Below are positions 1 through 64,000 of a stretch of 64,000 nt of DNA, in pieces (the stretch's first letter is position 1; each line of letters opens with the position of its first letter). Under the pieces are notes generated by a model. It worked only from the letters and a program-made list of their open reading frames with translations. It did no database searches and was not told where the DNA came from. This stretch comes from Gemmatimonadaceae bacterium. Its GTDB lineage: Bacteria > Gemmatimonadota > Gemmatimonadetes > Gemmatimonadales > Gemmatimonadaceae. The position numbers and the translations under genes are program-made. The stretch covers positions 1 through 64,000 of the forward strand of contig DASUHB010000072.1 in assembly GCA_036273715.1 (NCBI GenBank), written 5' to 3'.

Positions 1-258
1 CAGCGTGCATGGCGGGTGGTCCGGCACACCGACATCGTGCAGAGCGGGATGTCGTCCGCGGCGCCGGACAGCGAGCGCGTGACGCTGCTGGGCCAGGGCT
101 CGGCGAACGCCATCCATGTGATCAGCCACGACGGCGTGTATCTGGGATCCCAGTCCACGCAGCGGATCGACCTCACCGAAAAGAATGCCATCTCGGAGGG
201 CGCGCCGATCACGCAGACGTTCAAGTCGACGGTCGAGCGGCTGCCTAACTCGCGCTAA
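1..258 (+). CDS. hypothetical protein, C-terminal fragment
   Basis: The reading frame is open from the first base of the window and stops at 256-258, so only the last 85 residues are visible and the true start lies upstream. The fragment has no transmembrane segment and reads as alternating beta-rich sequence (for example HVISHDGVYLGSQSTQRIDL). I do not recognise a family. Codon use matches neighbouring genes, and the end of the frame contains a GCCTAAC motif read as Pro-Asn. That this is a real coding end is supported by continuity of the frame and high third-position GC. The function is unknown. Confidence 0.6.
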   Translation, partial: QRAWRVVRHTDIVQSGMSSAAPDSERVTLLGQGSANAIHVISHDGVYLGSQSTQRIDLTEKNAISEGAPITQTFKSTVERLPNSR

Positions 259-302
259 GCGCGCCGGCGGCCCGGCCGGTTCCAGTTAGGCGGATCCCGT
301 GC

Positions 303-590
303 CTACCGCGAGCGCGGCTGCAGGCCGGGCGGATCGGACCGGCGCACGGGAAACACCTCCAGCGACGGGTCGAGCCCGTGGCGCGAACCGACGCGCTGCC
401 CCGCGCGCCCCGTCAACCGCCGATACAGCAACAACCCGCCGCCCGCGGCCGCACCCACCACCGCCGCGCCCGCCACGAGCGTCAATCCGAAGGCGAGCAA
501 CACGCCGCCCGCCACGAGCGCCGCGACGCCCAACGCTGCCGCCGCGGCGCGACTCCTAACGGTAATGTGTACGATGCGAGGCTGGGGCAT
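303..590 (-). CDS. small two-helix membrane protein
   Basis: The protein is 95 residues with two closely spaced hydrophobic segments (about residues 16-33 and 35-52) followed by a basic, hydrophilic tail. I chose the internal ATG at 590 rather than longer upstream extensions because GGAG lies 7 bases upstream and the extra residues look like noncoding translation. It is probably an inner-membrane protein with the basic tail in the cytoplasm. No family is recognised. It lies tail-to-tail with the preceding gene fragment and in the same direction as the YbjQ-like gene upstream of it. The helical pair is Ala/Gly/Val-rich, so the topology is approximate. Confidence 0.55.
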   Translation of the reverse strand: MPQPRIVHITVRSRAAAAALGVAALVAGGVLLAFGLTLVAGAAVVGAAAGGGLLLYRRLTGRAGQRVGSRHGLDPSLEVFPVRRSDPPGLQPRSR

Positions 591-675
591 GATTCTCCAC
601 TCGACGCGGGATGCGAGTCTCGTACGGTCAGCATAGGACGAGCACCACGAGGAGACAAGTGTGGCGCGTTCGATC

Positions 676-1026
676 CTAGAGCGCCGCACCCGGTTGGGCC
701 TCCACCACGACGGCTGTGCCATAACAGAGCACTTCGGTCACTCCGTTCATGACCTCAGTCGCATCGTATCGCACGCCGATCACGGCGTTCGCGCCAACCT
801 CCGATGCGTGCGTCAACATGAGCTGAAAGGCGTCCTCGCGCGTGCGTTCGCACAAGTCCGTGAGCAACGAAATGTTGCCGCCCACCAGTGTCTGCAACGC
901 TGCACCCAGATTGCCGACGATCGATCGCGACCGCACGACAATGCCCCGGATGATTCCGAGATTCTGCACCACGCGGTAGCCATCGAGCGACATGGTGGTG
1001 GTCGTCATCTTGTGAAGTAGCGGCAC
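676..1026 (-). CDS. ybjQ: YbjQ family protein (UPF0145)
   Basis: The 116-residue protein resembles E. coli YbjQ over its whole length: a beta strand followed by a Gly-rich turn ([17 protein letters not shown]), a helix rich in Arg/Glu ([13 protein letters not shown]) and the conserved block [11 protein letters not shown]. Members form small pentameric rings and are sometimes labelled heavy-metal-binding, but their function is not established. The GTG at 1026 has GGGAG at a usable distance. The ATG 18 bases downstream (1008) has no visible ribosome site but gives a more typical N-terminus, so the start is uncertain. The gene stands alone between the small membrane protein and the chemoreceptor. 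Confidence 0.8.
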
Positions 1027-1230
1027 GGGAGCTCCCAGCGGAGGAAGCGGCGGCTGGCGCCGCCTTGGAGAAGCGCTGACGCCTTGGAAAGCGCTGCGCC
1101 CCTGAGAATCGATTGGGTATACGCGTGTACGCTGCTGCGAGGATCGCGCAGAGGCAAGTCACCTCCGCTGACCGAGGCGCCGTCAGGCGCCCGTCGTCCG
1201 AATCACCACGCGTCCCGATTCCATTCTCAA

Positions 1231-2973
1231 TCAGTTCGTCCCGTTACCGTTCGTGCGAGCGCCGAGCCCGTCGACGAGCTCGCGGAGCCTCATGGCGCCA
1301 CGGTGCAGCGTCGCGGCGGTCGCGCTCATCTGCTCGCATGCGGCGCTCTGCTCTTCGCTCGACGCCGTCACTTCTTCAGCCGCCGAGGCGTGCGATTCCG
1401 CAACGCGCGCGATGGCGGCGATGCCCGTCGCCGCCTGCTCCACCGCGCGCAGATTCTCTTCGGCGGCCAAACCCACGCCGGATGCCGCGGTGCGCGTCCG
1501 TTCCGACGCCGATGCAATTCCCGACAACGCGTCGTCCATGCCGCGCGCGGCTCGCTCGATCTCGGCAACATGCGTCACGCCGTCCTGCATCGCTTCCGTC
1601 GTGCGGGCCATGCGCTCGGTGATCGACCGCGTCATCTGCACCACCGTCGCCGATGCGGACCGGGCCTGCTCGGCGAGCTTGCGCACTTCGGCGGCAACTA
1701 CCGCAAAGCCACGACCGGCGTCGCCCGCGCGCGCCGCTTCGATCGCCGCGTTGAGCGCCAGCAGATTCGTTTGGTCGGCGATGCCCCGCACGGTATCCGC
1801 GAACGTGGTGATCGTCGCGGTCGTGTCGTTCAGCGACTGCACCTCGGTCGCCGCGGTTTCGACCGTAGTTTTGATTTGGAGGAGCAGGTCGAGGGCGCGC
1901 TCGAGCTCCGGTCGTTTCGCCGCCGACGATTCCGCAATCTCGTGTGCCAGTCCAGTCACATCGTGTACGCCGCCGCGCACGGTGTCCGCGCGCTGGCGAA
2001 TCACCTGCAGCGCGCCGTCGATATCGCGGAGCTGCTGCACCTGGTTCGACGCGCCGGACGTCACATCGGACATGGCCGATGCGACCTGGCTCGCGGCGTC
2101 TGAGATCTGCGTCGACGCCTCGGCCAGTTCGGTAGCCGAGCCGGCGACCTGCTGCGCGGTTCCGGACGTGACGGACACCACCTTCGACAGCGAGTCGCCC
2201 GCGTGATTCATTGCCTCGGCCAGGCGCTGGAATTCTTCGGGCATGGGGTCGGTGGTACGCGCCGTGAGATCGCCGCCGCTCAACTGGCGCGCGTGTCCGA
2301 CCAGCGCGCGCAGCGGACGATCGATGGACCGGACGGTGCGGATGGTGATCGTCGCCGCGACGCCTAACGCAACGGCCACGACGGCGAGGAGCAGGAGCGA
2401 GCGGCGGTCGGTGTCGTCGCGCAGCTGCGCCGAGGCCACCACCAGCTTGTTCGCCTTGAACCTGCCTAGCCGATCGATCTGGCTCAGCAGCGTGTCGACC
2501 ACCGGGCGCGCGGCGGCGGCCTGGAGCTGCGCGGCCGGCCCGCGGCCCAGATCGAGCAGGCGGTGCGCGAGGTTGTAGCGCACTTCGACGTCGCTCAACC
2601 GCGTGTCGATGTCCGCGATCAGCGCGATCTCATCGGCCGATTGACGCGGCAGCGCGTTCATCTGACGCTGGACGTCGTGCGCGTCCCAGCTGAACCGCCG
2701 GAACGCTTCTCCGGTCGCCGAGTCGCGCGTCGCGAGGTAGGCGTTCGCCGCGCCTAACCCGCGGGCAATGTCGGCGGTGAATTCCGCGGCGAGCCGGTTC
2801 TCGCGCTGAATGTCTTCCAGCACGTGATCCACGGTGTTGGCCGTGGCGCTCATCGACAGACGTGCCAGCACCCCGGCGGTGATCAGGAGCAGAACGAGCG
2901 CGCCGAAGCCGAGGAGGAGACGCGCGCGAATCGTCGTCGTTCGCCGGAGCGGCGTGAAGGTCGCCTCGCTCAT
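1231..2973 (-). CDS. methyl-accepting chemotaxis protein
   Basis: The 580-residue receptor has transmembrane helix 1 at about residues 19-37, a periplasmic all-helical four-helix-bundle-type sensor of about 150 residues, transmembrane helix 2 at about 190-210, a HAMP linker, and a long coiled-coil signalling domain. The hairpin tip carries the kinase/CheW-contact signature [17 protein letters not shown]. It should couple ligand binding outside the membrane to CheA in the cytoplasm. Its start codon overlaps the stop of the upstream binding-protein gene by four bases (ATGA), so the two are translationally coupled. This suggests the binding protein delivers the ligand to this receptor. No other che genes are in the window. 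Confidence 0.93.
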
Positions 2974-4076
2974 CGGCTGCTCCCGGCGCCGGGCGTCACG
3001 AGCTCGAACGCGCCATGGCGCACGCGGGTCACACGATACGATGACATGACCGGATCGCCGCCCGGGCCGAAGCGCAACACGCCGGTGATACCATGGTACG
3101 CGGTTTCGTCGGTGAGCGACGCCAGATATGCGCGGATCGCCGCGCGGTCGGGACCGGCCTCCTGCACCGCTCGCGCCATCATCCGTGCCGCGTCGTAGCC
3201 TAACGCAGCGTACGCGTCGGGGACTTCATGGTAGCGCGCGCGGAAATCGGATACGAAGCGCTGCACCTCGGGGCGAGGATCCTCGACGGTGAACGCGGTG
3301 CCGACGTACGTCCCCTCGGCCATCGCCGTGTCGGCGACGATGCCGGTCCAGCCGTCGCCCCCCAGAAAATCGCTCGAAAACTTCTCGCGTTTCGCTTCGC
3401 GCAGCACCACGAGCCCCGAGTTCTGCGTGCCGACCACGAACACCACGTCGGGGGATCGCGTCTTGTAGTACGCGATGTACGGTTCGGCGTTCGTGATGTC
3501 GGCGGAAATCGGATCGATGCTCACGATGTCCCCGTTGAAGGCGCGCCGGAAACTCGAGGCGAGCCCGCGTCCATACGCATCGTTCTCGTACAGCACCGCC
3601 GCTCGCTTGCGACCCAGCGCCTCGGCGAAGTGCGCGATCGTGATGCCGTTGCTCGAGTCGCTGGAGATCACGCGGAACACCCACGGCGACATTCCGGTCA
3701 ACTCCGGTGTGGTCGCCGACGTTGCAATCGCCGGGAGCCGCCCGCCGTCGTAGACTTTCGCGGCGGCGACCATCGCGCCCGACGTGACGTGCCCGATAAC
3801 GCCGACGACGGCCTGGTTTGCGACGAAGTCCTGCGCGATGCCGGCCGCCTTCGCGCCGTCAGCGCCGTCGTCGCGTTCCTCGAGCTCGAGATGCTTCCCG
3901 CGGACGCCACCCGAGTCGTTGACCTCGGCGATGGCCATCTCGATGCCTTTCTTGGTCATGTCGCCGAACGGCTGGGCGAAAGGACCGGCGACGCCAAGCT
4001 GAATGGTTGGTGAACCGCCGGAGCAAGCGCCGGCGATGACGCAGAGCAGCGAAGCAATGAGAGGACGCGTGCTCAC
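2970..4076 (-). CDS. periplasmic branched-chain amino-acid-type binding lipoprotein
   Basis: The 368-residue protein has a lipoprotein signal peptide (hydrophobic run ending in VIAGAC, Cys18) and then a type I periplasmic binding fold of the LivJ/amide-binding family. Landmarks are the N-terminal strand IQLGVAGPF, the helix [18 protein letters not shown], the ligand-loop region HVTSGA, and the second-lobe motif [10 protein letters not shown]. The start is GTG. No permease or ATPase genes accompany it. Instead it sits directly upstream of, and overlaps, a chemoreceptor gene, so its role is more likely sensing than uptake. The ligand cannot be told from sequence; small amino acids, amides or aromatic acids are all known in this family. 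Confidence 0.88.
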
Positions 4077-4470
4077 GGCGAGTATGGGAGGCGGTGTGGG
4101 TCTAGCGGTGCGCCAAAGCGCTCACGCGCCGTTGGCAGCGCCCACTGAATGAGATGACTTCCACGGAGATGGCTTCGGTGGCGCAGAGCGTACTCTCGGG
4201 ACGAAGCGCTGACCGACGTGTAACAGAGCGCTCCAATGATCGGGCGCCTGACCGAAGATCTTTGTCGTCCGCGACTTCGCTCCGTGGGCAGCGGCGCGCT
4301 TGGGCACCGGCTATGTCAGGCTTGGGGTGCGGCCGAACCGCCCTGTCGGCCTATTCGTGCAGGATCAGCACGTATGGCCGTACGCATCACGGTCGCAAGA
4401 CCGTTTTGGCACCGTCCTCAATGCCATGCGCGCTGCGTTATTGGCAGGATCTCAGGGACAGCAGATGCTG
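4077..4470. other. 394-bp gap with no gene seen
   Basis: This is the gap between two minus-strand genes. Short open frames exist but their translations are Arg/Pro-rich and lack ribosome sites. A small hairpin ACGGTC-GCAA-GACCGT followed by TTTT (4390-4408) is oriented as a plus-strand terminator, where no gene ends, so its role is unclear. The promoter of the binding-protein/chemoreceptor pair is expected near 4080-4150, but no convincing -35/-10 pair is visible. Confidence 0.4.
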
Positions 4471-5856
4471 TCAGGAGTGGCCCACCTTGGCGGCGCTCCT
4501 CTCGACCGAGTCCCGGCCGGCGTGTGCGATCGCCGACGGTTGAAGCGCTGTGCTCCGCAATCGCGACGCGGCTCGCTGCGCCAGCCCGACCATGTCCGGC
4601 GCGGAAACGGTGAAGAGCCGGATGACTCTCCCCGATGACGCTTCACGGACGCTGATGTCGAGCATGTACAGCGTATCGCCGTGCACCAAACCGCCATCCA
4701 CGATCCAGGTAGCGCCCAGGCGCTCTCCCAAATCGTGAATCGCTTCGTCGGATACAGTCCCTGCGCTGTTTTCGGCGTTCAGGACGCGCTCCGGCGGCAC
4801 TACCGTGAGCGAGCTGGAGTCGGCCAGGTCGGCGGCGAGGAGCTGCGCGATGCCGTCGCCGATCCACGCGCTCGATGCGCTCGCATCCAAGACCCGCACC
4901 GGCGCGATGGCGACGACGGGTGCCATGGCCAGCTTGGTGACCGCCGGGCGACTGCTCGGCGCCGCAAGTAGCACTGTGATCGCGATGCTTCCGGCTACCG
5001 TGAGCCAACGCGATGCGCGGCGGATGCGTCTGGCCGACGCTTGGTGATCAGGTACGTCCTCCGCGGGCGCGGCGCTCGCCGGGGCATCGGCCGGCATCGC
5101 TGGTGTCGGCGGCGTCGCCCGGAGGGAAGCCGCGATGTCTGTGGCCAGCGCCGAGACTCGCGGATCCGGCGCCAGGTCATACTCGTCGCGCAACCGGCGG
5201 ACGAGCCGATCGTACGCAACGAGCGCTCGGGCGAGCGCATCGCGCGTCATCGGCGCCTTGAGCGCATTGAGACGATAGAGCGCCGCGTCCACGGACAGCG
5301 GCGCCATGGCGAGCCACCGGGAGGCGAGCGTCGCGCACTCGTCCCAGTCGCGGGCCCGTGCAAGCGCGAAGCACCGAGCGTCGCACGCCGCGAGGAACAC
5401 TCGCTCGAGGCGCTCACGCTCGCGCGTGGCCCACTGCTCGAACGTGCACGAGCAGGGCACGCATACGCCGTCCATGAATGGGCCCCCATACAGTTGCACG
5501 ACGCGCGCAGCATCGCGCGCCGTCGACGCAGCGGTGAGCTCGAGCGCGTCGACGCTCAGTCGGCAATCGGGAGCGATCCACACGTCGGTCTGCCGGGACG
5601 CGATCGCGTCGCGGCCCAGCACCCGGCGCAGGTGGGACAGGGCGTCGCTCAGCGAGTGCCGGGCGCGCTCTTCGTGCTGGTCGCCCCAGAACGTTTCGGC
5701 GAGGACGGAGCGCGACAGCGGGCGGCCCGCAGTCGCGAGGACGGCGAGCAGCGCGAGCTTTCGCCGGCGCGTGGCAAGCGACGCATCCTCGGACCCGTCG
5801 GAAGCGATCAGTGCCAGTTGGCCCAGCGTGATGAGTCGAAAGGTTTGGTCGCTCAA
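4471..5856 (-). CDS. BTAD-type transcriptional regulator with TolB-like C-terminal domain
   Basis: The 461-residue protein has three parts. Residues 5-100 form an OmpR/SARP-like winged helix (FRLITLGQLALI at the start, then ARHSLSDALSHLRRVLG). Residues 100-240 form a helical bacterial transcriptional activation domain with TPR-like helices. After a linker and one transmembrane helix (about 286-303), residues 315-440 resemble the TolB/FlgO N-terminal domain (APVRVLDASASSAWIGDGIA). It is therefore probably a membrane-anchored DNA-binding protein with an extracytoplasmic TolB-like sensor. The start appears to be TTG at 5856, because the winged-helix domain begins immediately after it. Four Cys residues near CVPCSC are unusual for the family. 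Confidence 0.8.
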   Translation of the reverse strand: MSDQTFRLITLGQLALIASDGSEDASLATRRRKLALLAVLATAGRPLSRSVLAETFWGDQHEERARHSLSDALSHLRRVLGRDAIASRQTDVWIAPDCRLSVDALELTAASTARDAARVVQLYGGPFMDGVCVPCSCTFEQWATRERERLERVFLAACDARCFALARARDWDECATLASRWLAMAPLSVDAALYRLNALKAPMTRDALARALVAYDRLVRRLRDEYDLAPDPRVSALATDIAASLRATPPTPAMPADAPASAAPAEDVPDHQASARRIRRASRWLTVAGSIAITVLLAAPSSRPAVTKLAMAPVVAIAPVRVLDASASSAWIGDGIAQLLAADLADSSSLTVVPPERVLNAENSAGTVSDEAIHDLGERLGATWIVDGGLVHGDTLYMLDISVREASSGRVIRLFTVSAPDMVGLAQRAASRLRSTALQPSAIAHAGRDSVERSAAKVGHS

Positions 5857-6201
5857 CGTGTTGAGGCTGTTGAAGTCGGCGTGCCGGGCTGATTACCTAT
5901 GGCGTCGAGGGACAGAGCCGGAGCCGGTACAGGCGTCGGCGCATCGTTCGCCATGCGGATGAAACGTCTGGTTGGGCGTGATTTTCTCGCTCGGCCGGCG
6001 GCGTGCGTCTCGGATGCCGGCCGCGCCCAGTTGGCGGACTGGGCAGTTGCGAGCGGGCGGGGTAGCGGGCGCGCCGTGGCAGATCGCGGGGTGCGTGCCA
6101 GTTGTTCCCTGGCGTAGTATCTTCGTCCGCACGGGTCGTGTGGGGTGATGCGGAGCGGTGTCGATGGCGGTTAGGCGGAACCTTCGGTGGAGTCGAGACT
6201 C
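5857..6201. other. 345-bp divergent promoter region
   Basis: This gap separates the minus-strand BTAD regulator from the plus-strand OmpA-family gene, so promoters for both should lie here. TAGTAT near 6115 could be a -10 element for the rightward gene, but I see no good -35. The region has one GTTAGGC motif (6170-6176). Open frames crossing it are shadows. Confidence 0.4.
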
Positions 6202-7524
6202 ATGCGTCACGTGACGGCAGTGCTCGGACTGGCGTGTGCGGCGTTCGTCGGCGCGGGCGCGCCGGCGGCGGGCCAGAGCATCTTCAGCAAGTTAGGCAGC
6301 AAGGCAAAGCAGGTCGCCAACGACAAGGCCAATCAGGCCATGGACAGCGCGGTCAACAAGGCGGCGCAGGCGGTCGTCTGTGCGGTGACCGACATCGCCT
6401 GCATCTCCAAGGCAAAGGCGAGCGGAAAGCCCATCAAGGTGACCGACGCCGGCGGAAAGCCGGTGTCGAGCGCCGACTCCGCGGCGGCGATCAGCGCCGC
6501 GGTGTCGCAGGCCGCGGCGGCCGCGCAGCCGGTGCTCGACAGCGCGAGCGCGACGGGCGCCGATGCGACGGCGGCCGCTCCAATGTCTAACACAGTGTTA
6601 GTCAACTACGATTTCGTGCCGGGCGACCGCGTGCTCTTCGCCGAGGATTTCGCCGGAGACAACATCGGCGACTTCCCGAAGCGGCTCGATCTCGTGTCGG
6701 GCAATTTCGAAGTCGCCGAGTCGAATGGCGCCCGCTTCCTCCGGGCGACCGGGCTGGGCCAGGTCAAGATTCCTCTTCCCGAGATGCTGCCGCAGCGCTT
6801 CACCGTCGAGTTCGACTTCGACGGCGATCGCACCCAGGGATGGGTCAATGCAATCCAGTTCGCCGATCCGGCGGTCGCGACGGCGGGAATGTCCAAGATC
6901 GAGTTTCGACCGGACTATGGGGGAGTCGCCGGCCCGGTGACCGCCGAGGTGCACCTCGACGCCAATGCGATTCAACACCCGACGCACGTCGCGGTCATGG
7001 CCGATGGCGCCTACGTGAAGGCGTACCTGAACGGCGTACGCGTCGCGAACGTCCCCAAGGCCCAACTCGGGCGCACGAAGGGAATCTGGATTTTGGTGAA
7101 CGGGAACCAGGCGGACCCGGCATCCATCAGCAATATCCGAGTCGCCGAAGGCGGCAAGCCATTGTACGACGCGCTGGCGGCGAAGGGTCGGGTGGCCACC
7201 CACGGCATACTGTTCGACGTGGGCTCCAACCAGATCCGCGCCGAAAGCACCCCGACGCTCAAAAGCATCAGCGACATGTTGACGGCACACCCCGACCTCA
7301 AGCTGATGATCGAAGGGCACACGGACAACGTGGGCAGCGCCGAGAGCAATCAGTCGTTGTCGGAGCGGCGCGCGGCGGCGGTGAAGCAGTATCTGGTGAC
7401 GACGGCGCACATTGATGCGGCACGTCTGTCGACGAAGGGCTACGGTTCGAGCAAGCCGATCGCGTCGAACACGACGGCCGAGGGACGCCAGGAGAATCGT
7501 CGGGTCGAGTTGGTGAAGATGTAG
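6202..7524 (+). CDS. OmpA-family outer-membrane/peptidoglycan-binding protein
   Basis: The protein is 440 residues. It has a signal peptide (MRHVTAVLGLACAAFVGAGA, cleavage near AAG-QS), then a Lys/Ala-rich helical segment starting SIFSKLGSKAKQ, an Ala-rich linker, a beta-sandwich domain of LamG/jellyroll type (about 140-320), and a C-terminal OmpA peptidoglycan-binding domain (about 330-440) with the signature EGHTDNVGSAESNQSLSERR. It probably tethers the outer membrane or periplasmic partners to the wall. The ATG at 6202 is preferred because GTGGAG lies upstream and it begins the signal peptide. The N-terminal helical segment resembles that of the exported protein at 10275. Confidence 0.85.
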   Translation: MRHVTAVLGLACAAFVGAGAPAAGQSIFSKLGSKAKQVANDKANQAMDSAVNKAAQAVVCAVTDIACISKAKASGKPIKVTDAGGKPVSSADSAAAISAAVSQAAAAAQPVLDSASATGADATAAAPMSNTVLVNYDFVPGDRVLFAEDFAGDNIGDFPKRLDLVSGNFEVAESNGARFLRATGLGQVKIPLPEMLPQRFTVEFDFDGDRTQGWVNAIQFADPAVATAGMSKIEFRPDYGGVAGPVTAEVHLDANAIQHPTHVAVMADGAYVKAYLNGVRVANVPKAQLGRTKGIWILVNGNQADPASISNIRVAEGGKPLYDALAAKGRVATHGILFDVGSNQIRAESTPTLKSISDMLTAHPDLKLMIEGHTDNVGSAESNQSLSERRAAAVKQYLVTTAHIDAARLSTKGYGSSKPIASNTTAEGRQENRRVELVKM

Positions 7525-7846
7525 CGCACTAAAGTTTTGGAGGTTGGGGCAGGTGCCGGCAGGGTGCCGGCGTGCTCGTGGACGGCAAGGCTCGGCGCGG
7601 CCCGGTGTCGCGCTAAGCCTTTGGCCGGGCGCCCATTGGGGGTGCTGAGCCGGCCGGGTAGAGTGCGCGCGCTGTTCACCGGAATCTGCAGGAACTGCAC
7701 AATCGTGGCGCCGCGTGGCAAGCTTTGGCTGGAAATTGGCCGGTCTGCGGTGTAGTTTGTGCAGGTAGAGCAAAATTCATGGTGCACTGGCACCTCTTGA
7801 ATCTCTTGCTCCAGGCCACATCGCCACCCGCCAACCAGGTCGACCG
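7525..7846. promoter_or_regulatory. 322-bp leader region of glnN with possible operators
   Basis: No gene is visible here. Two short inverted repeats stand out: TGCAG-GAA-CTGCA near 7686-7698 and GGTGC-ACTG-GCACC at 7781-7794, about 50 bases before the glnN start. They could bind a nitrogen regulator but do not match NtrC or GlnR site geometry. A TGGCA/TTGGCT pair near 7718 recalls a sigma-54 promoter but has the wrong spacing. Confidence 0.3.
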
Positions 7847-10072
7847 ATGCCATCAACCATCACTCGCAAGGCGATCCTCAGGGACATCACGGACCGTCCC
7901 GTGCACGACGGCGCCCGCACGAACGGCAGCACGCCGCCGGCACATCCCCCGACATCCGAATATTTCGGCGTCAACACGTTTGGCGTTAGGCAGATGCGCG
8001 CCAAGTTGCCGCGCGACGTGTACGCCAAGCTCCTGTCCTCGATCCGCCACGGAAAGAAGCTGGACCAGGACATCGCGCCGACCGTCGCCCAGGTGATCAA
8101 GGAATGGGCGATCTCGCGCGGCGTCACGCATTTCACGCACTGGTTCCAGCCGCAAACCGGCCTAACGGCAGAGAAGCACGACGCCTTCCTGTCGTTCGAC
8201 GATGACCGCCAGCCCATGGAATCGTTCACCGGCGAGCAGCTCATCCAGAGCGAGCCGGATGCGTCGAGCTTCCCGTCGGGCGGCCTCCGCGCGACCTGGG
8301 AAGCGCGCGGCTATACGGCGTGGAACCCGGCCAGTCCCATCTTCATCGTCGAATCCGGCAACACGCGCACGCTGTGCATTCCGTCCGTGTTCATCGGCTA
8401 CAACGGCGAAGCGCTGGACGAGATGACGCCGCTGCTGCGCAGCTCGGACGTGTTGTCGCAGAAAGCCATCGGCCTGCTCGAACTGTTAGGCGACCGCGGC
8501 GTGTACCGCGTGTACACCACGCTCGGACCGGAACAGGAATACTTCCTCATCGACCGCGCACATTTCGCGATGCGGCCCGATCTCGTGATGGCCGGCCGCA
8601 CGCTGTTGGGCGCGGCGCCGCCGCGCGGCCAGCAGCTCGAAGACCATTACTTCGGCGGCATTCCCGAGCGCGTGCAGGCGTGCATCGCCGAGGTCGAGCA
8701 CGAGCTGTACAAGTTAGGCGTACCGATCGTCACCCGGCACAACGAAGTGGCGCCGAGCCAGTTCGAGATGGCGCCGATGTTCGAGGAGACGGATGTCGCG
8801 GTCGACCACAACCAGCTGGTGATGGCGACGCTGCGCAAGGTCGCGCTGCGCCACGGACTGCAGGCCGTGCTGCACGAGAAGCCGTTCGCCGGCATCAACG
8901 GGTCGGGCAAGCACTGCAACTGGTCGATGGCGATCGCGTCGGACAACGAGCTCGACGGCGTGAACCTGCTCAAGCCCGGCAAGACGCCGCACCAGAACCT
9001 CCGCTTCCTCATCTTCCTCGCCGCCGTCCTCAAGGCGGTGCACAAGCACGCGGCCGTGCTGCGCGCCGGTGTCGCGACATCGGGCAACGAGCACCGGTTA
9101 GGCGCCAACGAAGCGCCGCCGGCCATCATCTCGGTGTTCATGGGCGACATGCTGACGCGCGTCATCGACGACATCGCCAACGCCAAGACCTCGCCGAGCA
9201 ACGCCGAGCAGGCGATGATCAAGTTGGGCGTGGCGAAGCTGCCGGAGATCCAGAAGGACAACACCGACCGGAACCGCACGTCGCCGTTCGCCTTCACCGG
9301 CGCCAAGTTCGAATTCCGCGCCGTGGGCGGCTCGCAGACCATCGCATTCCCCGTGATGGTGCTCAACGCGACGGTCGCCGAAGCGATCGGCGAATTGACC
9401 GAGCAGCTCAAGGCCGCGCTCCAGAGCACGAAATCGGTGGACGACGCCGTGCTCAAGGTGGTGCGTAAGGCGTTCAAGGAGACCGCCGATGTCCGCTTCG
9501 AGGGCAACAACTACTCGGACGACTGGGTCAAGGAAGCGGCGAAGCGGCGGCTGCCTAACTTGCGCCGGACGCCGGAGGCGCTCGAGGAGCTGATCACCAA
9601 GCCCGCCCGCGCGCTGTTCGACCGGCTGGGCATCCTGACGCGCGAGGAGCTCGAGTCGCGGTTCCACGTGCACATGGAGCGCTACACCAAGGACATGCTC
9701 ATCGAGCTGCACACGGTGCGGCAGATAGTGGACACGATGGTGCTGCCGGCGGCCTTCGCCTACCACGGCGCGCTGATCGACACCGCCGCCAAAGCCAAGG
9801 ACCTTGGCCTAACGGTCATTCCGGAGCTCGAGACGGCGAAGGAGGTCGGCACCGTGGCGCAGCAGATCCAGAAGCGCCGGACGGCGCTGGCCAAGGTGAT
9901 CGATCAGGCCGATCACCTCCACGCCGACCCCCTCACGCAGGCCAAGCTGCTCACCTCCGAAGGCGCCGATCGCATGGCCGAGCTGCGCGCGAGCTGCGAC
10001 GCCATGGAGTTGCTCGTGCCCGATGACCAGTGGCCGCTGCCCAAGTATCGCGAGATGCTGTTCCCGGTCTAA
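7847..10072 (+). CDS. glnN: glutamine synthetase type III
   Basis: The 741-residue protein has the length and motifs of GSIII (GlnN), the large dodecameric class, which makes glutamine from glutamate, ammonia and ATP. Clear landmarks are YFGVNTFGVRQM at the N-terminus, ARGYTAWNPASPIF, GPEQEYFLID (metal-binding Glu), NEVAPSQFEMAP, GINGSGKHCNWS and the Arg-containing NRTSPFAFTGAKFEFRA. The C-terminal third is helical, as in other GSIII proteins. It is not adenylylated in known members. A second, type I enzyme is encoded at 19858-21222, so the organism has redundant ammonia assimilation. The upstream gap contains weak inverted repeats but no recognised nitrogen-control site. Confidence 0.97.
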   Translation: MPSTITRKAILRDITDRPVHDGARTNGSTPPAHPPTSEYFGVNTFGVRQMRAKLPRDVYAKLLSSIRHGKKLDQDIAPTVAQVIKEWAISRGVTHFTHWFQPQTGLTAEKHDAFLSFDDDRQPMESFTGEQLIQSEPDASSFPSGGLRATWEARGYTAWNPASPIFIVESGNTRTLCIPSVFIGYNGEALDEMTPLLRSSDVLSQKAIGLLELLGDRGVYRVYTTLGPEQEYFLIDRAHFAMRPDLVMAGRTLLGAAPPRGQQLEDHYFGGIPERVQACIAEVEHELYKLGVPIVTRHNEVAPSQFEMAPMFEETDVAVDHNQLVMATLRKVALRHGLQAVLHEKPFAGINGSGKHCNWSMAIASDNELDGVNLLKPGKTPHQNLRFLIFLAAVLKAVHKHAAVLRAGVATSGNEHRLGANEAPPAIISVFMGDMLTRVIDDIANAKTSPSNAEQAMIKLGVAKLPEIQKDNTDRNRTSPFAFTGAKFEFRAVGGSQTIAFPVMVLNATVAEAIGELTEQLKAALQSTKSVDDAVLKVVRKAFKETADVRFEGNNYSDDWVKEAAKRRLPNLRRTPEALEELITKPARALFDRLGILTREELESRFHVHMERYTKDMLIELHTVRQIVDTMVLPAAFAYHGALIDTAAKAKDLGLTVIPELETAKEVGTVAQQIQKRRTALAKVIDQADHLHADPLTQAKLLTSEGADRMAELRASCDAMELLVPDDQWPLPKYREMLFPV

Positions 10073-10274
10073 CGCGACACGCGCAGTGGACGGGCACGCG
10101 GGGGCGGCGCACGATGCGTCGCCCCCGCGGTGCATCGGCGCGCACCCGTGCACCGACGCCGAGCACGCAAAGTATCGGCGCCCAATGTGTTGACATCGTT
10201 GATGCCGAAACGACAGAGAGACCATAGCTTGGCGCACCCACCAGTCGCCGGATCACACCATGTGGAGGAGCGCC

Positions 10275-11201
10275 ATGCGTGCACCGACAGCATCTCTGAG
10301 ATCCTGGGCGCGACGCGCGCTCCTGGTCGTGACGACAGCAGCGTTCGCGGCATGGATGCCCGCCACCGCGCACGCGCAGTTCGGCAAACTCGTGAAGAAG
10401 GCCGTCGACAAGGCCTCGCCGGGTTCGGCCAAGGCGGCAGGTCCGGCCCCCGTGTACGACGAAACCACCATAGAGCTCGGCGGCGCGCAGGTGGATCAGA
10501 TGATCGCCGGCCTAACGGCGGAGCGCAGCATTCTCGTCGGCTCCGGGCAGAACGGCCTGCAAGCGATGATCAAACGGCGTCAGGCCGCGTCCGACCAGCG
10601 CTCCAAGATCGCCGACGCGCACGACAAGGATGAACAGGCGTACGAGAGCAGCTCGTCCAAGATCGATGGGTGCCGCAGCCAGACCCTCGACGCGCTGCAG
10701 CAGACGCACACCAAGGAAGCCCAGGCGAAAGCGATGAGCGATCCGGCTTTCCAGCAGCGATACATGCAAGCGGCACAGGCCATGGCACAGGCGAACGCCC
10801 GCGGCGATACGGCAGGCGTGCGCAAAATACAGATGCAGCTCATGCAGGCGGCGTATCCGAATGCCAAGGAAGACACGGCCGCGGCGGACGCGAAGTGCGG
10901 GAAGCCGGTGCCGGAGCCGGCGTGGCGCGTCCAGCGCAATGCGCTCTCGAAACTGGAAGACGCGCTCAGCGACTCGATTCGCGCCACCCAGGACACGGCC
11001 GAAGTAACCGGCGCGAGGAAGAGCGGCCTGACGGCTCCGCAGTTCGGCACCGCGCGCGAACGCATCCTGACGTTCCTCGCGAATCAGAATCGGAGCGGGG
11101 GCATTCCGGGCTACAGCCAAAAGGAAGTCGATGCGTTAGGCGCGAAGGCTGCCCAGCTGCACCAGTTGATCGAGGACATCGAAAAGGCGAGCCAGACCTG
11201 A
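10275..11201 (+). CDS. exported helical protein of unknown function
   Basis: The protein is about 308 residues: a signal peptide ending ATAHA-QF, then almost entirely helical, Gln/Ala/Lys-rich sequence with two conserved-looking Cys (SKIDGCRSQT and DAKCGKP). The ATG at 10275 is chosen over one 15 bases upstream because GGAGGA lies directly before it. The start of the mature protein (FGKLVKKAVDKAS) resembles the corresponding part of the OmpA-family protein at 6202. It overlaps the next gene by one base (TGATG), so the two are translationally coupled. I do not recognise a family; a periplasmic location is inferred from the signal peptide. Confidence 0.75.
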   Translation: MRAPTASLRSWARRALLVVTTAAFAAWMPATAHAQFGKLVKKAVDKASPGSAKAAGPAPVYDETTIELGGAQVDQMIAGLTAERSILVGSGQNGLQAMIKRRQAASDQRSKIADAHDKDEQAYESSSSKIDGCRSQTLDALQQTHTKEAQAKAMSDPAFQQRYMQAAQAMAQANARGDTAGVRKIQMQLMQAAYPNAKEDTAAADAKCGKPVPEPAWRVQRNALSKLEDALSDSIRATQDTAEVTGARKSGLTAPQFGTARERILTFLANQNRSGGIPGYSQKEVDALGAKAAQLHQLIEDIEKASQT

Positions 11202-12169
11202 TGGTCGGACGACGCCTGGCGGGCGCAGCGGCCTTCGCGCTCTGTGCGTCGGTCGCTGCGCCCGCAACGCCGCCGCACCGCGTGTCCGGGCTGCCCTCGA
11301 GCGCGCTCGCAGTCGAGGGCAGCCACGGGATGCGCACGTGGTGGCGCTCGGACCGTGCGCCCGCGCGGTGGACGGCGCCGCTACCGGAGATCGCGCACGC
11401 GTTGGCATGGCAGCCGGTGGCGGCAGGAATCGAATGGGCATCGATGCGCCTGGGCGGGCGCGGTGAAGCGTGGCGCATTCGTGTGATGGTCGTGCGCATC
11501 GACCCGCGCCTCACGACCCTCCGGCTGGACACCGCATTCGCCGGCAACGGCGTGGCCGCCGCCTGGAGCATCGCGCGCGCGCCTAACGATGCACGAGTCG
11601 CGCTCAACGCCGGGCAGTTCGTCGGTTCCATGCCGTGGGGATGGGTCGTGTTGCACGGGCGGCAGTTTTTATCGCCGGGACACGGGCCGCTGTCCACAGC
11701 GGTCGTCATCGACACGGCCGGCCGCGTGCATTGGATATCGGGCGACAGCATCGCACGCTCGGTTTCCGGCGTCGAGGCGGCGTTCCAGTCCTACCCCACG
11801 CTGCTCGAGGGAGATGGCGACGTACCGGCCGCCCTGCAAGCGCCAGCCTCGGGTGCGGCCGCCATCGACCTCGCGCACCGCGATGCGCGGCTCGCGTTAG
11901 GCGAGTTGCGCGACCGCCGGCTCGTGGTGGTGCTGACGCGATTCGATGCGCTCGACGGCGCGATGGATTTTGTCCCGTTCGGTCTCACGACGCCCGAAAT
12001 GGCCGCGCTCATGGGCGCCATCGGCTGCCGGCACGCGGTCGCCCTCGACGGCGGCATCTCGAGTCAGTTGCTGATTCGCGACGCACGCGGACACACGTTC
12101 GCGTGGCGTGCCTTGCGCAAAGTCCCGCTGGGGCTGGTCGTCGTGCCGCAAGCGACCGCGGAACACTGA
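11201..12169 (+). CDS. phosphodiester glycosidase (NAGPA) domain protein
   Basis: The 322-residue protein has an N-terminal signal-like segment (LAGAAAFALCASVAAPA), then a domain resembling the NAGPA phosphodiester glycosidase family. Landmarks are the strand WRIRVMVVRIDPRL, ALNAGQFVGSMPWGW, and the C-terminal signature AVALDGGISSQLL. Family members remove N-acetylglucosamine or other sugars from phosphodiesters and are often found with cell-wall enzymes. It starts inside the stop codon of the upstream exported protein, so the pair probably acts together in the envelope. The substrate is unknown. Confidence 0.8.
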   Translation: MVGRRLAGAAAFALCASVAAPATPPHRVSGLPSSALAVEGSHGMRTWWRSDRAPARWTAPLPEIAHALAWQPVAAGIEWASMRLGGRGEAWRIRVMVVRIDPRLTTLRLDTAFAGNGVAAAWSIARAPNDARVALNAGQFVGSMPWGWVVLHGRQFLSPGHGPLSTAVVIDTAGRVHWISGDSIARSVSGVEAAFQSYPTLLEGDGDVPAALQAPASGAAAIDLAHRDARLALGELRDRRLVVVLTRFDALDGAMDFVPFGLTTPEMAALMGAIGCRHAVALDGGISSQLLIRDARGHTFAWRALRKVPLGLVVVPQATAEH

Positions 12170-12300
12170 CCGACCTTCCGCGAAAAGGGGCGGTTCTCAC
12201 GGTCGCAGCCGGGAACAATCGCTCGGTCGCCAAACCTTGTCGATGAGTGGTACTTTCCGACACGGTGATCCACGCGACCGCCCAACCTGCGAGCGCCTTT

Positions 12301-12678
12301 ATGAATTCTGCAGTGACGACACTCCGCATCCTCGTGCGGCTCTCCGGCCTCATCCTCATCATCCTCGGGATCATTTTCTGGACCGGACATGCGCTCGGCC
12401 TCATTCCGGTGCACATGGTCGTTGGTCTCCTGCTCGCGGTGTGTCTGTGGCTGCTCGCCATCTTTGGCGTAAAGGCGCACGTGAGCGGCGGCTTTGTCGC
12501 GCTCGTTGCGGTGTGGGCGCTCGTCATGGTGATCTTTGGTGCTGTGCAGACCCGATTGATGGTCGGCAGCGCGCACTGGGTCATCCAGGTGTTGCACCTG
12601 CTCGTCGGCCTCGCAGCGCTCGGGCTGGGCGACCAGTTGGGCATGCGATTGTCACGCGCGGCGTACCAGGCGCGATAG
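12301..12678 (+). CDS. small four-helix membrane protein
   Basis: The 125-residue protein has four hydrophobic helices (about residues 10-29, 36-56, 60-82 and 90-112) and little else, ending in a basic tail. The longer frame from 12247 adds a segment with no ribosome site, so I prefer the ATG at 12301. No family is recognised. It stands between the glycosidase gene and a two-component operon, with 131 and 107 bases on either side, and is probably its own transcription unit. Confidence 0.7.
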   Translation: MNSAVTTLRILVRLSGLILIILGIIFWTGHALGLIPVHMVVGLLLAVCLWLLAIFGVKAHVSGGFVALVAVWALVMVIFGAVQTRLMVGSAHWVIQVLHLLVGLAALGLGDQLGMRLSRAAYQAR

Positions 12679-12785
12679 CACGCGTTGCGCGCCACGGCGA
12701 GAGCGGAGCAGGGAACTTCGGCGGCGACTCGTCCTAACATAAGAGAGAGGATCTTCGACTCACTGCCCGCCACCACGCGTCAGTC

Positions 12786-13742
12786 GTGACTCACGCCCGC
12801 ATTTCGTCCGGCATCGCCTTCGTGGTCGCGCTGGCGAGTTGCTCGCATCAGGGCGCGTCAGTTGCGCCGTCGCCTGCTCCCGTGCCCGCGTCGCTTGACG
12901 TTGCCGTGACGGACGCAACGGATTCGATAGCCGGGTGGCTGAGCGGTGCGTACCAACTGTCGGCTCGGTCGGGTGACACGGTGCGCCTGGAGCCGCTGGG
13001 TACCAACGCGGGACCGGCGCTGATTGTGCATCGGGTGGCGGCGCGCGATGCGCGCGATGCGATCGACGCCGGCGTGGATGCGCTGCTCACCGATGATCCC
13101 GACGCCATCGCGTATGCGGCAACGCGCGCGGACCTCACCTCGGTGCCATCAGGCTGGAATCGCGCCTACGGGCTTCTCGTGCGCGCGGGAGACCAGTCGA
13201 CCGATGGCGAACCAGCGTCGGCCCTCGACATCTTGCGGACAGAGCTCGCAATAGGCGCCGTCCGCGTCGAGGCACGTCCGGCACGCATGGCGAGCGACGG
13301 CGCTTGCACCGATTCGGGCGGCGCGACGACGGCGACAACCGCCGGCGCTGCAGCCGGCCCGCGCATCGTGTATTCGCGCACCGACGATGTCGCGCGCGCG
13401 CTCGCCGCCCGCCTGGTTGCGTTAGGCGCATCGCGGCGCGAGCTCCTGGCCGCGCTTTCCCCGTCCCTCGTGCGCGCCGGTAGTTCGTTGCGGGCGGAAG
13501 GCGTCGATGCGGGTGAGGCCGCCCGCCGGGTAGCGCGCGGGAGCGCTCTCGCCGCGGTGGTTGCCGTCCCGCGTGTGCCGGACTGCAGCGCCGGCGCCGT
13601 GCCGGGAATGGATCCGGGGCTGACGCGCCTGATTCCGTTGATCGAGACGCGCGAGCGGCTCATCGCCAAGCGCCGCCTAACGGGCGGTGCGCTCGCCGCA
13701 CTGGCTCGTGCGATCGGCGATTCCGCGCAGGCAGCGCCGTGA
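12786..13742 (+). CDS. lipoprotein resembling a substrate-binding protein, two-component operon
   Basis: The 318-residue protein has a lipoprotein signal ending ALASC (Cys19). Its middle (GVDALLTDDPDAIAYAATR, then WNRAYGLLV) recalls the hinge region of solute-binding proteins of the peptide/nickel class, but the protein is much shorter than that family (about 500 residues). It is the first gene of a three-gene operon and overlaps the histidine-kinase gene by four bases (GTGA). The likely role is ligand presentation to the kinase, which is inference from position only. Confidence 0.65.
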   Translation: MTHARISSGIAFVVALASCSHQGASVAPSPAPVPASLDVAVTDATDSIAGWLSGAYQLSARSGDTVRLEPLGTNAGPALIVHRVAARDARDAIDAGVDALLTDDPDAIAYAATRADLTSVPSGWNRAYGLLVRAGDQSTDGEPASALDILRTELAIGAVRVEARPARMASDGACTDSGGATTATTAGAAAGPRIVYSRTDDVARALAARLVALGASRRELLAALSPSLVRAGSSLRAEGVDAGEAARRVARGSALAAVVAVPRVPDCSAGAVPGMDPGLTRLIPLIETRERLIAKRRLTGGALAALARAIGDSAQAAP

Positions 13743-15457
13743 CGTTTCGCACGCGCCTCATGATCGCCTTCGGCGTGGTCGCGCTGGCGCCGCTCGTGGT
13801 GATCGCCGTCGGCGTGCGCCGACAGATGGATCGGCGTCTCACGGCGCAGGACGAACGGCGCGCCGCGGCGCTCGCCGCCGTCGCATCGGCAGACCTGGCG
13901 CAGCGCGGCGTGTCGATCGGCGACCGGCTGTCGTCGCTCGCCGCCGCGCTGGACGACGACAACCGCTTCCGCCTCGCCGTTCTTCAGGGCGATGCCGCCG
14001 GCCGCGCGTACGTGCTCGATCTCGCCGGCCGGGAGATGCGCCTCACCGGGCTCTCGATGCTGCAGATCCAGGATTCGTCCGGGCGGATTCTGAGCTCGGG
14101 CCACTTTCGCAACGAATACGACCGCCTCGAGCCGGATCTGCCGATGCTGCTCGCGTCCGTGCGCCGCGCCGCGCTCGTGCACGCGCGGACGCCGGACGGA
14201 CCGATGCTGGTGCTGGCTCGAGTCGATTCCGTTAGGCTCGCGGGCCGCCGCTTCGCCGTCGTGGGCGGAGTGCAGGTCGACTCGGCGTTTCTCGGGCGTC
14301 TCGCGCCCGGCGTGGATTTCTCGACGGCGCTGTCGCTGGCCGGCGGCGACAGCATCCGGTCGGGCGACGTGCAAGGCGCATCGCACGCGACGGTCGTATC
14401 GCGCATCGAGATTCCGTACATCACGGCCGGCGCCGGCGGCGCGCGCGGCGTAGCGACCGCGTCGCTCGCGCTCTCGCGTTCCACGGCGGCGCTCGACGCG
14501 CTGGAGCACAGTGTAGACCTCTGGTTTTTTGCGGCCATGGCGGTGACGGCTGCCGGTGCGCTCCTCGCGTCCACGTGGCTCGCCGCCCGCGTGAGCCGTC
14601 CACTTCGCGAGCTGGCCGAACAAACGTCGCGCGTCGACCTGGACCGGCTGGATGTCGACTTCAGCGCCGGGCGCGACGACGAGATCGGCGCGTTGTCGCG
14701 CCTGTTAGGCGCGATGACACGCCGGCTGCGCGCGAGCGCCGCCCGCGAGCGCGACGCGGAGCGTCGCGCGGCGGTCGGCGATCTCGCGCGCCAGGTCAAC
14801 CACGATGTCAAGAATGGATTGGCGCCCATCCGACACGTCCTGCGTCACCTCGCGCAGGTCGAGCGCGACGAGCCGAACCGCCTCGCAACCGTCTTCGCCG
14901 AACGCCGGCCGACGCTCGATGCGAGCGTCGACTATCTGGACACGCTGGCGCGCAATTACGCGCGCCTGTCGCCCCGCCTGGACGTCGCGCCGTGCGATGC
15001 CAACGAGATTGCGCGCGCGGTCGCCGCGGGCGCGTCGGCGCCGCGATCCGCGACCATCGCACTTGCGCTGGCCGACGGCCTACCGAAGGTTCGTGCGGAC
15101 GCGCTCGTGCTGCGCCGGATCCTCGAGAATCTCGTGACCAACGCGTGCGATGCACTCAACGGCCGCGGCGGCACCGTCACCATCGGAACGGCGGCAGCGG
15201 CCGGCGGCGTCGAACTCTCCGTGACCGATACGGGCAGCGGCATGACTCGCGAGCAATTGAACCGCGCGTTCCATGACTTCTATACGACCAAGCCCGCGGG
15301 CACCGGACTCGGCCTGTCGATCGTGAGACGGCTCGTGGCCGATCTGGGAGGCGCGCTGCGCGTCGACACCGAGCCCGGATCGGGCACTCGTGTGCTGGTC
15401 ACGCTGCCGCCAAACGACATCCGAGGCGAGCCGGCGGGCCCGGTCTCACACCCATGA
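13739..15457 (+). CDS. sensor histidine kinase, NtrY-like
   Basis: The 572-residue kinase has transmembrane helix 1 (about 8-27), an extracytoplasmic sensor of about 230 residues, transmembrane helix 2 (about 262-283), a HAMP domain, a dimerisation helix with the phospho-accepting His355 in NHDVKNGLAPI, and an ATP-binding domain with N-box ENLVTNACDAL, G1 DTGSGM and G2 GTGLGLSI. The NHDxKN form of the H-box is typical of NtrB/NtrY-type kinases that partner sigma-54 activators. It starts with GTG overlapping the lipoprotein gene and ends overlapping the regulator gene by four bases, so the three products are surely made together. Confidence 0.92.
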   Translation: MTFRTRLMIAFGVVALAPLVVIAVGVRRQMDRRLTAQDERRAAALAAVASADLAQRGVSIGDRLSSLAAALDDDNRFRLAVLQGDAAGRAYVLDLAGREMRLTGLSMLQIQDSSGRILSSGHFRNEYDRLEPDLPMLLASVRRAALVHARTPDGPMLVLARVDSVRLAGRRFAVVGGVQVDSAFLGRLAPGVDFSTALSLAGGDSIRSGDVQGASHATVVSRIEIPYITAGAGGARGVATASLALSRSTAALDALEHSVDLWFFAAMAVTAAGALLASTWLAARVSRPLRELAEQTSRVDLDRLDVDFSAGRDDEIGALSRLLGAMTRRLRASAARERDAERRAAVGDLARQVNHDVKNGLAPIRHVLRHLAQVERDEPNRLATVFAERRPTLDASVDYLDTLARNYARLSPRLDVAPCDANEIARAVAAGASAPRSATIALALADGLPKVRADALVLRRILENLVTNACDALNGRGGTVTIGTAAAAGGVELSVTDTGSGMTREQLNRAFHDFYTTKPAGTGLGLSIVRRLVADLGGALRVDTEPGSGTRVLVTLPPNDIRGEPAGPVSHP

Positions 15458-16815
15458 CGACGATCCTGTTGTGCGACGACAATGCGCCGCTCGCGGAGCA
15501 GTACGCCTACGACCTGCGGCGCCTGGGCGGGTACGACGTGCTGACGGCGTCGTCGGGAGCGCAAGCGCTCGAGGTCCTGAACACCGAGGCGATCGATTGC
15601 CTCGTTCTCGACCTCGAGATGCCGGTGATGGACGGATTTGGCGTCCTGCGCGCGCTGCGCGACCGCGCCGTGGACACGCCGGTCATCGTCTATACCGGCA
15701 CCGGCAACTTCGATCGATGCGTCCAGGCGGTCAAAGCCGGCGCCTACGCGTTCATCGACAAGGCGGAGCCGGTGGAACGCGTAGTTCGCGAGATCGAGAA
15801 CGCGATCGAACGCCGGCGTATTCTCGATGAAGTGACAGTGCTCCGTCGCTACGCCGACGACGAGAGCGCGCTGTTAGGCGGCAGCCCGGCGATGGGCGCG
15901 CTCAAGGACGCGATCGCGCGCGTGGCACCGGTGCCGAGCGCGGTGCTCATCATCGGCGAGAGCGGATCCGGCAAGGAGCTGGTCGCACGCGACGTGCATC
16001 GGCTGGGCGCCGGCGCGCGCGAGCCGTTCGTGGCGGTGAACTGCGCGGCGCTGCCCGAGCAGCTGGTGGAGAGCGAGTTGTTCGGGCACGAGCGCGGCGC
16101 GTTCACCGGCGCGGTGTCCTCGCGGAAAGGGGCGTTCGAGTCTGCAGGACGCGGGACGCTGTTCCTGGACGAGATCGGCGAGCTTCCCGCTCCGGCGCAG
16201 GCGAAGCTCCTGCGCGTGCTCGAGGAGCGCGCGGTGACTCGGTTAGGCAGCAACCGGCCGGTGCCGGTCCCGGCGCGCGTCATCGCGGCGACGAATCGCG
16301 ATCTGGAGCAGGAGGTGCGCGACGGCCGGTTCCGACGCGACCTCTTGTTCCGCATCAACGTGCACTTGCTGCGCGTGCCGCCGCTGCGCGAGCGGCTATC
16401 GGATGTGCCCGACCTCTTGGCGCATCTCGTGGCGCGCACGTGCGAGCGCTTCGGGCTCCGCGCCAAGCGCGTGTCTCCAGACGCGCTCGAAATCTTGATG
16501 GCTTACGACTGGCGGCTCAACAACGTTCGCGAGCTGCGAAACGCGGTCGAGCGCATGATCATCGCCGCCGACGGCGCTGTGATCGGCGCCGAGCACGTCC
16601 CGGCGGACGTACGGGACGACGCCCAGCCGCATCCGCCTAATGCAGGCGATGCGCGCGGTTTCGTGCAGCTCAAGGCCGAAGCCGAGCGGCAGATCATCGT
16701 GTCGGCGCTCGAGCGCCACGACTGGCACATCACCCGCACCGCCCGCGACCTCGGCCTCGCGGATCACGCGAGTCTGCTCAAGATCATGCGCCGGCACCGC
16801 ATCTCGCGTGACTAA
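15454..16815 (+). CDS. NtrC-family sigma-54-dependent response regulator
   Basis: The 453-residue protein has a receiver domain with phospho-acceptor Asp53 (VLDLEMPVMDG), a AAA+ domain with Walker A GESGSGKE (about 168-175), the sigma-54 contact loop GAFTGA (215-220), Walker B GTLFLDEIGE and the Arg-finger region, and a Fis-type helix-turn-helix at the C-terminus (ITRTARDLGLADHASLLKIM). It should activate sigma-54 promoters when phosphorylated by the kinase encoded immediately upstream. The target genes are not evident in this window. Its stop codon overlaps the stop of the convergent kinase gene by three bases. Confidence 0.95.
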   Translation: MTTILLCDDNAPLAEQYAYDLRRLGGYDVLTASSGAQALEVLNTEAIDCLVLDLEMPVMDGFGVLRALRDRAVDTPVIVYTGTGNFDRCVQAVKAGAYAFIDKAEPVERVVREIENAIERRRILDEVTVLRRYADDESALLGGSPAMGALKDAIARVAPVPSAVLIIGESGSGKELVARDVHRLGAGAREPFVAVNCAALPEQLVESELFGHERGAFTGAVSSRKGAFESAGRGTLFLDEIGELPAPAQAKLLRVLEERAVTRLGSNRPVPVPARVIAATNRDLEQEVRDGRFRRDLLFRINVHLLRVPPLRERLSDVPDLLAHLVARTCERFGLRAKRVSPDALEILMAYDWRLNNVRELRNAVERMIIAADGAVIGAEHVPADVRDDAQPHPPNAGDARGFVQLKAEAERQIIVSALERHDWHITRTARDLGLADHASLLKIMRRHRISRD

Positions 16816-18512
16816 CGCCTGAGCATCGGCCGGTCCCGCGGCTTCGGCGCCGCCGCGGATGCCGCCACCGATTCGCCCACCTGTCCGGTCAGGCGTTCCA
16901 TCAGGCTCTTGAGTTTCTCTCGGTGCTTGGCCGCAGATCGCACGAGAAACGTGCGCGCGACGCCGAAGACCCCGGCAAACGTGGTGAGCCCGGCTGCCAC
17001 AGCCACTACAGGATGATGCGGAAATATCGCCATCAGCACTCCGGCCCCGGAGTAGATGCTGATGAGTGTCAGCGCGATGCGCCGCCGCCGGATCGATGCC
17101 CCGAAGTTTTCCACCGCGCGCACCGTCGTCTTCCCGTGGCGCGATTGCACCGACACGTGCACGATGCGAGCCGCATCCATCGACGCCCACGAGAGCGAGC
17201 GCTCCGTCGCGTTCACAGCGCCGGCATGTTCCATCAATCGCCGAATCGTGTCAACCAGCATGTCGAAATCGCTCTCGAGCATCTCGCCGGGCACGACCGC
17301 TTCGAACTCCAGCCCCGGCGGCGTGCCAAATGCGATCGACGACTTCTGGGTCAGATCGATGATCTGCACCGTGACTGGAGCCTCGTGGCCTAACGACCGT
17401 ACGAGTCCGTGCTCGGCCATTGCGTGTTCGACGTACTGCTCCGGGATGCCCGCCTCCATCGCGGCCTCGCGCACGGATTTGACATCGTAGCCCGATGTGC
17501 GACTCGCATCCGCCGTCGTGTCGCGTGCCATGGGCACGGGCACCGGACGCGATTCGAGGCCCGTCTTCGCTTGCAGCTCGGCGGCGCGAGTCCATATCGC
17601 GTGCGCTTCGTCTTCCGAGATTCGCGATGGGGCCTCGGGTACCGCCGCCGCTCTGACCGCATCGCGCGCCACCTCACGCTCGACTTGATCGAGCGCGTCG
17701 GCCAGCTCTCCGCCAGACTGAAATCGTGCCGCCGGATCCTTTGCCAGGCATCGATCGATGATCTCGGCCAGTGCGCGGGGCGCCGCGGGGTCAACGGTGA
17801 GCACCGGAGGCGCGAGCTTCGTCACCTGTGCGACGATCACCGCCGACGCCAGCTCCGCCTCGAACGGAAAGCGTCCGGTGAGTGCGAAATAGCCCACCAC
17901 GCCAAGTGAATACAGATCCGTGCGTCCATCGAGACGCTCGCCCGTTACCTGCTCGGGGCTCATGTAGTAGACGGTGCCGAGCACCTGGCCCGTCGCGGTC
18001 AAAGGCGCGGCTTCGGCGAGCCGCGCGATACCGAAGTCGGTGACCATCGCGCTTCCCGAGCCGCGAGCGACGAGAATGTTTTCGGCTTTGACGTCGCGAT
18101 GGATAACGCCGTGCGCGTGGGCATAGTCGAGCGCTCGCGCGACGTCGCGCAGCTCGCGCAGCACTACCCGAGGATCGAGCCGTTGCGCAGTTCGTACCTG
18201 CTCCGCCAGCGATTCGCCATCCACGTAGCCCATGGCAAAGAACACGTGCCCATCGATCTCGTCGGCGCGATAAATGGGCACGATGTTCGGGTGCGACAGC
18301 GCCGCCGCGGTTCGCGCCTCGCGCAGAAATCGCTCCCGAATGCTCGAGTCGTTCGACAGGTGCGGAGGCAGCGTCTTGATCGCAACCGCGCGGTCGAGCT
18401 TGAGGTCGCGGGCGAGGTACACCACGCCCATGCCGCCCTGGCCGATTTCGCGTTCCAGGGCATACTGACCGTCCAACACGCGGGCAAACGTCTCGAAGTC
18501 GGCTGTCGGCAT
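16812..18512 (-). CDS. Ser/Thr protein kinase with C-terminal membrane helices
   Basis: The 566-residue protein starts with a Hanks-type kinase domain (about 10-275): glycine loop IGQGGMGVVYLA, Lys in VAIKTL, catalytic HRDVKAENIL (Ala where Pro is usual), and DFGIARL with APE-like region YYMSPEQV. A regulatory region follows with a short helical motif (VREAAMEAGIPEQYVEHAM), then a beta-rich segment, two adjacent transmembrane helices (about 468-510) and a basic cytoplasmic tail. I prefer the ATG at 18512 because the kinase fold begins 15 residues later. The longer frame from 18668 is Arg/Pro-rich and would run through two operator-like palindromes. The substrate is unknown. Confidence 0.9.
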   Translation of the reverse strand: MPTADFETFARVLDGQYALEREIGQGGMGVVYLARDLKLDRAVAIKTLPPHLSNDSSIRERFLREARTAAALSHPNIVPIYRADEIDGHVFFAMGYVDGESLAEQVRTAQRLDPRVVLRELRDVARALDYAHAHGVIHRDVKAENILVARGSGSAMVTDFGIARLAEAAPLTATGQVLGTVYYMSPEQVTGERLDGRTDLYSLGVVGYFALTGRFPFEAELASAVIVAQVTKLAPPVLTVDPAAPRALAEIIDRCLAKDPAARFQSGGELADALDQVEREVARDAVRAAAVPEAPSRISEDEAHAIWTRAAELQAKTGLESRPVPVPMARDTTADASRTSGYDVKSVREAAMEAGIPEQYVEHAMAEHGLVRSLGHEAPVTVQIIDLTQKSSIAFGTPPGLEFEAVVPGEMLESDFDMLVDTIRRLMEHAGAVNATERSLSWASMDAARIVHVSVQSRHGKTTVRAVENFGASIRRRRIALTLISIYSGAGVLMAIFPHHPVVAVAAGLTTFAGVFGVARTFLVRSAAKHREKLKSLMERLTGQVGESVAASAAAPKPRDRPMLRR

Positions 18513-18618
18513 CCTCGATGGCAGCGGCGGACGGGTCCGCGCGTCGGGGCGGCGCGCAAACGAATTTCGCCCGGAAAGATGTCTCGCGAAGCGACGGGCC
18601 GCGAGGGGAACTGGCCGT

Positions 18619-18668
18619 GTGTCCCTCGGGACACGAGCGGGTCTTCGATTCCGTGTCCGGCCGGACAC
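18619..18668. promoter_or_regulatory. twin GTGTCC-N4-GGACAC palindromes in divergent promoter
   Basis: Two 16-bp inverted repeats share identical arms: GTGTCC-CTCG-GGACAC at 18619-18634 and the perfect palindrome GTGTCCGGCCGGACAC at 18653-18668. Their centres are 34 bp apart, near three helical turns. They lie in the 326-bp gap between the leftward kinase gene and the rightward TPR lipoprotein gene. This arrangement is typical of a dimeric regulator binding twice. The regulator is not identified. The rest of the gap shows one GCCTAAC motif (18700) and a strong ribosome site before 18839. Confidence 0.55.
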
Positions 18669-18838
18669 GATGGGCCGGGCCGGCGGACGCCCCCCTGGCG
18701 CCTAACTGAATACGCCGCGCCGACTTCGCTGCTCGTTGGGCACGGCTCGTGGAGCGGGCCGCGCGCTTGCCATTCCATGGGGCCGGAGACGTCAACCCGG
18801 TCCGGCGCCACGCGCCGATTCACTCATGGAGGTTTGCC

Positions 18839-19792
18839 ATGCTTCGCCCGCGGATCCACCCCATCCTTGCCGCTGCAGCCGCTCTAGCCCTCGCCGCCTG
18901 CGGCGGGTCAAAGGAGCACGCTCCCGTCCAGCAGCAGCCGGTGGCCAGCGCCGCTCCCACTCCTGTCACGCCCGTGCCCGACACGACGACGGCCAACTCG
19001 GTTCCGCCTAACGTATCGTACGCGACCGCCGACTCGGCGTTCCGCGCGCGGCAGTACGCAGCGGCCACCGACATGTTCGACGCCTACACGAAGCGGCGTC
19101 CCAGGAACGCCTGGGGCTTCTACATGCTCGGGCTGTCGGCGTGGAAGAGCGGCCAGCTCGACCGCGCTGATTCCGCTTTCCAATCCGCGATCGCGCTCGA
19201 TGGCAAGAACGTGAAGAGCTACATCAACTCGAGCCGCGTCCTGCTCGACCAGCACCGCCTCGGCGACGCGCGCGGCCAGATCGGGCGCGCGCTGGCTCTC
19301 GATTCCGGCAGCGCGGAGGCCTGGCGCGTCCTCGGCCGCGTCGAAACCGCCGCCGGCCGCGCGGATGATGCGTTAGGCGCGTACCACACCGCGCTGGCCA
19401 TCGATCCCCAGGATGCGTGGTCGATGAACAACATGGGCGTGCTGCTGATCGGCGCCGGCCGCTACGGCGAAGCGCTCGGTCCGCTGGCGCGCGCCGTGCA
19501 GATCGATGACAGCGTGCCGTCGTTCGAGAACAACCTCGGATTGGCGCTCGAGCGCACGGGCCACATCACGCTCGCCGGACAGGCGTACAACGCGGCGCTG
19601 GCGATCGACTCGACGTACGAGAAAGCGAAGGTGAGCCTGGCGCGTCTGCAGGGGCACAGCGACCAGCCGGGTCTCGACTCGGTGAGCGTCGCGTCGCTTG
19701 GCGATGCGTTCGCCGGCGAGATAGACGGCTGGCGCGCGACGCGGAAAGTGGCGGTGACCGAGCCGGCGCCCGATTCCACAAAGCGTCCGTGA
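18839..19792 (+). CDS. TPR-repeat lipoprotein
   Basis: The 317-residue protein has a lipoprotein signal (ILAAAAALALAACGGS, Cys21), a Pro/Thr-rich linker and four to five tetratricopeptide repeats (about 60-290), seen in recurring patterns such as AWGFYMLGLSAWKSGQLDRAD and AWSMNNMGVLLIGAGRYGEAL. It is probably an outer-membrane-anchored scaffold in the periplasm. GGAGG lies eight bases before the ATG at 18839, which settles the start. A strong hairpin follows the gene. The divergent neighbour is the Ser/Thr kinase, with which it shares the twin-palindrome promoter region. Confidence 0.85.
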   Translation: MLRPRIHPILAAAAALALAACGGSKEHAPVQQQPVASAAPTPVTPVPDTTTANSVPPNVSYATADSAFRARQYAAATDMFDAYTKRRPRNAWGFYMLGLSAWKSGQLDRADSAFQSAIALDGKNVKSYINSSRVLLDQHRLGDARGQIGRALALDSGSAEAWRVLGRVETAAGRADDALGAYHTALAIDPQDAWSMNNMGVLLIGAGRYGEALGPLARAVQIDDSVPSFENNLGLALERTGHITLAGQAYNAALAIDSTYEKAKVSLARLQGHSDQPGLDSVSVASLGDAFAGEIDGWRATRKVAVTEPAPDSTKRP

Positions 19793-19810
19793 TCGTTAGG
19801 CGCCGACAGC

Positions 19811-19842
19811 GGCCGGGCCGTCCCCGTCGGGGCGGCCCGGCC
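19811..19842. terminator. GC-rich hairpin between convergent genes
   Basis: A 10-bp perfect stem (GGCCGGGCCG / CGGCCCGGCC) encloses a further CCCC/GGGG pairing. It lies between the stop of the TPR lipoprotein gene and the stop of glnA on the other strand, so it can serve both. There is no T-run, so whether it is an intrinsic terminator or only a stable 3' end structure is unproven. A GTTAGGC motif sits just before it (19795). Confidence 0.6.
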
Positions 19843-19857
19843 TGCATCGCGGTGCGC

Positions 19858-21222
19858 TCAGTATTTCTCGAGGTAGTTCTCGAGCTCCCACGCGCTCACC
19901 TGCGTGATGTAGTCGCGCCATTCCTGGCGCTTGGCGTCGAGAAAGTGCTCGGTAATGTGGCTGCCTAACGCTTCGCCGATCACTTTGTCCTTCTCGAGCT
20001 CGTCGCAGGCCTCGTTGAGGTCGTGCGGTAGGTCGTCGATGCGCAGCCGGCGCTTTTCGCGGAACGACATCTCCCAGATGTTGACGTCCACCGGCTCCCG
20101 ATAATCGGCCGCCGTCTCGACGCCATCGAGGCCGGCGGCCAGCATCACCGTCAACGCAAGATACGGATTCGCCGACGGATCGGGCATGCGCAGCTCCACC
20201 CGCGTGCCCGCACCGCGCCGGTCCGGAATGCGGATGAGCGGCGACCGGTTGCGCATCGACCACGCCACGTTCACCGGCGCCTCGTAACCCGGCACCAGCC
20301 GCTTGTACGAATTGACTAACGGATTGGTGATCGCGCTGAACCCGCGCGCGTGCCTGAGCAGTCCGCCGATGTAGTGCAGCGCGATCGGACTCAGCTCCCA
20401 CTGCGCCTTCTTGTCCCAGAAGGCGTTTTCGCTGCCCTTGAACAGCGATTGGTGCGTGTGCATTCCGCTGCCGTTCTGGCCGAAGATCGGCTTCGGCATG
20501 AACGACGCGACCAGACCCACCTGATGCGCCACGTACTTCACGACGAAACGGAACGTCGCGATGTTGTCCGCCGTCGTGAGCGCATCCGCATATCGAAAAT
20601 CGATCTCGTGCTGGCCGTGCGCCACCTCGTGGTGCGCCGCCTCTACCTCGAAGCCCATCTTCTCGAGCAGATCGACGATCATTCGCCGCGCATCTTCGCC
20701 CAAGTCCACCGGCGCGAGATCGAAGTAGCCGCCCACGTCGTGCGTTTCCGTCGTCGGTCCACCGGCCGATGGTTGCTTGAACATGAAGAACTCCGCTTCC
20801 ATCCCGGCGTTCATCGTGTACCCCAACGCGCGTGCGCGCTCGATCTGGTGCTTGAGCACGGCGCGCGGGTCGCCGGCGAACGGTGTTCCGTCAGGCAGCG
20901 TGATGTCGCAGATGAGACGCGCCACCCGATTGTGCTCGTCGCCCCACGGGAACACGCGAAACGTGCTCAGGTCAGGTGCGAGCAGCATGTCAGATTCCTC
21001 GATCCGCACAAACCCTTCGATCGATGAGCCGTCGAACATGATGTTGGCATCGAGCGCTTTCTCGAATTGGGACGCCGGCACCTCGACGTTCTTGTTCACG
21101 CCGAGGATGTCGGTGAACTGCAGACGGAGAAATCGCACCTCGTGCGTTCGCGTCAGCTCGAGGATGTCCTTTTTGGTGGCCCCTGCCGTGTCGGGAACGA
21201 TCGATCGATTCTTCGTCGGCAC
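19858..21222 (-). CDS. glnA: glutamine synthetase type I
   Basis: The 454-residue enzyme has the standard GSI length and order: FTDILGVNK, FDGSSIEGF, the metal-binding AGMEAEFFMF and HEVAHGQHEIDF, the ATP-binding GQNGSGMHTHQSL, and NRSPLIRIP with substrate-binding Arg. The Tyr adenylylation motif of the GSI-beta group (NLYDLPPEE type) is not present; the equivalent region reads SFREKRRLRIDDLP. It therefore looks like the GSI-alpha form controlled by feedback or protein partners rather than adenylylation. It is transcribed away from the zinc-ribbon gene at 21407, with 184 bp between them. Together with glnN it gives two routes to glutamine. Confidence 0.97.
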   Translation of the reverse strand: MPTKNRSIVPDTAGATKKDILELTRTHEVRFLRLQFTDILGVNKNVEVPASQFEKALDANIMFDGSSIEGFVRIEESDMLLAPDLSTFRVFPWGDEHNRVARLICDITLPDGTPFAGDPRAVLKHQIERARALGYTMNAGMEAEFFMFKQPSAGGPTTETHDVGGYFDLAPVDLGEDARRMIVDLLEKMGFEVEAAHHEVAHGQHEIDFRYADALTTADNIATFRFVVKYVAHQVGLVASFMPKPIFGQNGSGMHTHQSLFKGSENAFWDKKAQWELSPIALHYIGGLLRHARGFSAITNPLVNSYKRLVPGYEAPVNVAWSMRNRSPLIRIPDRRGAGTRVELRMPDPSANPYLALTVMLAAGLDGVETAADYREPVDVNIWEMSFREKRRLRIDDLPHDLNEACDELEKDKVIGEALGSHITEHFLDAKRQEWRDYITQVSAWELENYLEKY

Positions 21223-21406
21223 GTCACGTCCTCATGTCGTGGAATGGGCGCTGCGCAGATCTCGTCTCGCGGCGCAGCCATGAATGTCGGCGCAGCCGCA
21301 TGGGCGGTGCAAGGCTCGGCGCCTCGACGCTGGGAATTGCGAGCGCAGTGCCGTCGTGCCACGGCTGCGGCTACATTCCCATCGAACCATTGATTCAGAC
21401 GCAGCG

Positions 21407-22222
21407 ATGCCCGCCACTTCTACAACCACACCTGGTACCTGTCCGAGCTGTGCCGCTCCGGCCAGCGGGCGATTTTGCGCCAATTGTGGCGCGCCGCTCG
21501 CCGGTGCGACGTGCGGCTCCTGCCGCGCGCCGCTCACGCCGGGCGCCAAGTTCTGTCACCGCTGCGGAGCGGAGGCTGGTGCCGCACCGACGAACACGCC
21601 TCCCACGAGCGAGCACGGCGGGTTCAATGCGGCGCTTCCCTGGGCCGTTGCCGGTATCGCGCTGCTTGCGCTCATCGCTCTGGTCGCGGGCCAGCGGTTC
21701 GGCCGGCGCCCGGCACCCGCGGCCGCCTCACAGGAGGTCGCACAGGCTCCGCCCGACGATGGCGCCGGCCCGACCCCGGTGCGGGGCCCTGACATCTCGT
21801 CGATGTCGCCGCGCGAGCGCGCCGATCGATTGTACGATCGCATCATGCGGCTGGACTCCGAGGGCAAGAAAGACAGCGCGGCCTTCTTCGCGCAAATGGG
21901 GATCTCGGCGTACATGATGTTGCCGCGGCAGGACGCCGACTCGCGATACGACATGGGCCGCATCGCCGAAGTCGCCGGTGCGGCGCCCGTCGCGCAAGCG
22001 CAGGCGGATACGATTCTGGCCCAGGACTCCACTCATCTTCTGGGACTCATCCTGGCCATTTCCACCGCGCGCGACGCGGGCGACACCGCCACCGCCCAAC
22101 GGATGCAGGAGCGGCTCGTCGCAGCGCAAGCGTCCGAGTTGGCGACGAACAAGCCTGAATATCAGCGGCACCAAACCGAGATCGCGGCGGCTATCGACCA
22201 GGCAAAGAAGGCCGTCCGGTAA
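21407..22222 (+). CDS. zinc-ribbon single-pass membrane protein
   Basis: The 271-residue protein opens with two zinc ribbons (CPSC..CANC and CGSC..CHRC, within residues 12-55), then a transmembrane helix (about 75-95) and a Pro/Ala-rich linker leading to a helical C-terminal domain with TPR-like spacing. The ribbons should be cytoplasmic and the helical part outside the membrane. The ATG at 21407 begins just before the first ribbon; there is no clear ribosome site. The role is unknown; proteins of this layout are common in bacteria with complex envelopes. Confidence 0.8.
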   Translation: MPATSTTTPGTCPSCAAPASGRFCANCGAPLAGATCGSCRAPLTPGAKFCHRCGAEAGAAPTNTPPTSEHGGFNAALPWAVAGIALLALIALVAGQRFGRRPAPAAASQEVAQAPPDDGAGPTPVRGPDISSMSPRERADRLYDRIMRLDSEGKKDSAAFFAQMGISAYMMLPRQDADSRYDMGRIAEVAGAAPVAQAQADTILAQDSTHLLGLILAISTARDAGDTATAQRMQERLVAAQASELATNKPEYQRHQTEIAAAIDQAKKAVR

Positions 22223-22263
22223 GGCCAAACCGCGCGCCGACCACTACAGACTCGCATCCAATC

Positions 22264-23103
22264 ATGCCTGTCCGAACCATTCGCGTTGCCCACAGCCCCG
22301 ATTCCGACGACGCGTTCATGTTCTACGCGCTGGCCGCCGGTAAAATCGACACCGGCGACCTTCGCTATGTGCACGAGCTGCAGGACATCGAGACGCTCAA
22401 CCAACGTGCGCTGCGCGCCGAGCTCGAGGTGACTGCCGTTTCGATTCACGCCTATGCACACATTGCCGACCGCTACGCGCTCCTTCCCCACGGCGCGTCC
22501 ATGGGCGACCGCTACGGCCCACGCTTGGTGGCGCGCGCGCCGATCACGCGCTCGGGTGTGCGCGGTCTGCGCATCGCGATTCCCGGCCCGCTCACGAGCG
22601 CATACCTCGCGCTCCGACTCTACGAGAAAGAGTTCGAGGCCGTCTTCACACGATTCGATGAGATCGAGGACGCCGTCGTCGACGGCACGGTCGACGCCGG
22701 TCTGCTCATCCACGAAGGGCAGCTCACGTTCGGCGACCGCGGCCTGCACCTCATCGTGGACCTCGGCGAATGGTGGTACGGTGAGACCGGCCTGCCGCTC
22801 CCGTTAGGCGGCAACGTCGTGCGCAAGGATCTCGGTCCGGCGCTCACCAAGCGCATCTCGCACGATCTGCGCGCCAGCATCTCCTATGGTCTCGAGCACC
22901 GCACGGGCGCGCTCGATCACGCCATGCAGTTTGCACGCGGCCTCGACCGCTCGCGTGCCGACACCTTCGTCGGCATGTACGTGAACGACTGGACGCTCGA
23001 CTACGGTGACGCGGGTCGCAGGGCGGTGCGCGAGCTGTTGTCGCGCGGCGCGCGCGCCGGAGTGATCGATCACGATGTCGCGGTGGAGTTCGTGGCCGAG
23101 TGA
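22264..23103 (+). CDS. mqnD: MqnD-type 1,4-dihydroxy-6-naphthoate synthase
   Basis: The 279-residue protein matches the MqnA/MqnD family, periplasmic-binding-fold enzymes of the futalosine route to menaquinone. Landmarks are HSPDSDDAFMFYAL, VTAVSIHAYAHIADRY, the substrate loop GPRLVAR, LTSAYLALRLY, GLLIHEGQLTF and LPLPLGGNVVRKDL. The HSPDxDD start favours MqnD (cleavage of cyclic de-hypoxanthine futalosine) over MqnA. The gene follows the zinc-ribbon gene by 41 bases and may be co-transcribed. No other mqn genes are visible. Confidence 0.88.
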   Translation: MPVRTIRVAHSPDSDDAFMFYALAAGKIDTGDLRYVHELQDIETLNQRALRAELEVTAVSIHAYAHIADRYALLPHGASMGDRYGPRLVARAPITRSGVRGLRIAIPGPLTSAYLALRLYEKEFEAVFTRFDEIEDAVVDGTVDAGLLIHEGQLTFGDRGLHLIVDLGEWWYGETGLPLPLGGNVVRKDLGPALTKRISHDLRASISYGLEHRTGALDHAMQFARGLDRSRADTFVGMYVNDWTLDYGDAGRRAVRELLSRGARAGVIDHDVAVEFVAE

Positions 23104-23290
23104 GAGATCACTAATTCGGAAGGGTTGCTCGCCTTCCTGGCGATCGTCTCCCACCGAGCATCCCCGTTGTTATCGTTCGAGTCGTGTCCTCCGATGCCTC
23201 GTTCGGGCCCGCCTGCTCCGACTCACGCGTCCACCCGCCGCCGATGCCTAACTCGAGTGCGAATCCGGCGACCGTCGCGCGCTTCCGCCA

Positions 23291-24430
23291 GTGGTGGCTG
23301 AAGTGATGCGTCTCGCGTCGCCGTATCCCCCGCTCGACAACGGCATCGAGGCCGCGCCGAACGTCGGCGATGCGCCCGATCTCGCGAAGCGTCTGCTCGT
23401 CGTCGACGACGAGGACTCGATTCGCAACGCGCTCACGCGCTTCCTGAGCACGCGCGGGTTCGAGGTCGAGAACGCGTCGTCGGGGGCCGCTGCGCTCCGC
23501 ATCCTCGGACGCGAGCGGTTCACGCTCATGCTGTGCGACGTCCGCATGCCGGGCATGACGGGTCTCGACGTCCTGCACAAGGCGCTCGAGGATGATCCCG
23601 ATCTGGCCGTCGTCATGCTCACGGCAGTGAACGACGCGGTTACTGCCACCGAAGCGCTCTCGGGCGGTGCCTTCGACTATCTCGTCAAGCCCGTGGAACT
23701 CGATAAGCTCGAGGGCGCGCTGGACCGCGCACTCCACAAGCGCACGCTCGTCGTCGAGCAGCGACGCGTCGAGCAGTTGATCCGTGACGAAGTCGCGAGC
23801 CGCACCAAGGAGCTCGAGCACGAGCAAGCTGCGCTGCGCTCGCTGACGGTGAGCGTCGCCGAAACGCTCATCAACGCGATGGAAGCCAAGAGCATCTACC
23901 TGCGCGGACACTCGCAGCGCGTGGCCGAGCTCGCGGCGTCGATCGCCGATGGCTTGTCGCTCGACGCCGACACGATCGAAGCCATCCGCATGGCCGGTCA
24001 CCTGCACGACGTCGGCAAAATCGGCATTCGCGAGGAGATCCTGAACAAGCCTGGCAAGCTGACGGCCGAGGAGTTCGCGCACGTGAAGGACCATGTGCGA
24101 ATCGGGATGGAAATTCTCGCTCCGCTCCAGCACCTCGGCGTCGTTCTAGACTATATCCACGATCATCACGAGCACGTGGATGGCAGCGGCTACCCGCGCG
24201 GTTTGTCGGGCGATGCGATTTCGCTTGGCGGTCGGATTTTGTGCGCCGCCGACACGTTCGATGCGCTCACCTCGCGCCGTGCGTACCGTGACCCCATGAC
24301 ACCGCGCGCCACCGTCGAGTATCTCGCCGATAGCGTCGGCCAGCTCCTCGATGCGAACGTGTACGACGTGCTGCGGCGCGTCGTCCTCCGCCGCAAGACG
24401 CTCGTCTTCATCGACGATACGCCCGCCTAA
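23291..24430 (+). CDS. response regulator with HD-GYP phosphodiesterase domain
   Basis: The 379-residue protein has a receiver domain (about 33-150, phospho-acceptor Asp83 in LMLCDVRMPGM), a coiled-coil linker (150-185) and an HD-GYP domain (about 188-370) with GHLHDVGKIG (HD at 239-240) and HHEHVDGSGYP (GYP motif). Such proteins degrade cyclic di-GMP under control of a histidine kinase. All metal-binding residues I can place are present. The start is either GTG 23291 or ATG 23306; neither has a strong ribosome site. No kinase gene is adjacent. Confidence 0.92.
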   Translation: MVAEVMRLASPYPPLDNGIEAAPNVGDAPDLAKRLLVVDDEDSIRNALTRFLSTRGFEVENASSGAAALRILGRERFTLMLCDVRMPGMTGLDVLHKALEDDPDLAVVMLTAVNDAVTATEALSGGAFDYLVKPVELDKLEGALDRALHKRTLVVEQRRVEQLIRDEVASRTKELEHEQAALRSLTVSVAETLINAMEAKSIYLRGHSQRVAELAASIADGLSLDADTIEAIRMAGHLHDVGKIGIREEILNKPGKLTAEEFAHVKDHVRIGMEILAPLQHLGVVLDYIHDHHEHVDGSGYPRGLSGDAISLGGRILCAADTFDALTSRRAYRDPMTPRATVEYLADSVGQLLDANVYDVLRRVVLRRKTLVFIDDTPA

Positions 24431-24490
24431 GGCGGGACGCCACAGCGACCTCAGCATTGACTCCGGCTCCCGGTTGCTACCAACACGGGA

Positions 24491-26011
24491 GTGCCGCTGT
24501 ACGTAGTTTGTGTTGTGAATCCTTCGATATTCGTCGCCCGGCAGCGCGCGCGTGCCTGCGCCGCCGCTGTCGGCGCGTGTTTCGTGGTCGCCGCATGCGT
24601 GCATACGCCGTCCGTCGATGGCGTTGCAGGCGCTGCGCCATCGCCCGCGCAGAACTGGACGCCGCCCGCGCACATGAAACGCGACACGACCAGTTCGCAC
24701 GGCAATGTCGAGATCCCGGCCGACATCGAGCAGCGTTTGCAAACGCTGACGCTCGCCGACATCGTCGATCTCGCACTGCGCAACAACCCGGCCACCCAGA
24801 TTTCGTGGGCTAACGCGCGCGCCGCCGCGGCGGCGTACGGATCGAAACGCGGCGACTATCTGCCGACCATCGACGGCGACGTCACGGGCACCACGCTCAA
24901 GACGGTTGCCACGCAGGGTCGCGCTGCGGTCCAGCAGAAAACGCTCGAGCCAAGCGTCTCGATCTCATACCTCGTGTTCGATTTCGGCGGACGATCGGGC
25001 GGCATTGAAGCGGCCAAGCAAGCGCTCTTCGCGGCGGATTGGACGCATAACCTCACCATCCAGAACACGGTGCTCCAAGTCGAGACCGCGTACTTCAATT
25101 ACATGGCTGCGAAGGCGTTGGTGACGGCGCAGGAAAGCACGCTCAAGGATGCGCAGGCGAATCTCCAGGCGGCGCAGGAGCGGCACAAGGTGGGACTCGC
25201 CACCGTTGCCGACGAGCTGCAGGCCAGGACGGCCGTGTCCCAGGCGGAGCTCGATCTGGAAACGACGCAGGGGCAGCTGGCCACGACCCGCGGCACGCTC
25301 GCGCTTGCGTTAGGCTTGCCGGCCAACACCCCGTACGATCTCCAGCCGCCTAGCGTACCGGCCACCGTGCCGGTCATCGCCGACAGCGTCGACACGCTCA
25401 TCGCGATGGCCTTGCGCGACCGGCCCGACCTCGCGGCGGCCGAAGCGGACTACGAGCAGGCGAAAGCGAACATCAGCGTCGTCCGCGCGACCCGCCTGCC
25501 GTCGCTCACGCTCAACGGCACCGGCGCGCGAACGTACTCGAAGGCGCTCTCGAATGGCGCCGACAGCTACACGCTCTCGCTCGGCCTCAGCATTCCCATC
25601 TTTGCCGGCTTCAGCCGTGCGTACAACCAACTCGCTGCTGAAGCGGAGCGCGACGCGGCTGGCGCGCGGCTCGACCAGACGCGGCAGCAAGTCGTCTTCG
25701 ACGTGTTCAGCTCGTACCAAACGCTGCAGACATCGACGAAGCGCGTCTCCTCCGCCGATGACCTGCTCGCCAGCGCCCAGGAGTCGGAAGACGTGGCGCT
25801 CGGCCGATACAAGCAAGGCGTCGGAAGCGTCCTGGACTTGCTCACCGCACAAGCGGCGCTCGCGAGCGCACGGGCGCAGCAAGTTCAGGCGCGTTGGACG
25901 TGGGAAACATCGTTGGTGCAGTTGGCGCACGACGCGGGTATCCTCGACGTGCATGGCGGCAACCCGATCCACCTCACGCCGGATACCACACAATCGAAGC
26001 CCCCACAATGA
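24491..26011 (+). CDS. TolC-family outer-membrane efflux lipoprotein
   Basis: The protein is about 506 residues. It has a lipoprotein-type signal (GACFVVAAC), then the two-fold repeated long-helix and beta-strand pattern of TolC/OprM proteins (for example TAYFNYMAAKALVTAQESTL and its second-half counterpart VFDVFSSYQTLQ). It should form the outer-membrane channel of the RND pump encoded by the next two genes. It overlaps the adaptor gene by four bases (ATGA). The start is uncertain: GTG 24491 or GTG 24515. The operon is poor in the GTTAGGC motif (one here, at 25309). Confidence 0.9.
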   Translation: MPLYVVCVVNPSIFVARQRARACAAAVGACFVVAACVHTPSVDGVAGAAPSPAQNWTPPAHMKRDTTSSHGNVEIPADIEQRLQTLTLADIVDLALRNNPATQISWANARAAAAAYGSKRGDYLPTIDGDVTGTTLKTVATQGRAAVQQKTLEPSVSISYLVFDFGGRSGGIEAAKQALFAADWTHNLTIQNTVLQVETAYFNYMAAKALVTAQESTLKDAQANLQAAQERHKVGLATVADELQARTAVSQAELDLETTQGQLATTRGTLALALGLPANTPYDLQPPSVPATVPVIADSVDTLIAMALRDRPDLAAAEADYEQAKANISVVRATRLPSLTLNGTGARTYSKALSNGADSYTLSLGLSIPIFAGFSRAYNQLAAEAERDAAGARLDQTRQQVVFDVFSSYQTLQTSTKRVSSADDLLASAQESEDVALGRYKQGVGSVLDLLTAQAALASARAQQVQARWTWETSLVQLAHDAGILDVHGGNPIHLTPDTTQSKPPQ

Positions 26012-27156
26012 TCGATATTGCAGTCCCGCGGAACGCCTGGCAGTGGGTGACGAAGCGGCGAAATCTCATCGCCGCCGCAGGCGCCGTGCTGTTGCTGGTT
26101 GCGTGCAAGGACCCGAAGAAACCGAAGTCGGCAGCGGTGCCCGTGGCAGTCGCGCACGTCGAAAAACGCGATGTGCCTTATGAGATCGACGCCACCGGCA
26201 CGATCGAGCCGATGCAGACCGTTTCCGTCTCGGCGCAAGTCGGCGGCATCCTCACGCACATCGACTTCAAGGAAGGCGATGACGTAAAGCAGGGGCAGGT
26301 ACTTTTCCAGATCGATCCGCGACCGTTCGAAGCAGCGTTGCAGCAAGTCCGCGCCGGGCTCGCCAAGGACAGCGCCCAGCTCACGACCGCTCTGCAGGAC
26401 GAACAGCGCTTCGCCCAACTGGTGCAGAAGGATTACGTCACGCAGCAGCAGTACGACCAGGCGAAAGCCAATGCGTTGTCGAGCAAAGCCACGGTCAACG
26501 CGGACGAGGCGCTCGTCGAGACCGCGAAGCTCAATCTCGAGTACGCCACGATTCGTTCGCCGATCGCCGGACGCGCCGGCGCCATCCTGCTCAAGGAAGG
26601 CAACCTCGTGCACGCGGGCGGCACCCCGCTCGTGGTGATCAATCAGATTCGCCCGATCATGGCGCGCTTTGCGGTGTCGGCCATACACCTTCCGCGCATC
26701 CGGAAGTACCAGAGCGATACGTTGAGTGTTGTCGCCCAACCGGCGAGCGGCCTAGGCGCACCCAGCCGGGGTACGCTGTCGTTCCTCGATAACGCGGTGG
26801 ACACGACGACAGGAACGATCATGATGAAAGCCAGATTCCCCAATACGGATGCGGTGCTCTGGCCCGGCGAGTTCGTGAACGTGGCGCTCGAGCTCTACGT
26901 CGAGAAGGGCGCTGTCGTGGTTCCGACGACTGCGGTCGTGCAGGGCCAGTCCGGAACAGCGGTGTTCACGGTGAACGACAGCGGCGTCGCCGAACAACGG
27001 GCCGTACAGGTGGAACGCACGGCAGGGGACATGTCGATCATCGAGAAAGGGCTCACTCCGGGCCAGACGGTGGTGACGGATGGACAACTCCGCATTACCG
27101 ATGGCACGAAGGTGCAGATCCAAGGCGCGACTAACGGCGATCAGCCGAGGCCCTGA
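26008..27156 (+). CDS. RND efflux periplasmic adaptor subunit
   Basis: The 382-residue protein has a lipoprotein signal (AAGAVLLLVAC), a split lipoyl domain (QVGGILTHIDFKEGDDVKQG and RSPIAGRAGAILLKEGNLV), a helical hairpin between them (about 100-165), then beta-barrel and membrane-proximal domains. This is the AcrA/MdtA layout, and it should join the inner-membrane pump to the TolC-type channel. The ATG at 26008 overlaps the channel gene's stop, and the stop codon overlaps the pump start (TGATG). All three parts are therefore translationally coupled. Confidence 0.95.
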   Translation: MIDIAVPRNAWQWVTKRRNLIAAAGAVLLLVACKDPKKPKSAAVPVAVAHVEKRDVPYEIDATGTIEPMQTVSVSAQVGGILTHIDFKEGDDVKQGQVLFQIDPRPFEAALQQVRAGLAKDSAQLTTALQDEQRFAQLVQKDYVTQQQYDQAKANALSSKATVNADEALVETAKLNLEYATIRSPIAGRAGAILLKEGNLVHAGGTPLVVINQIRPIMARFAVSAIHLPRIRKYQSDTLSVVAQPASGLGAPSRGTLSFLDNAVDTTTGTIMMKARFPNTDAVLWPGEFVNVALELYVEKGAVVVPTTAVVQGQSGTAVFTVNDSGVAEQRAVQVERTAGDMSIIEKGLTPGQTVVTDGQLRITDGTKVQIQGATNGDQPRP

Positions 27157-30100
27157 TGAATATCGCGGGAATATGGATTCGACGGCCCGTCATGACGACG
27201 CTCGTCATGATGGGCATTCTGATCTTCGGGATCGTGGCGTACCGCCAACTCGCCGTCAGCGACCTGCCGACGGTGGACTACCCGACGATCAACGTCAGCG
27301 CATCCCTCCCCGGCGCGAGCCCGGAAACGATGGCATCCGCGGTCGCAACGCCGCTCGAGAAACAGTTCTCGACCATCGCCGGCATCGACGTGATGACGTC
27401 GAGCAGCAGTCAGGGCTCGACGAACATCGTGTTGCAGTTCACGCTGGACCGGAACATCGACGCCGCCGCGCAGGATGTGCAGGCCGCAATCTCGAAGACG
27501 CTGCGTCAGCTGCCGCAGAACATCATCCCGCCCTCGTACCAGAAGGTCGACCCATCGGCGTCAGCCATTCTGTATTTGGCGCTCACCTCGAAGACGCTGG
27601 AGCTCTCGCAGCTCGACGAATACGCCGAGACGTATCTCGCCCAACGATTGTCCACGGTGTCGGGCGTGGCGCAGGTGCAAGTGTACGGCTCGATGAAATA
27701 CGCGGTGCGCGTGCAGCTGGATCCACAGGCGATGGCCATCCGCAAGATCGGCATCGACGAAGTGGTCAACGCGATCGATAACGCGAATGTGAATCTGCCG
27801 ACGGGCGTGCTGTGGGGCGCGAACAAAGCGTACACCGTGCAGGCGGACGGACAGCTGCAGGACGCGAAAGCATTCCGGCCGATGATCGTCGCCTACCGCA
27901 ACGGCGCGCCCGTGCGACTGCAGGACATCGGCAACATCGTGGACGGCGTGCAGGACTCCCATCAGGCGAGTTGGTACAACGGCGCGCGGGCCATCGTGCT
28001 CGCCATTCAACGCCAGCCGGGCACCAACACAGTGCAGGTGGCGACCGGCGTCAGGCAGGCGCTCAAGCAGATGGAGGAAGAGTTCCCGCCCTCTGTCCGC
28101 GTCGACGTGCTGCACGACCACTCCGAGTCCATCGCGGCGTCCGTGAAAGATGTGAAGTTCACGCTCTTCATCACGCTGTGCCTGGTCGTGCTCGTGATCT
28201 TCCTGTTCCTCAGGAACGTCTCGGCAACCGTGATTCCGAGCCTTGCGCTGCCGATGTCATTAGTCGGCACGTTCGCCGTGATGTATCTGCTGCACTACAG
28301 TCTCGACAACCTGTCCCTGATGGCGCTCACGCTTTCAGTCGGCTTCGTCGTCGATGACGCCATCGTCATGCTCGAGAACATCGTTAGGCACATCGAGATG
28401 GGCGAACCGGTGTTCCAGGCCGCTCTCGATGGGTCGCGTGAGATCGGCTTCACCATCTTGTCGATGACGATGTCGCTCGTGGCGGTATTCATCCCGATTC
28501 TGTTCATGGGCGGTCTCATCGGCCGCCTGTTCCACGAATTCGCGGTAACGATCGGCGTCGCCATCCTGGTGTCGGGCTTCGTCTCGCTCACCCTCACGCC
28601 GATGCTGTGCAGCCGGTTCCTCAAGTCGCATCACGGCGAGGAACACGGCCGGTTCTTCAATGCCACCGAGCGGATCTACGATCGGGTGCTCGCGGCGTAC
28701 GAGCGCACCCTGCGCACCGCGATGGATCACCGCCGCAAGGTGCTCGTGTTTGCAGGCCTGATTTTGCTCGGCACGGGATTGCTCGCAGTCGTAACGCCCA
28801 AAGGATTCCTGCCCAGCGAGGACCAGAGCTTCCTGTTCGGAACGACTGAGGCGGCGGAAGGCACCTCGTTCGACGCCATGGTCGCGCATTCGGAGCAGGT
28901 CTCGAAGATCATCCAAGCAGATCCGAACGTCTCCGACTACATGGTCTCGGTAGGCACCGGCGGGCCGAACAACACGATCAACGACGGTCGGGTTCTGCTT
29001 CACCTCAAGCCCCTCGACCAGCGAAAGCTGTCGGCAGATCAGATCCTGCAGGAGGAGGAGCAGAAATTCGCATCGCTCACCGGCATGCGGGTCTATCTGC
29101 AGAATCCTCCGGCGATCAACATCGGCGGACACTCCACCAAGAGCCAGTACCAGTTCACGCTCCAGAGCGCCGACATTCAAGCGATGTACTCGGCGTCCAA
29201 CAAATTGCTGGCGCGCATGGAGAACATTCCCGGTCTGCAGGATGTCACCACCGACTTGCAGATCAAGAATCCGCAGGTGAACGTCGCGATCGATCGTGAC
29301 CGTGCGTCGTCGTTGGGCGTGACCGCATCGCAGATCGAGAATGCCCTGTACGACGCGTACGGTCAGGCACAAGTGTCGACGATCTACACGTCGAACAACC
29401 AGTACTGGGTGGTGATGGAGCTCGAGGACCAGTACCAACGCGACCTGTCGGCATTGAACCTCCTGTACGTGAAGTCGAGCTCCGGAGATCTCGTGCCGCT
29501 GTCGGCGGTAGCGCACCTGTCGCCCGACATCGGTCCTCTCACGGTGAATCACTCGGGACAACTGCCGTCGGTGACGTTGTCGTTCAACCTCGCGCCGGGC
29601 GTGTCCTTGGGCGACGCAGTTTCACGCGTGCAGCAGGCAGCCAGCGAGATCCTTCCATCGAGCGTCTCGACAGCATTCTCGGGAACAGCGCAGGCTTTCC
29701 AGCAGGCGCAGGCCGGATTGTTGGGCCTACTCGTCCTCGCGGTCGTCGTCATCTACATCGTGCTGGGCATCCTGTACGAGAGCTTCGTCCATCCGCTCAC
29801 AATCTTGTCCGGGTTGCCGTTCGCCGGATTCGGCGCGCTGCTGTCGTTGTTCATCTTTCACACCGATCTGAGCATCTACGCGTTCGTCGGCATCATCATG
29901 TTGATCGGATTGGTCAAAAAGAACGCGATCATGATGATCGACTTCGCCATCGAAGCCGAGCGCGGCCAGGGCAAGTCGGCGCACGATGCCATCCTCGAGG
30001 CCTGCTCCGTTCGCTTCCGTCCAATCATGATGACCACGATGGCGGCGTTGATGGGCACGCTGCCCATCGCGCTGGGCACGGGCGCCGGCGCCGAGTCGCG

Positions 30101-30263
30101 CCGTCCGCTCGGCATCGCGGTGTGCGGCGGCCTCGCGTTCTCGCAGCTCGTGACGTTGTACGTAACGCCCGTGATCTACACATATCTCGATTCGTTGCAG
30201 CGGCGCTTGCACGCGTTCGAGCCCCAGGCCGAGGGCGCCGCGCTGCCCGCAACCGGAGATTGA
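27156..30263 (+). CDS. RND efflux pump permease, MdtB/MdtC-AcrB type
   Basis: The 1035-residue protein has the RND duplicated layout with 12 transmembrane helices and two large periplasmic loops. The N-terminus (IWIRRPVMTTLVMMGI) and VSASLPGASPETM are typical. The proton-relay Asp pair is in TM4 (SVGFVVDDAIVMLENI) and the partner Lys in TM10 (LIGLVKKNAIMMIDF). The sequence resembles the hydrophobic/amphiphilic exporters (MdtB, MdtC) rather than heavy-metal pumps. As only one permease is present it should work as a homotrimer. Substrate is unknown. Only one GTTAGGC motif occurs in this 3.1-kb gene (28383). Confidence 0.96.
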   Translation: MNIAGIWIRRPVMTTLVMMGILIFGIVAYRQLAVSDLPTVDYPTINVSASLPGASPETMASAVATPLEKQFSTIAGIDVMTSSSSQGSTNIVLQFTLDRNIDAAAQDVQAAISKTLRQLPQNIIPPSYQKVDPSASAILYLALTSKTLELSQLDEYAETYLAQRLSTVSGVAQVQVYGSMKYAVRVQLDPQAMAIRKIGIDEVVNAIDNANVNLPTGVLWGANKAYTVQADGQLQDAKAFRPMIVAYRNGAPVRLQDIGNIVDGVQDSHQASWYNGARAIVLAIQRQPGTNTVQVATGVRQALKQMEEEFPPSVRVDVLHDHSESIAASVKDVKFTLFITLCLVVLVIFLFLRNVSATVIPSLALPMSLVGTFAVMYLLHYSLDNLSLMALTLSVGFVVDDAIVMLENIVRHIEMGEPVFQAALDGSREIGFTILSMTMSLVAVFIPILFMGGLIGRLFHEFAVTIGVAILVSGFVSLTLTPMLCSRFLKSHHGEEHGRFFNATERIYDRVLAAYERTLRTAMDHRRKVLVFAGLILLGTGLLAVVTPKGFLPSEDQSFLFGTTEAAEGTSFDAMVAHSEQVSKIIQADPNVSDYMVSVGTGGPNNTINDGRVLLHLKPLDQRKLSADQILQEEEQKFASLTGMRVYLQNPPAINIGGHSTKSQYQFTLQSADIQAMYSASNKLLARMENIPGLQDVTTDLQIKNPQVNVAIDRDRASSLGVTASQIENALYDAYGQAQVSTIYTSNNQYWVVMELEDQYQRDLSALNLLYVKSSSGDLVPLSAVAHLSPDIGPLTVNHSGQLPSVTLSFNLAPGVSLGDAVSRVQQAASEILPSSVSTAFSGTAQAFQQAQAGLLGLLVLAVVVIYIVLGILYESFVHPLTILSGLPFAGFGALLSLFIFHTDLSIYAFVGIIMLIGLVKKNAIMMIDFAIEAERGQGKSAHDAILEACSVRFRPIMMTTMAALMGTLPIALGTGAGAESRRPLGIAVCGGLAFSQLVTLYVTPVIYTYLDSLQRRLHAFEPQAEGAALPATGD

Positions 30264-30354
30264 CCAACGGACTCGAGACGCGCACCTTGCGCGCTTCCCG
30301 GGTCACGCGGGTGATGCCCGAAGCCGCACGTGGCGCTCCGCGTTGGCCCTCGTC

Positions 30355-30383
30355 TTGACGGATTGAAGGATGTGTTGTATTGG
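30355..30383 (+). promoter_or_regulatory. possible sigma-70-like promoter of the H1-like gene
   Basis: TTGACG at 30355-30360 is followed after 17 bases by TATTGG at 30378-30383. This gives a predicted 5' leader of about 105 bases before the gene at 30498. The -35 box is good and the -10 box weak, so this is tentative. Confidence 0.35.
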
Positions 30384-30497
30384 GAGCTTCGGGCGGGAGG
30401 CTGCATGAGGGTACGCCACGAGCTCCACCTATGACACGTTCAACGAGCACATACCCGCAGCACCACGTGCTACGCGACAACACGACAGGAGGCAATC

Positions 30498-31022
30498 ATG
30501 CCGCGCGGTGACGAGTACAACGAGAAGCTCCACCTCTCCGAGCACGATGACGACGAGGATGATCTCGGATACGGTGGCGGCGGCTCGTCGTATGACGATG
30601 AGGAGGAGGAAGAGACGAGCGGCTGGGGCATGAAAACCCATAGCGACGATCTGTGGGATAGCACAGACGAGGACGAGGAAGACGAAGAAGGCGCGACCGA
30701 AGACGACGGTGGTGAAATCGAGGAAGAAATAACCATCGTCAGCACGCCGGCCACGCCATCCGCGGGTGGGATGGGCTCTGTTTCTCGTCCTCCTGCAAGG
30801 AAAGGCGCGGCTCCGGCCAAAGCGCCCCCGCCGAGGTCAGCACCGGCGGCAAAGAAGGCTGCTTCCAAACCTGCAGCCAAGAAAGCCGGCAAGAAAAAGG
30901 CGGCGAAGAAAGCCCCCCGCCATGCGGCGGCCAAGAAAAAGTCGGCCGGGAAAAAGGCCGCGCGCAAGAAGACGTCGGCAAAGCACTCGAGCGGTAAGGC
31001 CGGCGCACGTAAGAGAAAGTAA
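30498..31022 (+). CDS. histone H1-like protein with acidic N-terminal half
   Basis: The 174-residue protein is strikingly bipolar. Residues 10-78 are rich in Asp/Glu (stretches such as DDEEEEE and DEDEEDEE), residues 80-115 are Ala/Pro-rich, and 115-174 is a Lys/Ala tail of AAKKAxxKK repeats like eukaryotic H1 tails and bacterial Hc1/AlgP-type proteins. The basic tail should bind DNA non-specifically; the acidic half could mask it or bind a partner. A textbook ribosome site (AGGAGG) lies seven bases before the ATG, suggesting strong translation. A hairpin terminator follows. Lys codons (AAG, AAA) lower the local GC content. Confidence 0.8.
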   Translation: MPRGDEYNEKLHLSEHDDDEDDLGYGGGGSSYDDEEEEETSGWGMKTHSDDLWDSTDEDEEDEEGATEDDGGEIEEEITIVSTPATPSAGGMGSVSRPPARKGAAPAKAPPPRSAPAAKKAASKPAAKKAGKKKAAKKAPRHAAAKKKSAGKKAARKKTSAKHSSGKAGARKRK

Positions 31023-31047
31023 GATCTCGTCCCAGGCAGTAATCGGC

Positions 31048-31072
31048 GGCGAGGCGCCCTGCGCCTCGCCGC
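31048..31072 (+). terminator. hairpin after the H1-like gene
   Basis: A perfect 11-bp stem CGGCGAGGCGC / GCGCCTCGCCG with a CCT loop lies 25 bases after the stop codon. It is followed by a weak T-containing tail (CTCGTCGTTT). It is probably a transcription terminator. Confidence 0.6.
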
Positions 31073-31139
31073 TCGTCGTTTCCACATCTGCCGAGGGCGC
31101 TCCTGTCGCGTAACTGGCGCGTCCGTTATTCTTTGCCCC

Positions 31140-31685
31140 ATGGTTGATTCACCGGTCCCGCTACTCCGAGCGCACGGTCGCCACGCGCCGTGGAACGCTC
31201 GCGGACTGGCTGGTCATGCGACGTCGCTAGTCAATGCCGCAGCAATGCGACCCACCAACGCCGCGGCTCGCGCCGAGCCGAGTGCGCGCGCCGTGCGCTA
31301 CTACGTAGCAAGTGGTCTGCTCGACCGGCCCGAAGGAACGGGCACATCCGCAACGTACGGATATCGCCACCTGCTGCAGCTGCTGTTCGTGAAAATCCGC
31401 CAGCGGGAAGGCCAGCCGCTCGAGAAAATTCGCGACGAGATGCGCGAGCTCACGGGCGATGCGCTCGAGCGGCGCGTTGCGGCATCGCTCGCACCAGCGC
31501 TCACTATGGGTACGGATACCGTCGTCGCCCAGGAGACGGCCACGGAAGGCGTGTGGCATCGCATCACGGTCGCCAACGGCATCGAGCTGCACGTGCGCGA
31601 TGACTCGCCCGCGTCGCGCGACGATGCGGTGCTCGCGATGCGCGACGCCGTGCGCGCGACCCTCGGCCGCGACGACATCCGCTGA
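31140..31685 (+). CDS. MerR-like winged-helix regulator
   Basis: The protein is 181 residues. The region 48-105 matches the MerR-type N-terminal fold: SARAVRYYVASGLLDRPEG (helix-turn-helix and wing), then ATYGYRHLLQLLFVKIRQREG and LEKIRDEM. A dimerising coiled-coil region and a C-terminal beta-hairpin (WHRITVANGIELHV) follow. No Cys is present, so it is not a metal-sensing or redox MerR. The first 40 residues are unlike the family, and the start could lie further in. It lies tail-to-tail with the Lhr helicase gene. Target genes are unknown. Confidence 0.7.
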   Translation: MVDSPVPLLRAHGRHAPWNARGLAGHATSLVNAAAMRPTNAAARAEPSARAVRYYVASGLLDRPEGTGTSATYGYRHLLQLLFVKIRQREGQPLEKIRDEMRELTGDALERRVAASLAPALTMGTDTVVAQETATEGVWHRITVANGIELHVRDDSPASRDDAVLAMRDAVRATLGRDDIR

Positions 31686-31716
31686 CCCACCGCGTTAGGC
31701 GGCGCTCGCCCGTCGC

Positions 31717-34700
31717 TCAGCGCGCCAGCGGCTCGAACTCGAACCCGCGTGGAACGCGGCGGTAGCCCGCCGCAGTGAACGCGCCCGCCCAACGGCTGAC
31801 CCCCGCGGCCGCACCGTCGATCCGTTCCACCGTGCACCGGCGCCGCGTTAAGCCAAGGGACGACCGCCGGCGGTCCACGTACTCGGCCAGCACGCGCGCC
31901 GCGGCCGTCACGTCGTCCTCCTCGGCATCCGGACGCACAACCACGCGCCGGCCCGCCGATTCCGCCGAGAGAATCACCACCCCGCCGCGCACCACGAGCA
32001 CCGCGCCGCGACCGCGCGGATGCTCCAATGGATTCGTCGCCCGAGACGGGAGCCGCACGTTCAAGATGTTGGCCGGGTCCGACGCAGCAATCGCAACCAT
32101 CGGCGCTGCCCGCCCCGTTGTTTCCTCGCGAACTCCGCGGAGCAGCTCGACCGCGGCCGGCAACGCGAACTGCGCTCCTGCCATACCCTCGACGAAGTAT
32201 CCACGACGCACTTCGCCGCGCTCCTCCAAACGCTTGAGCTCGCGATAGATCGATCGCCACGGGACGGGCGGCCGCTCTCTCCGCCACCAGTCGCTCGTGA
32301 CCACGCCGTATCGGTCGAGCCAGCGTCGCGCCACTATTTCGGCGTGCTCGTCTTCCGGCGGGCGGTCGGCATCGTCGATCCTGATCAGCGACCAGCGACC
32401 TAACCAGCCGCTCCGCGGACCGGGCACATCCGGCCGACGCCACTTGGGCAAGCGATACGCAGACACCCGGCGCTGCACGATTGGCGACCGACCGGTGATC
32501 TCGCTCGGCCACCGCGACACTTCCGCCGGCGATTCGCGGTTCGGCAGCGCTCGCATACGAACGATCTCCCGCATCGCCTCGATCGTGTCGTTCGTCGCCG
32601 CGCCCGCGGCGACCAGCTCGCGCAACCCGTCGCGAAGCGCAGCCGGTCCCAGGCCGGTCGCGGAAACCAGATCGGCGAAGAACGAGGCGCCGCGTTGGGC
32701 GAGCGCGTCGCGCACGCGTTGGGCATCAGCCGAGAGCGCCTGCGACGGCGTCGAAAGCCAGATGACTTCCTCGCCGCGCGGGAAAAAACGAATGGCCGCC
32801 AGGGTTGCAGCGCCGGCGTCGGACCGGTGTGCGCTGCCGGCCCATTCGAGCTCGCCCGACGTCGCGAGCTGCGACAGCCACGCGGAGTCGTATCGATCGA
32901 GGCGCGAGGGCAGGGTATCGCGTTCCCATCGATCTGCCGGCTGGGGCAATCCCGACAGCTGATGCACGGCGGCCTCGAGGCCCGTCGAGCCCGTTAGGCG
33001 GTCGCGAGAATCGACGTGCTGCCACCGTCGCAGAAACGCGCCGAACGTGCCGAGGTCAACGGCCCGGATCTGGCGGCGCAGCTGAGCCAGTGCGCGTCGT
33101 CGTGCGCGATCGACGACTCCCGTGGTGCACCATTCGGCATCATGCACCCCACGCCGGAAGCGACCGCGCACGAGCCGTCCCGCGCGATCCCAATCTGTCA
33201 ACGCCGCCGCCACCCATTCCTCGGGCCAGCCGTATCGCTTCGTGATGTCCGCAACCGTCACGGGACCGGCGAGCGAGACGAACTTGGCGAGAATCTCTCG
33301 ACGCGCCGCGCGCGGCTCGAGCGACGGATGCCGAAACGCGCGGGGCACAACGACGTCGGCGGCTGTGTCGGCGAGGAGCGGTCCCGCGCGAAGCCGCGCG
33401 AGCGCGTCTTCGCCGAACGCCGCGGCGTATCGCGGGAACGTTTCCACGAGGATGGCGCGCCAGCGAAGCGCCTCATCGCCGGCCGGAAACGGGATCAGGA
33501 CCACGCGACCGCTCTCGAGGAGCGCTTCGACCGGATCCCGTTGGGCCGTCCACGCGTCGCGCGCCGCGGTGCGGGCGCGCAGCTCGTCGATCGTGAGATC
33601 GCCGGCACGGTCGAGCAGGTACGCGAGCTCGTCGGCCGAGCGTGCCCGGCGCCGTTCGGATGTGCCGCGCCGATCGGCCACCACGTCGTCGAGCGCCCGT
33701 CGCGCGTCCTCGTCGGCGTCGGCGCCTAACAGACCATCCGTGAGCACGTCGCCCAACAAGGCCCGGTCCACGGACAGAAGCGCCGCCTGTCGCTCGGCGC
33801 GGGGTGAATCATCGGCGTACAGCCAGTCCATCACGAATCCGAGCTGCAGCCCGGCCGCGAACGGCGAGGGCCCGTCGGTATCGACCAGGCGGACGGTGAT
33901 GCGGCCGGCGCCGATCGCCTCCAGGACGGTGCGAAGCGACGGCAGATCGAACGCATCGTCGAGCACTTCGCGATACGTCTCGACGAGGAGCGGGAAGGTG
34001 GGCCTGCCGCGCACGGCGTCGAGCAGATCGAGTGCGCGCATGCGTTGGAGCCAGAGCGGCATGCGGCGCCCCGGCGCGCCGCGCGCCAGCACCAGCGCCC
34101 GCGCGGCGTTCATGCGGAATCGGGCGCCGAACAGCGAGGTATTGCCGATTTCGTCGACGAGCCGTTGCTCGGCATCGCCCGGGCTCAGGCGGAGCATGGC
34201 GGCGAGGTCGAGCGCGGCGCCGGTTTCGGGGACGCGGAGCATGATGCCGTCGTCGCTCGTCTGCACGTGGCACTCGCCGCTGCCTAACGCATCGCGGACG
34301 CGTTGGGCGAGCGCCATGCCCCACGGCGCGTTGACGCGGCCGCCGAACACGGAATGGATCACGATGCGGACCGCGCCCATCTCGTCGTGGAATCGCTCCA
34401 CGACCACGGTGCGCTCGTCGGGGATCGTGCCCGTGGCCGCGCGCTGCTCGGCTACGTAGTCCCGCAGCTCGCGCGTCGATGCCTCGTCGGCGCCTAACCG
34501 AGCCGCGAGCGCCGCCGCCGCGGCCTCGTCGTCCGCCGGGAGCGCCGCCAGCTCGCGGCGCAGCGCGCCCACGCGGCGGCCGATGGAGGCGGCGCGCGAC
34601 GCGTACTCCCCGTGCCAGAACGGCATCCGCGCCGGCGCCCCGGGCGCCGGCGTCACGATCACCCGATCGTGCTCGATTGCCCCGATCCGCCAGGTGGCCG

Positions 34701-36336
34701 AGCCTAACTGAAAGACGTCGCCCACCCGCGACTCGTGCACGAACTCCTCGTCCAACTCGCCTAACCGCGTCCGGTCCGGCAGCACCGCCGTGTACAGACC
34801 GCGGTCGGGGATCGTGCCGCCGGACACCACCGCCACCAGCCGGCTCGATCGCGTCCCGCGGATCTGGTCGGCGACGCGATCCCACACGAGCCGCGGCTGC
34901 ATGTCGGCCGTCACCTCCGCCGGGTACGCCCCCGACAGCATCGACAGCACGGCGTCGAACGCCGCCCGCCCGAGCTTGTGATACGGGTACGCCCGCCGCA
35001 CCAGCGCGAACGCATCACCCGTCGACCAGTCGTCCACCGACGCCATCGCCACCAGAATCTGCGCCAGCACATCGAGCGCATTCTGCGGCACCCGCGTCGG
35101 CTCCACGTCGCCCTCACGCATCGCCTCGACGATGGCCGCCATCTCGACCAGATCGTCGCGAAACGTCGGCACGAACACGCCCCGACTCGACTCGCCTAAC
35201 GAATGGCCGGCGCGTCCCACCCGCTGCAACCCGGCCGACACCCGCTTGGGACTCTGTAGCTGCAGCACCAGATCCACCGAGCCGATGTCGATGCCCAGCT
35301 CCAACGAGCTCGTCGTCACCAGCGCGCGCAGCTCGCCCGCCTTGAGCGACCGCTCCAACCCCAGGCGCCGCTCCCGCGACAACGAGCCGTGATACGGACG
35401 CGCCAGCTCCTCGCCCGCGAGTGTGTTGATCCGCGCCGCCATCCGCTCCGCCTGCCCGCGGTTGTTGACGAACACCAGCGTCGTCCGCGCCCCGCGAATG
35501 CGCGCCACCGCCAGCTCGGCGACCCGCGGCCACACACCGCCCGGCGCCATCGCCCCCTCCGGCGCCGGCGACGCGATCTCGAGCGCCATCCGCTTCACCA
35601 ACCCGCAATCGATGACCGTCACCGGCCGGAACGCCGGCGCATCGCCCTCGCCGCGCGGTCCGCAGCCGCCGAGATACCGCGCGATTTCGTCTAACGGACG
35701 CTGCGTGGCCGACAGACCGATCCGCTGCGGCGGCGACTCGCACAACGCATCGAGACGCTCGAGCGACAACGCCAGATGCGCCCCCCGCTTCGTCCCCGCC
35801 ACCGCGTGGATCTCGTCGACGATCACCGCGCGCACCATCGAGAACATCCCGCGACCCTTCACCGTCGTCAGCATGATGTGCAGCGATTCGGGCGTCGTGA
35901 TCAGGATGTGCGGCGCGCGACGCAGCATGCGGGCACGCGCACCGGCGCTCGTGTCGCCCGTCCGCACCGCGACGCGAATCTCGGGGAACGGCAGCCCCGC
36001 CTCCTCAAATCGCAGCCGCAGCTCCGTGAGCGGCACCTCGAGGTTGCGATGGATGTCGTTGCTCAGCGCCTTGAGCGGCGAGATGTAGAGGATCTGTACT
36101 GCGTTAGGCAGCGGCGCGTCGAGGCCGCGCTCGATGAGGCGGTTGATCTCCCACAGAAATGCCGACAGCGTCTTGCCCGTCCCGGTCGGCGCCAGAATCA
36201 GCGTGTGCGCCGCGCTCGCAATCGCCGGCCACCCCAACCGCTGTGGATCGCTCGCCCGTCCGAAGGCGTCGCGAAACCACTCCCGCACGATCCGGTGGAA
36301 CGGGCGCATGAGCCCAGCATCGCCGCGAGAGGCCAT
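31717..36336 (-). CDS. lhr: Lhr-family ATP-dependent helicase, full length
   Basis: The 1539-residue protein is the size of E. coli Lhr. The N-terminal superfamily 2 core has Walker A APTGTGKTLSAF, the DEIH box VIVDEIHAV, motif III GLSATQRPL, and motif VI QRVGRAGHSLG. Winged-helix and Lhr-specific domains follow, then the long C-terminal extension (beyond about residue 870) found only in full-length Lhr. Known Lhr proteins unwind DNA and RNA:DNA hybrids 3'-5' and are linked to DNA repair. The ATG at 36336 is preferred to the TTG six bases upstream. The gene carries ten or more GTTAGGC-type motifs. It is probably monocistronic. Confidence 0.95.
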   Translation of the reverse strand: MASRGDAGLMRPFHRIVREWFRDAFGRASDPQRLGWPAIASAAHTLILAPTGTGKTLSAFLWEINRLIERGLDAPLPNAVQILYISPLKALSNDIHRNLEVPLTELRLRFEEAGLPFPEIRVAVRTGDTSAGARARMLRRAPHILITTPESLHIMLTTVKGRGMFSMVRAVIVDEIHAVAGTKRGAHLALSLERLDALCESPPQRIGLSATQRPLDEIARYLGGCGPRGEGDAPAFRPVTVIDCGLVKRMALEIASPAPEGAMAPGGVWPRVAELAVARIRGARTTLVFVNNRGQAERMAARINTLAGEELARPYHGSLSRERRLGLERSLKAGELRALVTTSSLELGIDIGSVDLVLQLQSPKRVSAGLQRVGRAGHSLGESSRGVFVPTFRDDLVEMAAIVEAMREGDVEPTRVPQNALDVLAQILVAMASVDDWSTGDAFALVRRAYPYHKLGRAAFDAVLSMLSGAYPAEVTADMQPRLVWDRVADQIRGTRSSRLVAVVSGGTIPDRGLYTAVLPDRTRLGELDEEFVHESRVGDVFQLGSATWRIGAIEHDRVIVTPAPGAPARMPFWHGEYASRAASIGRRVGALRRELAALPADDEAAAAALAARLGADEASTRELRDYVAEQRAATGTIPDERTVVVERFHDEMGAVRIVIHSVFGGRVNAPWGMALAQRVRDALGSGECHVQTSDDGIMLRVPETGAALDLAAMLRLSPGDAEQRLVDEIGNTSLFGARFRMNAARALVLARGAPGRRMPLWLQRMRALDLLDAVRGRPTFPLLVETYREVLDDAFDLPSLRTVLEAIGAGRITVRLVDTDGPSPFAAGLQLGFVMDWLYADDSPRAERQAALLSVDRALLGDVLTDGLLGADADEDARRALDDVVADRRGTSERRRARSADELAYLLDRAGDLTIDELRARTAARDAWTAQRDPVEALLESGRVVLIPFPAGDEALRWRAILVETFPRYAAAFGEDALARLRAGPLLADTAADVVVPRAFRHPSLEPRAARREILAKFVSLAGPVTVADITKRYGWPEEWVAAALTDWDRAGRLVRGRFRRGVHDAEWCTTGVVDRARRRALAQLRRQIRAVDLGTFGAFLRRWQHVDSRDRLTGSTGLEAAVHQLSGLPQPADRWERDTLPSRLDRYDSAWLSQLATSGELEWAGSAHRSDAGAATLAAIRFFPRGEEVIWLSTPSQALSADAQRVRDALAQRGASFFADLVSATGLGPAALRDGLRELVAAGAATNDTIEAMREIVRMRALPNRESPAEVSRWPSEITGRSPIVQRRVSAYRLPKWRRPDVPGPRSGWLGRWSLIRIDDADRPPEDEHAEIVARRWLDRYGVVTSDWWRRERPPVPWRSIYRELKRLEERGEVRRGYFVEGMAGAQFALPAAVELLRGVREETTGRAAPMVAIAASDPANILNVRLPSRATNPLEHPRGRGAVLVVRGGVVILSAESAGRRVVVRPDAEEDDVTAAARVLAEYVDRRRSSLGLTRRRCTVERIDGAAAGVSRWAGAFTAAGYRRVPRGFEFEPLAR

Positions 36337-36414
36337 CCCCAAACCTACGCGTCACGATGGAATGCTGGGAGGAACAGCCTTGCCACATCGCGGCAACTGC
36401 CCCATGCTCTCGCA

Positions 36415-37122
36415 ATGCGCAACCGTATCGCGGTGGTGACCGGCATCGGCCGCAAAGGACAAACCGGCGAAATCATCGCACGGACCCTCGCCGAAGCCGG
36501 CATGCAAATCATCGCCGTCGCACGCCACGCCGACGAAGCCCAGGCGCGCGTCGATGACCTGCGCAGCGCCGGTCACGATGCACAGCCGTTCGCGTGCGAT
36601 CTCTCCGATGAAGCACAGGTCGCCACGCTGGCGCGCGATGTCGCGACTGCAGCCGGATCGCCGCGAGTCGATGTCCTCGTCAACATCGCCGGCGGATTCG
36701 CCATGAGCGGATCAGTCGCCGAAAGCACGCTCGCCACCTGGAAGAGCCAGGTGTCGATCAACCTCCTCACCGCGTATCTCGCCACTCGAGCATTTCTTCC
36801 GCTGCTGCGCGCGGCACGCGGGTCCATCGTCTACTTCGCGTCGGCGGCGGCGCTTCCCGGCGCCGGCGTCGCCAACATGTGGGCCTACGCCGCATCCAAG
36901 AGCAGCGTCGTCGCGCTCATGCGCGCTGTCGCCGCCGAAGAGCGTGCGAATGGCGTTCGGGCCAACGCACTCGCGCCGACCGCCATTCGCACAGACGCCA
37001 ATCTCGAGAGCATGGGCGACAAGACCCGATACGTCGAACGCGAAGACGTAGCCGCCGCCGTTGCCTGGCTCTGTTCGGACGCCTCGCGCGCCGTGAGCGG
37101 GCAAGTCATTCGACTCGGATGA
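36415..37122 (+). CDS. short-chain dehydrogenase/reductase
   Basis: The 235-residue Rossmann-fold protein has an N-terminal nucleotide-binding motif (VVTGIGRKGQTGEIIA), the NIAGG motif of the third strand, the catalytic Tyr/Lys pair in YAASKSS, and the PTAIRT segment after strand six. It is a classical SDR, probably NADP-dependent because of the Arg after the second strand (VARHADEA). The open frame extends far upstream on the same strand, but that part is antisense to lhr and is not used. The substrate is unknown. No GTTAGGC motif is present. Confidence 0.9.
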   Translation: MRNRIAVVTGIGRKGQTGEIIARTLAEAGMQIIAVARHADEAQARVDDLRSAGHDAQPFACDLSDEAQVATLARDVATAAGSPRVDVLVNIAGGFAMSGSVAESTLATWKSQVSINLLTAYLATRAFLPLLRAARGSIVYFASAAALPGAGVANMWAYAASKSSVVALMRAVAAEERANGVRANALAPTAIRTDANLESMGDKTRYVEREDVAAAVAWLCSDASRAVSGQVIRLG

Positions 37123-37179
37123 CAGGCGACTCGTCGGACTCATCTGGCCCGCGATGCCAGCTTACCCGTACCTTAGAGC

Positions 37180-38031
37180 ATGAGCCTCGCGGCGCGACGA
37201 CGAATCACGACCCGCATCATCGCGCTCGACCGTTCGCTCGAAGCGTTGCCGCTATTCCGACTCAGCGACTCGGCCGACGATACTGCTTTAGCCTATGCAC
37301 CGCCGTCGGGCGGTCGGTGGCGCGTCCTCCCGCGTCCCGGCGACAGACTGCCGGGCACGTTCGATCAGGACGTATACATCGAGCTCTGGCATCGCTATCA
37401 CGACCTGGGCGCGCCGGCCGATGGAGTCGTGCGCTTCACTCTGCACGCGTTTCTCCGATCGATCGGACGTCGCGTAGATGGTCGAACGTACGAGCAGCTG
37501 CGCTCCGCGCTCGCGCGGCTCAATCACACCACGCTCGAGTCACAGGGCGCGTACTACGACGCGACGACGCGGTCGCCGGTCGAAAGCCGCTTCAATGTGC
37601 TGAGCGCGGTATTCATCGAGCGCCGACGAGTATTGGACAGGGACCAGTTGACGCTCTTCCCTTCCATCGCTGCGGCAGAGCCCGGCGAAGCCGTGGTTAC
37701 GTTAGCCGCGAGCCTTCGCGCCAACATTGCTGCGGGACACGTCGTATCGCTCTCGGCGCCGCACTATCAGTCGCTGTCATCGCCTGTTGCTCGCCGCCTG
37801 TACCGATTGATGGAGGTGGCGCGTGAGGAGGGCAATTTGACCTGGCGTGTGGGTCTTGCAGAGCTTGCCGAGCGGATTCCGCTCGCCCAACGGTACCCAT
37901 CGCACCTGCAGCGAGTGCTCCAACCGGCCCACGAGATGCTGTTGGCTGCGGGTCTGGTCCGCGATGTCGCGGTACGCCAGCACCGACGCGAATGGTTTGT
38001 CGATTATGTTTTGTCGGCGCGGGCGACCTGA
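37180..38031 (+). CDS. plasmid-type replication initiator (RepA/RPA-like) homologue
   Basis: The 283-residue protein resembles the replication initiator protein A family of plasmids: two winged-helix-like halves, with VRFTLHAFLRSIG, YEQLRSALARLNHTTLES, then SLSAPHYQSLSSPVARRLYRLME and WRVGLAELAERIP. Such proteins bind origin iterons and recruit the helicase. Here there are no visible iterons, parA/parB or other plasmid genes nearby. It may be a relic of an integrated plasmid or a homologue turned into a DNA-binding regulator. The ATG at 37180 begins a normal N-terminus. The next gene starts 60 bases downstream. The surrounding 4.4 kb lacks the GTTAGGC motif. Confidence 0.72.
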   Translation: MSLAARRRITTRIIALDRSLEALPLFRLSDSADDTALAYAPPSGGRWRVLPRPGDRLPGTFDQDVYIELWHRYHDLGAPADGVVRFTLHAFLRSIGRRVDGRTYEQLRSALARLNHTTLESQGAYYDATTRSPVESRFNVLSAVFIERRRVLDRDQLTLFPSIAAAEPGEAVVTLAASLRANIAAGHVVSLSAPHYQSLSSPVARRLYRLMEVAREEGNLTWRVGLAELAERIPLAQRYPSHLQRVLQPAHEMLLAAGLVRDVAVRQHRREWFVDYVLSARAT

Positions 38032-38091
38032 TGCACGGCCGTGAAGGACGTCACCACTCGTTTCCATCCTGACTTCCACGGAGAGCAACAC

Positions 38092-38310
38092 ATGGCGACC
38101 AAGCTGGAGAAAACGCTCAAGCGTGAGATCGAGATCGAGGGACAAGCGTACATGGTCGCGATCTCCCCCGAAGGCGTGAAAATCACCCAGAAGGGCTTTC
38201 GCAAAGGACCGGAGCTCACGTGGAAGCAGTTGCTCACCACCGGGAACGAAGCCGGCGGAAACGGAGGGGGAGGGGGAGGGGGAGGGGGAGCGCCGTTCGG
38301 CGCGGCATGA
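38092..38310 (+). CDS. small protein with poly-glycine tail
   Basis: The 72-residue protein has a small beta-rich core (KREIEIEGQAYMVAISPEGVKIT, then KGFRKGPELTWKQLL) and a C-terminal run of nine glycines followed by APFGAA. GGAGAG lies seven bases before the ATG at 38092, which is preferred to the GTG at 38041. The glycines come from the tandem G-run repeat. The core recalls short DNA- or RNA-binding beta proteins but no family is recognised. It may be co-transcribed with the RepA-like gene upstream. A hairpin follows. Confidence 0.65.
   Translation: MATKLEKTLKREIEIEGQAYMVAISPEGVKITQKGFRKGPELTWKQLLTTGNEAGGNGGGGGGGGGAPFGAA
38266..38288 (+). repeat. GGGGGA tandem repeat, G-quadruplex-forming
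   Basis: Four runs of five G are separated by single A bases, lying inside the small poly-glycine gene. A change of one six-base unit would alter the protein by two glycines without shifting frame. The run is an ideal G-quadruplex sequence on the coding strand and mRNA. Confidence 0.85.
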
Positions 38311-38329
38311 CCGGTGCGGAACGGAGGGA

Positions 38330-38355
38330 GGGGCGCGAGGAACACTTCGCGCCCC
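38330..38355 (+). terminator. hairpin after the poly-glycine gene
   Basis: A 9-bp perfect stem GGGGCGCGA / TCGCGCCCC with an 8-base loop lies 19 bases after the stop codon and before the S41 peptidase gene. There is no T-run, but position favours termination. Confidence 0.5.
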
Positions 38356-38423
38356 TGAGTCGTATCCTTTAGAGCAGATGCGTCGGATGTCCGACGTGTC
38401 TTTCCCTCCACCGGGATGGTCCA

Positions 38424-40028
38424 ATGACTCGTCGACTCCGGGCGACCGTCGTCGCCGGCGCCCTGCTCCTCCCCGTCGCCATTGGCGGGTTCTCCATTCG
38501 GGAGCGCGCGGCGCATGACGGCGCACGCGTGTTCGACCAAGTCATGTCGCTCGTCTCGGATCGATTCGTCGACACGGTCGACGCATCCGCGCTCTACGAG
38601 AAAGCAGCACGTGGCTTGGTGACGCAGCTCCACGATCCGTACTCCGAGCTTTTCTCACCCACCGAGCTGAAACGATTCTCGACGCAGTCCACCGGCCGCT
38701 ACGGCGGCATCGGAATGCAGATCGAGAATCAAGACGGGCAAATCGTCGTCGTTCACGTGTTCTCGCACAGTCCCGCACAGTCAGCCGGTGTTCAGGACGG
38801 CGATCACATCATCGGCATTGACACCGCGTCCACGCGCGGATGGTCGTCGCAGCAAGTGTCCGACGTGTTGATCGGCACCGTGGGCACGCAAGTCAAAGTG
38901 CGCTTCTCGCGGCCCGGCGTGAGCGAGCCAATCGACTATACGTTCACGCGCGCCGAGATTCACGTCCCCGCTGTGCCTTACGCGCTGATGCTCGACGACA
39001 AGATCGCGTACATCCCGCTGCAGACGTTCAACGAAGACGCGGCCGACGAGCTCCAGAGCGCGGTCAATAATCTCGTCAAGCAAGGCGCGAAGTCGATTGT
39101 GCTCGACCTCCGCAACAACCCGGGCGGCATCCTCGATCAAGGTTTGCAGGTCGCCGATCTCTTCCTCAAGAGCGGACAACAGATCGCAAGCGTTCGCATG
39201 CGCCAGGGTCCGCCGCAGGTTTACACCGCGCACGACGACGAGCACATTCAAAACGTACCCCTCGTAGTCATGGTAGACGGTTACTCTGCGTCGGCTGCTG
39301 AGATTGTGACCGGAGCGCTCCAGGACCATGACCGCGCGCTGGTGGTCGGCACGACGTCATTCGGCAAAGGGCTTGTCCAGACTGTCTTCCCGATCGACGG
39401 CGGCTGGGCGCTCAAGCTCACCACCGGCAAGTGGTATACGCCGAGCGGCCGCTCGATCCAGAAGAACCGGAAGCCCGCAAACCCGGATGATCTCCAAGCA
39501 AACGCGAGCGAGGCTCCGCCAGACTCGCTCGAGAAGGAGTCGGTGAAGCAGAATCGCCCCGCATACCGCAGCGACGCAGGTCGCATTGTGTACGGCGGCG
39601 GCGGCATCACACCGGACGTCATCGTGGCGGACGACACGATCACGACGCCTGAGCAGACGTTCTTCAAGGCGATCGCGCCCAAGTATCCGGCGGTGCGCGG
39701 CGTCTTGTACAGCTATGCGCTGCAGCTCAAAGGGCAGGTTTCGCCGAAGTTCACGGTGAAGCCCGAATGGCGTGATGAGTTCTACCGCCGGCTTCAGGCG
39801 GCCAAGATCACGGTCGATCGCGCGCAATACGATTCTGCGGCACCGTTGATCAATCGGTGGATCGGCAATCAGGTCGCCGAGCTCGCGTTTGGCGATTCGA
39901 CTGAGTTCCGCCGCGAGATTCCGGACGACAAGCAGTTGCAGCGCGCGATGGAGCTCCTGCGCAAGGGCAGCACGCAGAAGGACCTGTTCTCTCTGGCCCA
40001 GGGAGCGAGCCCGCCAGTAAAGCAGTAA
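38424..40028 (+). CDS. S41 family C-terminal processing peptidase
   Basis: The 534-residue protein has a signal peptide or N-terminal anchor (VVAGALLLPVAIGGF), a helical region, a PDZ domain (about 88-175, starting GRYGGIGMQIE) and the S41 protease core. The catalytic Ser is in GYSASAAEIV and the Lys in TSFGKGLVQT, the Ser/Lys dyad of CtpA/Prc proteases. A long C-terminal helical extension follows. It probably acts in the periplasm on C-termini of envelope proteins. The PD40 lipoprotein gene starts 10 bases after its stop, so the two are likely an operon. Confidence 0.95.
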   Translation: MTRRLRATVVAGALLLPVAIGGFSIRERAAHDGARVFDQVMSLVSDRFVDTVDASALYEKAARGLVTQLHDPYSELFSPTELKRFSTQSTGRYGGIGMQIENQDGQIVVVHVFSHSPAQSAGVQDGDHIIGIDTASTRGWSSQQVSDVLIGTVGTQVKVRFSRPGVSEPIDYTFTRAEIHVPAVPYALMLDDKIAYIPLQTFNEDAADELQSAVNNLVKQGAKSIVLDLRNNPGGILDQGLQVADLFLKSGQQIASVRMRQGPPQVYTAHDDEHIQNVPLVVMVDGYSASAAEIVTGALQDHDRALVVGTTSFGKGLVQTVFPIDGGWALKLTTGKWYTPSGRSIQKNRKPANPDDLQANASEAPPDSLEKESVKQNRPAYRSDAGRIVYGGGGITPDVIVADDTITTPEQTFFKAIAPKYPAVRGVLYSYALQLKGQVSPKFTVKPEWRDEFYRRLQAAKITVDRAQYDSAAPLINRWIGNQVAELAFGDSTEFRREIPDDKQLQRAMELLRKGSTQKDLFSLAQGASPPVKQ

Positions 40029-40038
40029 GTTTGGGGGC

Positions 40039-41109
40039 ATGAGAGCCCCGTACAGCATCGCCGCGGCCACGCTCGTGGCCGCGGTTGCATGTGGGCACCC
40101 CGCGCCCAACGCCAACGTGGCGCCGTCAGCGCCGGTCGCGAACGAGCTGCGATTGACGGACATCCGCCAGCTCACGCATGGCGGCGCGAACGCAGAAGCG
40201 TATTTCAGCCACGACGGAAAGCAGCTGATCTTCCAGTCCACACGCGACGGGCGGAGCTGCGACCAGCAGTACATCATGAACGTCGACGGCTCCGACGTGC
40301 ACCGCGTGTCGAATGGCACCGGCAAAACAACGTGCGGGTATTTCTTCGCCTACGACAAGCGCATTTTCTTCGCGTCGACGCACGCGGCCGACACCGCCTG
40401 CCCGCCCAAGCCGGATCCGTCCAAAGGCTACGTGTGGGGCCTCGATCCGTTCGACATCTACACCGCCAACGCCGACGGCTCCAATCTCCAGCGCCTAACG
40501 AACTACGGCGTCTACACCGCCGAAGGCACGTTGTCGCCCGACGGCCGGACCATCGTGTTCACGTCGCTCAAGGATGGCGACCTGGATCTCTATGCGATGG
40601 ACGTCGACGGCACGCACGTGCGGCGTCTCACCGACACGCCGGGCTATGACGGCGGCGCGTTCTTCTCGCCCGACGGAACGAAAATCGTCTATCGCGCCAA
40701 CCACCCGACCGATTCGACCGAGCTGGCCGAATATCGGGCGCTGCTCGCCCAACGCATCGTCAGACCGAACAAGATGGAGCTCTGGGTGATGAACGCCGAT
40801 GGCTCAGATCAGCATCAAATCACCCACTTGGGCGGCGCCAATTTCGCGCCATATTTCACACCCGACGGGCGGCGGATCATCTTCTCGTCCAACTACAAGA
40901 ATCCGCACAGCGGCAATTTCGACTTGTATCTCGTCAACATCGACGGGTCGGGGCTGGAGCAAATCACCACCGATCCGGGTTTTGATGGTTTCCCGCAGTT
41001 CAGCCCGGATGGACGCTTTCTGGTGTGGGCGTCGAGCCGCAACGCGCCGGACCCGCACGAAACGAACATCTTCATCGCACGCTGGGCTGACGCGAACGCC
41101 GCCCGCTGA
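40039..41109 (+). CDS. PD40/TolB-like beta-propeller lipoprotein
   Basis: The 356-residue protein has a lipoprotein signal (AAATLVAAVACG, Cys18) and six or so WD40-like PD40 repeats seen as recurring blocks: EAYFSHDGKQLIFQST, GTLSPDGRTIVFTS, GAFFSPDGTKIVY and PYFTPDGRRIIFSS. This is the beta-propeller of TolB and related proteins. It probably sits in the periplasm or on the outer membrane as a scaffold. GGGGG precedes the ATG. The tight spacing to the S41 protease gene suggests joint function. Confidence 0.9.
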   Translation: MRAPYSIAAATLVAAVACGHPAPNANVAPSAPVANELRLTDIRQLTHGGANAEAYFSHDGKQLIFQSTRDGRSCDQQYIMNVDGSDVHRVSNGTGKTTCGYFFAYDKRIFFASTHAADTACPPKPDPSKGYVWGLDPFDIYTANADGSNLQRLTNYGVYTAEGTLSPDGRTIVFTSLKDGDLDLYAMDVDGTHVRRLTDTPGYDGGAFFSPDGTKIVYRANHPTDSTELAEYRALLAQRIVRPNKMELWVMNADGSDQHQITHLGGANFAPYFTPDGRRIIFSSNYKNPHSGNFDLYLVNIDGSGLEQITTDPGFDGFPQFSPDGRFLVWASSRNAPDPHETNIFIARWADANAAR

Positions 41110-41145
41110 GCATTCTCGCTCGCCATTTCTCGACCGGAGTCTTCG

Positions 41146-42231
41146 ATGACTGCCATCGTGATCGCCCTTATCGTCGTGATCGCGCTCTACGCCGCCACCC
41201 GCATCTTCCGCGTGGTGGGGCAGGCGGAGGTGATGGTGATCGAGCGGTTAGGCCGCTTCAATCGCATCGCGCGCTCCGGCCTCAACATCCTGCTGCCGTT
41301 CGTCGAGCGCCCGCGCGCGATCGACGTGCGCTACGCCATGAGCGACCCGAGCGGCGCCAAGCGACTCATTTCGGGATCCACCACCCGCATCGATCTGCGC
41401 GAGCAAGTGCTCAATTTCCCGAGCCAACCGGTGATCACGAAGGACAACGTGACCATCGACATCGATGCCGTCCTGTACTACCGGATCGCCGATCCGCAGA
41501 AAGCCACGTACGCGGTCCAGAATCTGCCGTTTGCGCTCGAGACGCTGACGCGGACGACGCTGCGCAACATCGTCGGTGAGATGGAGCTCGACAGCACCCT
41601 CGCCAGCCGCGACCAGATCAACAAGCGCATGCGCGAGATCATCGAGGAAGCATCGATCGGCTGGGGCGTCGACGTCACGCGCGTCGAGCTCCAGGCCATC
41701 GAGCCGCCGCGCGATATTCAGCAGTCCATGGAGCTGCAGATGCGCGCCGAGCGCGAGCGGCGCGCGGCAGTCACTAACGCTGAAGCATCGAAGCGCGCCG
41801 CGATCCTCGAAGCCGAAGGCGTGCAACAGTCGCAGGTGAGCCGCGCCCAAGGCGAAATGGAAGCAGCAGTACTCCGCGCGAAAGGTCAGGCGCAAGCACG
41901 GCTAGCCATGGCCGACGCGGAAGCGCAGGCCATCCAGCGCATCAGCGCGGCGATGCCCGCCGCGGACGTCGCGCTTTACCTGCTCGGGCTCAAGTATCTC
42001 GATGCGCTGCCCGCCCTCACGCAAGGCAAAGGGTCGACCATCTTCTTGCCCGCCGAAGCCGCGGGCGTCATGGGCGCGTTGGGCGGACTGCGGGAGCTCA
42101 TGGCGCGCACCGGTGTCGGCGAACGCGGATCGTCGGCGCCCGACTCGACACCGGCCGCGCCTACGCCGTCGCGCCCGGCAATCGCGCCGACCGTCGCTCC
42201 TCCGCAATCGCCGCCGCCACCGAAGGAGTAG
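41146..42231 (+). CDS. slipin/stomatin (SPFH domain) membrane protein
   Basis: The 361-residue protein has an N-terminal hydrophobic anchor (IVIALIVVIALYAATRIF), an SPFH domain (about 22-200) with VMVIERLGRFNRIARSGLNIL and VTIDIDAVLYYRI, a long coiled coil (ELQMRAERERRAAVTNAEASK) and a Pro-rich tail. Slipins form oligomers in detergent-resistant membrane regions and usually have a partner NfeD protease gene; none is present here. A zinc-ribbon gene follows with three bases between stop and start. The start has GGAG upstream. Confidence 0.93.
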   Translation: MTAIVIALIVVIALYAATRIFRVVGQAEVMVIERLGRFNRIARSGLNILLPFVERPRAIDVRYAMSDPSGAKRLISGSTTRIDLREQVLNFPSQPVITKDNVTIDIDAVLYYRIADPQKATYAVQNLPFALETLTRTTLRNIVGEMELDSTLASRDQINKRMREIIEEASIGWGVDVTRVELQAIEPPRDIQQSMELQMRAERERRAAVTNAEASKRAAILEAEGVQQSQVSRAQGEMEAAVLRAKGQAQARLAMADAEAQAIQRISAAMPAADVALYLLGLKYLDALPALTQGKGSTIFLPAEAAGVMGALGGLRELMARTGVGERGSSAPDSTPAAPTPSRPAIAPTVAPPQSPPPPKE

Positions 42232-42234
42232 CGC

Positions 42235-42456
42235 TTGGCAAAAATCTCACGCGATCGCGCCGAGCGAATCGCCAGAGCGCACGCCTGTGAGAATTGCGGC
42301 GAGTACAGCTACAAGAAGCTCACGGTCAAACCGGCCCCTGCCGCCATGCGCGACGAGCTCGGCGAAGCCTGGCACGCGGTGAAAATCTGCGGCGTCTGCG
42401 GTATGCAGCAAGAGCTCGGCATTGATGATGAGGGCGAGATCGTCTACGTGAGCTGA
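42235..42456 (+). CDS. small zinc-ribbon protein
   Basis: The 73-residue protein has two Cys pairs (CENCGEY and CGVCGMQ), spaced as in a zinc ribbon, and an acidic C-terminus. Its start codon is TTG: AAGGAG, lying across the end of the slipin gene, is placed seven bases before it, and no ATG fits. Translation is probably coupled to the slipin gene. The function is unknown. Confidence 0.75.
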   Translation: MAKISRDRAERIARAHACENCGEYSYKKLTVKPAPAAMRDELGEAWHAVKICGVCGMQQELGIDDEGEIVYVS

Positions 42457-42506
42457 GAGATCGAGCGGCGTGGTACGGTTCAGTTTGGAGCGCCGTTCCC
42501 TCATGG

Positions 42507-42652
42507 CTTGCATCTACGTTCATGAAGATGCACGCAGGACACAACGGACAAAGCACTGACAAAAGATCACCGGTTGGTGTTGCTCGTGTCGTGTCCGTCG
42601 TGTCCTGCTTTGTCCGCGTCTTCATGAGCGTAGTACTCTGCCCCTCCGGCCT
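42507..42652. repeat. palindromic dispersed repeat, copy 1
   Basis: This is an imperfect inverted repeat of about 146 bp: left arm from CTACGTTCATGAAG at 42514, right arm ending CTTCATGAGCGTAG at 42633, both rich in GGACA/TGTCC units. The loop includes AAGCACTGACAAAA and GTTGCTCGTGTCGTG. Copy 2 lies at 45270-45424. It resembles a small non-autonomous (MITE- or REP-like) element. It sits in a 536-bp gap (42457-42992) with no other gene; the remainder of that gap holds a short hairpin and nothing else I can name. Confidence 0.85.
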
Positions 42653-42913
42653 GCAACGAGTCTCATCGGGGTACCGGACCAAACTGTAGCTCTACTAGCG
42701 GCGTGTAACCGGCTAATTTGTCGAGAGCCGGATATGTTTACAGGGTCGAGTCGGCGCGTCGGAACTTCTCGGCTTCGACACGGTAGGATCGATAGGCTGC
42801 GCGCATTGGCGATTCCCAATGGCGCGCGCCCAGGTTGCCCCTCCTGCAGTCCGGTGGCGCGACAACGTTCTCGCGCCGAAGAGCGTTTCTACTAAGTGAG
42901 ACGAGGAGGTGAA

Positions 42914-42932
42914 CGGGTTGCCCCGCAACCCG
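42914..42932 (+). other. perfect hairpin upstream of small zinc-ribbon gene
   Basis: CGGGTTGC-CCC-GCAACCCG forms an 8-bp perfect stem with a 3-base loop, 60 bases before the gene at 42993. It could be a leader structure in the mRNA or the end of an upstream transcript. There is no T-run. Confidence 0.45.
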
Positions 42933-42992
42933 TGCTCGATCGGCGTCCGCCTTGGCCGACGGACACCGCTGTGTGTCACTCTGGAGGACTCA

Positions 42993-43202
42993 ATGCGCAA
43001 GCCACGACCGGCCACGTACAACCCCGCCCAGGCTCTTCAGCTCATCTCGCACGATCGAAACGGAATGCCGCTCAGTTGCCCCTCTTGCTCTGGGGACATC
43101 GTGCGTGACCCGGATTCCACTCCTCCTCCGCCGCGCTCCCACGTGACGCTGCGATGTGCCAACTGCGGTCGAATCGCGCGATACATCGCCGGCGCCGCCT
43201 AA
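42993..43202 (+). CDS. small zinc-ribbon protein
   Basis: The 69-residue protein has two Cys pairs, CPSC and CANC, separated by about 25 residues, giving a split zinc ribbon with a Pro-rich middle (TPPPPRS). GGAGG lies seven bases before the ATG, so the start is firm and translation likely strong. It is the second short zinc-ribbon gene here but is not similar in detail to that at 42235. It precedes the cold-shock gene by 278 bp. The role is unknown. Confidence 0.7.
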   Translation: MRKPRPATYNPAQALQLISHDRNGMPLSCPSCSGDIVRDPDSTPPPPRSHVTLRCANCGRIARYIAGAA

Positions 43203-43400
43203 GCTCGCTCGCACGATTCGTTCGGCATTATTCGCTGCGTCGCTACCGTCGGGGACGCAGAGACTTCTCGACCTATCTCGCGCTGCATCGCCGTCACGAG
43301 TGGCCCGATTCATGAAGTATTGGGCCCTAGCCGCCGTGGCATCCGAAAAACCGGATGTTTAAATTGCGGCTCGTCCTACGATCACGTTGGGCAGGCGCTT

Positions 43401-43480
43401 GGAATCATTCGCTGATTCCAGTCTCTCGAGCGGGATCTCGCATCACAGTTTCACCCCTTGAGGGGGAGAGGTAAGGTACC
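43401..43480 (+). promoter_or_regulatory. structured 5' leader of the cold-shock gene
   Basis: Two hairpins precede the start codon: GGAATCA-TTCGC-TGATTCC (43401-43419) and CCCCT-TG-AGGGG (43454-43465). The second hides part of the G-rich ribosome-binding stretch GGGGGAGAGG (43462-43471). Cold-shock mRNAs in other bacteria use temperature-dependent folding of the leader, so a thermosensor role is plausible. It is not shown by the sequence alone. Confidence 0.5.
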
Positions 43481-43687
43481 ATGTCTCGCATTACGGGCAC
43501 CGTGAAGTGGTTCAACGACGCAAAAGGGTACGGCTTCATCTCACGTGAAGGCGGCCCCGATGTGTTCGTCCATTTCAGCGCGATCCAGGGCAACGGCTTC
43601 AAGTCGCTGGCTGAAGGCGACCAGGTCGAGTTCGAAATCGTGCAAGGCCAGAAGGGCCCCCAGGCAGCTGAGGTGCAGAAGCTCTGA
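43481..43687 (+). CDS. cspA: cold-shock domain protein
   Basis: The 68-residue protein is a single cold-shock domain with both RNA-binding motifs intact: KGYGFIS (RNP1) and VFVHFSAI (RNP2), and the N-terminal GTVKWFN. It binds single-stranded RNA or DNA and melts RNA structure. The leader is structured and the gene ends in a textbook terminator, so it is a monocistronic, probably highly expressed unit. The symbol is by family; which paralogue it is cannot be told. Confidence 0.97.
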
Positions 43688-43711
43688 TCCCGCTCTCACG
43701 CACCCCATTCG

Positions 43712-43744
43712 AAAAAGCTCCGGCTGCGCTGCCGGAGCTTTTTT
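43712..43744 (+). terminator. intrinsic terminator of the cold-shock gene
   Basis: Stem AAAAAGCTCCGGC pairs with GCCGGAGCTTTTT around a TGCGCT loop and ends in six T. This is a classic Rho-independent terminator 24 bases after the stop codon. The A-run on the left makes it potentially active on the other strand too. Confidence 0.95.
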
Positions 43745-43827
43745 GTGTGCAGCGTTAGCACATCTTGTGCATTGCAACGCGTGATGCTACGCATGGCCGT
43801 GCACACCGCTTCACTGCCGGAGTCCGC

Positions 43828-44883
43828 ATGCCTGCTCGCCGTTCCCGCACGGTTCGAACGCGCGTCCCGACGCGTCGACTGCCTCGACGATCGGCGCCCA
43901 ACGCGGACATCATCTCCGCGCTCGAGCGCATAGAAAAAGCCGGCGGCGCCGCGGTAGTGGAAGCAGCCGCACACAAGTCCATCGAGGTTTCGCACCTCGA
44001 CAAAGTGTTCTTCCCGGATGCGGGGGTGACCAAGGGCGACGTGATGCGGTACTACGTTCGCGTCGCCAAGTACATCCTGCCCGCGATTGCCGACCGTCCA
44101 CTCGTCCTCAAACGAACACCCGATGGCGTGAACGGCGAATTGTTCTTCCAGCAGAACGCGCCGGACGATGCGCCGGAGGCCGTTCGGGTCGACAACGTCG
44201 CGGCTCAAGGCGAACCGCAATGCCGCTTTGTCGGCGGCGATCTGCCGACGCTCCTGCACCTCGTGCAGCTCGGCTGCATCTCGCTCGACCCCTGGATGTC
44301 GCGCATTGGCAGCCTGGATCACCCCGACTACGCGATCATCGATCTCGACCCGGGACCGGGGGCTTCGTTCAAGGTGGTCGTACGCGTCGCGCTGTGGGTT
44401 CGCGAGGTGCTCGATGAGCTTGGTCTCCGCGCCGTCCCGAAGACCTCGGGATCGCGCGGCATCCATATCGCGATCCCGCTGCCGCGTTCGACGTCGTACC
44501 AGGATTCGATCGCGACCGCGAAAGCAGCAGCTGCGCGCGTCGTGGATCTGCACCCGCGTCAGGCAACCGTGGAGCGGGCTCTCGAGAACCGGCCGCACGG
44601 TACGGTGTATGTGGACTGTTTACAGAACTCACGCGGGAAGAGCGTGGCGGCGGCGTACTCGGTGCGCGCGAAACCGGATGCCACGGTGTCGGCGCCGCTT
44701 ACCTGGGACGAAGTCGTGGAATCGCTCGACCCGCACGAGTTCACCTCGCGCACGATGCCGGCGCGTGTCGAGCAGCACGGCGATCTCTGGCGCGAGGGAC
44801 TCAAGCATGGGAACTCTGCGAGCGTCGTTCGCGCTATTGCGACACCGGGCGGCAAGCCGCGCGCCCCGGCCGGGAAAAAGTAA
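43828..44883 (+). CDS. ligD: stand-alone LigD polymerase domain (NHEJ primase-polymerase)
   Basis: The 351-residue protein matches the polymerase domain of LigD: SHLDKVFFPDAGVTKGDV, PLVLKRTPDGVNGE, the metal-binding Asp motif IIDLDPGPG, SGSRGIHIAIPL, and TWDEVVESLDPHEFT. These enzymes fill gaps with ribonucleotides during non-homologous end joining. No ligase or nuclease domain is fused and no ku gene is visible, so the other parts are encoded elsewhere if present. The ATG at 43828 has GGAG upstream; the first 45 residues are a basic extension. A GTTAGGC motif lies just after the stop (44887). Confidence 0.88.
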   Translation: MPARRSRTVRTRVPTRRLPRRSAPNADIISALERIEKAGGAAVVEAAAHKSIEVSHLDKVFFPDAGVTKGDVMRYYVRVAKYILPAIADRPLVLKRTPDGVNGELFFQQNAPDDAPEAVRVDNVAAQGEPQCRFVGGDLPTLLHLVQLGCISLDPWMSRIGSLDHPDYAIIDLDPGPGASFKVVVRVALWVREVLDELGLRAVPKTSGSRGIHIAIPLPRSTSYQDSIATAKAAAARVVDLHPRQATVERALENRPHGTVYVDCLQNSRGKSVAAAYSVRAKPDATVSAPLTWDEVVESLDPHEFTSRTMPARVEQHGDLWREGLKHGNSASVVRAIATPGGKPRAPAGKK

Positions 44884-44938
44884 AGCGTTAGGCAGTCGCG
44901 CTGCCGGCGCAGAACGAGCCCTTCGATGATCGAATGCC

Positions 44939-45229
44939 GTGTTTCTCTATTTGCGTGAGCTGCCGGGCGGCGGCGTGGTGACGATCGAGGCCACGAGCGG
45001 CGATGGGTCGTCCGTCTCGTGCCGCCTCGCCGTGGAACGGCGCAGCGACTCGCGCCGCCGCGAGGGACATGCGCCCCCCGTCATCGCGGAAATCAGCGCC
45101 CCGACCCAGTCGGCGGCGTTTCGAACCTTGTACGAAATCGCGGCAGACAACGTCGCCGTCGCGCGCGGACTCCTCGTGTGGCAGGCGCGGCGAGCCAAAC
45201 GCGGTGCCGCACCGGACACGGCCCATTGA
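44939..45229 (+). CDS. small protein of unknown function
   Basis: The 96-residue product begins with GTG and has an N-terminal beta-hairpin-like part (GGGVVTIEATSGDGSSVSCR) and a C-terminal helix (FRTLYEIAADNVAVARGLLV). There is an in-frame stop just upstream, so the gene cannot be longer. The ribosome site is weak. The opposite strand also has an open frame, but its translation is Arg/Ser-rich and less protein-like. No family is recognised. Confidence 0.5.
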   Translation: MFLYLRELPGGGVVTIEATSGDGSSVSCRLAVERRSDSRRREGHAPPVIAEISAPTQSAAFRTLYEIAADNVAVARGLLVWQARRAKRGAAPDTAH

Positions 45230-45269
45230 TGCGACGCGTGGCGGCCCCGAGCCCTGGACCGCCACTCTC

Positions 45270-45424
45270 CGGCTGGACGGGCAGAGTGCTACGCTCACGA
45301 AGACGCGGACAAAGCAGGACACAACAGACAAAGCACCGACAAAAAATCAAAGCCCTGGTTTTGCTCGTGTCGTGTCCGCTGTGTCCGTGCTGTGTCCGCG
45401 TCTTCATAAACGTAGATACAAGAC
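45270..45424. repeat. palindromic dispersed repeat, copy 2
   Basis: This is the second copy of the element at 42507-42652. The arms are CTACGCTCACGAAG (from 45289) and CTTCATAAACGTAG (to 45415), with AAGCACCGACAAAA and TTTGCTCGTGTCGTG in the loop. Its outer ends are inverted relative to copy 1 while the loop is in the same orientation. It fills most of the gap between the unknown gene at 44939 and the Nudix regulator. Confidence 0.85.
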
Positions 45425-45508
45425 GTGAGCGACCGGATTCCCAGCCACTCGGCGGGCGGCAACCACGCGCCCGTCGCTTTGTCACGTCATCGTTCGGTCA
45501 CGAGCACT

Positions 45509-46222
45509 TCAACCGCCGAGCGACCCGCTCACACCTTCGAACCGCACCCCGCGCCGGCTCCCGCGCCGCCTGCGAGGCGCATATCGGAAAAGTTGCGCCG
45601 GACGCCCGCGACCCTCGCTGCGCCACTCGTCGGTTGGCTCGACCAACCACGACGTGTGGAGCGCTCGCCGGAAGCTCGCCTTGTGCAACCGGCGGCCCAA
45701 CAGCAGCTCGTAAATCTCCTGCAGTTGGCTCAACGTGAACGTCGACGGAAGCAGTCGGAAGGCGATCGGAGACTGATCGAGACGCGCGCGAATCGCCTGC
45801 ATTGCGGCTTCCACAATCGAACGCTGCCTCGGCGCGATCGCCGGCATCTCATCCACCGGGTACCAAGCCGCCTGGTCTCCAGCCGGCCCGCCGCTCCCGC
45901 TCGCGACCAGCGCGACATACCCGATCGAGACAAGCGCGTTCGACGGATGCCGCCGCCGATCCCCGAACGCAGCGATCTGCTCGAGCAGTCCGGGCTGCGC
46001 GCCGAGCGCCGCGCGCTCGATCCGCACCGCAGCCTCGTCGATGGTCTCGTCGCGCCGTGGCGCATCGTGCGGCAGCGACCACCGTTCCTTCTCCCGCGGA
46101 TCGTCGGCGCGCACGAGCAGCGCGGTCAGACGCCGCCCATGCGGCGTCAACGACACGATGTCTACGGACAGAGCCGGCCGGCGCGTCGAGGCCCGGCCAG
46201 ACGAAGCGGCACGTTCAGGCAT
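45509..46222 (-). CDS. Nudix-winged-helix transcriptional regulator (NrtR/AraR-like)
   Basis: The 237-residue protein has an N-terminal Nudix-fold domain (about 16-145) and a C-terminal winged helix (about 150-220; FTLSQLQEIYELLLGRRLHKASFRR). This is the NrtR/AraR-type regulator layout. The Nudix box is degenerate (DETIDEAAVRIERAALGA in place of the usual GxxxxxExxxxxxxREUxEExGU), so hydrolysis is unlikely and the domain should sense a ligand such as ADP-ribose or a sugar derivative. A palindrome over its promoter implies autoregulation. The adjacent GH3 gene lies upstream, on the same strand. Confidence 0.8.
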   Translation of the reverse strand: MPERAASSGRASTRRPALSVDIVSLTPHGRRLTALLVRADDPREKERWSLPHDAPRRDETIDEAAVRIERAALGAQPGLLEQIAAFGDRRRHPSNALVSIGYVALVASGSGGPAGDQAAWYPVDEMPAIAPRQRSIVEAAMQAIRARLDQSPIAFRLLPSTFTLSQLQEIYELLLGRRLHKASFRRALHTSWLVEPTDEWRSEGRGRPAQLFRYAPRRRRGSRRGVRFEGVSGSLGG

Positions 46223-46230
46223 GACGCAAC

Positions 46231-46260
46231 GAATTAGTCACAAGTTGCGACTAATGTCAA
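46231..46260 (-). promoter_or_regulatory. promoter with overlapping 23-bp operator palindrome
   Basis: On the minus strand TTGACA (46260-46255) is followed after 18 bases by TAATTC (46236-46231). The spacer is filled by a near-perfect 23-bp palindrome with arms ATTAGTC and GACTAAT (46233-46255; 10 of 11 pairs match). A further ACTAATTC half-site lies at 46284-46291. The predicted transcript would begin within a few bases of the start codon at 46222, so it is leaderless or nearly so. Confidence 0.7.
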
Positions 46261-46323
46261 GCCCGTTATTTTTCGCTAGAAAGAACTAATTCGCGAGTAC
46301 GCGAGACGAACCGCTTGTCGAAC

Positions 46324-48168
46324 TTACGGCGCAGTCGCCGATGTCGTTGCAGTAACAATCCCTCGGGCCAAACCGGCGCCGACGGATGCGAGTGGCGGAA
46401 TGCTGATCGGAAGTCGACCGCTGATCGGCGCCGCTCCTATCAATGCCCGCGCGGCAGCCCGCTGCGACACTGGCGCGCCACTCCACGCGATGAGATACGC
46501 CGGTACCTCGCTCACTTGCTGCAACAAATACGGGTTGCCAAGCGCTACCACTACAGGATGCGCACCGCGCTGCACCAGCTCGTTCACGAACTGCACGAAT
46601 CCCTGCGGCGCCGAAAGGTCCGACACCGTGGACCCCGCCGCCAGATACGAGCTCACGACCACCACATCCGCCGAATCCGCCACCGACAGCAGATGCCAGT
46701 AATCCGGGGACGCCTCGTCCGCATTCACGTACTCGGTCCGCAGCGACGGAAATGTCCTCCGCAGCTCCGCGTCGAACGTGACGCCGGCGCCCAGATCGCT
46801 GCGATGCGCGTACGTGATCGACAACACGCGGGCGCCGCGCGAGAGCCTGCCTAACGGCACCTGGCCAAGGGAATCCTTCACCAGCGTGATCGACCGCTCG
46901 GCGATCTGCGCCGCCAGCGCCTGGTGGGCCGAGTCGCCGACGACCGCGCGGGCGCTGTCCAGATTCACCAGTCGAGCGCGCTCGAGCCCGAGGCGCCACT
47001 TGAGCGCCAGAATCCGCCGTGCCGATTCCGTAATCCGCGCCGCCGTGTATCGGCCGCTCTCCACGCCCTGCACGACCGCATCGATCGCATGCGGCACGTC
47101 AGCCGGCATGAGCAGCACGTCGGCGCCCGCCGCCACCGCACGCTGCATCGCCTCCGGCGCTCCGAACAAGTCCAGCACACCGCGCATGTCCATCGCGTCG
47201 GTCACGATCAGTCCCTTGAAGTGGAGCTGGTCGCGAAGCAACCCAGTGAGCACGAGCGGCGACAGCGTCCCAGGTACGCCGCTGGCGTCGAGCGACGGCA
47301 TCGCGCCGTGGAACGTCATGATCGCGCCCACACCGGCGTCGATCGCCGCGCGAAACGGCACCAACTCGACCGTGTCGAGCCGCGCGCGCGACGCGTTCAC
47401 GACCGGCAGCGCAAGATGTGAGTTGACCCCGGTGTCGCCGTGTCCGGGAAAGTGCTTGCCGGTCGGAATCATCCCGCCGGCCTCGATGCCGTGCATGTAC
47501 GCGACGCCCATCGCCGCCACGGATTCCGGCACTTCGCCGAACGAGCGTGTGTTGATGACCGGGTTCGCCGGATTGTTGTTCACGTCGAGCACCGGCGAGA
47601 AATCGATTGTGATGCCGATCGCGCGCCCTTCCGTGGCGGTCGCGCGGCCTTGCTCGCGCGCCAGCGTCGTGTCGCCGGTCGCGCCCAACGCCATCTCCGG
47701 AGGAAACCAGACCGCGCCGCCCAGATCGATTGCGTTAGGCAGGAAATAGCCGCCCCGCGCCCGGAAGCCGGCGCCAGCCTCGAGGTCCGCGCTCACCAGC
47801 AGCGGCAGATCGCTCATCGATTGCAGGGCATTGAGCTTGGCGGCAATCTCGAGCGGCGAGCCGATCGACATGATCAGGCCGCCCACGTGCTGCTCGCGCA
47901 CCAAGCTGCTCAGCCGTCGCCAGGCAGGCGCGTCGCCCGCCACGTAGTCGCCATACAACTGCGGCCACACCATCTGCGCGACCTGGTCGCGCAGCGTCAT
48001 GTGCGCGAGCGCGCAGGTCACCCACGCGTCTGATGTGTGTTGGGAGCTGCACGCCCGGGCGACCGATTGGCGCGGCGCGAGCGTGCCCGGCGCGGGCTTG
48101 GCCGTAGCGCAAGCGGCGCACGCGAAAGCGATCACCGCCCACGCCGCCCGCCCGCGCCGCGCGATCAC
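46324..48168 (-). CDS. glycoside hydrolase family 3, NagZ-like beta-N-acetylhexosaminidase
   Basis: The 614-residue protein has a lipoprotein-like signal (AVIAFACAACATA), then a GH3 TIM-barrel with the NagZ signature KHFPGHGDTGVNSHLALP (the His-Asp pair that acts as acid/base), SADLEAGAG and the nucleophile region IVTDAMDMRGV. A second alpha/beta domain follows from about residue 400. The His-Asp motif points to N-acetylhexosaminidase or glycoside phosphorylase activity on muropeptides or chitin-type sugars. The start is GTG at 48168, overlapping the yggX stop by four bases. Longer frames upstream are antisense to nothing known but lack a ribosome site. Confidence 0.9.
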   Translation of the reverse strand: MIARRGRAAWAVIAFACAACATAKPAPGTLAPRQSVARACSSQHTSDAWVTCALAHMTLRDQVAQMVWPQLYGDYVAGDAPAWRRLSSLVREQHVGGLIMSIGSPLEIAAKLNALQSMSDLPLLVSADLEAGAGFRARGGYFLPNAIDLGGAVWFPPEMALGATGDTTLAREQGRATATEGRAIGITIDFSPVLDVNNNPANPVINTRSFGEVPESVAAMGVAYMHGIEAGGMIPTGKHFPGHGDTGVNSHLALPVVNASRARLDTVELVPFRAAIDAGVGAIMTFHGAMPSLDASGVPGTLSPLVLTGLLRDQLHFKGLIVTDAMDMRGVLDLFGAPEAMQRAVAAGADVLLMPADVPHAIDAVVQGVESGRYTAARITESARRILALKWRLGLERARLVNLDSARAVVGDSAHQALAAQIAERSITLVKDSLGQVPLGRLSRGARVLSITYAHRSDLGAGVTFDAELRRTFPSLRTEYVNADEASPDYWHLLSVADSADVVVVSSYLAAGSTVSDLSAPQGFVQFVNELVQRGAHPVVVALGNPYLLQQVSEVPAYLIAWSGAPVSQRAAARALIGAAPISGRLPISIPPLASVGAGLARGIVTATTSATAP

Positions 48169-48446
48169 CAAGCGATCGTTCCTTGCTTGCTCGTGTCCAC
48201 GGACTGCTGCGCGCCGCTTTTGAACAGAAAACCTTCCATGTTGCGCGTCAGGAAGGTGCGAGCCTGCGGATCCATGAGATTCAATCCGTAGTGGTTGATC
48301 AGCATGGTCTGCTGCTTCAGCCATTGCGCCCAACATTCGGTGCAGATCTCAGCCTGAATGCGCGTGCCGATGGCGCCCGGGAACGGCGGACGCTCGAAAC
48401 CGCCCCCCGCGCGCGTGCTGCCACAGCGGGTGCACGTGATGTCCAT
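48165..48446 (-). CDS. yggX: Fe(2+)-trafficking protein YggX
   Basis: The 93-residue protein matches YggX: CTRCG in place of the usual CTF at the N-terminus, PFPGAIGTRIQAEICTECWAQW, the invariant QTMLINHYGLNLMDP, and MEGFLF. The family protects Fe-S clusters from oxidative damage. Here there are four Cys in two CxxC pairs (CTRC, CTEC), whereas E. coli YggX has one Cys, so this form may bind metal as a zinc-ribbon-like site. It overlaps the downstream GH3 gene by four bases, although no functional link is known. Confidence 0.93.
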   Translation of the reverse strand: MDITCTRCGSTRAGGGFERPPFPGAIGTRIQAEICTECWAQWLKQQTMLINHYGLNLMDPQARTFLTRNMEGFLFKSGAQQSVDTSKQGTIAW

Positions 48447-48547
48447 TGATCAGTGCCTCGAGAGAGTCTTGGGAAAGATAGCCGATTCTTGTCGGCGACG
48501 TGCCCTCTCGAGGAACGCTCGCTCCAGCGACGTGCCGTCCGGGACCG

Positions 48548-49297
48548 CTAGGTGCGCGCGTACGTGACTTTCGCCAGCCGCAGCGCCTGGAGCACGCGAA
48601 TATATGCCCAGCCCACGTCGAACTCGTACCACCGCGCCTTGAACTTCGCCGAATGCGGATCCGCGTGGTGGTTGTTGTGCAGCTCTTCGCCGCCCAACCA
48701 GATGGCGATCGGCGAGATGTTTCGGCTCTCGTCCTTCACGTTGAAGTTGCGATAGCCCAACGCGTGACCGACGCCATTGATGATGCCTGCCGCCCAGAAC
48801 GGAATCCACAGCATCTGGACGCCCCACACCAACGGTCCAATGAAGAATCCGAACAGATAGATATCGATGCCGAGCATCAACACGATGCCCAACCACGGGA
48901 GCCGCGCGAGCACGTGCCGCTCGAGCCAGTCGTTGGTCGTGCCCTTGCCGTACTTCTCGAGCATCCCGGGCTGTTTGACGGCCGTCCGATAGTAAAAGGC
49001 GCCCTTGATGATGATATTGCGCAGTCCTTCGAGCAGCGGACTGTGGGGATCGCCTTCGCGATCGGCGAATGCGTGGTGCTTGCGATGGCAAGCGACCCAC
49101 TCCTTCGTCACGATCGACGTCGAAAGCCACAGCCAGATTCGCATGGGCACTTCAGCGACCTTGCTGAACGTCACGCCGCGATGCGTCTGCGAACGGTGCA
49201 GAAAGAGAGTCACACACACGTTCGTGATGTGACCCGCGAGGATGATAAAGAGAACGGGCTTCCACCAATGGGAAGCCAAAGCCGCGAACCCTGGCAT
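48548..49297 (-). CDS. acyl-CoA/acyl-lipid desaturase (delta-9 type)
   Basis: The 249-residue membrane enzyme has the three His boxes of front-type diiron desaturases: HRSQTH (34-39), HRKHH (71-75) and HNNHH (about 210). Four transmembrane helices are likely (13-33, 52-68, 132-150, 155-175). It introduces a double bond in membrane fatty acids. I use the ATG at 49297; a much longer frame upstream on the same strand is the antisense of the aldo/keto reductase gene and is not real. It is smaller than eukaryotic versions and lacks a cytochrome b5 domain. Confidence 0.93.
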   Translation of the reverse strand: MPGFAALASHWWKPVLFIILAGHITNVCVTLFLHRSQTHRGVTFSKVAEVPMRIWLWLSTSIVTKEWVACHRKHHAFADREGDPHSPLLEGLRNIIIKGAFYYRTAVKQPGMLEKYGKGTTNDWLERHVLARLPWLGIVLMLGIDIYLFGFFIGPLVWGVQMLWIPFWAAGIINGVGHALGYRNFNVKDESRNISPIAIWLGGEELHNNHHADPHSAKFKARWYEFDVGWAYIRVLQALRLAKVTYART

Positions 49298-49543
49298 GCT
49301 TCTCGGCACTCCGGCTGAGGAGTTGTGACGATGTCGCTTCGTGCGACAGACGGGACGGCGTCGATCCGGCCCGCGTGGAAACCGGCGGAGGCCGGAACTC
49401 CTTGGGGAATGTAAGCGCTGCGGCGCTGACTGCCAATATTCGAACCAGCTGACTCCGGCCGCCATCACTCGACTCGTGAGCGCACCTCCCGTAACGCCTC
49501 CGGCCTTCTTGCCGCCATGCCCGACACAGCGTAGCGTCGAACT

Positions 49544-50674
49544 GTGACCAAAAGCCCGCGCCGACCGGCGCCTTCGCGCCCGCCGGGCGCTGCCATCGCG
49601 GGGCGCGCGACCGCAGCCGGCACGTCGCGATTCGCCGAACGTCACACAGCGCGGTTCGCGGCCGACTACTTCCGCCCGTTCACCGCCGCCCAACTCCGCG
49701 TCTCCTCCATCGGGCTCGGCACCTACCTCGGCGACTGCACCGCAGACGACGATCGCGACTACGCCGAATCGGCGCACGTCGCCATCGCGTCCGGCGTGTC
49801 GCTCATCGACACGGCCATCAACTACCGCTGCCAGCGATCCGAGCGCGCCGTGAGTCGCGCGCTTTCGCGTGCTGTTCGGGAAGACACTACTGCGCGCGAC
49901 GAAATCGTCGTGTGCACCAAGGGCGGCTACATTCCGCTGGACGACGTGCCCCCGCCCAGCCGCGAGGAATATCAGGCGTACGTCGAGCGCGAGTACTTCG
50001 CCACCGGCCTGGCGCGCCCCGAAGATGTCGTCGGCGGCGCCCACTGCATCGCGCCGACGTTTCTCGCCGCACAGATCGAGCGCAGCCGCACGAACCTCGG
50101 CGTCGACACGATCGATCTGTACTACGTGCACAATCCGGAACAGCAGCTCGACGCAATCACCGCCGCCGAACTGGCGACGCGTCTTCGTGCGGCGTTCGAG
50201 ATGCTTGAACAGCAGTGCGACGCGGGCGCGATCGGCGCCTATGGCTGCGCCACCTGGAACGGCCTGCGTGCGGCGCCCGGTTCGCGCGGACACCTCAATC
50301 TCGCCGACCTCGTGTCCATCGCCCGCGACATCTGCGGCGACCGCCACCACTTCGCCGCCGTCCAGCTTCCGCTCAACCTCGCGCTCACCGAAGCGGTGCG
50401 GCTGCCGACGCAACAGTTAGGCGCGCATACCGTGCCGGTATTGGAGGCGGCCGCGGAGTTGGGCGTGGCCGTCATCGCCAGCGCGTCGCTCCTGCAGGGC
50501 AAGCTCGCGCACCATTTGCCGGCTACGGTGCACGAGGCGCTGCCCGGATTTTCGACCGACGCCCAGCGAGCCATCGGGTTCGTGCGCTCGCTGCCCATGG
50601 TCACGGCAGCGCTCGTCGGGACGAAGTCGGTTCGTCACCTGCACGAGAATCTCGCTGCCGCACGACGTGGCTGA
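49544..50674 (+). CDS. aldo/keto reductase
   Basis: The 376-residue TIM-barrel protein has SSIGLGTYLGD at the N-terminal strand, the catalytic Asp/Tyr region SLIDTAINYRCQRSE, the Lys in VVCTKGGYIP, the His/Asn region LYYVHNPEQQ and the cofactor-binding end VTAALVGTKSVRHLHENL. It should reduce carbonyls with NADPH, though no substrate is evident. The start is GTG at 49544 and the first 45 residues are a non-conserved extension. It overlaps the MBL-fold hydrolase gene by eight bases. Confidence 0.88.
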   Translation: MTKSPRRPAPSRPPGAAIAGRATAAGTSRFAERHTARFAADYFRPFTAAQLRVSSIGLGTYLGDCTADDDRDYAESAHVAIASGVSLIDTAINYRCQRSERAVSRALSRAVREDTTARDEIVVCTKGGYIPLDDVPPPSREEYQAYVEREYFATGLARPEDVVGGAHCIAPTFLAAQIERSRTNLGVDTIDLYYVHNPEQQLDAITAAELATRLRAAFEMLEQQCDAGAIGAYGCATWNGLRAAPGSRGHLNLADLVSIARDICGDRHHFAAVQLPLNLALTEAVRLPTQQLGAHTVPVLEAAAELGVAVIASASLLQGKLAHHLPATVHEALPGFSTDAQRAIGFVRSLPMVTAALVGTKSVRHLHENLAAARRG

Positions 50675-51695
50675 CGCGTCGCCCGGACGCGTGCCGTCGG
50701 ACCCATCGCCGCACGTTGCGCCCGACGGCCGCTTCAGAAATCCGTGGGCTAACGCAGAGCCGCCCACCTTCCGCGACGTGCTGCGGTGGCGGCGCACGCG
50801 CGGCACGGGACCGCGGCCGGCGCCGGTGCTGCCGAGCCGGGTGCCGCCGGCCATCGACGCGCCGCGCGGCGCGCCGGACACGCTCGCCGCGACCTGGATC
50901 GGCCATTCCACCGTACTGCTCCAGGTCGGGACCCTCAACGTGCTCACCGACCCGATGTGGAGCCGGCGCGCGTCGCCGGTGCGCTGGGCCGGCCCGGCGC
51001 GCCTAACAGAACCGGGACTGCCGCTCGACGCGCTGCCGCCGATCGACATCGTCCTCGTCTCGCACAACCACTACGACCACCTCGACGCCGCCTCGGTGCG
51101 CGCCCTCGTGCGCCGCCACCCCGCCGCCCGCTGGTTCGTGCCCCTCGGCGTCGCGCGATACGTTAGGCGCTGGGGGGCGCGCGCGGTCGCCGAGCTGGAC
51201 TGGTGGCACGCCGTCGATGACGCCGGCGTGCGCATCGCGTGCGTGCCCGCGCAGCACGGCAGCGGACGGACGCCGTTCAATCGCATGCAATCGCTGTGGT
51301 GTGGCTTCACGCTCCGGGCCGGCGCGCATTCGATCTACTTTGCCGGCGACACCGCGTACCATCCGGAGTTCGGCGAGATCGCGCGGCGCGAAGGGCCCTT
51401 CGACCTGTGCGTCCTGCCGATCGGGGCGTACGAGCCTCGCTGGTTCATGCGGCCCGTGCACGTGAACCCGGAAGAAGCCGTTCGCGCGCACGCCGACATT
51501 GCAGCGGTGCATCCGGACCGCCCGCCGCCCGTCGCGCTCGCCGTGCACTGGGGCGCCTTCACGCTCGCCGATGAACCAGTCGACGAACCGCCCCGGCGCG
51601 CGCAAGCGGCCTGGGGCGGTTCGGGATTCGATGCTGCACGCCTCTGGATCCTGTCGTTAGGCGAGACCAGGCGCGTCCCGGCTCGCGGCGCGTGA
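50667..51695 (+). CDS. MBL-fold hydrolase, NAPE-PLD/UlaG-like
   Basis: The 342-residue protein is a metallo-beta-lactamase-fold hydrolase. Landmarks are TWIGHSTVLLQVGTLNVLTDP with MWSRRASPVRWAGPAR, the metal motif SHNHYDHLD (HxHxDH), the Asp in YFAGDTAYH and the last His in VHWGAF. The DPMWSRRASP block is typical of the N-acyl phosphatidylethanolamine phospholipase D group. It starts with GTG inside the end of the upstream reductase gene. A Pro/Arg-rich N-terminal tail of about 60 residues precedes the fold. The substrate is probably a phosphodiester or lipid (inference). Confidence 0.9.
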   Translation: MADASPGRVPSDPSPHVAPDGRFRNPWANAEPPTFRDVLRWRRTRGTGPRPAPVLPSRVPPAIDAPRGAPDTLAATWIGHSTVLLQVGTLNVLTDPMWSRRASPVRWAGPARLTEPGLPLDALPPIDIVLVSHNHYDHLDAASVRALVRRHPAARWFVPLGVARYVRRWGARAVAELDWWHAVDDAGVRIACVPAQHGSGRTPFNRMQSLWCGFTLRAGAHSIYFAGDTAYHPEFGEIARREGPFDLCVLPIGAYEPRWFMRPVHVNPEEAVRAHADIAAVHPDRPPPVALAVHWGAFTLADEPVDEPPRRAQAAWGGSGFDAARLWILSLGETRRVPARGA

Positions 51696-51726
51696 GCGGC
51701 CCCGCCGCCCACGCACCCCTCGCCGC

Positions 51727-52446
51727 CTACCGTTCGATCGTCACCGGCGACACCAGCACGTGCAAGTTGTGGTTGATCCGCAAGCCTGCGATGCCCTCGG
51801 TGGGCAGTTTGCTGCGTGGGATCGCATCCACCAGCTTGTCGTTCACCAAGAAGTGTGCGGTGTCTTTCGCGAAGTGCACCTTGAGGGTGTAAGTCGCCTT
51901 CCCTGACGCATCTTCCTTGGGGACGTTCGGATTGGAGGTCCAGTCCACTACCGACGTCGTCTTCGCACCATCTCGGCGCTTGATCAGGAACTGACCCGTC
52001 CCGCGCACCAGGAAATACCCGTACGTCTGTTGGGCGCGGTCATCCAGATGCTGGCCGCCGAAGAAAATGCCGTAGGCCTCCGGGTGCTTGGGCTTCTCGA
52101 GCTGCTGAATCGTCCCGGTCACCGCGTAGATGCCCGAGCCGGTGTCCTTGGCAGCGTAGAGGATGTGCGCGGGTCCGGTCTGCACTTCCCACTTGTCCCC
52201 GTTCGCCGTGTACTTCGCGTTGGACATGCTGGCATCCGCATGATCCGTCATCGCCTGGAATCCAGCCGGAACACCGGAGCCCGGCGCCGCCTTGTCCGAA
52301 TCCGCCATACCGGACATGCCCGCCTTTGAGGTATCGGCCGCAGCGCTTGCCGCGGGCGTGCTCGTGGAATCGCCGGCCTTGCTGGCATCGCTCGACTTCG
52401 CGCACGCCGTCGCCAGAAACGCGAGCGCGATCAGTGACAAAGTCAT
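51727..52446 (-). CDS. lipoprotein with a beta-sandwich (LamG/DUF1080-like) domain
   Basis: The 239-residue protein has a lipoprotein signal (LIALAFLATACAKS, Cys15), a Ser/Ala/Asp-rich linker with GMSGM and a C-terminal beta-sandwich (about 80-239) seen in WEVQTGPAHILYAAKDTGSG and YGIFFGGQHLDD. The pattern resembles LamG/concanavalin-like folds that bind carbohydrate. A GAGGAG ribosome site lies about 11 bases before the ATG; a GTG six bases upstream is an alternative. It faces the MBL gene tail-to-tail. Confidence 0.7.
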   Translation of the reverse strand: MTLSLIALAFLATACAKSSDASKAGDSTSTPAASAAADTSKAGMSGMADSDKAAPGSGVPAGFQAMTDHADASMSNAKYTANGDKWEVQTGPAHILYAAKDTGSGIYAVTGTIQQLEKPKHPEAYGIFFGGQHLDDRAQQTYGYFLVRGTGQFLIKRRDGAKTTSVVDWTSNPNVPKEDASGKATYTLKVHFAKDTAHFLVNDKLVDAIPRSKLPTEGIAGLRINHNLHVLVSPVTIER

Positions 52447-52559
52447 GGTGCGCACATCTCCTCGCTTGCTGAAGTGAACGGTCGAGCGGCTAATATATCG
52501 GACGCACCGGCCGCGGTCACGGCGTTGATATGGCCGCGCCGGAGCCGCATCCTCCGCAC

Positions 52560-52814
52560 ATGGCCGACGTATCACAGCCCGCGCGACACGTGCGCATGCC
52601 CGACGGCGCGCTCTGGACGGTCGAGTTTCAACACGAGCGCGCCCAACTGATGCGGCGCGGAAGCGAGCGCGAGCGCAGGCTCTTCGCGTTTTTTCGCGAC
52701 GACCGCGGGCACCTCCGCCGCGCCGTCGTCGCCGAAGATCTGAAATCGGCGGCAACCGATGCGGACCTTCGCCTGGCCTGGGAGAGCGCCGAGCGACTCG
52801 ACGCCAGCCAGTGA
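52560..52814 (+). CDS. small conserved-looking hypothetical protein
   Basis: The protein is 84 residues from the ATG at 52560 (94 from the ATG at 52530). It begins HVRMPDGALWTVEFQHER, then a basic helix and a final amphipathic helix (ATDADLRLAWESAERLD). It is well framed and lies between the lipoprotein and the esterase. No family is recognised. Confidence 0.5.
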   Translation: MADVSQPARHVRMPDGALWTVEFQHERAQLMRRGSERERRLFAFFRDDRGHLRRAVVAEDLKSAATDADLRLAWESAERLDASQ

Positions 52815-52821
52815 TTTTGCG

Positions 52822-53730
52822 TTAGGACCGCAGCTCCGCGCTGGACCCTGCGCGCAGATACCCGGCCATCCACGACGTCACCAGCTCGCCGACGCGCCCG
52901 CGGGCGTAATCGACGGTGATCACGTGGCCGCTGCCGGTCACCCACTCCAGGCGCTTTACCGGAGCGCCGATCGCGGCGAAGGTGGCCTCGGCCGCGGCCT
53001 GCGTTAGGCGATTGTCCTCGCGCGATTGGACGTAGAGCGTCGGCGCCCGCAGCCGGCCCAGCGCGCCGCGCGCTTCCGTCGCCAGCGCCTCGAGCTCGGC
53101 CAGCAGCCGGGGCGTGGACGCGCCGTAGCCTAACGAATGCGCGCGCTCGTCCGGATCGCGAATCGACCGCGGGTTGCTCACGCCGCGGCCCACGTAGGGC
53201 ATCACCACACCGGCCGCCGCCGCCCCGCGCGCGAACCATCGGAGGCTGCGCGGCGGGATGATGTACGGCGCGAGCAGCGCCACGGCCCCCACCTGCGGCT
53301 GGTCCGCCACGACGAGCACCGCGAGCGCGCCGCCCATGGAGAGCCCCACGACGCCGATCCGCTCGTACCGCGACGCGACGTTCGCATACGCGTCGCGGGC
53401 CGCGTTCAGCCAGGATCCACCGGCCGAGGTTCTGAACGCTTCCAGCGTGCGGCCGTGTCCCGGGAGGAGCGGCGCATACACCGGGAACCCGCGGGCGTGG
53501 AGATCGGCGGCGAGAAAGCGCAGCGTGTCCGGCGAATCGCCGAAGCCGTGAATGAGGAGCACCGCGTCGCGCGCACCGGGCACCGGCAGGTCGATCGGGC
53601 CCGCGCCGGGAATGATTCCGCCAGCGCCTAACGGAAGCCGCGCGGCCACCGCGCGCTCGACACGCCGCCGCGACGCAGCGCGCGCAAGGGCGGCCAGGAT
53701 CACGATCGCGAGCAGGACGTACGGGATCAC
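52822..53730 (-). CDS. alpha/beta hydrolase, carboxylesterase type
   Basis: The 302-residue protein has an N-terminal transmembrane helix (VLLAIVILAALARAA), then an alpha/beta hydrolase fold: oxyanion region HGFGDSP, nucleophile elbow GLSMGG, the acid Asp in VQSREDNRL and the final His in GSGHVIT. It is likely an inner-membrane-anchored esterase or lipase of the carboxylesterase/monoacylglycerol type. It starts with GTG overlapping the Crp-family regulator gene by four bases (GTGA), so they form an operon. Confidence 0.88.
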   Translation of the reverse strand: MIPYVLLAIVILAALARAASRRRVERAVAARLPLGAGGIIPGAGPIDLPVPGARDAVLLIHGFGDSPDTLRFLAADLHARGFPVYAPLLPGHGRTLEAFRTSAGGSWLNAARDAYANVASRYERIGVVGLSMGGALAVLVVADQPQVGAVALLAPYIIPPRSLRWFARGAAAAGVVMPYVGRGVSNPRSIRDPDERAHSLGYGASTPRLLAELEALATEARGALGRLRAPTLYVQSREDNRLTQAAAEATFAAIGAPVKRLEWVTGSGHVITVDYARGRVGELVTSWMAGYLRAGSSAELRS

Positions 53731-54452
53731 TCCCTGATGTCCGCCCCGCTGGCTGCGCGTTCATCGTAGAGCGCGATCGTCGAACGGACGGCGCCCTGCC
53801 GCGACATCCGGCCCACGAGCCCGTCCAGATCGGCGATCACCAGACCGTTCCCCGCCCGCTGGATGAGCCCTTCAGACGACAGCCTGCCTAACACCAGCGA
53901 GATCGATTCGCGCGTCGCGCCGACCAGCTCGCCCAACAGACGCCGCGACACGACGATGCTCTCCTGCGCGATCGCGTCCACCGGCGTGTCGCGGCTCTGT
54001 GCCATACGCACCAGCGCGGCAACCAGACGCTGCTCCACCGTCAGCGTCGCATACTGGCCGAATTTGTCGAGGATCTCGGTGCGCTCGGCCATCAACTGTC
54101 GCACCAGAGCTAACGCATGCACCGGCTGCTCGCGCATGAGCGCGCTGAACCGCGCGGTGCTCAGGTGCAACGTCTCCGTCTCGTCTTCCGCACGCGCTTG
54201 ACTCGCGTAGTGCGCGTCCGACTCCAACCCTTCGCCACCGAACGTCTCGCCCGGTGTCGCCACCCACGGCACGAAGCTCCGACCAGACGCCACCGGATTT
54301 CTGAGCGCAACCTGGCCGCGCACGACGATGAATACGCCGTCCGCCAACGCCCCCTGCTCGTAGATCGCGAACCCAGCGGGCCAAAACGTGCGAGCGCCGT
54401 ACTTGGCGATCGCTTCCCGTTGCTCACGCGACAAACGTGTGATTTCTTTCAT
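53727..54452 (-). CDS. Crp/Fnr-family transcriptional regulator
   Basis: The 241-residue protein has a cyclic-nucleotide-binding-fold domain (about 15-130, with GQVALRN and GETFGGEGL) and a C-terminal winged helix with recognition helix ELVGATRESISLVLGRL. It contains no Cys, so it is not an Fe-S FNR. Whether it binds cAMP is uncertain because the usual phosphate-binding Arg/Ser pair is not clear. It is transcribed away from the hydrogenase-like gene with 187 bp between start codons, and precedes the esterase gene in an operon. It is the most likely binder of the palindrome at 54603. Confidence 0.9.
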   Translation of the reverse strand: MKEITRLSREQREAIAKYGARTFWPAGFAIYEQGALADGVFIVVRGQVALRNPVASGRSFVPWVATPGETFGGEGLESDAHYASQARAEDETETLHLSTARFSALMREQPVHALALVRQLMAERTEILDKFGQYATLTVEQRLVAALVRMAQSRDTPVDAIAQESIVVSRRLLGELVGATRESISLVLGRLSSEGLIQRAGNGLVIADLDGLVGRMSRQGAVRSTIALYDERAASGADIRE

Positions 54453-54602
54453 GTGTACAGCCGCCACGTCGCTCACAGCTCTGATCTGGTAGTCACGCTC
54501 CGCCCACGCCAATGCTACTGCAGCATCGGCGCAACGCGCCGTGACGTCCCGAGTCCGCAATGAACGGGCCGTGGCTTGGCGCAGCGAACTGAACGAGCGA
54601 AT

Positions 54603-54618
54603 ATTAGACACACCTAAT
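54603..54618. promoter_or_regulatory. ATTAG-N6-CTAAT palindrome, candidate Crp-family operator
   Basis: The sequence has two 5-bp arms separated by six bases, exactly the 5-N6-5 geometry of Crp sites (TGTGA-N6-TCACA), but with different arms. It lies in the divergent gap, 22 bases before the start of the hydrogenase-like gene and 151 bases before that of the Crp-family regulator. It is AT-rich against a GC-rich background. Confidence 0.5.
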
Positions 54619-54639
54619 TTCTCGCAGACCATTCAACCA

Positions 54640-55803
54640 ATGTCGCGCCGCCAAGCCTCCGAAGCCAGCCCCGCATCGGTTGTGATCCTCGGCGCCGACG
54701 CCGTGCTCGCGGCGCTGCCGGCGACATCGGTCCAGTTAGCACACGCCTGCCGCGCGTTAGGCTACGACCTGGCCTTTCCGGCCACCTGGGGCGACGAGCT
54801 GGTGGCCGAGGGCTGCCTCAGGTTCCTCGAAGCGCACAAGCTCGATGCCGCCATCCTGTCGTCGTGCCCGCACGTGGTCGATCGCCTAACGCGCGCCGGA
54901 TCGGAGCTCCTCCCGCACATGATCGCGCTGGCCGCGCCGCCGGTCGCCGCGGCACGATATCTCCGCGCGGCGTTCGCCCATCGCGACCTCCGCATCACGT
55001 ACGTCGGCGCGTGTCCCGCCGCCGATGATCCGAGCATCGACGCGCGCCTCGAGCCATCCGAGTTCCTCGACGCGTTAGGCGAGCGCGGCATCGTGCTCGC
55101 CGACTTGCCGGAGTTCTTCGACGCCGTCCTTCCGCCCGATCGACGGCGCTACTGGTCGCTGCCCGGCGGCGCGCCGTCGGCCGACCGCCTCGCCGCGCAG
55201 GACCCGCGCCGCGCGCTCGTCGAGCTCGATGGCGAGGAGTTTCTCGTCGATCTCGCGCAGCGTCTCCTGACGCGCCAGCACGCACTCATCGACGTGTCGC
55301 TCGCGGCCGGCTGTGCCTGCGCGGGTTTGGTGCGCGGCGCGCGCGCCACGCTCATCGCGCTCGAGCCGCCGCGCGCTGCCGGGCCGGTGCTCGACCCGGG
55401 CATCACAGTCGATCTCCGGCCTCCGGACACCACCCCGCAGGTGATCGAAGCCGGGCGTGCGGAGGTCGAGCCGCCGGAACACTCCGCGATGCCTAACGCA
55501 GCACGCGCCGCCACCGTCGCGGCACCGCCCGCGATTCGTGACGCCGGCGCCCGCGCGATTCCGCGGGCTTTCGCCGCGCACCGCGCGCTCGCCAAACGCC
55601 GCGAGCGAGCGCCGCTCGTCTATCCGCCGACTACCTACTCCACGCGGCCGCGGCCCAGGACGCCGACCGGGCCCGTCATCCCGCTCTCGACCGACCGGCC
55701 TGGGTTTGCGCCCCCGCCGCTCGTGCCCGCACCGCCGCCACTTCCCGGCAAGATGCGGACGGCGCCGCCGGATCACTCACCCGCGTCACCCACCGTCTGC
55801 TGA
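54640..55803 (+). CDS. protein related to [FeFe]-hydrogenase catalytic domain
   Basis: The 387-residue protein matches the [FeFe]-hydrogenase large-subunit C-terminal fold without ferredoxin or other accessory domains. The three H-cluster signature blocks can be aligned: ILSSCPHVVDRL (Cys76; TSCCP motif in hydrogenases), VGACPAADD (Cys125; MPC motif) and AAGCACAGLVRG (Cys225, Cys227; where hydrogenases have CxxxC). The proton-transfer Cys next to the first ligand is Ser75 here. A Pro-rich tail of about 60 residues ends in Cys387. It may bind an Fe-S cluster and act as a redox sensor rather than a hydrogenase. A Crp-family regulator is divergent. Confidence 0.75.
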   Translation: MSRRQASEASPASVVILGADAVLAALPATSVQLAHACRALGYDLAFPATWGDELVAEGCLRFLEAHKLDAAILSSCPHVVDRLTRAGSELLPHMIALAAPPVAAARYLRAAFAHRDLRITYVGACPAADDPSIDARLEPSEFLDALGERGIVLADLPEFFDAVLPPDRRRYWSLPGGAPSADRLAAQDPRRALVELDGEEFLVDLAQRLLTRQHALIDVSLAAGCACAGLVRGARATLIALEPPRAAGPVLDPGITVDLRPPDTTPQVIEAGRAEVEPPEHSAMPNAARAATVAAPPAIRDAGARAIPRAFAAHRALAKRRERAPLVYPPTTYSTRPRPRTPTGPVIPLSTDRPGFAPPPLVPAPPPLPGKMRTAPPDHSPASPTVC

Positions 55804-55833
55804 AGCGCCGCCCGCCCGCCAGCGCGCCAGTTC

Positions 55834-57960
55834 CTAACGCTTGGCGCGGCCGCTGACCGCGGCGGCCGCATCGTCGATCGCATGCGTCGCGGCATCGAAC
55901 CGCGTCACCAGATCCGCGAGCTCCCGCGCCGCGAGGTCATGATCCCCGGCGCGAATCGCTTCGTTCACCGATGGGAACACCATGTTGGCGTAGCCATTGT
56001 CCTCGTCCGCCGCGTAGATCAGGTTGCGGAACCACGGACGCGTGCGCAAACCCGATGGACGCGTGAACGCACGCTCGACGCGCATCAACGCCGCGTTCGT
56101 GCGCACATCCACGTCGCGCGACGGCGCGCCGTGCGCGAGCACCGAATCGCGCGCACCATTGAACGCGGTCGCCGCCTGCTCCATTCGGCTGATCGCCGCC
56201 GAGAGCGCGCTCGTGTCCAGCGTCCAACCGCTCGCCTTCGCCGCTGAGTCGACGCGCGGAACATAGGCACGCATCGTTCGCGCATACTCGACGTAGTCGT
56301 ACGGCAGGATGTCCGCGTCCGCGAAGCGCTCCACCATTGCCGCGCCTACCCGCGCCGCCGCGGCGTGGTAGCCGAACGTCGGATCACCAAATTTCGACAT
56401 CCAGTGGTACGAGTCGTAGAGCGAGTGATAGACGCCGCCCGCACCGCCGAATCCCCATTCGGCAATCGGGATTCCAAAGTGATTGTAGAATCCGGCGAAA
56501 TCGCTGCCGCCGCCAGGATCGCTCATGCGCGGTTGGGCCGTGTCCGGCGTGTTCGTGCGCTTCCGCCACACGTCGTAGATCGAGCCGGCGCCGCTCGGAT
56601 CCGGGATGTGACTCACCACATCGCGCAGCGTCGAACGAATCGACGGAGAGCCGCCGCCGCCGAATGCAGATCCCTGTGCCGCAACGTCCTGATTGAAGTA
56701 CGCGACCCCGCCGTGCAACAGTCGCAGCGAGTCGTCCTCGACGTATTCCGTCGAGCCTAACAGACCCCATTCTTCCGCATCCCACGTCGCGAACACGATC
56801 GTGCGCTTCGGCTTGTAGCCTGCACGCACTGCCTCGGCCACCGCGCGCGCCGCCTCCATCACACTCACGGTTCCGCTGACGTTGTCCGCGGCGCCCGGCC
56901 CCCACGCGTCGCGGTGGCCGCCGATCATCACGATTTCATCGGGAAACTCGCTGCCGCGCACGATGCCGAACGTGTCCCAAATCGTTTTGATCGCCGCCGT
57001 CGCCGTGTCGCTGCGCACGATGAGACGCGCGGCCACCGGCCCCGGTCCAGCGTGATAGCGGAACGGCAACCCTCCTTGCCAGCCCTGCGGGATCTCGTGG
57101 CCGCGCAGTCCCTCGAGCAGCTTGGCCGCGTTGCCGTACGACATCGGAATGACCGGAATGTGCGAGATCTCGATCGAGTCGAGGGGGACACGGTGCACGC
57201 CCGGTTTGCTCGCGTATCCCGGCGTGGTCGGATCACCATCTGGATTCAGAATGCTCCCCCGCTGCACCCCGTTGGGATTCCGCATCGGGCCCAACGGATA
57301 GACGTCCCCGCGCGCGTAGCCGTCGTCCGCAGGATCGCTGTAGATGATCAGTCCGATCGCGCCATGCTTCTCCGCCTCGCGCGCCTTGATGCCGCGGTAC
57401 GAGCGGCCGTAGCGCGCGATGGCGATCTTGCCCTTCACCGACACGCCTAACGAATCGAGCTGCGCGTAGTCCTCGATCAACCCGTAGTTCACGTACACCA
57501 CCTGGGCCGAGACGTCGCCGGTCCCGCTGTAGCCGTTGGCGATCACCGGCTCCTTCACCGTCCACGACGTGGTGTCCTCAGGCACCGGCCCTTCCGCCAA
57601 CCTCAGCGGCAGCGTATCCGGCGCGATGCGCCACGCTTCCATGAGCGTGGTGTGCGGCATCCAGACGTCGTAGGCGCGCACGTTGGTCTCGAGTCCCCAG
57701 CGCTTCATCGCGTCGATCACGAAATCGCGTGTCCGCGCCTGCGCCGGCGTGCCGGCCACGTGCACATCGCTCGACAGTGTGCGCGAATCGGCGCGCGCCT
57801 GCGCGCTGTCCGGACGCGGCGTGGTACTCGCTTCCAGCGCTCGCTCCCGCTGCGCCTCCGCCGGCGTGTAGCCCGGCAGCGATGTCTGTTGTCCGTAGAC
57901 GCCGCCGACACGGACAACGACAGCGAACGCCGCCAATGCGACCTTTAGATGAACACGCAT
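55834..57960 (-). CDS. M28B peptidase, glutamate carboxypeptidase II-like
   Basis: The 708-residue protein has a signal peptide (LAAFAVVVRVGGVYGQ), a protease-associated domain (about 120-290, around GKIAIARYGRSYRG and GAIGLIIYSDPADDG) and an M28 dizinc core with GGHRDAWGPGAADNVSGT (His, Asp), WDAEEWGLLGSTE (Glu) and YHSLYDSYHWM (His), then a C-terminal helical domain. This is the layout of human GCPII and transferrin receptor relatives. It should remove C-terminal acidic residues from peptides in the periplasm. The ATG at 57960 begins the signal peptide. Confidence 0.95.
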   Translation of the reverse strand: MRVHLKVALAAFAVVVRVGGVYGQQTSLPGYTPAEAQRERALEASTTPRPDSAQARADSRTLSSDVHVAGTPAQARTRDFVIDAMKRWGLETNVRAYDVWMPHTTLMEAWRIAPDTLPLRLAEGPVPEDTTSWTVKEPVIANGYSGTGDVSAQVVYVNYGLIEDYAQLDSLGVSVKGKIAIARYGRSYRGIKAREAEKHGAIGLIIYSDPADDGYARGDVYPLGPMRNPNGVQRGSILNPDGDPTTPGYASKPGVHRVPLDSIEISHIPVIPMSYGNAAKLLEGLRGHEIPQGWQGGLPFRYHAGPGPVAARLIVRSDTATAAIKTIWDTFGIVRGSEFPDEIVMIGGHRDAWGPGAADNVSGTVSVMEAARAVAEAVRAGYKPKRTIVFATWDAEEWGLLGSTEYVEDDSLRLLHGGVAYFNQDVAAQGSAFGGGGSPSIRSTLRDVVSHIPDPSGAGSIYDVWRKRTNTPDTAQPRMSDPGGGSDFAGFYNHFGIPIAEWGFGGAGGVYHSLYDSYHWMSKFGDPTFGYHAAAARVGAAMVERFADADILPYDYVEYARTMRAYVPRVDSAAKASGWTLDTSALSAAISRMEQAATAFNGARDSVLAHGAPSRDVDVRTNAALMRVERAFTRPSGLRTRPWFRNLIYAADEDNGYANMVFPSVNEAIRAGDHDLAARELADLVTRFDAATHAIDDAAAAVSGRAKR

Positions 57961-58104
57961 GATGTTGGAGTGCAGAGAGGATGCCGCCGAATGCCTTCGA
58001 TCGCCTACGCATGTTGCGCGCGGAACGTTGCCCATGGGCGCGGGCGTTGGCAAGTGTCCTGCGCCCGCCCCCCGCCCTGTCCCGCGAGCCGCGAGCCGCG
58101 ATGA

Positions 58105-58737
58105 CTAACCGTGGCTCAGAAATGCGTCGCGCGCCCCCGTCACCACGAACTGCACCGCGACCGCAGCCAGCAACAGGCCCATGATGCGCGTCATGACGCG
58201 GATGCCCGTCTGTCCGAGCCCGACCACCAGGCGCTCGCCTAACCGAAGCGCGGCCCAGGAAAGCGCCGCGGTCAGCACGACGGACCCGTACACCACCACC
58301 GCTTCCGCAACCGTCCGCGCTTGGCTCGAGAGAACCATCACCGTGGAGATCGCGCCCGGTCCCGCCAGCATCGGCATCGCCAGCGGCGTCAGCGCGACGT
58401 CTTCCTTCTCGGCCCCCTCCTCGATTTCGGCGCGGCTCTCCTGCGTGCTGCGTTGTCCGCGCAGCATGTCCATCGCCACGTACCACAGAATGAGTCCGCC
58501 CGCGATGCGAAACGCCGGAAGCGTGATGCCGAACAGCCGAAAAATGAGACGGCCCGCAATGCCAAACACGATCATGAGCAGGGCCGCCGCGATCGTCGCG
58601 CGCCTTGCCGTCGTGCGGCGCTGCGCCGGCGTCTCATTCCGCGTGATCACCAAATACGTCGGGATCACCGCGATCGGATCGACGATGAACAGCACCGACG
58701 TAAACGTGATCAGCGCGAATTGCAGGAAACCGGTCAC
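58105..58737 (-). CDS. MarC-family integral membrane protein
   Basis: The 210-residue protein has six transmembrane helices and the MarC/NAAT signatures VDPIAVIPTYLVITR near the N-terminus and LAMPMLAGPGAISTVM in the middle, between the two three-helix halves. A charged loop (QESRAEIEEGAEKED) lies between helices 3 and 4. Its function is not established in other bacteria despite the old multiple-antibiotic-resistance name. The gene stands alone. Confidence 0.92.
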   Translation of the reverse strand: MTGFLQFALITFTSVLFIVDPIAVIPTYLVITRNETPAQRRTTARRATIAAALLMIVFGIAGRLIFRLFGITLPAFRIAGGLILWYVAMDMLRGQRSTQESRAEIEEGAEKEDVALTPLAMPMLAGPGAISTVMVLSSQARTVAEAVVVYGSVVLTAALSWAALRLGERLVVGLGQTGIRVMTRIMGLLLAAVAVQFVVTGARDAFLSHG

Positions 58738-58820
58738 GAACGCTCGCGCAGGGCAGGGATCATCGCAGTGCCGCGTGGACGGCGGAACTTAACCACCGCC
58801 ACGCGCCAGCCATAGTCGGG

Positions 58821-59432
58821 CTAACGATGTTCCATTTCGTCGAGCAGCACTTCCAGCGCGTTTCTCAGTCGCTCTTCTCGCATCGGCCCCGCGCGCACCG
58901 TCGCGCCGAGATGCGAGAGCTGCGCCACCATCTCCCGCTCGACAAACACGTCCGGATCTCGCACGCCGAGCGCTTCCAGCGAGCGCAGCGCCACCGAGCG
59001 AAGGAGCTTTCGCGTCTCGCGCGTGAGGCCCGACAGCACTCGGGGATCTGTCGCGAGCTCCGGTGCGGGATCCTTTCGCCGAGCCGGCGCCGATCGCAGC
59101 GATGAGAGCGGCGCCAACGCGACCACGAACGAACCGGGCGTGTGCTCGCGCACCGCGTCCACCACGCCGCGCCGACGCAGGGTGCGCAACAGCGCGAGAA
59201 TTGCCTGTCGCACCACCGACACCCCGGCGACGCTCCGGTTCCCGCGCCCCGTGATCACCAACACTTCCCCGGCGCGCTCCACCTGCTTCTGCCTGAGCCA
59301 CGACTCCGCGCGCGCTGTCGCCTGGCTCGGCGTCGGCAGCACCGCCCGCAGGTTCAAGGTCCGGCCGGGCCCGAACCGCGCCTCGTCCAGCGCCGCCAGT
59401 GCGCTGCCTGGGCGCGGTCCGTCCCGGCCCAT
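58821..59432 (-). CDS. Smr-domain protein
   Basis: The 203-residue protein contains a Smr (MutS2 C-terminal) domain at about residues 25-110: LNLRAVLPTPSQATARAESWL, then VLVITGRGNRS in place of the common HGxG, and GSFVVAL. The rest is a C-terminal helical region without known homologues. Smr domains nick or bind branched DNA or RNA; the LDxH motif residue appears to be altered (LNLR), so catalysis is uncertain. Confidence 0.75.
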   Translation of the reverse strand: MGRDGPRPGSALAALDEARFGPGRTLNLRAVLPTPSQATARAESWLRQKQVERAGEVLVITGRGNRSVAGVSVVRQAILALLRTLRRRGVVDAVREHTPGSFVVALAPLSSLRSAPARRKDPAPELATDPRVLSGLTRETRKLLRSVALRSLEALGVRDPDVFVEREMVAQLSHLGATVRAGPMREERLRNALEVLLDEMEHR

Positions 59433-59443
59433 ACGAACTTCCG

Positions 59444-60016
59444 TTAGAACGTGACGCCGACGCTGACGGGCAGCATCTGCACGCTGCTCCCGGTCGTGAA
59501 GATGTCGTGCCAGCGAATCTCGGCGAACGTCGAGAATCCCGTGAGCTGCACGCGCAAGCCGGCTCCAAGGTTGATGCCGAAGCGCGTCTCGGAAAACGAG
59601 TCGGCGCCGGCTGGCTCGAACTTCACGTTGTATCCACCCACACCGCCGATGACGTATGGTTTGATCACCGGCTGCGGCCCGAAGGCATACGTCGCATTCA
59701 GCGTCACGGCGACCACACGCGCCTTCTCCGACGACGTCCCCAGCCCATCAGGGGTGGCGATGGTAGTCGTCTTCGTGCCTAACTGATGCCACACGCCTTC
59801 CACCCGGAACCCGAGCGGCACCAACGGAAGTCCGAGATCCACGAACGCACCCGCATGCCAACCGCTCGCGGACGCATTGGACAGAGTGCCGAGCGGAAAG
59901 GTGCCACCGCCCACGATCCCGAATCGAGCAGGACTCGACGCCAACTGCGCCGATGCCGGCACGGCGAACGCGAGTGACGTAACGGCCGCGATCACACTCC
60001 ACACCATGCGTCTCAT
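59444..60016 (-). CDS. outer-membrane beta-barrel protein, tandem copy 1
   Basis: The 190-residue protein has a signal peptide (AAVTSLAFAVPASAQ) and about eight amphipathic beta strands ending in a C-terminal Phe (VSVGVTF), which fits an OmpX/OmpW-size barrel. It shares its block order with the neighbour at 60131: SGWHAGAFVDLGLPLVPLG, then VIKPYVIGGVGGYNV and RWHDIFTTG. The two genes are tandem duplicates. Purine-rich AAGGGGG precedes the ATG. Confidence 0.85.
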   Translation of the reverse strand: MRRMVWSVIAAVTSLAFAVPASAQLASSPARFGIVGGGTFPLGTLSNASASGWHAGAFVDLGLPLVPLGFRVEGVWHQLGTKTTTIATPDGLGTSSEKARVVAVTLNATYAFGPQPVIKPYVIGGVGGYNVKFEPAGADSFSETRFGINLGAGLRVQLTGFSTFAEIRWHDIFTTGSSVQMLPVSVGVTF

Positions 60017-60130
60017 GCAACGCCCCCTTGAAAATGCTTGTGCATCGCGACCGTTTGTCGTCGCCCCGGTCGCACCGCTGCGTCTCCAACCCTCACCAGC
60101 GAAGCCGCGCCGCGCAAGTCGCGCGCCCCG

Positions 60131-60700
60131 CTAGAAGCGAAGGCCGACGCTAATGGGTACCATCTGCGCGTGCTTTCCGCTGGTGTACGCGTCGTGCCAC
60201 CTCGCCTCGACGAACGCCGCGAAACCGGCCAGCTCCACGCGAACGCCCGCGCCGGCGTTCACGCCGAACGCACTCCGGGTCACCTCGCAGGGCTCAGCAG
60301 CGCAGTCGATCGGGACCGGATCCCGAAACGATCGCACGTTGTATTGCCCGACCCCGGCGATCAGATACGGTTTGATGATCGGCAGCGGAAGCAGCGTGTA
60401 TGTCGCATCCACGGTGCCGGCAAGCACTCGTGGACTGTCATCCGTGCCGAGGATGTGCTTGCTGCCCAACTGATGATACGTGCCCTCCAAGCGAAAGCCG
60501 ATCGGTATCACGGGCAGCTTGAGCTCGAGAAACGCGCCGGCATGCCAACCGGAGGTCGCGACATCTCTGAGCGGTCCTGACGGAGATGTGGTGCCACCCA
60601 CCACTCCGAATCCAAGCGGACTCGAGATCTGTCCATGCGACACGGGCGCGATCATGATGAGGGCAACGATCACAGCGAGCGCTGGCGACGATGTGTTCAC
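60131..60700 (-). CDS. outer-membrane beta-barrel protein, tandem copy 2
   Basis: The 189-residue paralogue of the gene at 59444 has signal peptide IVALIMIAPVSHG and repeats the same blocks (SGWHAGAFLELKLPVIPIG, IIKPYLIAGVGQYNV, RWHDAYTSG), ending in Phe. It differs by a Cys-containing insertion (PIDCAAEPCEV), which may form a disulfide in an outer loop. The two are separated by 114 bases. Function is unknown; barrels of this size serve as adhesins, proteases or small pores. Confidence 0.85.
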   Translation of the reverse strand: MNTSSPALAVIVALIMIAPVSHGQISSPLGFGVVGGTTSPSGPLRDVATSGWHAGAFLELKLPVIPIGFRLEGTYHQLGSKHILGTDDSPRVLAGTVDATYTLLPLPIIKPYLIAGVGQYNVRSFRDPVPIDCAAEPCEVTRSAFGVNAGAGVRVELAGFAAFVEARWHDAYTSGKHAQMVPISVGLRF

Positions 60701-60937
60701 GTGGATGCTCCGGTTGAGTCGAGCTCGATGTCTGATACACGAGCGGCGGCGCTCAGGTCACAAGCCGCCTGCCCTCGGCGGCAAGTTGCGCGCCTCCGCT
60801 GCATCGGCGGCTCGACCTTGTCCGTTAGACACGCGAGGGGGCGCACGCGTCACCGGCGAGCCGGAGCGGCGCGCCGGGAAGACGCCCTCGATCTGGACCC
60901 TGGCTGCACCGCCGGCGAGCTGAAGCGTACCGGCGTC

Positions 60938-61432
60938 TCACGCCGCTGCGTCGATGACCTCAGCCGCCAGCGTCCGCGAGACGCAGATTTCTTTGCACCC
61001 GGCACGACGCGCACACGCCGCGCAGTCGCGCTGCAGCTTCTCCGGGTACCGGGCGCGATCATCCACGCCGTACCCTACCGCCTCGAAGAAGGTGGGCGTG
61101 AGCGTGAGCGCGAAGACCTCCTCGACGCCCCGAATCCGCGCCAGCCGCTCCACCGCCGCGACGATCGCGCGGCCGACACCGCGCCCGTGCGCCTCCGGCG
61201 AGACAGCCACCGACGCGACCTCGCCTAACGAAGGCGAGTACTGCTTGAGCGCGCCGCAGGCCACGACGCGACCGCGGCTATCGGCGGCGACGACGAAATC
61301 ATCCAGCGCCAGTGCGATCGACTCCGCGGTCCTCGGCAGCATCACCGCCTGTGCCGCGTACCCGTTGACCAACGCCGCAATCCCCGACACATCGGCCACG
61401 CCTGCGGCCCGCACGTGATACATGTCGCTCAT
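60938..61432 (-). CDS. argA: GNAT acetyltransferase, short-form N-acetylglutamate synthase
   Basis: The 164-residue GNAT protein has the acetyl-CoA-binding motif VSPEAHGRGVGRAIV and VEEVFALTLTPTFFEAVGY, followed by a C-terminal Cys cluster (CAACARRAGCKEIC). Its place as the last gene of the arginine operon, overlapping argD by four bases, and its resemblance to short actinobacterial N-acetylglutamate synthases make this its likely role: the first step of arginine synthesis. The four Cys could bind zinc. The fused kinase-like domain of classical ArgA is absent. Confidence 0.8.
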   Translation of the reverse strand: MSDMYHVRAAGVADVSGIAALVNGYAAQAVMLPRTAESIALALDDFVVAADSRGRVVACGALKQYSPSLGEVASVAVSPEAHGRGVGRAIVAAVERLARIRGVEEVFALTLTPTFFEAVGYGVDDRARYPEKLQRDCAACARRAGCKEICVSRTLAAEVIDAAA

Positions 61433-62646
61433 TGCAACGCCGACTCGAGGATCGACAAGCCCTCCTCGAGCTCCGCCCGCGTCGCGACGAGCGGCGGGAG
61501 CAGCCGCACGGTGAATTCGCCGGCGGAACACACGAGCAATCCCGCCTCGAGCGCGGCATGCACCGTCTCCGCCGCCGGCCGCATCACGTCCAGGCCCCAC
61601 ATGAATCCGATGCCGCGCACCGCGCGCACACGACCGCACCGCGCGGCCAGTGCCGCGAGCTCCCCGCCTAACCAGGTGCCGGTCTCCGTCACGTGCGACA
61701 GCAGGTCGGGATCGGTCAACCGCTCCAGCACGTGCAGCGCCACCGACGCGACGAACGGGCCGCCGCCGAACGTCGTCCCGTGATCGCCCGGCCGGATCGC
61801 CCCCGCGACCTCCGATGTCATCAGCACCGCGCCCATCGGCAGCCCGCCGGCCAGCGGTTTGGCCAGCGTCACGAGATCCGGCACGATGCCGGCGCGCTGA
61901 TATGCGAACATCCATCCCGTCCGGCCCAACCCGCATTGAATCTCGTCGCACACGAGCGCCACGCGACGCGCGCGCGTCAACGCGCGTACCTCGCGCAGAT
62001 AGCCGGCGTCGAGCACCCGGACACCGCCCTCGCCCTGCACGACCTCGAGCACCAGCGCCGCCACACGCTCGCCATCCAACACCGTCTCGAGCGTCTTGAG
62101 ATCGCGCTCCACCACCGACACACCGCCGGCTAACGGACGGAACGGCGCGCGATACTTCGGCCGGTCGGTGGCCGCGAGCGTCGCGAAGAGCCGGCCGTGA
62201 AACGCCCCCCGCAGCGCCAGAATTTCGTGCTTCGCCGCACCGCCAACCTCGCGCGCCCAACGACGCGCAAACTTGAAGGCGCCCTCGTTCGCCTCAGCTC
62301 CCGAATTGCAGAAGAACGCGCGATCCAGCGACGACAAGCGCACCAGCTCCGCCGCCAGACGCGCCGCCGGCCGCGTGTGAAAGAGATTCGACGTGTGCAG
62401 CAGCCCGGTGCCCGCCGCCTCGACCATCGTCTGCGCGATGCCGTCGTCGCCATAGCCTAACGCGTTGACGCCGATGCCGCTCGTGAAGTCGAGGTACGAG
62501 CGATCATCCGCGTCGAAGACGCGTACGCCCGAACCGCGCACGAGCTCCATGGGCGGACGCTTGTACAGCCCGAGCAACGCCTCGGGCACGACCGCCGGAA
62601 CTGCCTCCGGCGTCAAGCTCTGAGCAGAGAGGGGAAGTGCGGTCAC
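61429..62646 (-). CDS. argD: acetylornithine aminotransferase
   Basis: The 405-residue PLP enzyme belongs to the class III aminotransferases. Landmarks are FTSGIGVNALGYG, CNSGAEANEGAFKFAR, the FHGR segment (RGAFHGRLFATLAATD), the PLP ring-binding Asp in VCDEIQCGLGRTG and the PLP-Lys in TLAKPLAGGLPMGA, then TTFGGGPF. It makes N-acetylornithine from the semialdehyde produced by ArgC. The start is GTG overlapping argB by four bases, and it overlaps the next gene by four. It is slightly longer than ArgD of E. coli, with an N-terminal extension of about 15 residues. Confidence 0.95.
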   Translation of the reverse strand: MTALPLSAQSLTPEAVPAVVPEALLGLYKRPPMELVRGSGVRVFDADDRSYLDFTSGIGVNALGYGDDGIAQTMVEAAGTGLLHTSNLFHTRPAARLAAELVRLSSLDRAFFCNSGAEANEGAFKFARRWAREVGGAAKHEILALRGAFHGRLFATLAATDRPKYRAPFRPLAGGVSVVERDLKTLETVLDGERVAALVLEVVQGEGGVRVLDAGYLREVRALTRARRVALVCDEIQCGLGRTGWMFAYQRAGIVPDLVTLAKPLAGGLPMGAVLMTSEVAGAIRPGDHGTTFGGGPFVASVALHVLERLTDPDLLSHVTETGTWLGGELAALAARCGRVRAVRGIGFMWGLDVMRPAAETVHAALEAGLLVCSAGEFTVRLLPPLVATRAELEEGLSILESALQ

Positions 62647-63410
62647 ACCAGGCTCCGTGTTGGCGCGAGCACCGTACCTCGCGCCGGATCGAGAAGCGCA
62701 TCGAGATCGCCGATGCGAACGCGCGACACACCGCGTTCGACCGCCGCGAGCCCGGCGCTGAGTTTCGCGACCATACCGCCGGTCGCGGTCCCATCGGAAA
62801 TCGCCGCCGCCGCCTCATCGGCATCGAGCTGCGGCACTACCATGCCGTTCGCCCGCACACCGGGCACATCGGACACGAACAGCAACTCGTCGGCTTCGAG
62901 CGCCACGGCGATTGCCGCCGCCGCATCATCGCCGTTCACGTTGAGCGCGCCGGCTGCACCCGGGCGCGCGTCGAGATCGCGCGCCAACGGCGACACGACG
63001 GGCAGATACGCCCCCGCGAGCAGATGGCGCAGCACCGCGGCGTCCACCCATGCCGGCTCGCCCACGTGCCCGAGCTCCGCGCCGGCAATGCGCCGCGCGC
63101 CTAACAACCCCGCATCCTCGCCCGACATGCCGATCGCCGGCACCGCCGCCGCCGTTAGGCGGGCGACGAGATCCTTGTTCACCCCGCCCGACAGCGCCAT
63201 CCGAATGATCTGGATGTCCGCCTCGCGCGTCACGCGCCGGCCGCGCACGAACGCCGCCGGCGCGCCGAGCGCGCGCTGCAGCGCCGACACCTGATCGCCG
63301 CCGCCGTGCACGATGCACATCGCACCGGGACCCGCGAACCACGCCGCATGCACCGCCGCCGGCAGCCGCGCATCGTCCTGTGCACGGCCGCCGAACTTGA
63401 TCACGCGCAT
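62643..63410 (-). CDS. argB: acetylglutamate kinase
   Basis: The 255-residue protein is an amino-acid kinase: N-terminal VIKFGGRAQ, IVHGGGDQV, the GVNKDLVARL region, LNVNGDDAAAAIAVALEADELLFVSDVPGV and TGGMVAKLSAG. It phosphorylates N-acetylglutamate. The short form lacks the N-terminal helix that gives arginine feedback in hexameric enzymes. The ATG at 63410 overlaps the argC stop by one base. Confidence 0.95.
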   Translation of the reverse strand: MRVIKFGGRAQDDARLPAAVHAAWFAGPGAMCIVHGGGDQVSALQRALGAPAAFVRGRRVTREADIQIIRMALSGGVNKDLVARLTAAAVPAIGMSGEDAGLLGARRIAGAELGHVGEPAWVDAAVLRHLLAGAYLPVVSPLARDLDARPGAAGALNVNGDDAAAAIAVALEADELLFVSDVPGVRANGMVVPQLDADEAAAAISDGTATGGMVAKLSAGLAAVERGVSRVRIGDLDALLDPARGTVLAPTRSLV

Positions 63411-64000
63411 CACGCCGGCAACCCCATCGCTTCGTCGAGCCCCGCCAGCAGATTCCCGTTCTGCAGCGCCTGCCCGGCCGCACCCTTCACCAGATTGTCG
63501 ATGGCCGCCACGACGATCAGCGTGGGACGACGCACATCCGCCGCCGGATGCACCGTGATGCTGGCGACGTTTCGATGCACTACGTCGCGCAGCGCCGGCA
63601 CCGCATCCGTGATGTCCACGAACGGCTCGCCGGCGAATTGCGCCCGCCACAGGTCGAGCGGATTCGACAGCGACTCGGCTAACGGCACGGTGATGGTCGC
63701 CAGAATCCCGCGCGATACCGGTAAGAGGTGCGGTGTGAACACCAGGTCGGCGTCGCAGCCCAGCGCCCGCATCACGGCGCGCATCTCGGCCAGATGCCGG
63801 TGCGTGTTGCCTAACGCATAGGGGCGGTAGTCGCCGTTCACTTCGGCGAACATCAGGTCCTGGCGCGGCGTGATGCCCGCGCCCGTCACGCCGCTCGCCG
63901 CCGCCACGCTCACGCAGCCGCCCGGCGCGATGAGCCCCCGCACCAGCAGCGGCAACACGCCGAGCAGCACGGCGGTGGCATAGCAGCCCGGGTTGGCGAC
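63410..64000 (-). CDS. argC: N-acetyl-gamma-glutamyl-phosphate reductase, C-terminal part
   Basis: The frame runs in from the window edge (64000) and stops at 63410-63412, so the N-terminal NADP-binding part is missing. The first visible residues VANPGCYATA contain the catalytic Cys of ArgC. Later landmarks are GVTGAGITPRQDLMF, HRHLAEM, FTPHLLPVSRGILAT and the C-terminal VVAAIDNLVKGAAGQA. It reduces N-acetylglutamyl phosphate to the semialdehyde. It is the first visible gene of an overlapping set argC-argB-argD-acetyltransferase. Confidence 0.96.
   Translation of the reverse strand, partial: VANPGCYATAVLLGVLPLLVRGLIAPGGCVSVAAASGVTGAGITPRQDLMFAEVNGDYRPYALGNTHRHLAEMRAVMRALGCDADLVFTPHLLPVSRGILATITVPLAESLSNPLDLWRAQFAGEPFVDITDAVPALRDVVHRNVASITVHPAADVRRPTLIVVAAIDNLVKGAAGQALQNGNLLAGLDEAMGLPA

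Follow-up and report, generated by a model that had tools for sequence, protein, structure and literature searches.

A conserved main-chromosome relative of plasmid replication initiator A proteins in the Gemmatimonadaceae

Plasmid replication initiators would ordinarily be expected on a plasmid, a chromid or a recent integrant. Among named plasmids, those nearest in our tree to the protein described here (Rep) encode the Rubrobacter initiators, annotated as TrfA or replication initiator protein A (NZ_CP007515.1, NZ_CP031116.1), which share the RPA core with Rep residues 13-264 (30.6% identity, E 9e-32). Unlike Rep, they are plasmid-borne proteins of 463-485 aa with a C-terminal DnaA_N match, have ParA nearby in three cases and are preceded by arrays of 22-23-bp iterons at all five loci inspected. 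The RPAs of Thermus pTT27 and of Deinococcus plasmids have the same PF10134 core, at about 24-31% identity, and differ from Rep in some 190 extra C-terminal residues (in those aligned), in being plasmid-borne and in the partition genes that adjoin several of them. RepE of plasmid F and Pi of R6K, both with solved structures, are iteron-plasmid initiators that have the WH1-WH2 fold of Rep at 11-12% identity. For D. radiodurans, one report describes iterons and non-canonical DnaA boxes upstream of parAB on the megaplasmid, and states that neither chromosome II nor the megaplasmid yielded an initiator when searched with known ones (PMC7671480). In contrast to the latter statement, we observed an RPA gene on the pMP1 megaplasmid (L155:123-1520, E 8.7e-15). 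RctB of Vibrio chromosome 2 is, like Rep, a plasmid-type initiator kept by its host, and its domains 2-3 match the Rep model. RctB is reported to drive a separate chromid with an iteron origin of its own (PMC6090056), whereas the Rep gene belongs to the primary chromosome and our searches revealed no iteron origin for it. The RctB-type trait of a secondary chromosome with an adjacent iteron origin is therefore absent for Rep, which shares a contig with dnaA, lacks iterons and lies away from the change in skew.

We analysed a window of 64,000 nucleotides from a member of the Gemmatimonadaceae, bacteria that live in soil and water. The window comprises bases 1-64000 of a 214,631-base contig (G000:C72). 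Its relevant features are collected in Table 1.

Table 1. Features of the window around the Rep gene.
Feature	Position	Strand	Basis or remark
1541-aa ORF	31717-36342	-	open reading frame; 'Lhr' is the label of the first-pass annotation only
SDR oxidoreductase gene	36415..37122	+	PF13561, E 2e-36; upstream neighbour in many but not all genera
Rep, RPA/RepA-type protein, 283 aa	37180..38031, stop codon included	+	PF10134 match
WH1 putative recognition helix, residues 100-116	37477..37527	+	model helix 101-116; named by analogy rather than from a DNA complex
WH2 loop and putative recognition helix, residues 237-256	37888..37947	+	model helix 240-256; assigned by analogy
Small protein, 72 aa from ATG, glycine-rich tail	38092..38310	+	frequent, not obligate, neighbour of Rep
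ECF-sigma-type promoter-like sequence GGAAC-N17-CGTA	38339..38364	+	upstream of S41; window copy placed by eye
S41 (CtpA-like) peptidase gene	38424..40028	+	PF03572, E 1.9e-50; near-constant downstream neighbour
TolB-like beta-propeller gene	40039..41109	+	PF07676, E 4.9e-40; in conserved block

A first-pass annotation of the window had likened the protein at 37180 to the replication initiator A family, and the Pfam search bears this out: PF10134, 'Replication initiator protein A', matches residues 18-232 with an E-value of 1.3e-19 (71.2 bits, cut-off 27). This is the single Pfam match of the protein, and no second PF10134 match was found elsewhere in the 4.34-Mb assembly. NCBIfam gave no match, and sequence searches returned no relatives from the PDB or from viral contigs; one PHROGs family of unknown function matched (E 2e-4), and phages yielded a single relative (25.7% identity, E 2e-5). 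The AlphaFold2 model, built from 43 family sequences, has a mean pLDDT of 88.0 and a pTM of 0.86. Foldseek matched it at E<=0.001 to 41 PDB entries, which are RctB, Pi, RepE54 or members of the same co-crystal series, three of them (8ac8 twice, 8aan) titled just 'Rep protein'. VIA-align Z scores were highest for 8ac8 (18.2), RepE54 (1rep, 17.9), Pi (2nra, 15.5) and RctB domains 2-3 (15.4), while the bottom rows listed are single winged-helix domains, those of pPS10 RepA (8.8), MSBI1.176 Rep (7.9) and two entries titled 'DNA binding protein' and 'initiator' (7.1 and 6.8). The RepE, Pi and RctB matches span residues 10-283, and Rep is accordingly modelled with the complete WH1-WH2 fold, both winged-helix domains being present. 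An unrelated winged-helix protein is ruled out, since Rep groups with initiators by both fold and tree; the grouping with unrelated winged-helix families that had been named as the outcome to watch for did not occur.

Rep lies on the main chromosome, not on a plasmid or other independent replicon. The same contig holds dnaA at 119 kb (PF08299) and ORFs recognised by eye as dnaN-, mnmG-, parA- and parB-like, which, when used as queries, have counterparts near dnaA in genomes G019, G129 and G074. Each of these three genomes is a single contig, with Rep and dnaA together on it. The chromosomal surroundings noted at first pass are thus confirmed by the presence of dnaA, and the plasmid contig that had been considered as a counter-finding did not materialise.

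The gene is also widespread within the family. PF10134 was detected in 129 of 140 sampled Gemmatimonadaceae genomes and in none of the 255 others of the phylum (395 genomes in total), a split in which 246 unlisted misses are taken as outside the family because the list is ordered by kinship. One match is present in 122 of the 129 positive genomes and two or three in the remaining seven (G026, G083, G191, G244, G252, G300 and G350), where some of the extra matches are split genes or longer RPA proteins. A search with a family profile added a 130th genome, G028, which Pfam had missed and in which only Rep residues 6-32 precede the contig end. The other ten of the 140 genomes gave no Rep with this profile, and some of them are incomplete, so that incompleteness and loss are indistinguishable. 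The profile found none in 13 sister-family genomes, a search with no positive control alongside in which the profile was the one that matches genomes of the family. GTDB genomes contain 139 relatives of Rep, and among the best 80 of these, 77 are from Gemmatimonad- taxa and one from a 'Candidatus Kuenenia' MAG. Among the titles and abstract openings listed by searches of the open-access literature, we found no description of a chromosomal Gemmatimonadaceae PF10134 gene.

Rep is a conserved, usually single-copy, slowly evolving gene of the main chromosome in most sampled Gemmatimonadaceae. Its dN/dS (NG86) of 0.038, 0.060 and 0.081 in three comparisons with close relatives indicates purifying selection; the corresponding values, from two comparisons each, are 0.053 and 0.090 for the S41 neighbour and 0.146 and 0.182 for the SDR neighbour. 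Identity across genera is mostly 59-72%, falling to 50-57% for G108 and G244. No internal stop occurs in any PF10134 match listed in the Pfam survey. The family-profile search returned one match with an internal TAA (G026) and one that is split (G108), which suggests that single copies may be damaged or misassembled. We inferred a maximum-likelihood phylogeny from 51 RPA cores (23 from chromosomes, 23 from plasmids and five from long RPAs of Gemmatimonadaceae), an analysis that the first-pass annotation had proposed, and all 23 chromosomal proteins fell beyond one branch (support 99/99) with short inner branches, forming a single clade. Next to this clade are the long RPAs of G244 contigs C5 and C6 (84/85), followed by the Rubrobacter plasmids (81/82). 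Support for the join to the Rubrobacter plasmids is modest and the tree program warned of long branches meeting, so that the sister placement of the chromosomal clade is tentative. The RPA genes on C6 and C5 (L065 and L066) encode 615 and 571 aa and lie on contigs of 95 and 209 kb, respectively. Close to the genes are iterons of 22 bp and an ORF judged by eye to be ParA-like; these contigs are probable RPA plasmids or integrated elements within the Gemmatimonadaceae.

Rep is shorter than most of the plasmid proteins with which it was compared. A search of 72,556 plasmid records gave 119 Rep relatives, most often from Deinococcus (47), Thermus (35) and Rubrobacter (6), and 23 plasmid proteins were taken for comparison. 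Eighteen of them are 439-485 aa long with the core near the N-terminus, except in Polaromonas, where the extra length is N-terminal. DnaA_N matches the C-terminal part of all five Rubrobacter proteins (E 5.8e-8 to 4.3e-4, two of the five over the curated cut-off); Pfam gave no such match in Rep of the window, and none in the three Deinococcus proteins and one Thermus protein scanned. Because domain I of DnaA contacts DnaB, the absence of DnaA_N suggests that Rep may have lost helicase recruitment. However, the short plasmid RPAs of Kozakia (260 aa) and Komagataeibacter (248 aa), found beside parAB-type genes, indicate that a short RPA can be a plasmid initiator, so that a missing C-terminus does not prove loss of initiation. 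Partition genes are common, not universal, next to RPA initiators. For Rep, the nearest parA/parB-like ORFs (by eye) are at 96-98 kb of the contig, about 58 kb away, with two parS-like sites at 95.8 kb, in agreement with the earlier remark that no partition genes surround the gene.

The absence of iterons, also remarked upon at first pass, holds in that no iteron-like array was found in 36300-40100. To compare loci, we scored the best period of 16-26 across Rep plus up to 1.5 kb on each side. A score of at least 0.80 at period 22-23 was reached by 11 of 22 plasmid loci and two of the five long RPA loci of Gemmatimonadaceae. The 120 chromosomal loci have a median of 0.58, with 112 at 0.72 or less, and the eight highest (0.72-0.88, several of them one genome counted twice) have best periods of 16, 18 or 24; as scored, none carries a 22-23-bp array like those of the plasmid controls. 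Half of the control loci (11/22) remain below 0.80, and low-scoring plasmid loci such as L155, which is cut by the end of its record, and L160 (both 0.56) indicate that the score misses some origins. In the five Rubrobacter loci the arrays lie just upstream of the gene; the Thermus HB27 locus yielded none.

Other candidate sites for Rep were sought at the locus and near the chromosomal origin. No conserved operator was seen upstream of Rep across the compared loci. Near the origin, the Rubrobacter-type iteron pattern is not enriched, giving fewer matches than shuffles in all four genomes (G000, G019, G129 and G074), and no direct-repeat clusters are common to the four. Footprinting upstream of origin-region orthologues (76 ortholog groups, of which 26 are represented in every genome, with groups in at least three genomes scored) recovered parS as the sole strong motif in all four, along with several three-genome motifs. 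Outside the window, about 14 kb from dnaA, a mostly non-coding 44-bp tandem array contains five repeats with TTTAAAGGCGGACAAG units (G000:C72:133054-133280), and a 20-bp triplet repeat lies upstream of mnmG in G074; by eye, neither is seen at the same place in the other genomes. A palindrome, TGTGAATAAGTTCACA, is located near 79.9 kb of the contig, also outside the window, upstream of a lipoprotein-like ORF, and at least 14 of its 16 bases are matched in two other genomes. It resembles a CRP-type site.

We also compared the conservation of the putative recognition helices. The 23 chromosomal proteins share a mean pairwise identity of 0.66 overall, which rises to 0.96 in residues 100-108 and to 0.98 in residues 237-246, where the two helices have their N-terminal parts; these values lie at the 95th and 99th percentile of same-length windows. 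The corresponding values for 18 plasmid RPAs, in a comparison that left out five proteobacterial plasmid RPAs and the five long RPAs of Gemmatimonadaceae, are 0.35 overall, 0.33 and 0.41, at the 45th and 74th percentile. The contrast vanishes for whole helices, which rank at the 81st percentile in chromosomal versus the 81st in plasmid proteins and at the 98th versus the 96th; helix conservation thus partly reflects folding, whole helices being relatively well conserved in plasmid proteins too. Nonetheless, the contrast in the N-terminal halves suggests one fixed chromosomal DNA target common to the Gemmatimonadaceae.

The gene neighbourhood is conserved on the downstream side. Of 120 loci, a set in which some genomes are counted twice, 119 have a co-directional S41 gene downstream of Rep; in the window, a Band_7 protein gene is also found downstream (Pfam). 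TolB adjoins S41 in 10 of 11 long loci with a chromosomal Rep and lies 6.6 kb off in the eleventh (L071). Upstream, an SDR gene stands before Rep in many genera, although several g3 and g4 genomes lack it there. The SDR and S41 neighbours named in the first-pass annotation are both supported by Pfam matches (PF13561 and PF03572). With labels assigned by eye, the gene order common to G000, G019, G129 and G074 is dnaA-dnaN ... parB-parA-mnmG ... murB ... ispG ... TolB-S41-Rep. Before S41, the pattern GGAAC-N15..18-CGTA occurs in 26 of 42 non-redundant loci, against 0.045 loci expected from mononucleotide shuffles, and this ECF-type promoter pattern suggests that S41 is probably transcribed independently of Rep.

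Two further elements had been mentioned along with Rep at first pass. The small poly-glycine ORF does begin 60 bases past the Rep stop codon, at its first ATG (38092), as had been noted; taken as an 89-aa ORF, it gave nothing over the curated cut-offs of Pfam and NCBIfam, and its best PHROGs E-value was 0.16. The suggestion that it acts together with Rep finds no support: of 119 loci, 31 have the ORF between Rep and S41, and 71 have a Rep-S41 spacer shorter than 170 nt. Homologues occur in 13 of 21 genomes searched (G000 included). These 13 include G008, which belongs to another family, G328, in which Rep was not detected, and G010 and G047, in which homologue and Rep share a contig but are more than 200 kb apart. 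An obligate pair, the conservation of which had been proposed as a check, is ruled out by this distribution. The dN/dS of the small protein, 0.42 and 0.20 in two comparisons, indicates that it is less constrained than Rep. The motif GTTAGGC is present in 243 copies on both strands of the 214-kb contig (24 in mononucleotide shuffles) and has zero copies from about 36.1 to 40.5 kb, so the region is indeed free of it; this is weak evidence, since three GTTAGGC-free gaps on the contig exceed 4 kb. Its density is 11 per 10 kb here, 11.7 in the close relative L075 and 0-3.5 in 12 other genomes or loci. As the more distant of these all have Rep, GTTAGGC is ruled out as a Rep signal.

The position of Rep relative to the chromosomal origin raises the question of a replication role. 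In a hand tally of 36 genomes with dnaA and Rep on a shared contig, the two are 53-681 kb apart (median 86 kb), within 53-295 kb in 35 and facing each other in 34, with G080 and G244 as exceptions; short distances are favoured in this tally because contigs are broken. In four single-contig genomes the distance is 76-295 kb. The cumulative GC-skew minimum lies at 95 kb in G000 (dnaA 119, Rep 37), 50 kb in G019 (dnaA 1, Rep 204), 55 kb in G129 (dnaA 1, Rep 77, hence nearer Rep) and 3680 kb in G074 (dnaA 3689, Rep 3420), so that in all four the turning point is at dnaA or between it and Rep. After strand correction, the sign of third-position skew switches at 80-100 kb in G000, at 20-60 kb in G019, near 40 kb and thus midway in G129, and over a broad interval in G074; in none of the four genomes is the switch at Rep. 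A strict search revealed no clusters of DnaA boxes. When two mismatches were tolerated, the intergenic region between dnaA and dnaN ranked with the best clusters in every one of the four genomes, a weak signal.

Two further observations concern this part of the chromosome. GC skew is near zero from dnaA to about 30 kb from Rep, over about 160 kb in G019 and 240 kb in G074, which could hint at two origins; Rep lies about 28-34 kb beyond the end of the flat interval in G000, G019 and G074. Additionally, three g7 genomes encode a second DnaA-like protein about 3 kb from Rep, convergent with TolB (L060:5794-6960, L061:4182-5267 and L062:3-1154). The L061 protein, the one scanned, has AAA+ and DnaA_C domains and no DnaA_N match.

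One explanation of this arrangement is that Rep still takes part in replication, as a regulator or auxiliary initiator at the main origin with DnaA, somewhat like RctB on the second chromosome of Vibrio. The spacing and orientation of dnaA and Rep, the skew turning between them or at dnaA, with the G129 minimum nearer Rep, the DnaA paralogue close by in three genomes of one genus and the presence of RctB among the fold matches are all consistent with such a role. Nevertheless, the skew changes at Rep in no genome examined, the gene has no iterons and the protein no DnaA_N module, ten of the 140 family genomes show no Rep (though some are incomplete), and its position may reflect just conserved gene order near the origin, with contig breaks favouring short distances. 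We therefore regard a replication role as unlikely, if worth keeping in view. In a more specific form, which we consider doubtful, Rep would bind a fixed site in the dnaA-parAB-Rep interval and help DnaA to set initiation family-wide, the DnaA paralogue having joined it in one genus.

Still less probable are two explanations that look to plasmids themselves. Chromosomal Rep might serve in plasmid interference by binding or handcuffing the iterons of related incoming plasmids, and RPA genes with 22-bp iterons and a ParA-like ORF do occur in the same family, on the G244 contigs described above. However, the recognition helices of Rep are unlike the ones in the long RPA proteins of the family, and they hardly vary, although diversity would be expected of them in an arms race with varied iterons, which makes interference quite improbable. 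The first-pass annotation had also considered a remnant of an integrated plasmid. A decaying remnant would account for the likeness to plasmid initiators and the absence of the C-terminal region of the long ones, but it is contradicted by the chromosomal contig, the family-wide distribution (129 of 140 genomes), the single clade, the low dN/dS (0.04-0.08), the retained identity across genera (lower in G108 and G244) and the lack of stops inside any match listed in the Pfam survey, and we give it almost no credence.

Taken together, our findings favour, with moderate confidence, a domesticated plasmid replication initiator acting as a sequence-specific DNA-binding regulator. Of the corresponding proposal in the first-pass annotation, domestication is upheld by the chromosomal location, family-wide occurrence, purifying selection and single clade, while the regulator part stays conditional. 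Rep would have entered the chromosome once, in or before the ancestor of the Gemmatimonadaceae, and would since have lost origin-firing and perhaps helicase-recruiting functions. As a regulator, it may have retained both winged-helix domains for binding to a single fixed DNA target shared by the family. It would most likely act on transcription, as repressor or activator, because autorepression is frequent among iteron-plasmid initiators; the chief alternative is that it serves chromosome replication or maintenance. RctB is reported to repress its own promoter (PMC6090056), and plasmid TrfA to bind and repress a host promoter (PMC12691604).

In summary, a family-wide initiator that is under strong constraint, resides on the main chromosome and has neither iterons nor the presumed helicase-contact module known from its nearest relatives on plasmids looks like the exaptation of a replication protein. 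Rep genes of this kind could mislead plasmid typing or chromid calling in this phylum. Rep provides a test case for whether such initiators become transcription factors or modulators of the host origin, and, if the origin reading were true, a plasmid initiator would have been recruited into the replication control of the primary chromosome across a whole bacterial family.

Follow-up and report, generated by a model that had tools for sequence, protein, structure and literature searches.

The locus and its genes

The window (the whole stretch of DNA analysed, 64,000 nucleotides from a soil-type Gemmatimonadaceae bacterium) contains a gene for a 387-residue protein related to the H domain of [FeFe]-hydrogenases. 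On its left lie a divergent gene for a Crp-family regulator and an alpha/beta hydrolase gene overlapping the latter by 4 bp (53727-53730); on its right lies a convergent gene for a peptidase-like protein (Table 1).

Table 1. Genes, putative ligand positions and short sequence elements at the locus (positions are those of the window).
Feature	Position	Strand	Evidence
Alpha/beta hydrolase, conserved neighbour	52822..53730	-	PF12146, E 1.2e-20
Crp-family regulator, probably starting at Met61 of the listed long ORF	53727..54452	-	PF13545 and PF00027 above cut-off
Conserved 15-bp element CGGCCCGTTCATTGC (CGGCCC-N3-CATTGC), pointing at the Crp gene	54557..54571	-	Synteny comparison
Palindrome ATTAG-N6-CTAAT, lying 21 bp upstream of the start codon of the H-like gene	54603..54618		Kept only in closest relatives
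Stand-alone protein of 387 aa derived from an H domain (domain at about residues 8-258)	54640..55803	+	PF02906, hhalign, structure comparison
Cys76, putative L1 ligand (SSCP); Ser75 at the proton-transfer Cys position	54865..54867	+	Invariant, 33/33 and 20/20
Cys125, putative L2 ligand (YVGACPAAD); Lys of IGPCIAKK missing	55012..55014	+	Invariant, 33/33 and 20/20
Cys225-x-Cys227, L3	55312..55320	+	Invariant; ungapped hhalign at L3
Pro/Ala-rich tail, no transmembrane helix in the window protein	55414..55803	+	dN/dS 0.30-0.40
Tail motif IPRAFAAHR, also seen in membrane-anchored relatives ([LIV]PR[AT][YF])	55558..55584	+	Pattern
M28-type peptidase-like gene, conserved convergent neighbour	55834..58053	-	Synteny; family name by reading the sequence only

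The sole Pfam domain in the 387-residue protein is PF02906 (Fe_hyd_lg_C), which spans residues 10-157 (35 bits, E 1.5e-8, against a curated cut-off of 22.1 bits); the same search detected no Fer4, FeS, GGDEF or other output domain. PF02906 is recovered at E<0.01 in 20 of 32 relatives. That 54640-55803 is a real coding sequence follows from the dN/dS ratios obtained against the closest relatives (0.14-0.20 for the H-like domain, 0.30-0.40 for the tail): both indicate purifying selection, with weaker constraint on the tail. Homologues are present in 88 of the 298 genomes of the phylum; the relatives that carry names are Gemmatimonadaceae or Gemmatimonadetes metagenome bins, and every relative found is chromosomal. 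The source genome (4.3 Mb, 98.7% complete) also encodes a more diverged paralogue with 49% identity (G000:C37:67113-67844). This second protein has a membrane segment and, C-terminally, a coiled-coil-like stretch, falls under the Pfam threshold, and at its own locus (L039, G000:C37:60000-74000) adjoins genes for sulfocyanin (SoxE) and an acyl-CoA dehydrogenase, neighbours unlike those described here.

The tail varies in its relation to the membrane. A hydrophobic segment fit for a membrane anchor, usually C-terminal, is found in 27 of the 47 complete stand-alone members, and the motif [LIV]PR[AVTS][YF], sought as a pattern, in 25 of the 47; the genus of the window protein has the motif and lacks the anchor.

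The fold was approached through an AlphaFold2 model built from eight sequences, which was poor (mean pLDDT 46, pTM 0.45), particularly in the half that carries L3. With this poor model as query, Foldseek returned a single match at E<0.001 among 350,542 chains, the [FeFe]-hydrogenase CbA5H, and the 50 rows listed by VIA-align were without exception of [FeFe]-hydrogenase type (Z 6.8-9.9), covering model residues about 8-155 and in some rows reaching 177. A comparison of the family profile with PDB sequences gave no match at E<0.01: what links the protein to the hydrogenase fold is therefore the Pfam match, hhalign and the structure comparison.

Four invariant cysteines

More than 50 members of the stand-alone family, at about 40-100% identity, were aligned. 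Cys76, Cys125, Cys225 and Cys227 are invariant in all 33 aligned members and again in 20 of 20 further family matches (two of these being contigs already among the 33), while Cys37 and Cys59 vary. A fifth cysteine, at position 74 (C-x-C-P), occurs in nearly all members outside the genus of the window protein; inside the genus the position is Ser or Ala. The HydA fold is the ground for supposing that the four invariant residues would lie close together.

Loop L3, which in HydA reads CxxxC, aligns without gaps with the closest relatives, a group of GGDEF proteins described below (LIDVSLAAGCAC vs FVDILPCEGCLD; hhalign profile comparison). Cys225 corresponds to the second Cys of the CxxC or CxxxC motif, the first L3 Cys is replaced by Ala, and Cys227 is new, standing in place of an Asp: three of the four cysteines thus match canonical H-cluster ligand positions, and the fourth ligand has moved. 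The loop differs by group, being CCNGC (CCxxC) in relatives that carry a kinase, CEGC (CxxC) in the GGDEF relatives and GCxC (CxC) in the stand-alone proteins. The changes may have run in the order CxxxC, CCxxC, CxxC, CxC, a direction suggested by these sequences. L2 is GACPAADD here, against IGPCIAKK, with its Lys, in the kinase relatives. Upstream of residue 37 there is no Cys, nor is there a ferredoxin-like domain, so the protein has no counterpart of the second Fe-S site of Nar1/NARF.

Maturases and the loss of hydrogenase function

Searches of the whole source genome for HydE, HydF and HydG returned nothing above cut-off. None of the 60 tested genomes that encode a stand-alone or a GGDEF form has HydF, and both genomes encoding a kinase form have it; HydG and HydE follow this pattern where tested. 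HydF-like matches beneath the cut-off occur in every genome; most likely they are other GTPases.

The catalytic signature of [FeFe]-hydrogenases (L1 CCP, L2 PCxxK, L3 CxxxC) is replaced in the 387-residue protein by SSCP, GACPAADD and AAGCAC. Lacking a ferredoxin domain, the proton-transfer Cys, the L2 Lys, the canonical first L3 Cys and HydE, HydF and HydG, the protein is not a hydrogenase. Given the absence of maturases, it is also unlikely, judged by sequence, to bind an H-cluster or respond to H2.

Much of this had been anticipated in the initial annotation, which described a hydrogenase-like protein with cysteines in the three H-cluster places (Cys76, Cys125 and Cys225/227), CxC rather than CxxxC in L3, Ser for the proton-transfer Cys, and neither a ferredoxin domain nor maturases nearby. 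The residue assignments and the missing ferredoxin domain were borne out, and the absence of maturases extends beyond the window to the whole genome. Its view that the protein is unlikely to make hydrogen is supported by the changes in L1-L3 together with the absence of maturases, and the invariance of the cysteines among homologues lends weight to its suggestion of a possible Fe-S site. It had proposed a structure comparison with HydA, HydS and Nar1, naming a predicted fold unlike HydA or loss of the cysteines in close homologues as grounds for rejection: the modelled fold matched HydA-type enzymes, Foldseek and VIA-align both pointing to [FeFe]-hydrogenases, and close homologues keep the cysteines.

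Kinship with HydS-like sensors

Relatives at the level of order and class are longer proteins (about 570-600 residues) with the domain order Fer4-Fe_hyd_lg_C-FeS (PF04060)-GGDEF, as determined by a Pfam scan of three members and by reading motifs in the others. The motif GGDE[FM] is present in all 14 examined, and eight of the 14 have the exact spacing Cx2Cx4Cx16C, which is the pattern of HydS groups C and D (PMC8163306); some have lost the L1-L3 cysteines entirely. These proteins (loci L022-L031, L046-L048, L051 and L052) come from genomes without HydF. Their sequences mark them, apparently, as undescribed diguanylate cyclases with a hydrogenase-type Fe-S input. At the level of the phylum, relatives in two genomes (G001 and G009) are HydS-like sensors with the order Fer4-H domain-FeS-histidine kinase. 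The first of these kinases (L049, G001:C176) is encoded near hydE, hydG and hydF; the second (L050, G009:C473) adjoins hydE and part of hydG, the remainder of hydG and all of hydF lying on a separate contig of a fragmented genome.

Profile comparison by hhalign aligns the 387-residue protein with the GGDEF forms over 258 columns (E 1.4e-37), thereby covering the H-like domain in full, with L3 and an EPPR motif, and with the HydS-like kinases over 129 columns (E 2.8e-12): the protein therefore looks like the H core alone. A tree rooted on the kinase forms groups the stand-alone members in a single clade (SH-aLRT 99), and a long branch lies between this clade and the GGDEF forms. Since its closest kin are HydS-like GGDEF proteins, and its more distant kin HydS-like histidine kinases accompanied by hydEFG, the 387-residue protein looks like what remains, as a separate protein, of a HydS-type sensor core. 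Of the features of such sensors it has neither the N-terminal 2x[4Fe-4S] domain, nor the C-terminal Cx2Cx4Cx16C, nor a PAS, kinase or other output domain.

With the putative sensory [FeFe]-hydrogenases HydS of groups C and D (TmHydS, TamHydS) the 387-residue protein shares an H domain of the same family and the missing proton-transfer Cys, and its kin in the phylum still have both the N-terminal clusters and, at the C-terminus, the Cx2Cx4Cx16C motif; the protein itself differs in having none of these Fe-S modules and no output, in the CxC of L3, and in coming from a genome without maturases. The HydS-like GGDEF proteins are its closest homologues over the whole domain, with RRR..S..GG and EPPR motifs in common and no HydF in the tested genomes, but they keep three Fe-S motifs and the GGDEF output, and their L3 is CxxC or devoid of Cys. 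Residues 8-177 share the fold of HydA (CpI, CrHydA1, DdH, CbA5H; VIA Z as high as 9.9), and three of the four H-cluster Cys positions are also in common; in contrast to HydA the protein is not catalytic, having no proton-transfer Cys, L2 Lys, L3 CxxxC or maturases. Eukaryotic Nar1/CIAO3 and NARF also combine a hydrogenase fold without the two-iron subsite with retained Fe-S ligands, but Nar1 carries a further cluster site and works in cytosolic Fe-S assembly, and no close sequence relation to these proteins was found. Yeast Nar1 is an Fe-S protein whose clusters are rapidly destroyed by O2 (PMC12621388).

The divergent Crp-family gene and its control region

The start of the Crp-family gene listed among the open reading frames probably lies too far upstream: Met61 (54452) is most likely the true start, since the alignment with relatives begins only near this residue, and the divergent intergenic region is therefore about 187 bp long, not 7 bp. 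The regulator has the cNMP-binding (PF00027) and Crp-type HTH (PF13545) domains. From Met61 to its end it contains no Cys, and in particular none of the Fe-S-binding cysteines of FNR; hence it is not FNR-like.

Among 148 genomes of the family, the H-like gene was found in 42 and a Crp orthologue (threshold E<1e-40) in 60; both occur in 26, the Crp gene alone in 34 and the H-like gene alone in 16. Where both are present they are adjacent and divergent in every case (26/26). An earlier count, which put a Crp gene beside the H-like gene at all 33 loci, arose because antisense shadow ORFs had chained clusters together, and was corrected by direct search. The alpha/beta hydrolase and the M28-type peptidase keep their places in many genomes, also at loci with only the Crp gene or only the H-like gene, and the neighbourhoods revealed no conserved partner gene for the H-like protein. 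Of the small sensing system proposed in the initial annotation, made up of regulator, esterase (the hydrolase) and H-like protein, what stands is the divergent arrangement of the first and last wherever they co-occur; the pair is not constant, each gene also occurs alone, and the synteny of the esterase is independent of either. The constant adjacency fits shared regulation, not an obligate partnership.

The 15-bp element has one match in the whole 4.3-Mb genome and is conserved across genera: it is found at 24 of 26 loci with the gene pair, at 5 of 20 Crp-only loci and at none of 23 H-like-only loci. It resembles a sigma-54 -24/-12 core (GG-N10-GC), and rpoN is present in the source genome. 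The element is a candidate for a sigma-54-like promoter core or an operator, as read from its sequence; since it is not a palindrome, it is less likely to be a simple site for Crp.

Interpretation

Around the observed homology, fold match, invariant cysteines, absence of maturases, kinship with signalling proteins and synteny, we infer a scheme in which cluster type, signal, partner and Crp control would be as follows. The balance tips, if only slightly, towards a catalytically dead descendant of the HydS H domain that holds a single [4Fe-4S] cluster and acts as a redox- or gas-responsive adaptor, with a control region shared with the Crp-family gene. The H fold would be kept, and Cys76, Cys125, Cys225 and Cys227 would bind one cubane [4Fe-4S] at the former site of the H-cluster cubane; the two-iron subsite presumably could not be made. 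The state of the cluster (redox, O2 or NO) would alter the domain or the tail, and a protein partner would read the change through the Pro-rich tail, in which the PRAY/PRAF motif lies. The signal would be passed on at the membrane in most relatives, by way of the C-terminal anchor, and in the cytosol in the case of the window protein. The divergent Crp-family gene, sharing the control region, probably sets the expression of both genes.

Other assignments of the four cysteines were weighed against this [4Fe-4S] adaptor. The CxC pair and the two distant cysteines could hold another metal, and a structural Zn or mononuclear (rubredoxin-like) Fe site, in a protein serving mainly as a scaffold at the membrane or in a complex, would account for a ligand pattern unlike that of H-cluster proteins, for the fifth Cys at position 74 in most relatives, and for the long disordered tails, membrane anchors and coiled-coil-like ends. 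We think this unlikely: three of the four cysteines occupy the cubane-binding positions of [FeFe]-hydrogenases, and the closest kin retain multiple Fe-S domains. An Fe-S carrier or assembly factor, which binds a cluster and hands it on rather than sensing with it, is kept as a rival because Nar1 is the nearest functional analogue. The pattern of loss is the same (H fold and cluster ligands kept, two-iron subsite gone), and a tail with a short motif could dock partners; the second cluster site of Nar1 nevertheless has no equivalent in this protein, Fe-S assembly genes were not noticed next to members, the relatives are fused to signalling outputs, and a distribution as patchy as 42 of 148 genomes ill suits a housekeeping factor, all of which makes the carrier distinctly unlikely.

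HydS enzymes, which also have no proton-transfer Cys, are still active (PMC8163306), and to this extent a functional hydrogenase that has an H-cluster and senses or converts H2 could be entertained; with HydE, HydF and HydG missing from the genome, and the L2 Lys, the first L3 Cys and the ferredoxin clusters all missing from the protein, the probability of such an enzyme is close to negligible. As to the regulator, a dedicated signalling pair in which the H-like protein relays a redox signal to the Cys-free Crp protein would explain both the unfailing adjacency of the two genes in the 26 genomes that have both and the conserved element, unique in the genome, in their common region. It is hard to reconcile with the 34 genomes that have the Crp gene alone and the 16 that have the H-like gene alone, or with an element that tracks the Crp gene, being present at some Crp-only loci and missing where the H-like gene stands by itself; we regard such a pair as decidedly improbable.

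Behind the preferred adaptor we see, tentatively and a little short of calling it probable, the following history. The core of an H2-sensing HydS kinase encoded together with hydEFG would have given rise, after loss of the maturases, to a multi-Fe-S c-di-GMP synthase and then to a free-standing, often membrane-anchored Fe-S switch, the fourth ligand sliding along L3 (CxxxC, CCxxC, CxxC, CxC); both families would then be undescribed redox or gas sensors.

The H domain and HydS are already known. In the literature covered, mostly open-access and with bracketed names that may escape a search, there was no [FeFe]-hydrogenase joined in this sense to a diguanylate cyclase, no such protein from Gemmatimonadota, no stand-alone H core in which a ligand has moved, and no HydS-like GGDEF protein in a maturase-free genome; the last two appear new. 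To our knowledge, few proteins are known in which an H domain is without hydrogen chemistry and yet strongly selected, the eukaryotic case being Nar1/NARF. One practical caution is that PF02906 matches alone are no basis for assigning H2 metabolism to genomes such as these. A 2022 census of the sensory inputs to c-di-GMP signalling nowhere contains hydrogenase or Fe-S terms (PMC8846402). From a bacterial family with invariant relocated ligands and kinship to diguanylate cyclases that have the same core, one would learn how a metalloenzyme that senses gas turns into a simple Fe-S switch, and c-di-GMP signalling would gain an Fe-S or hydrogenase-type input.
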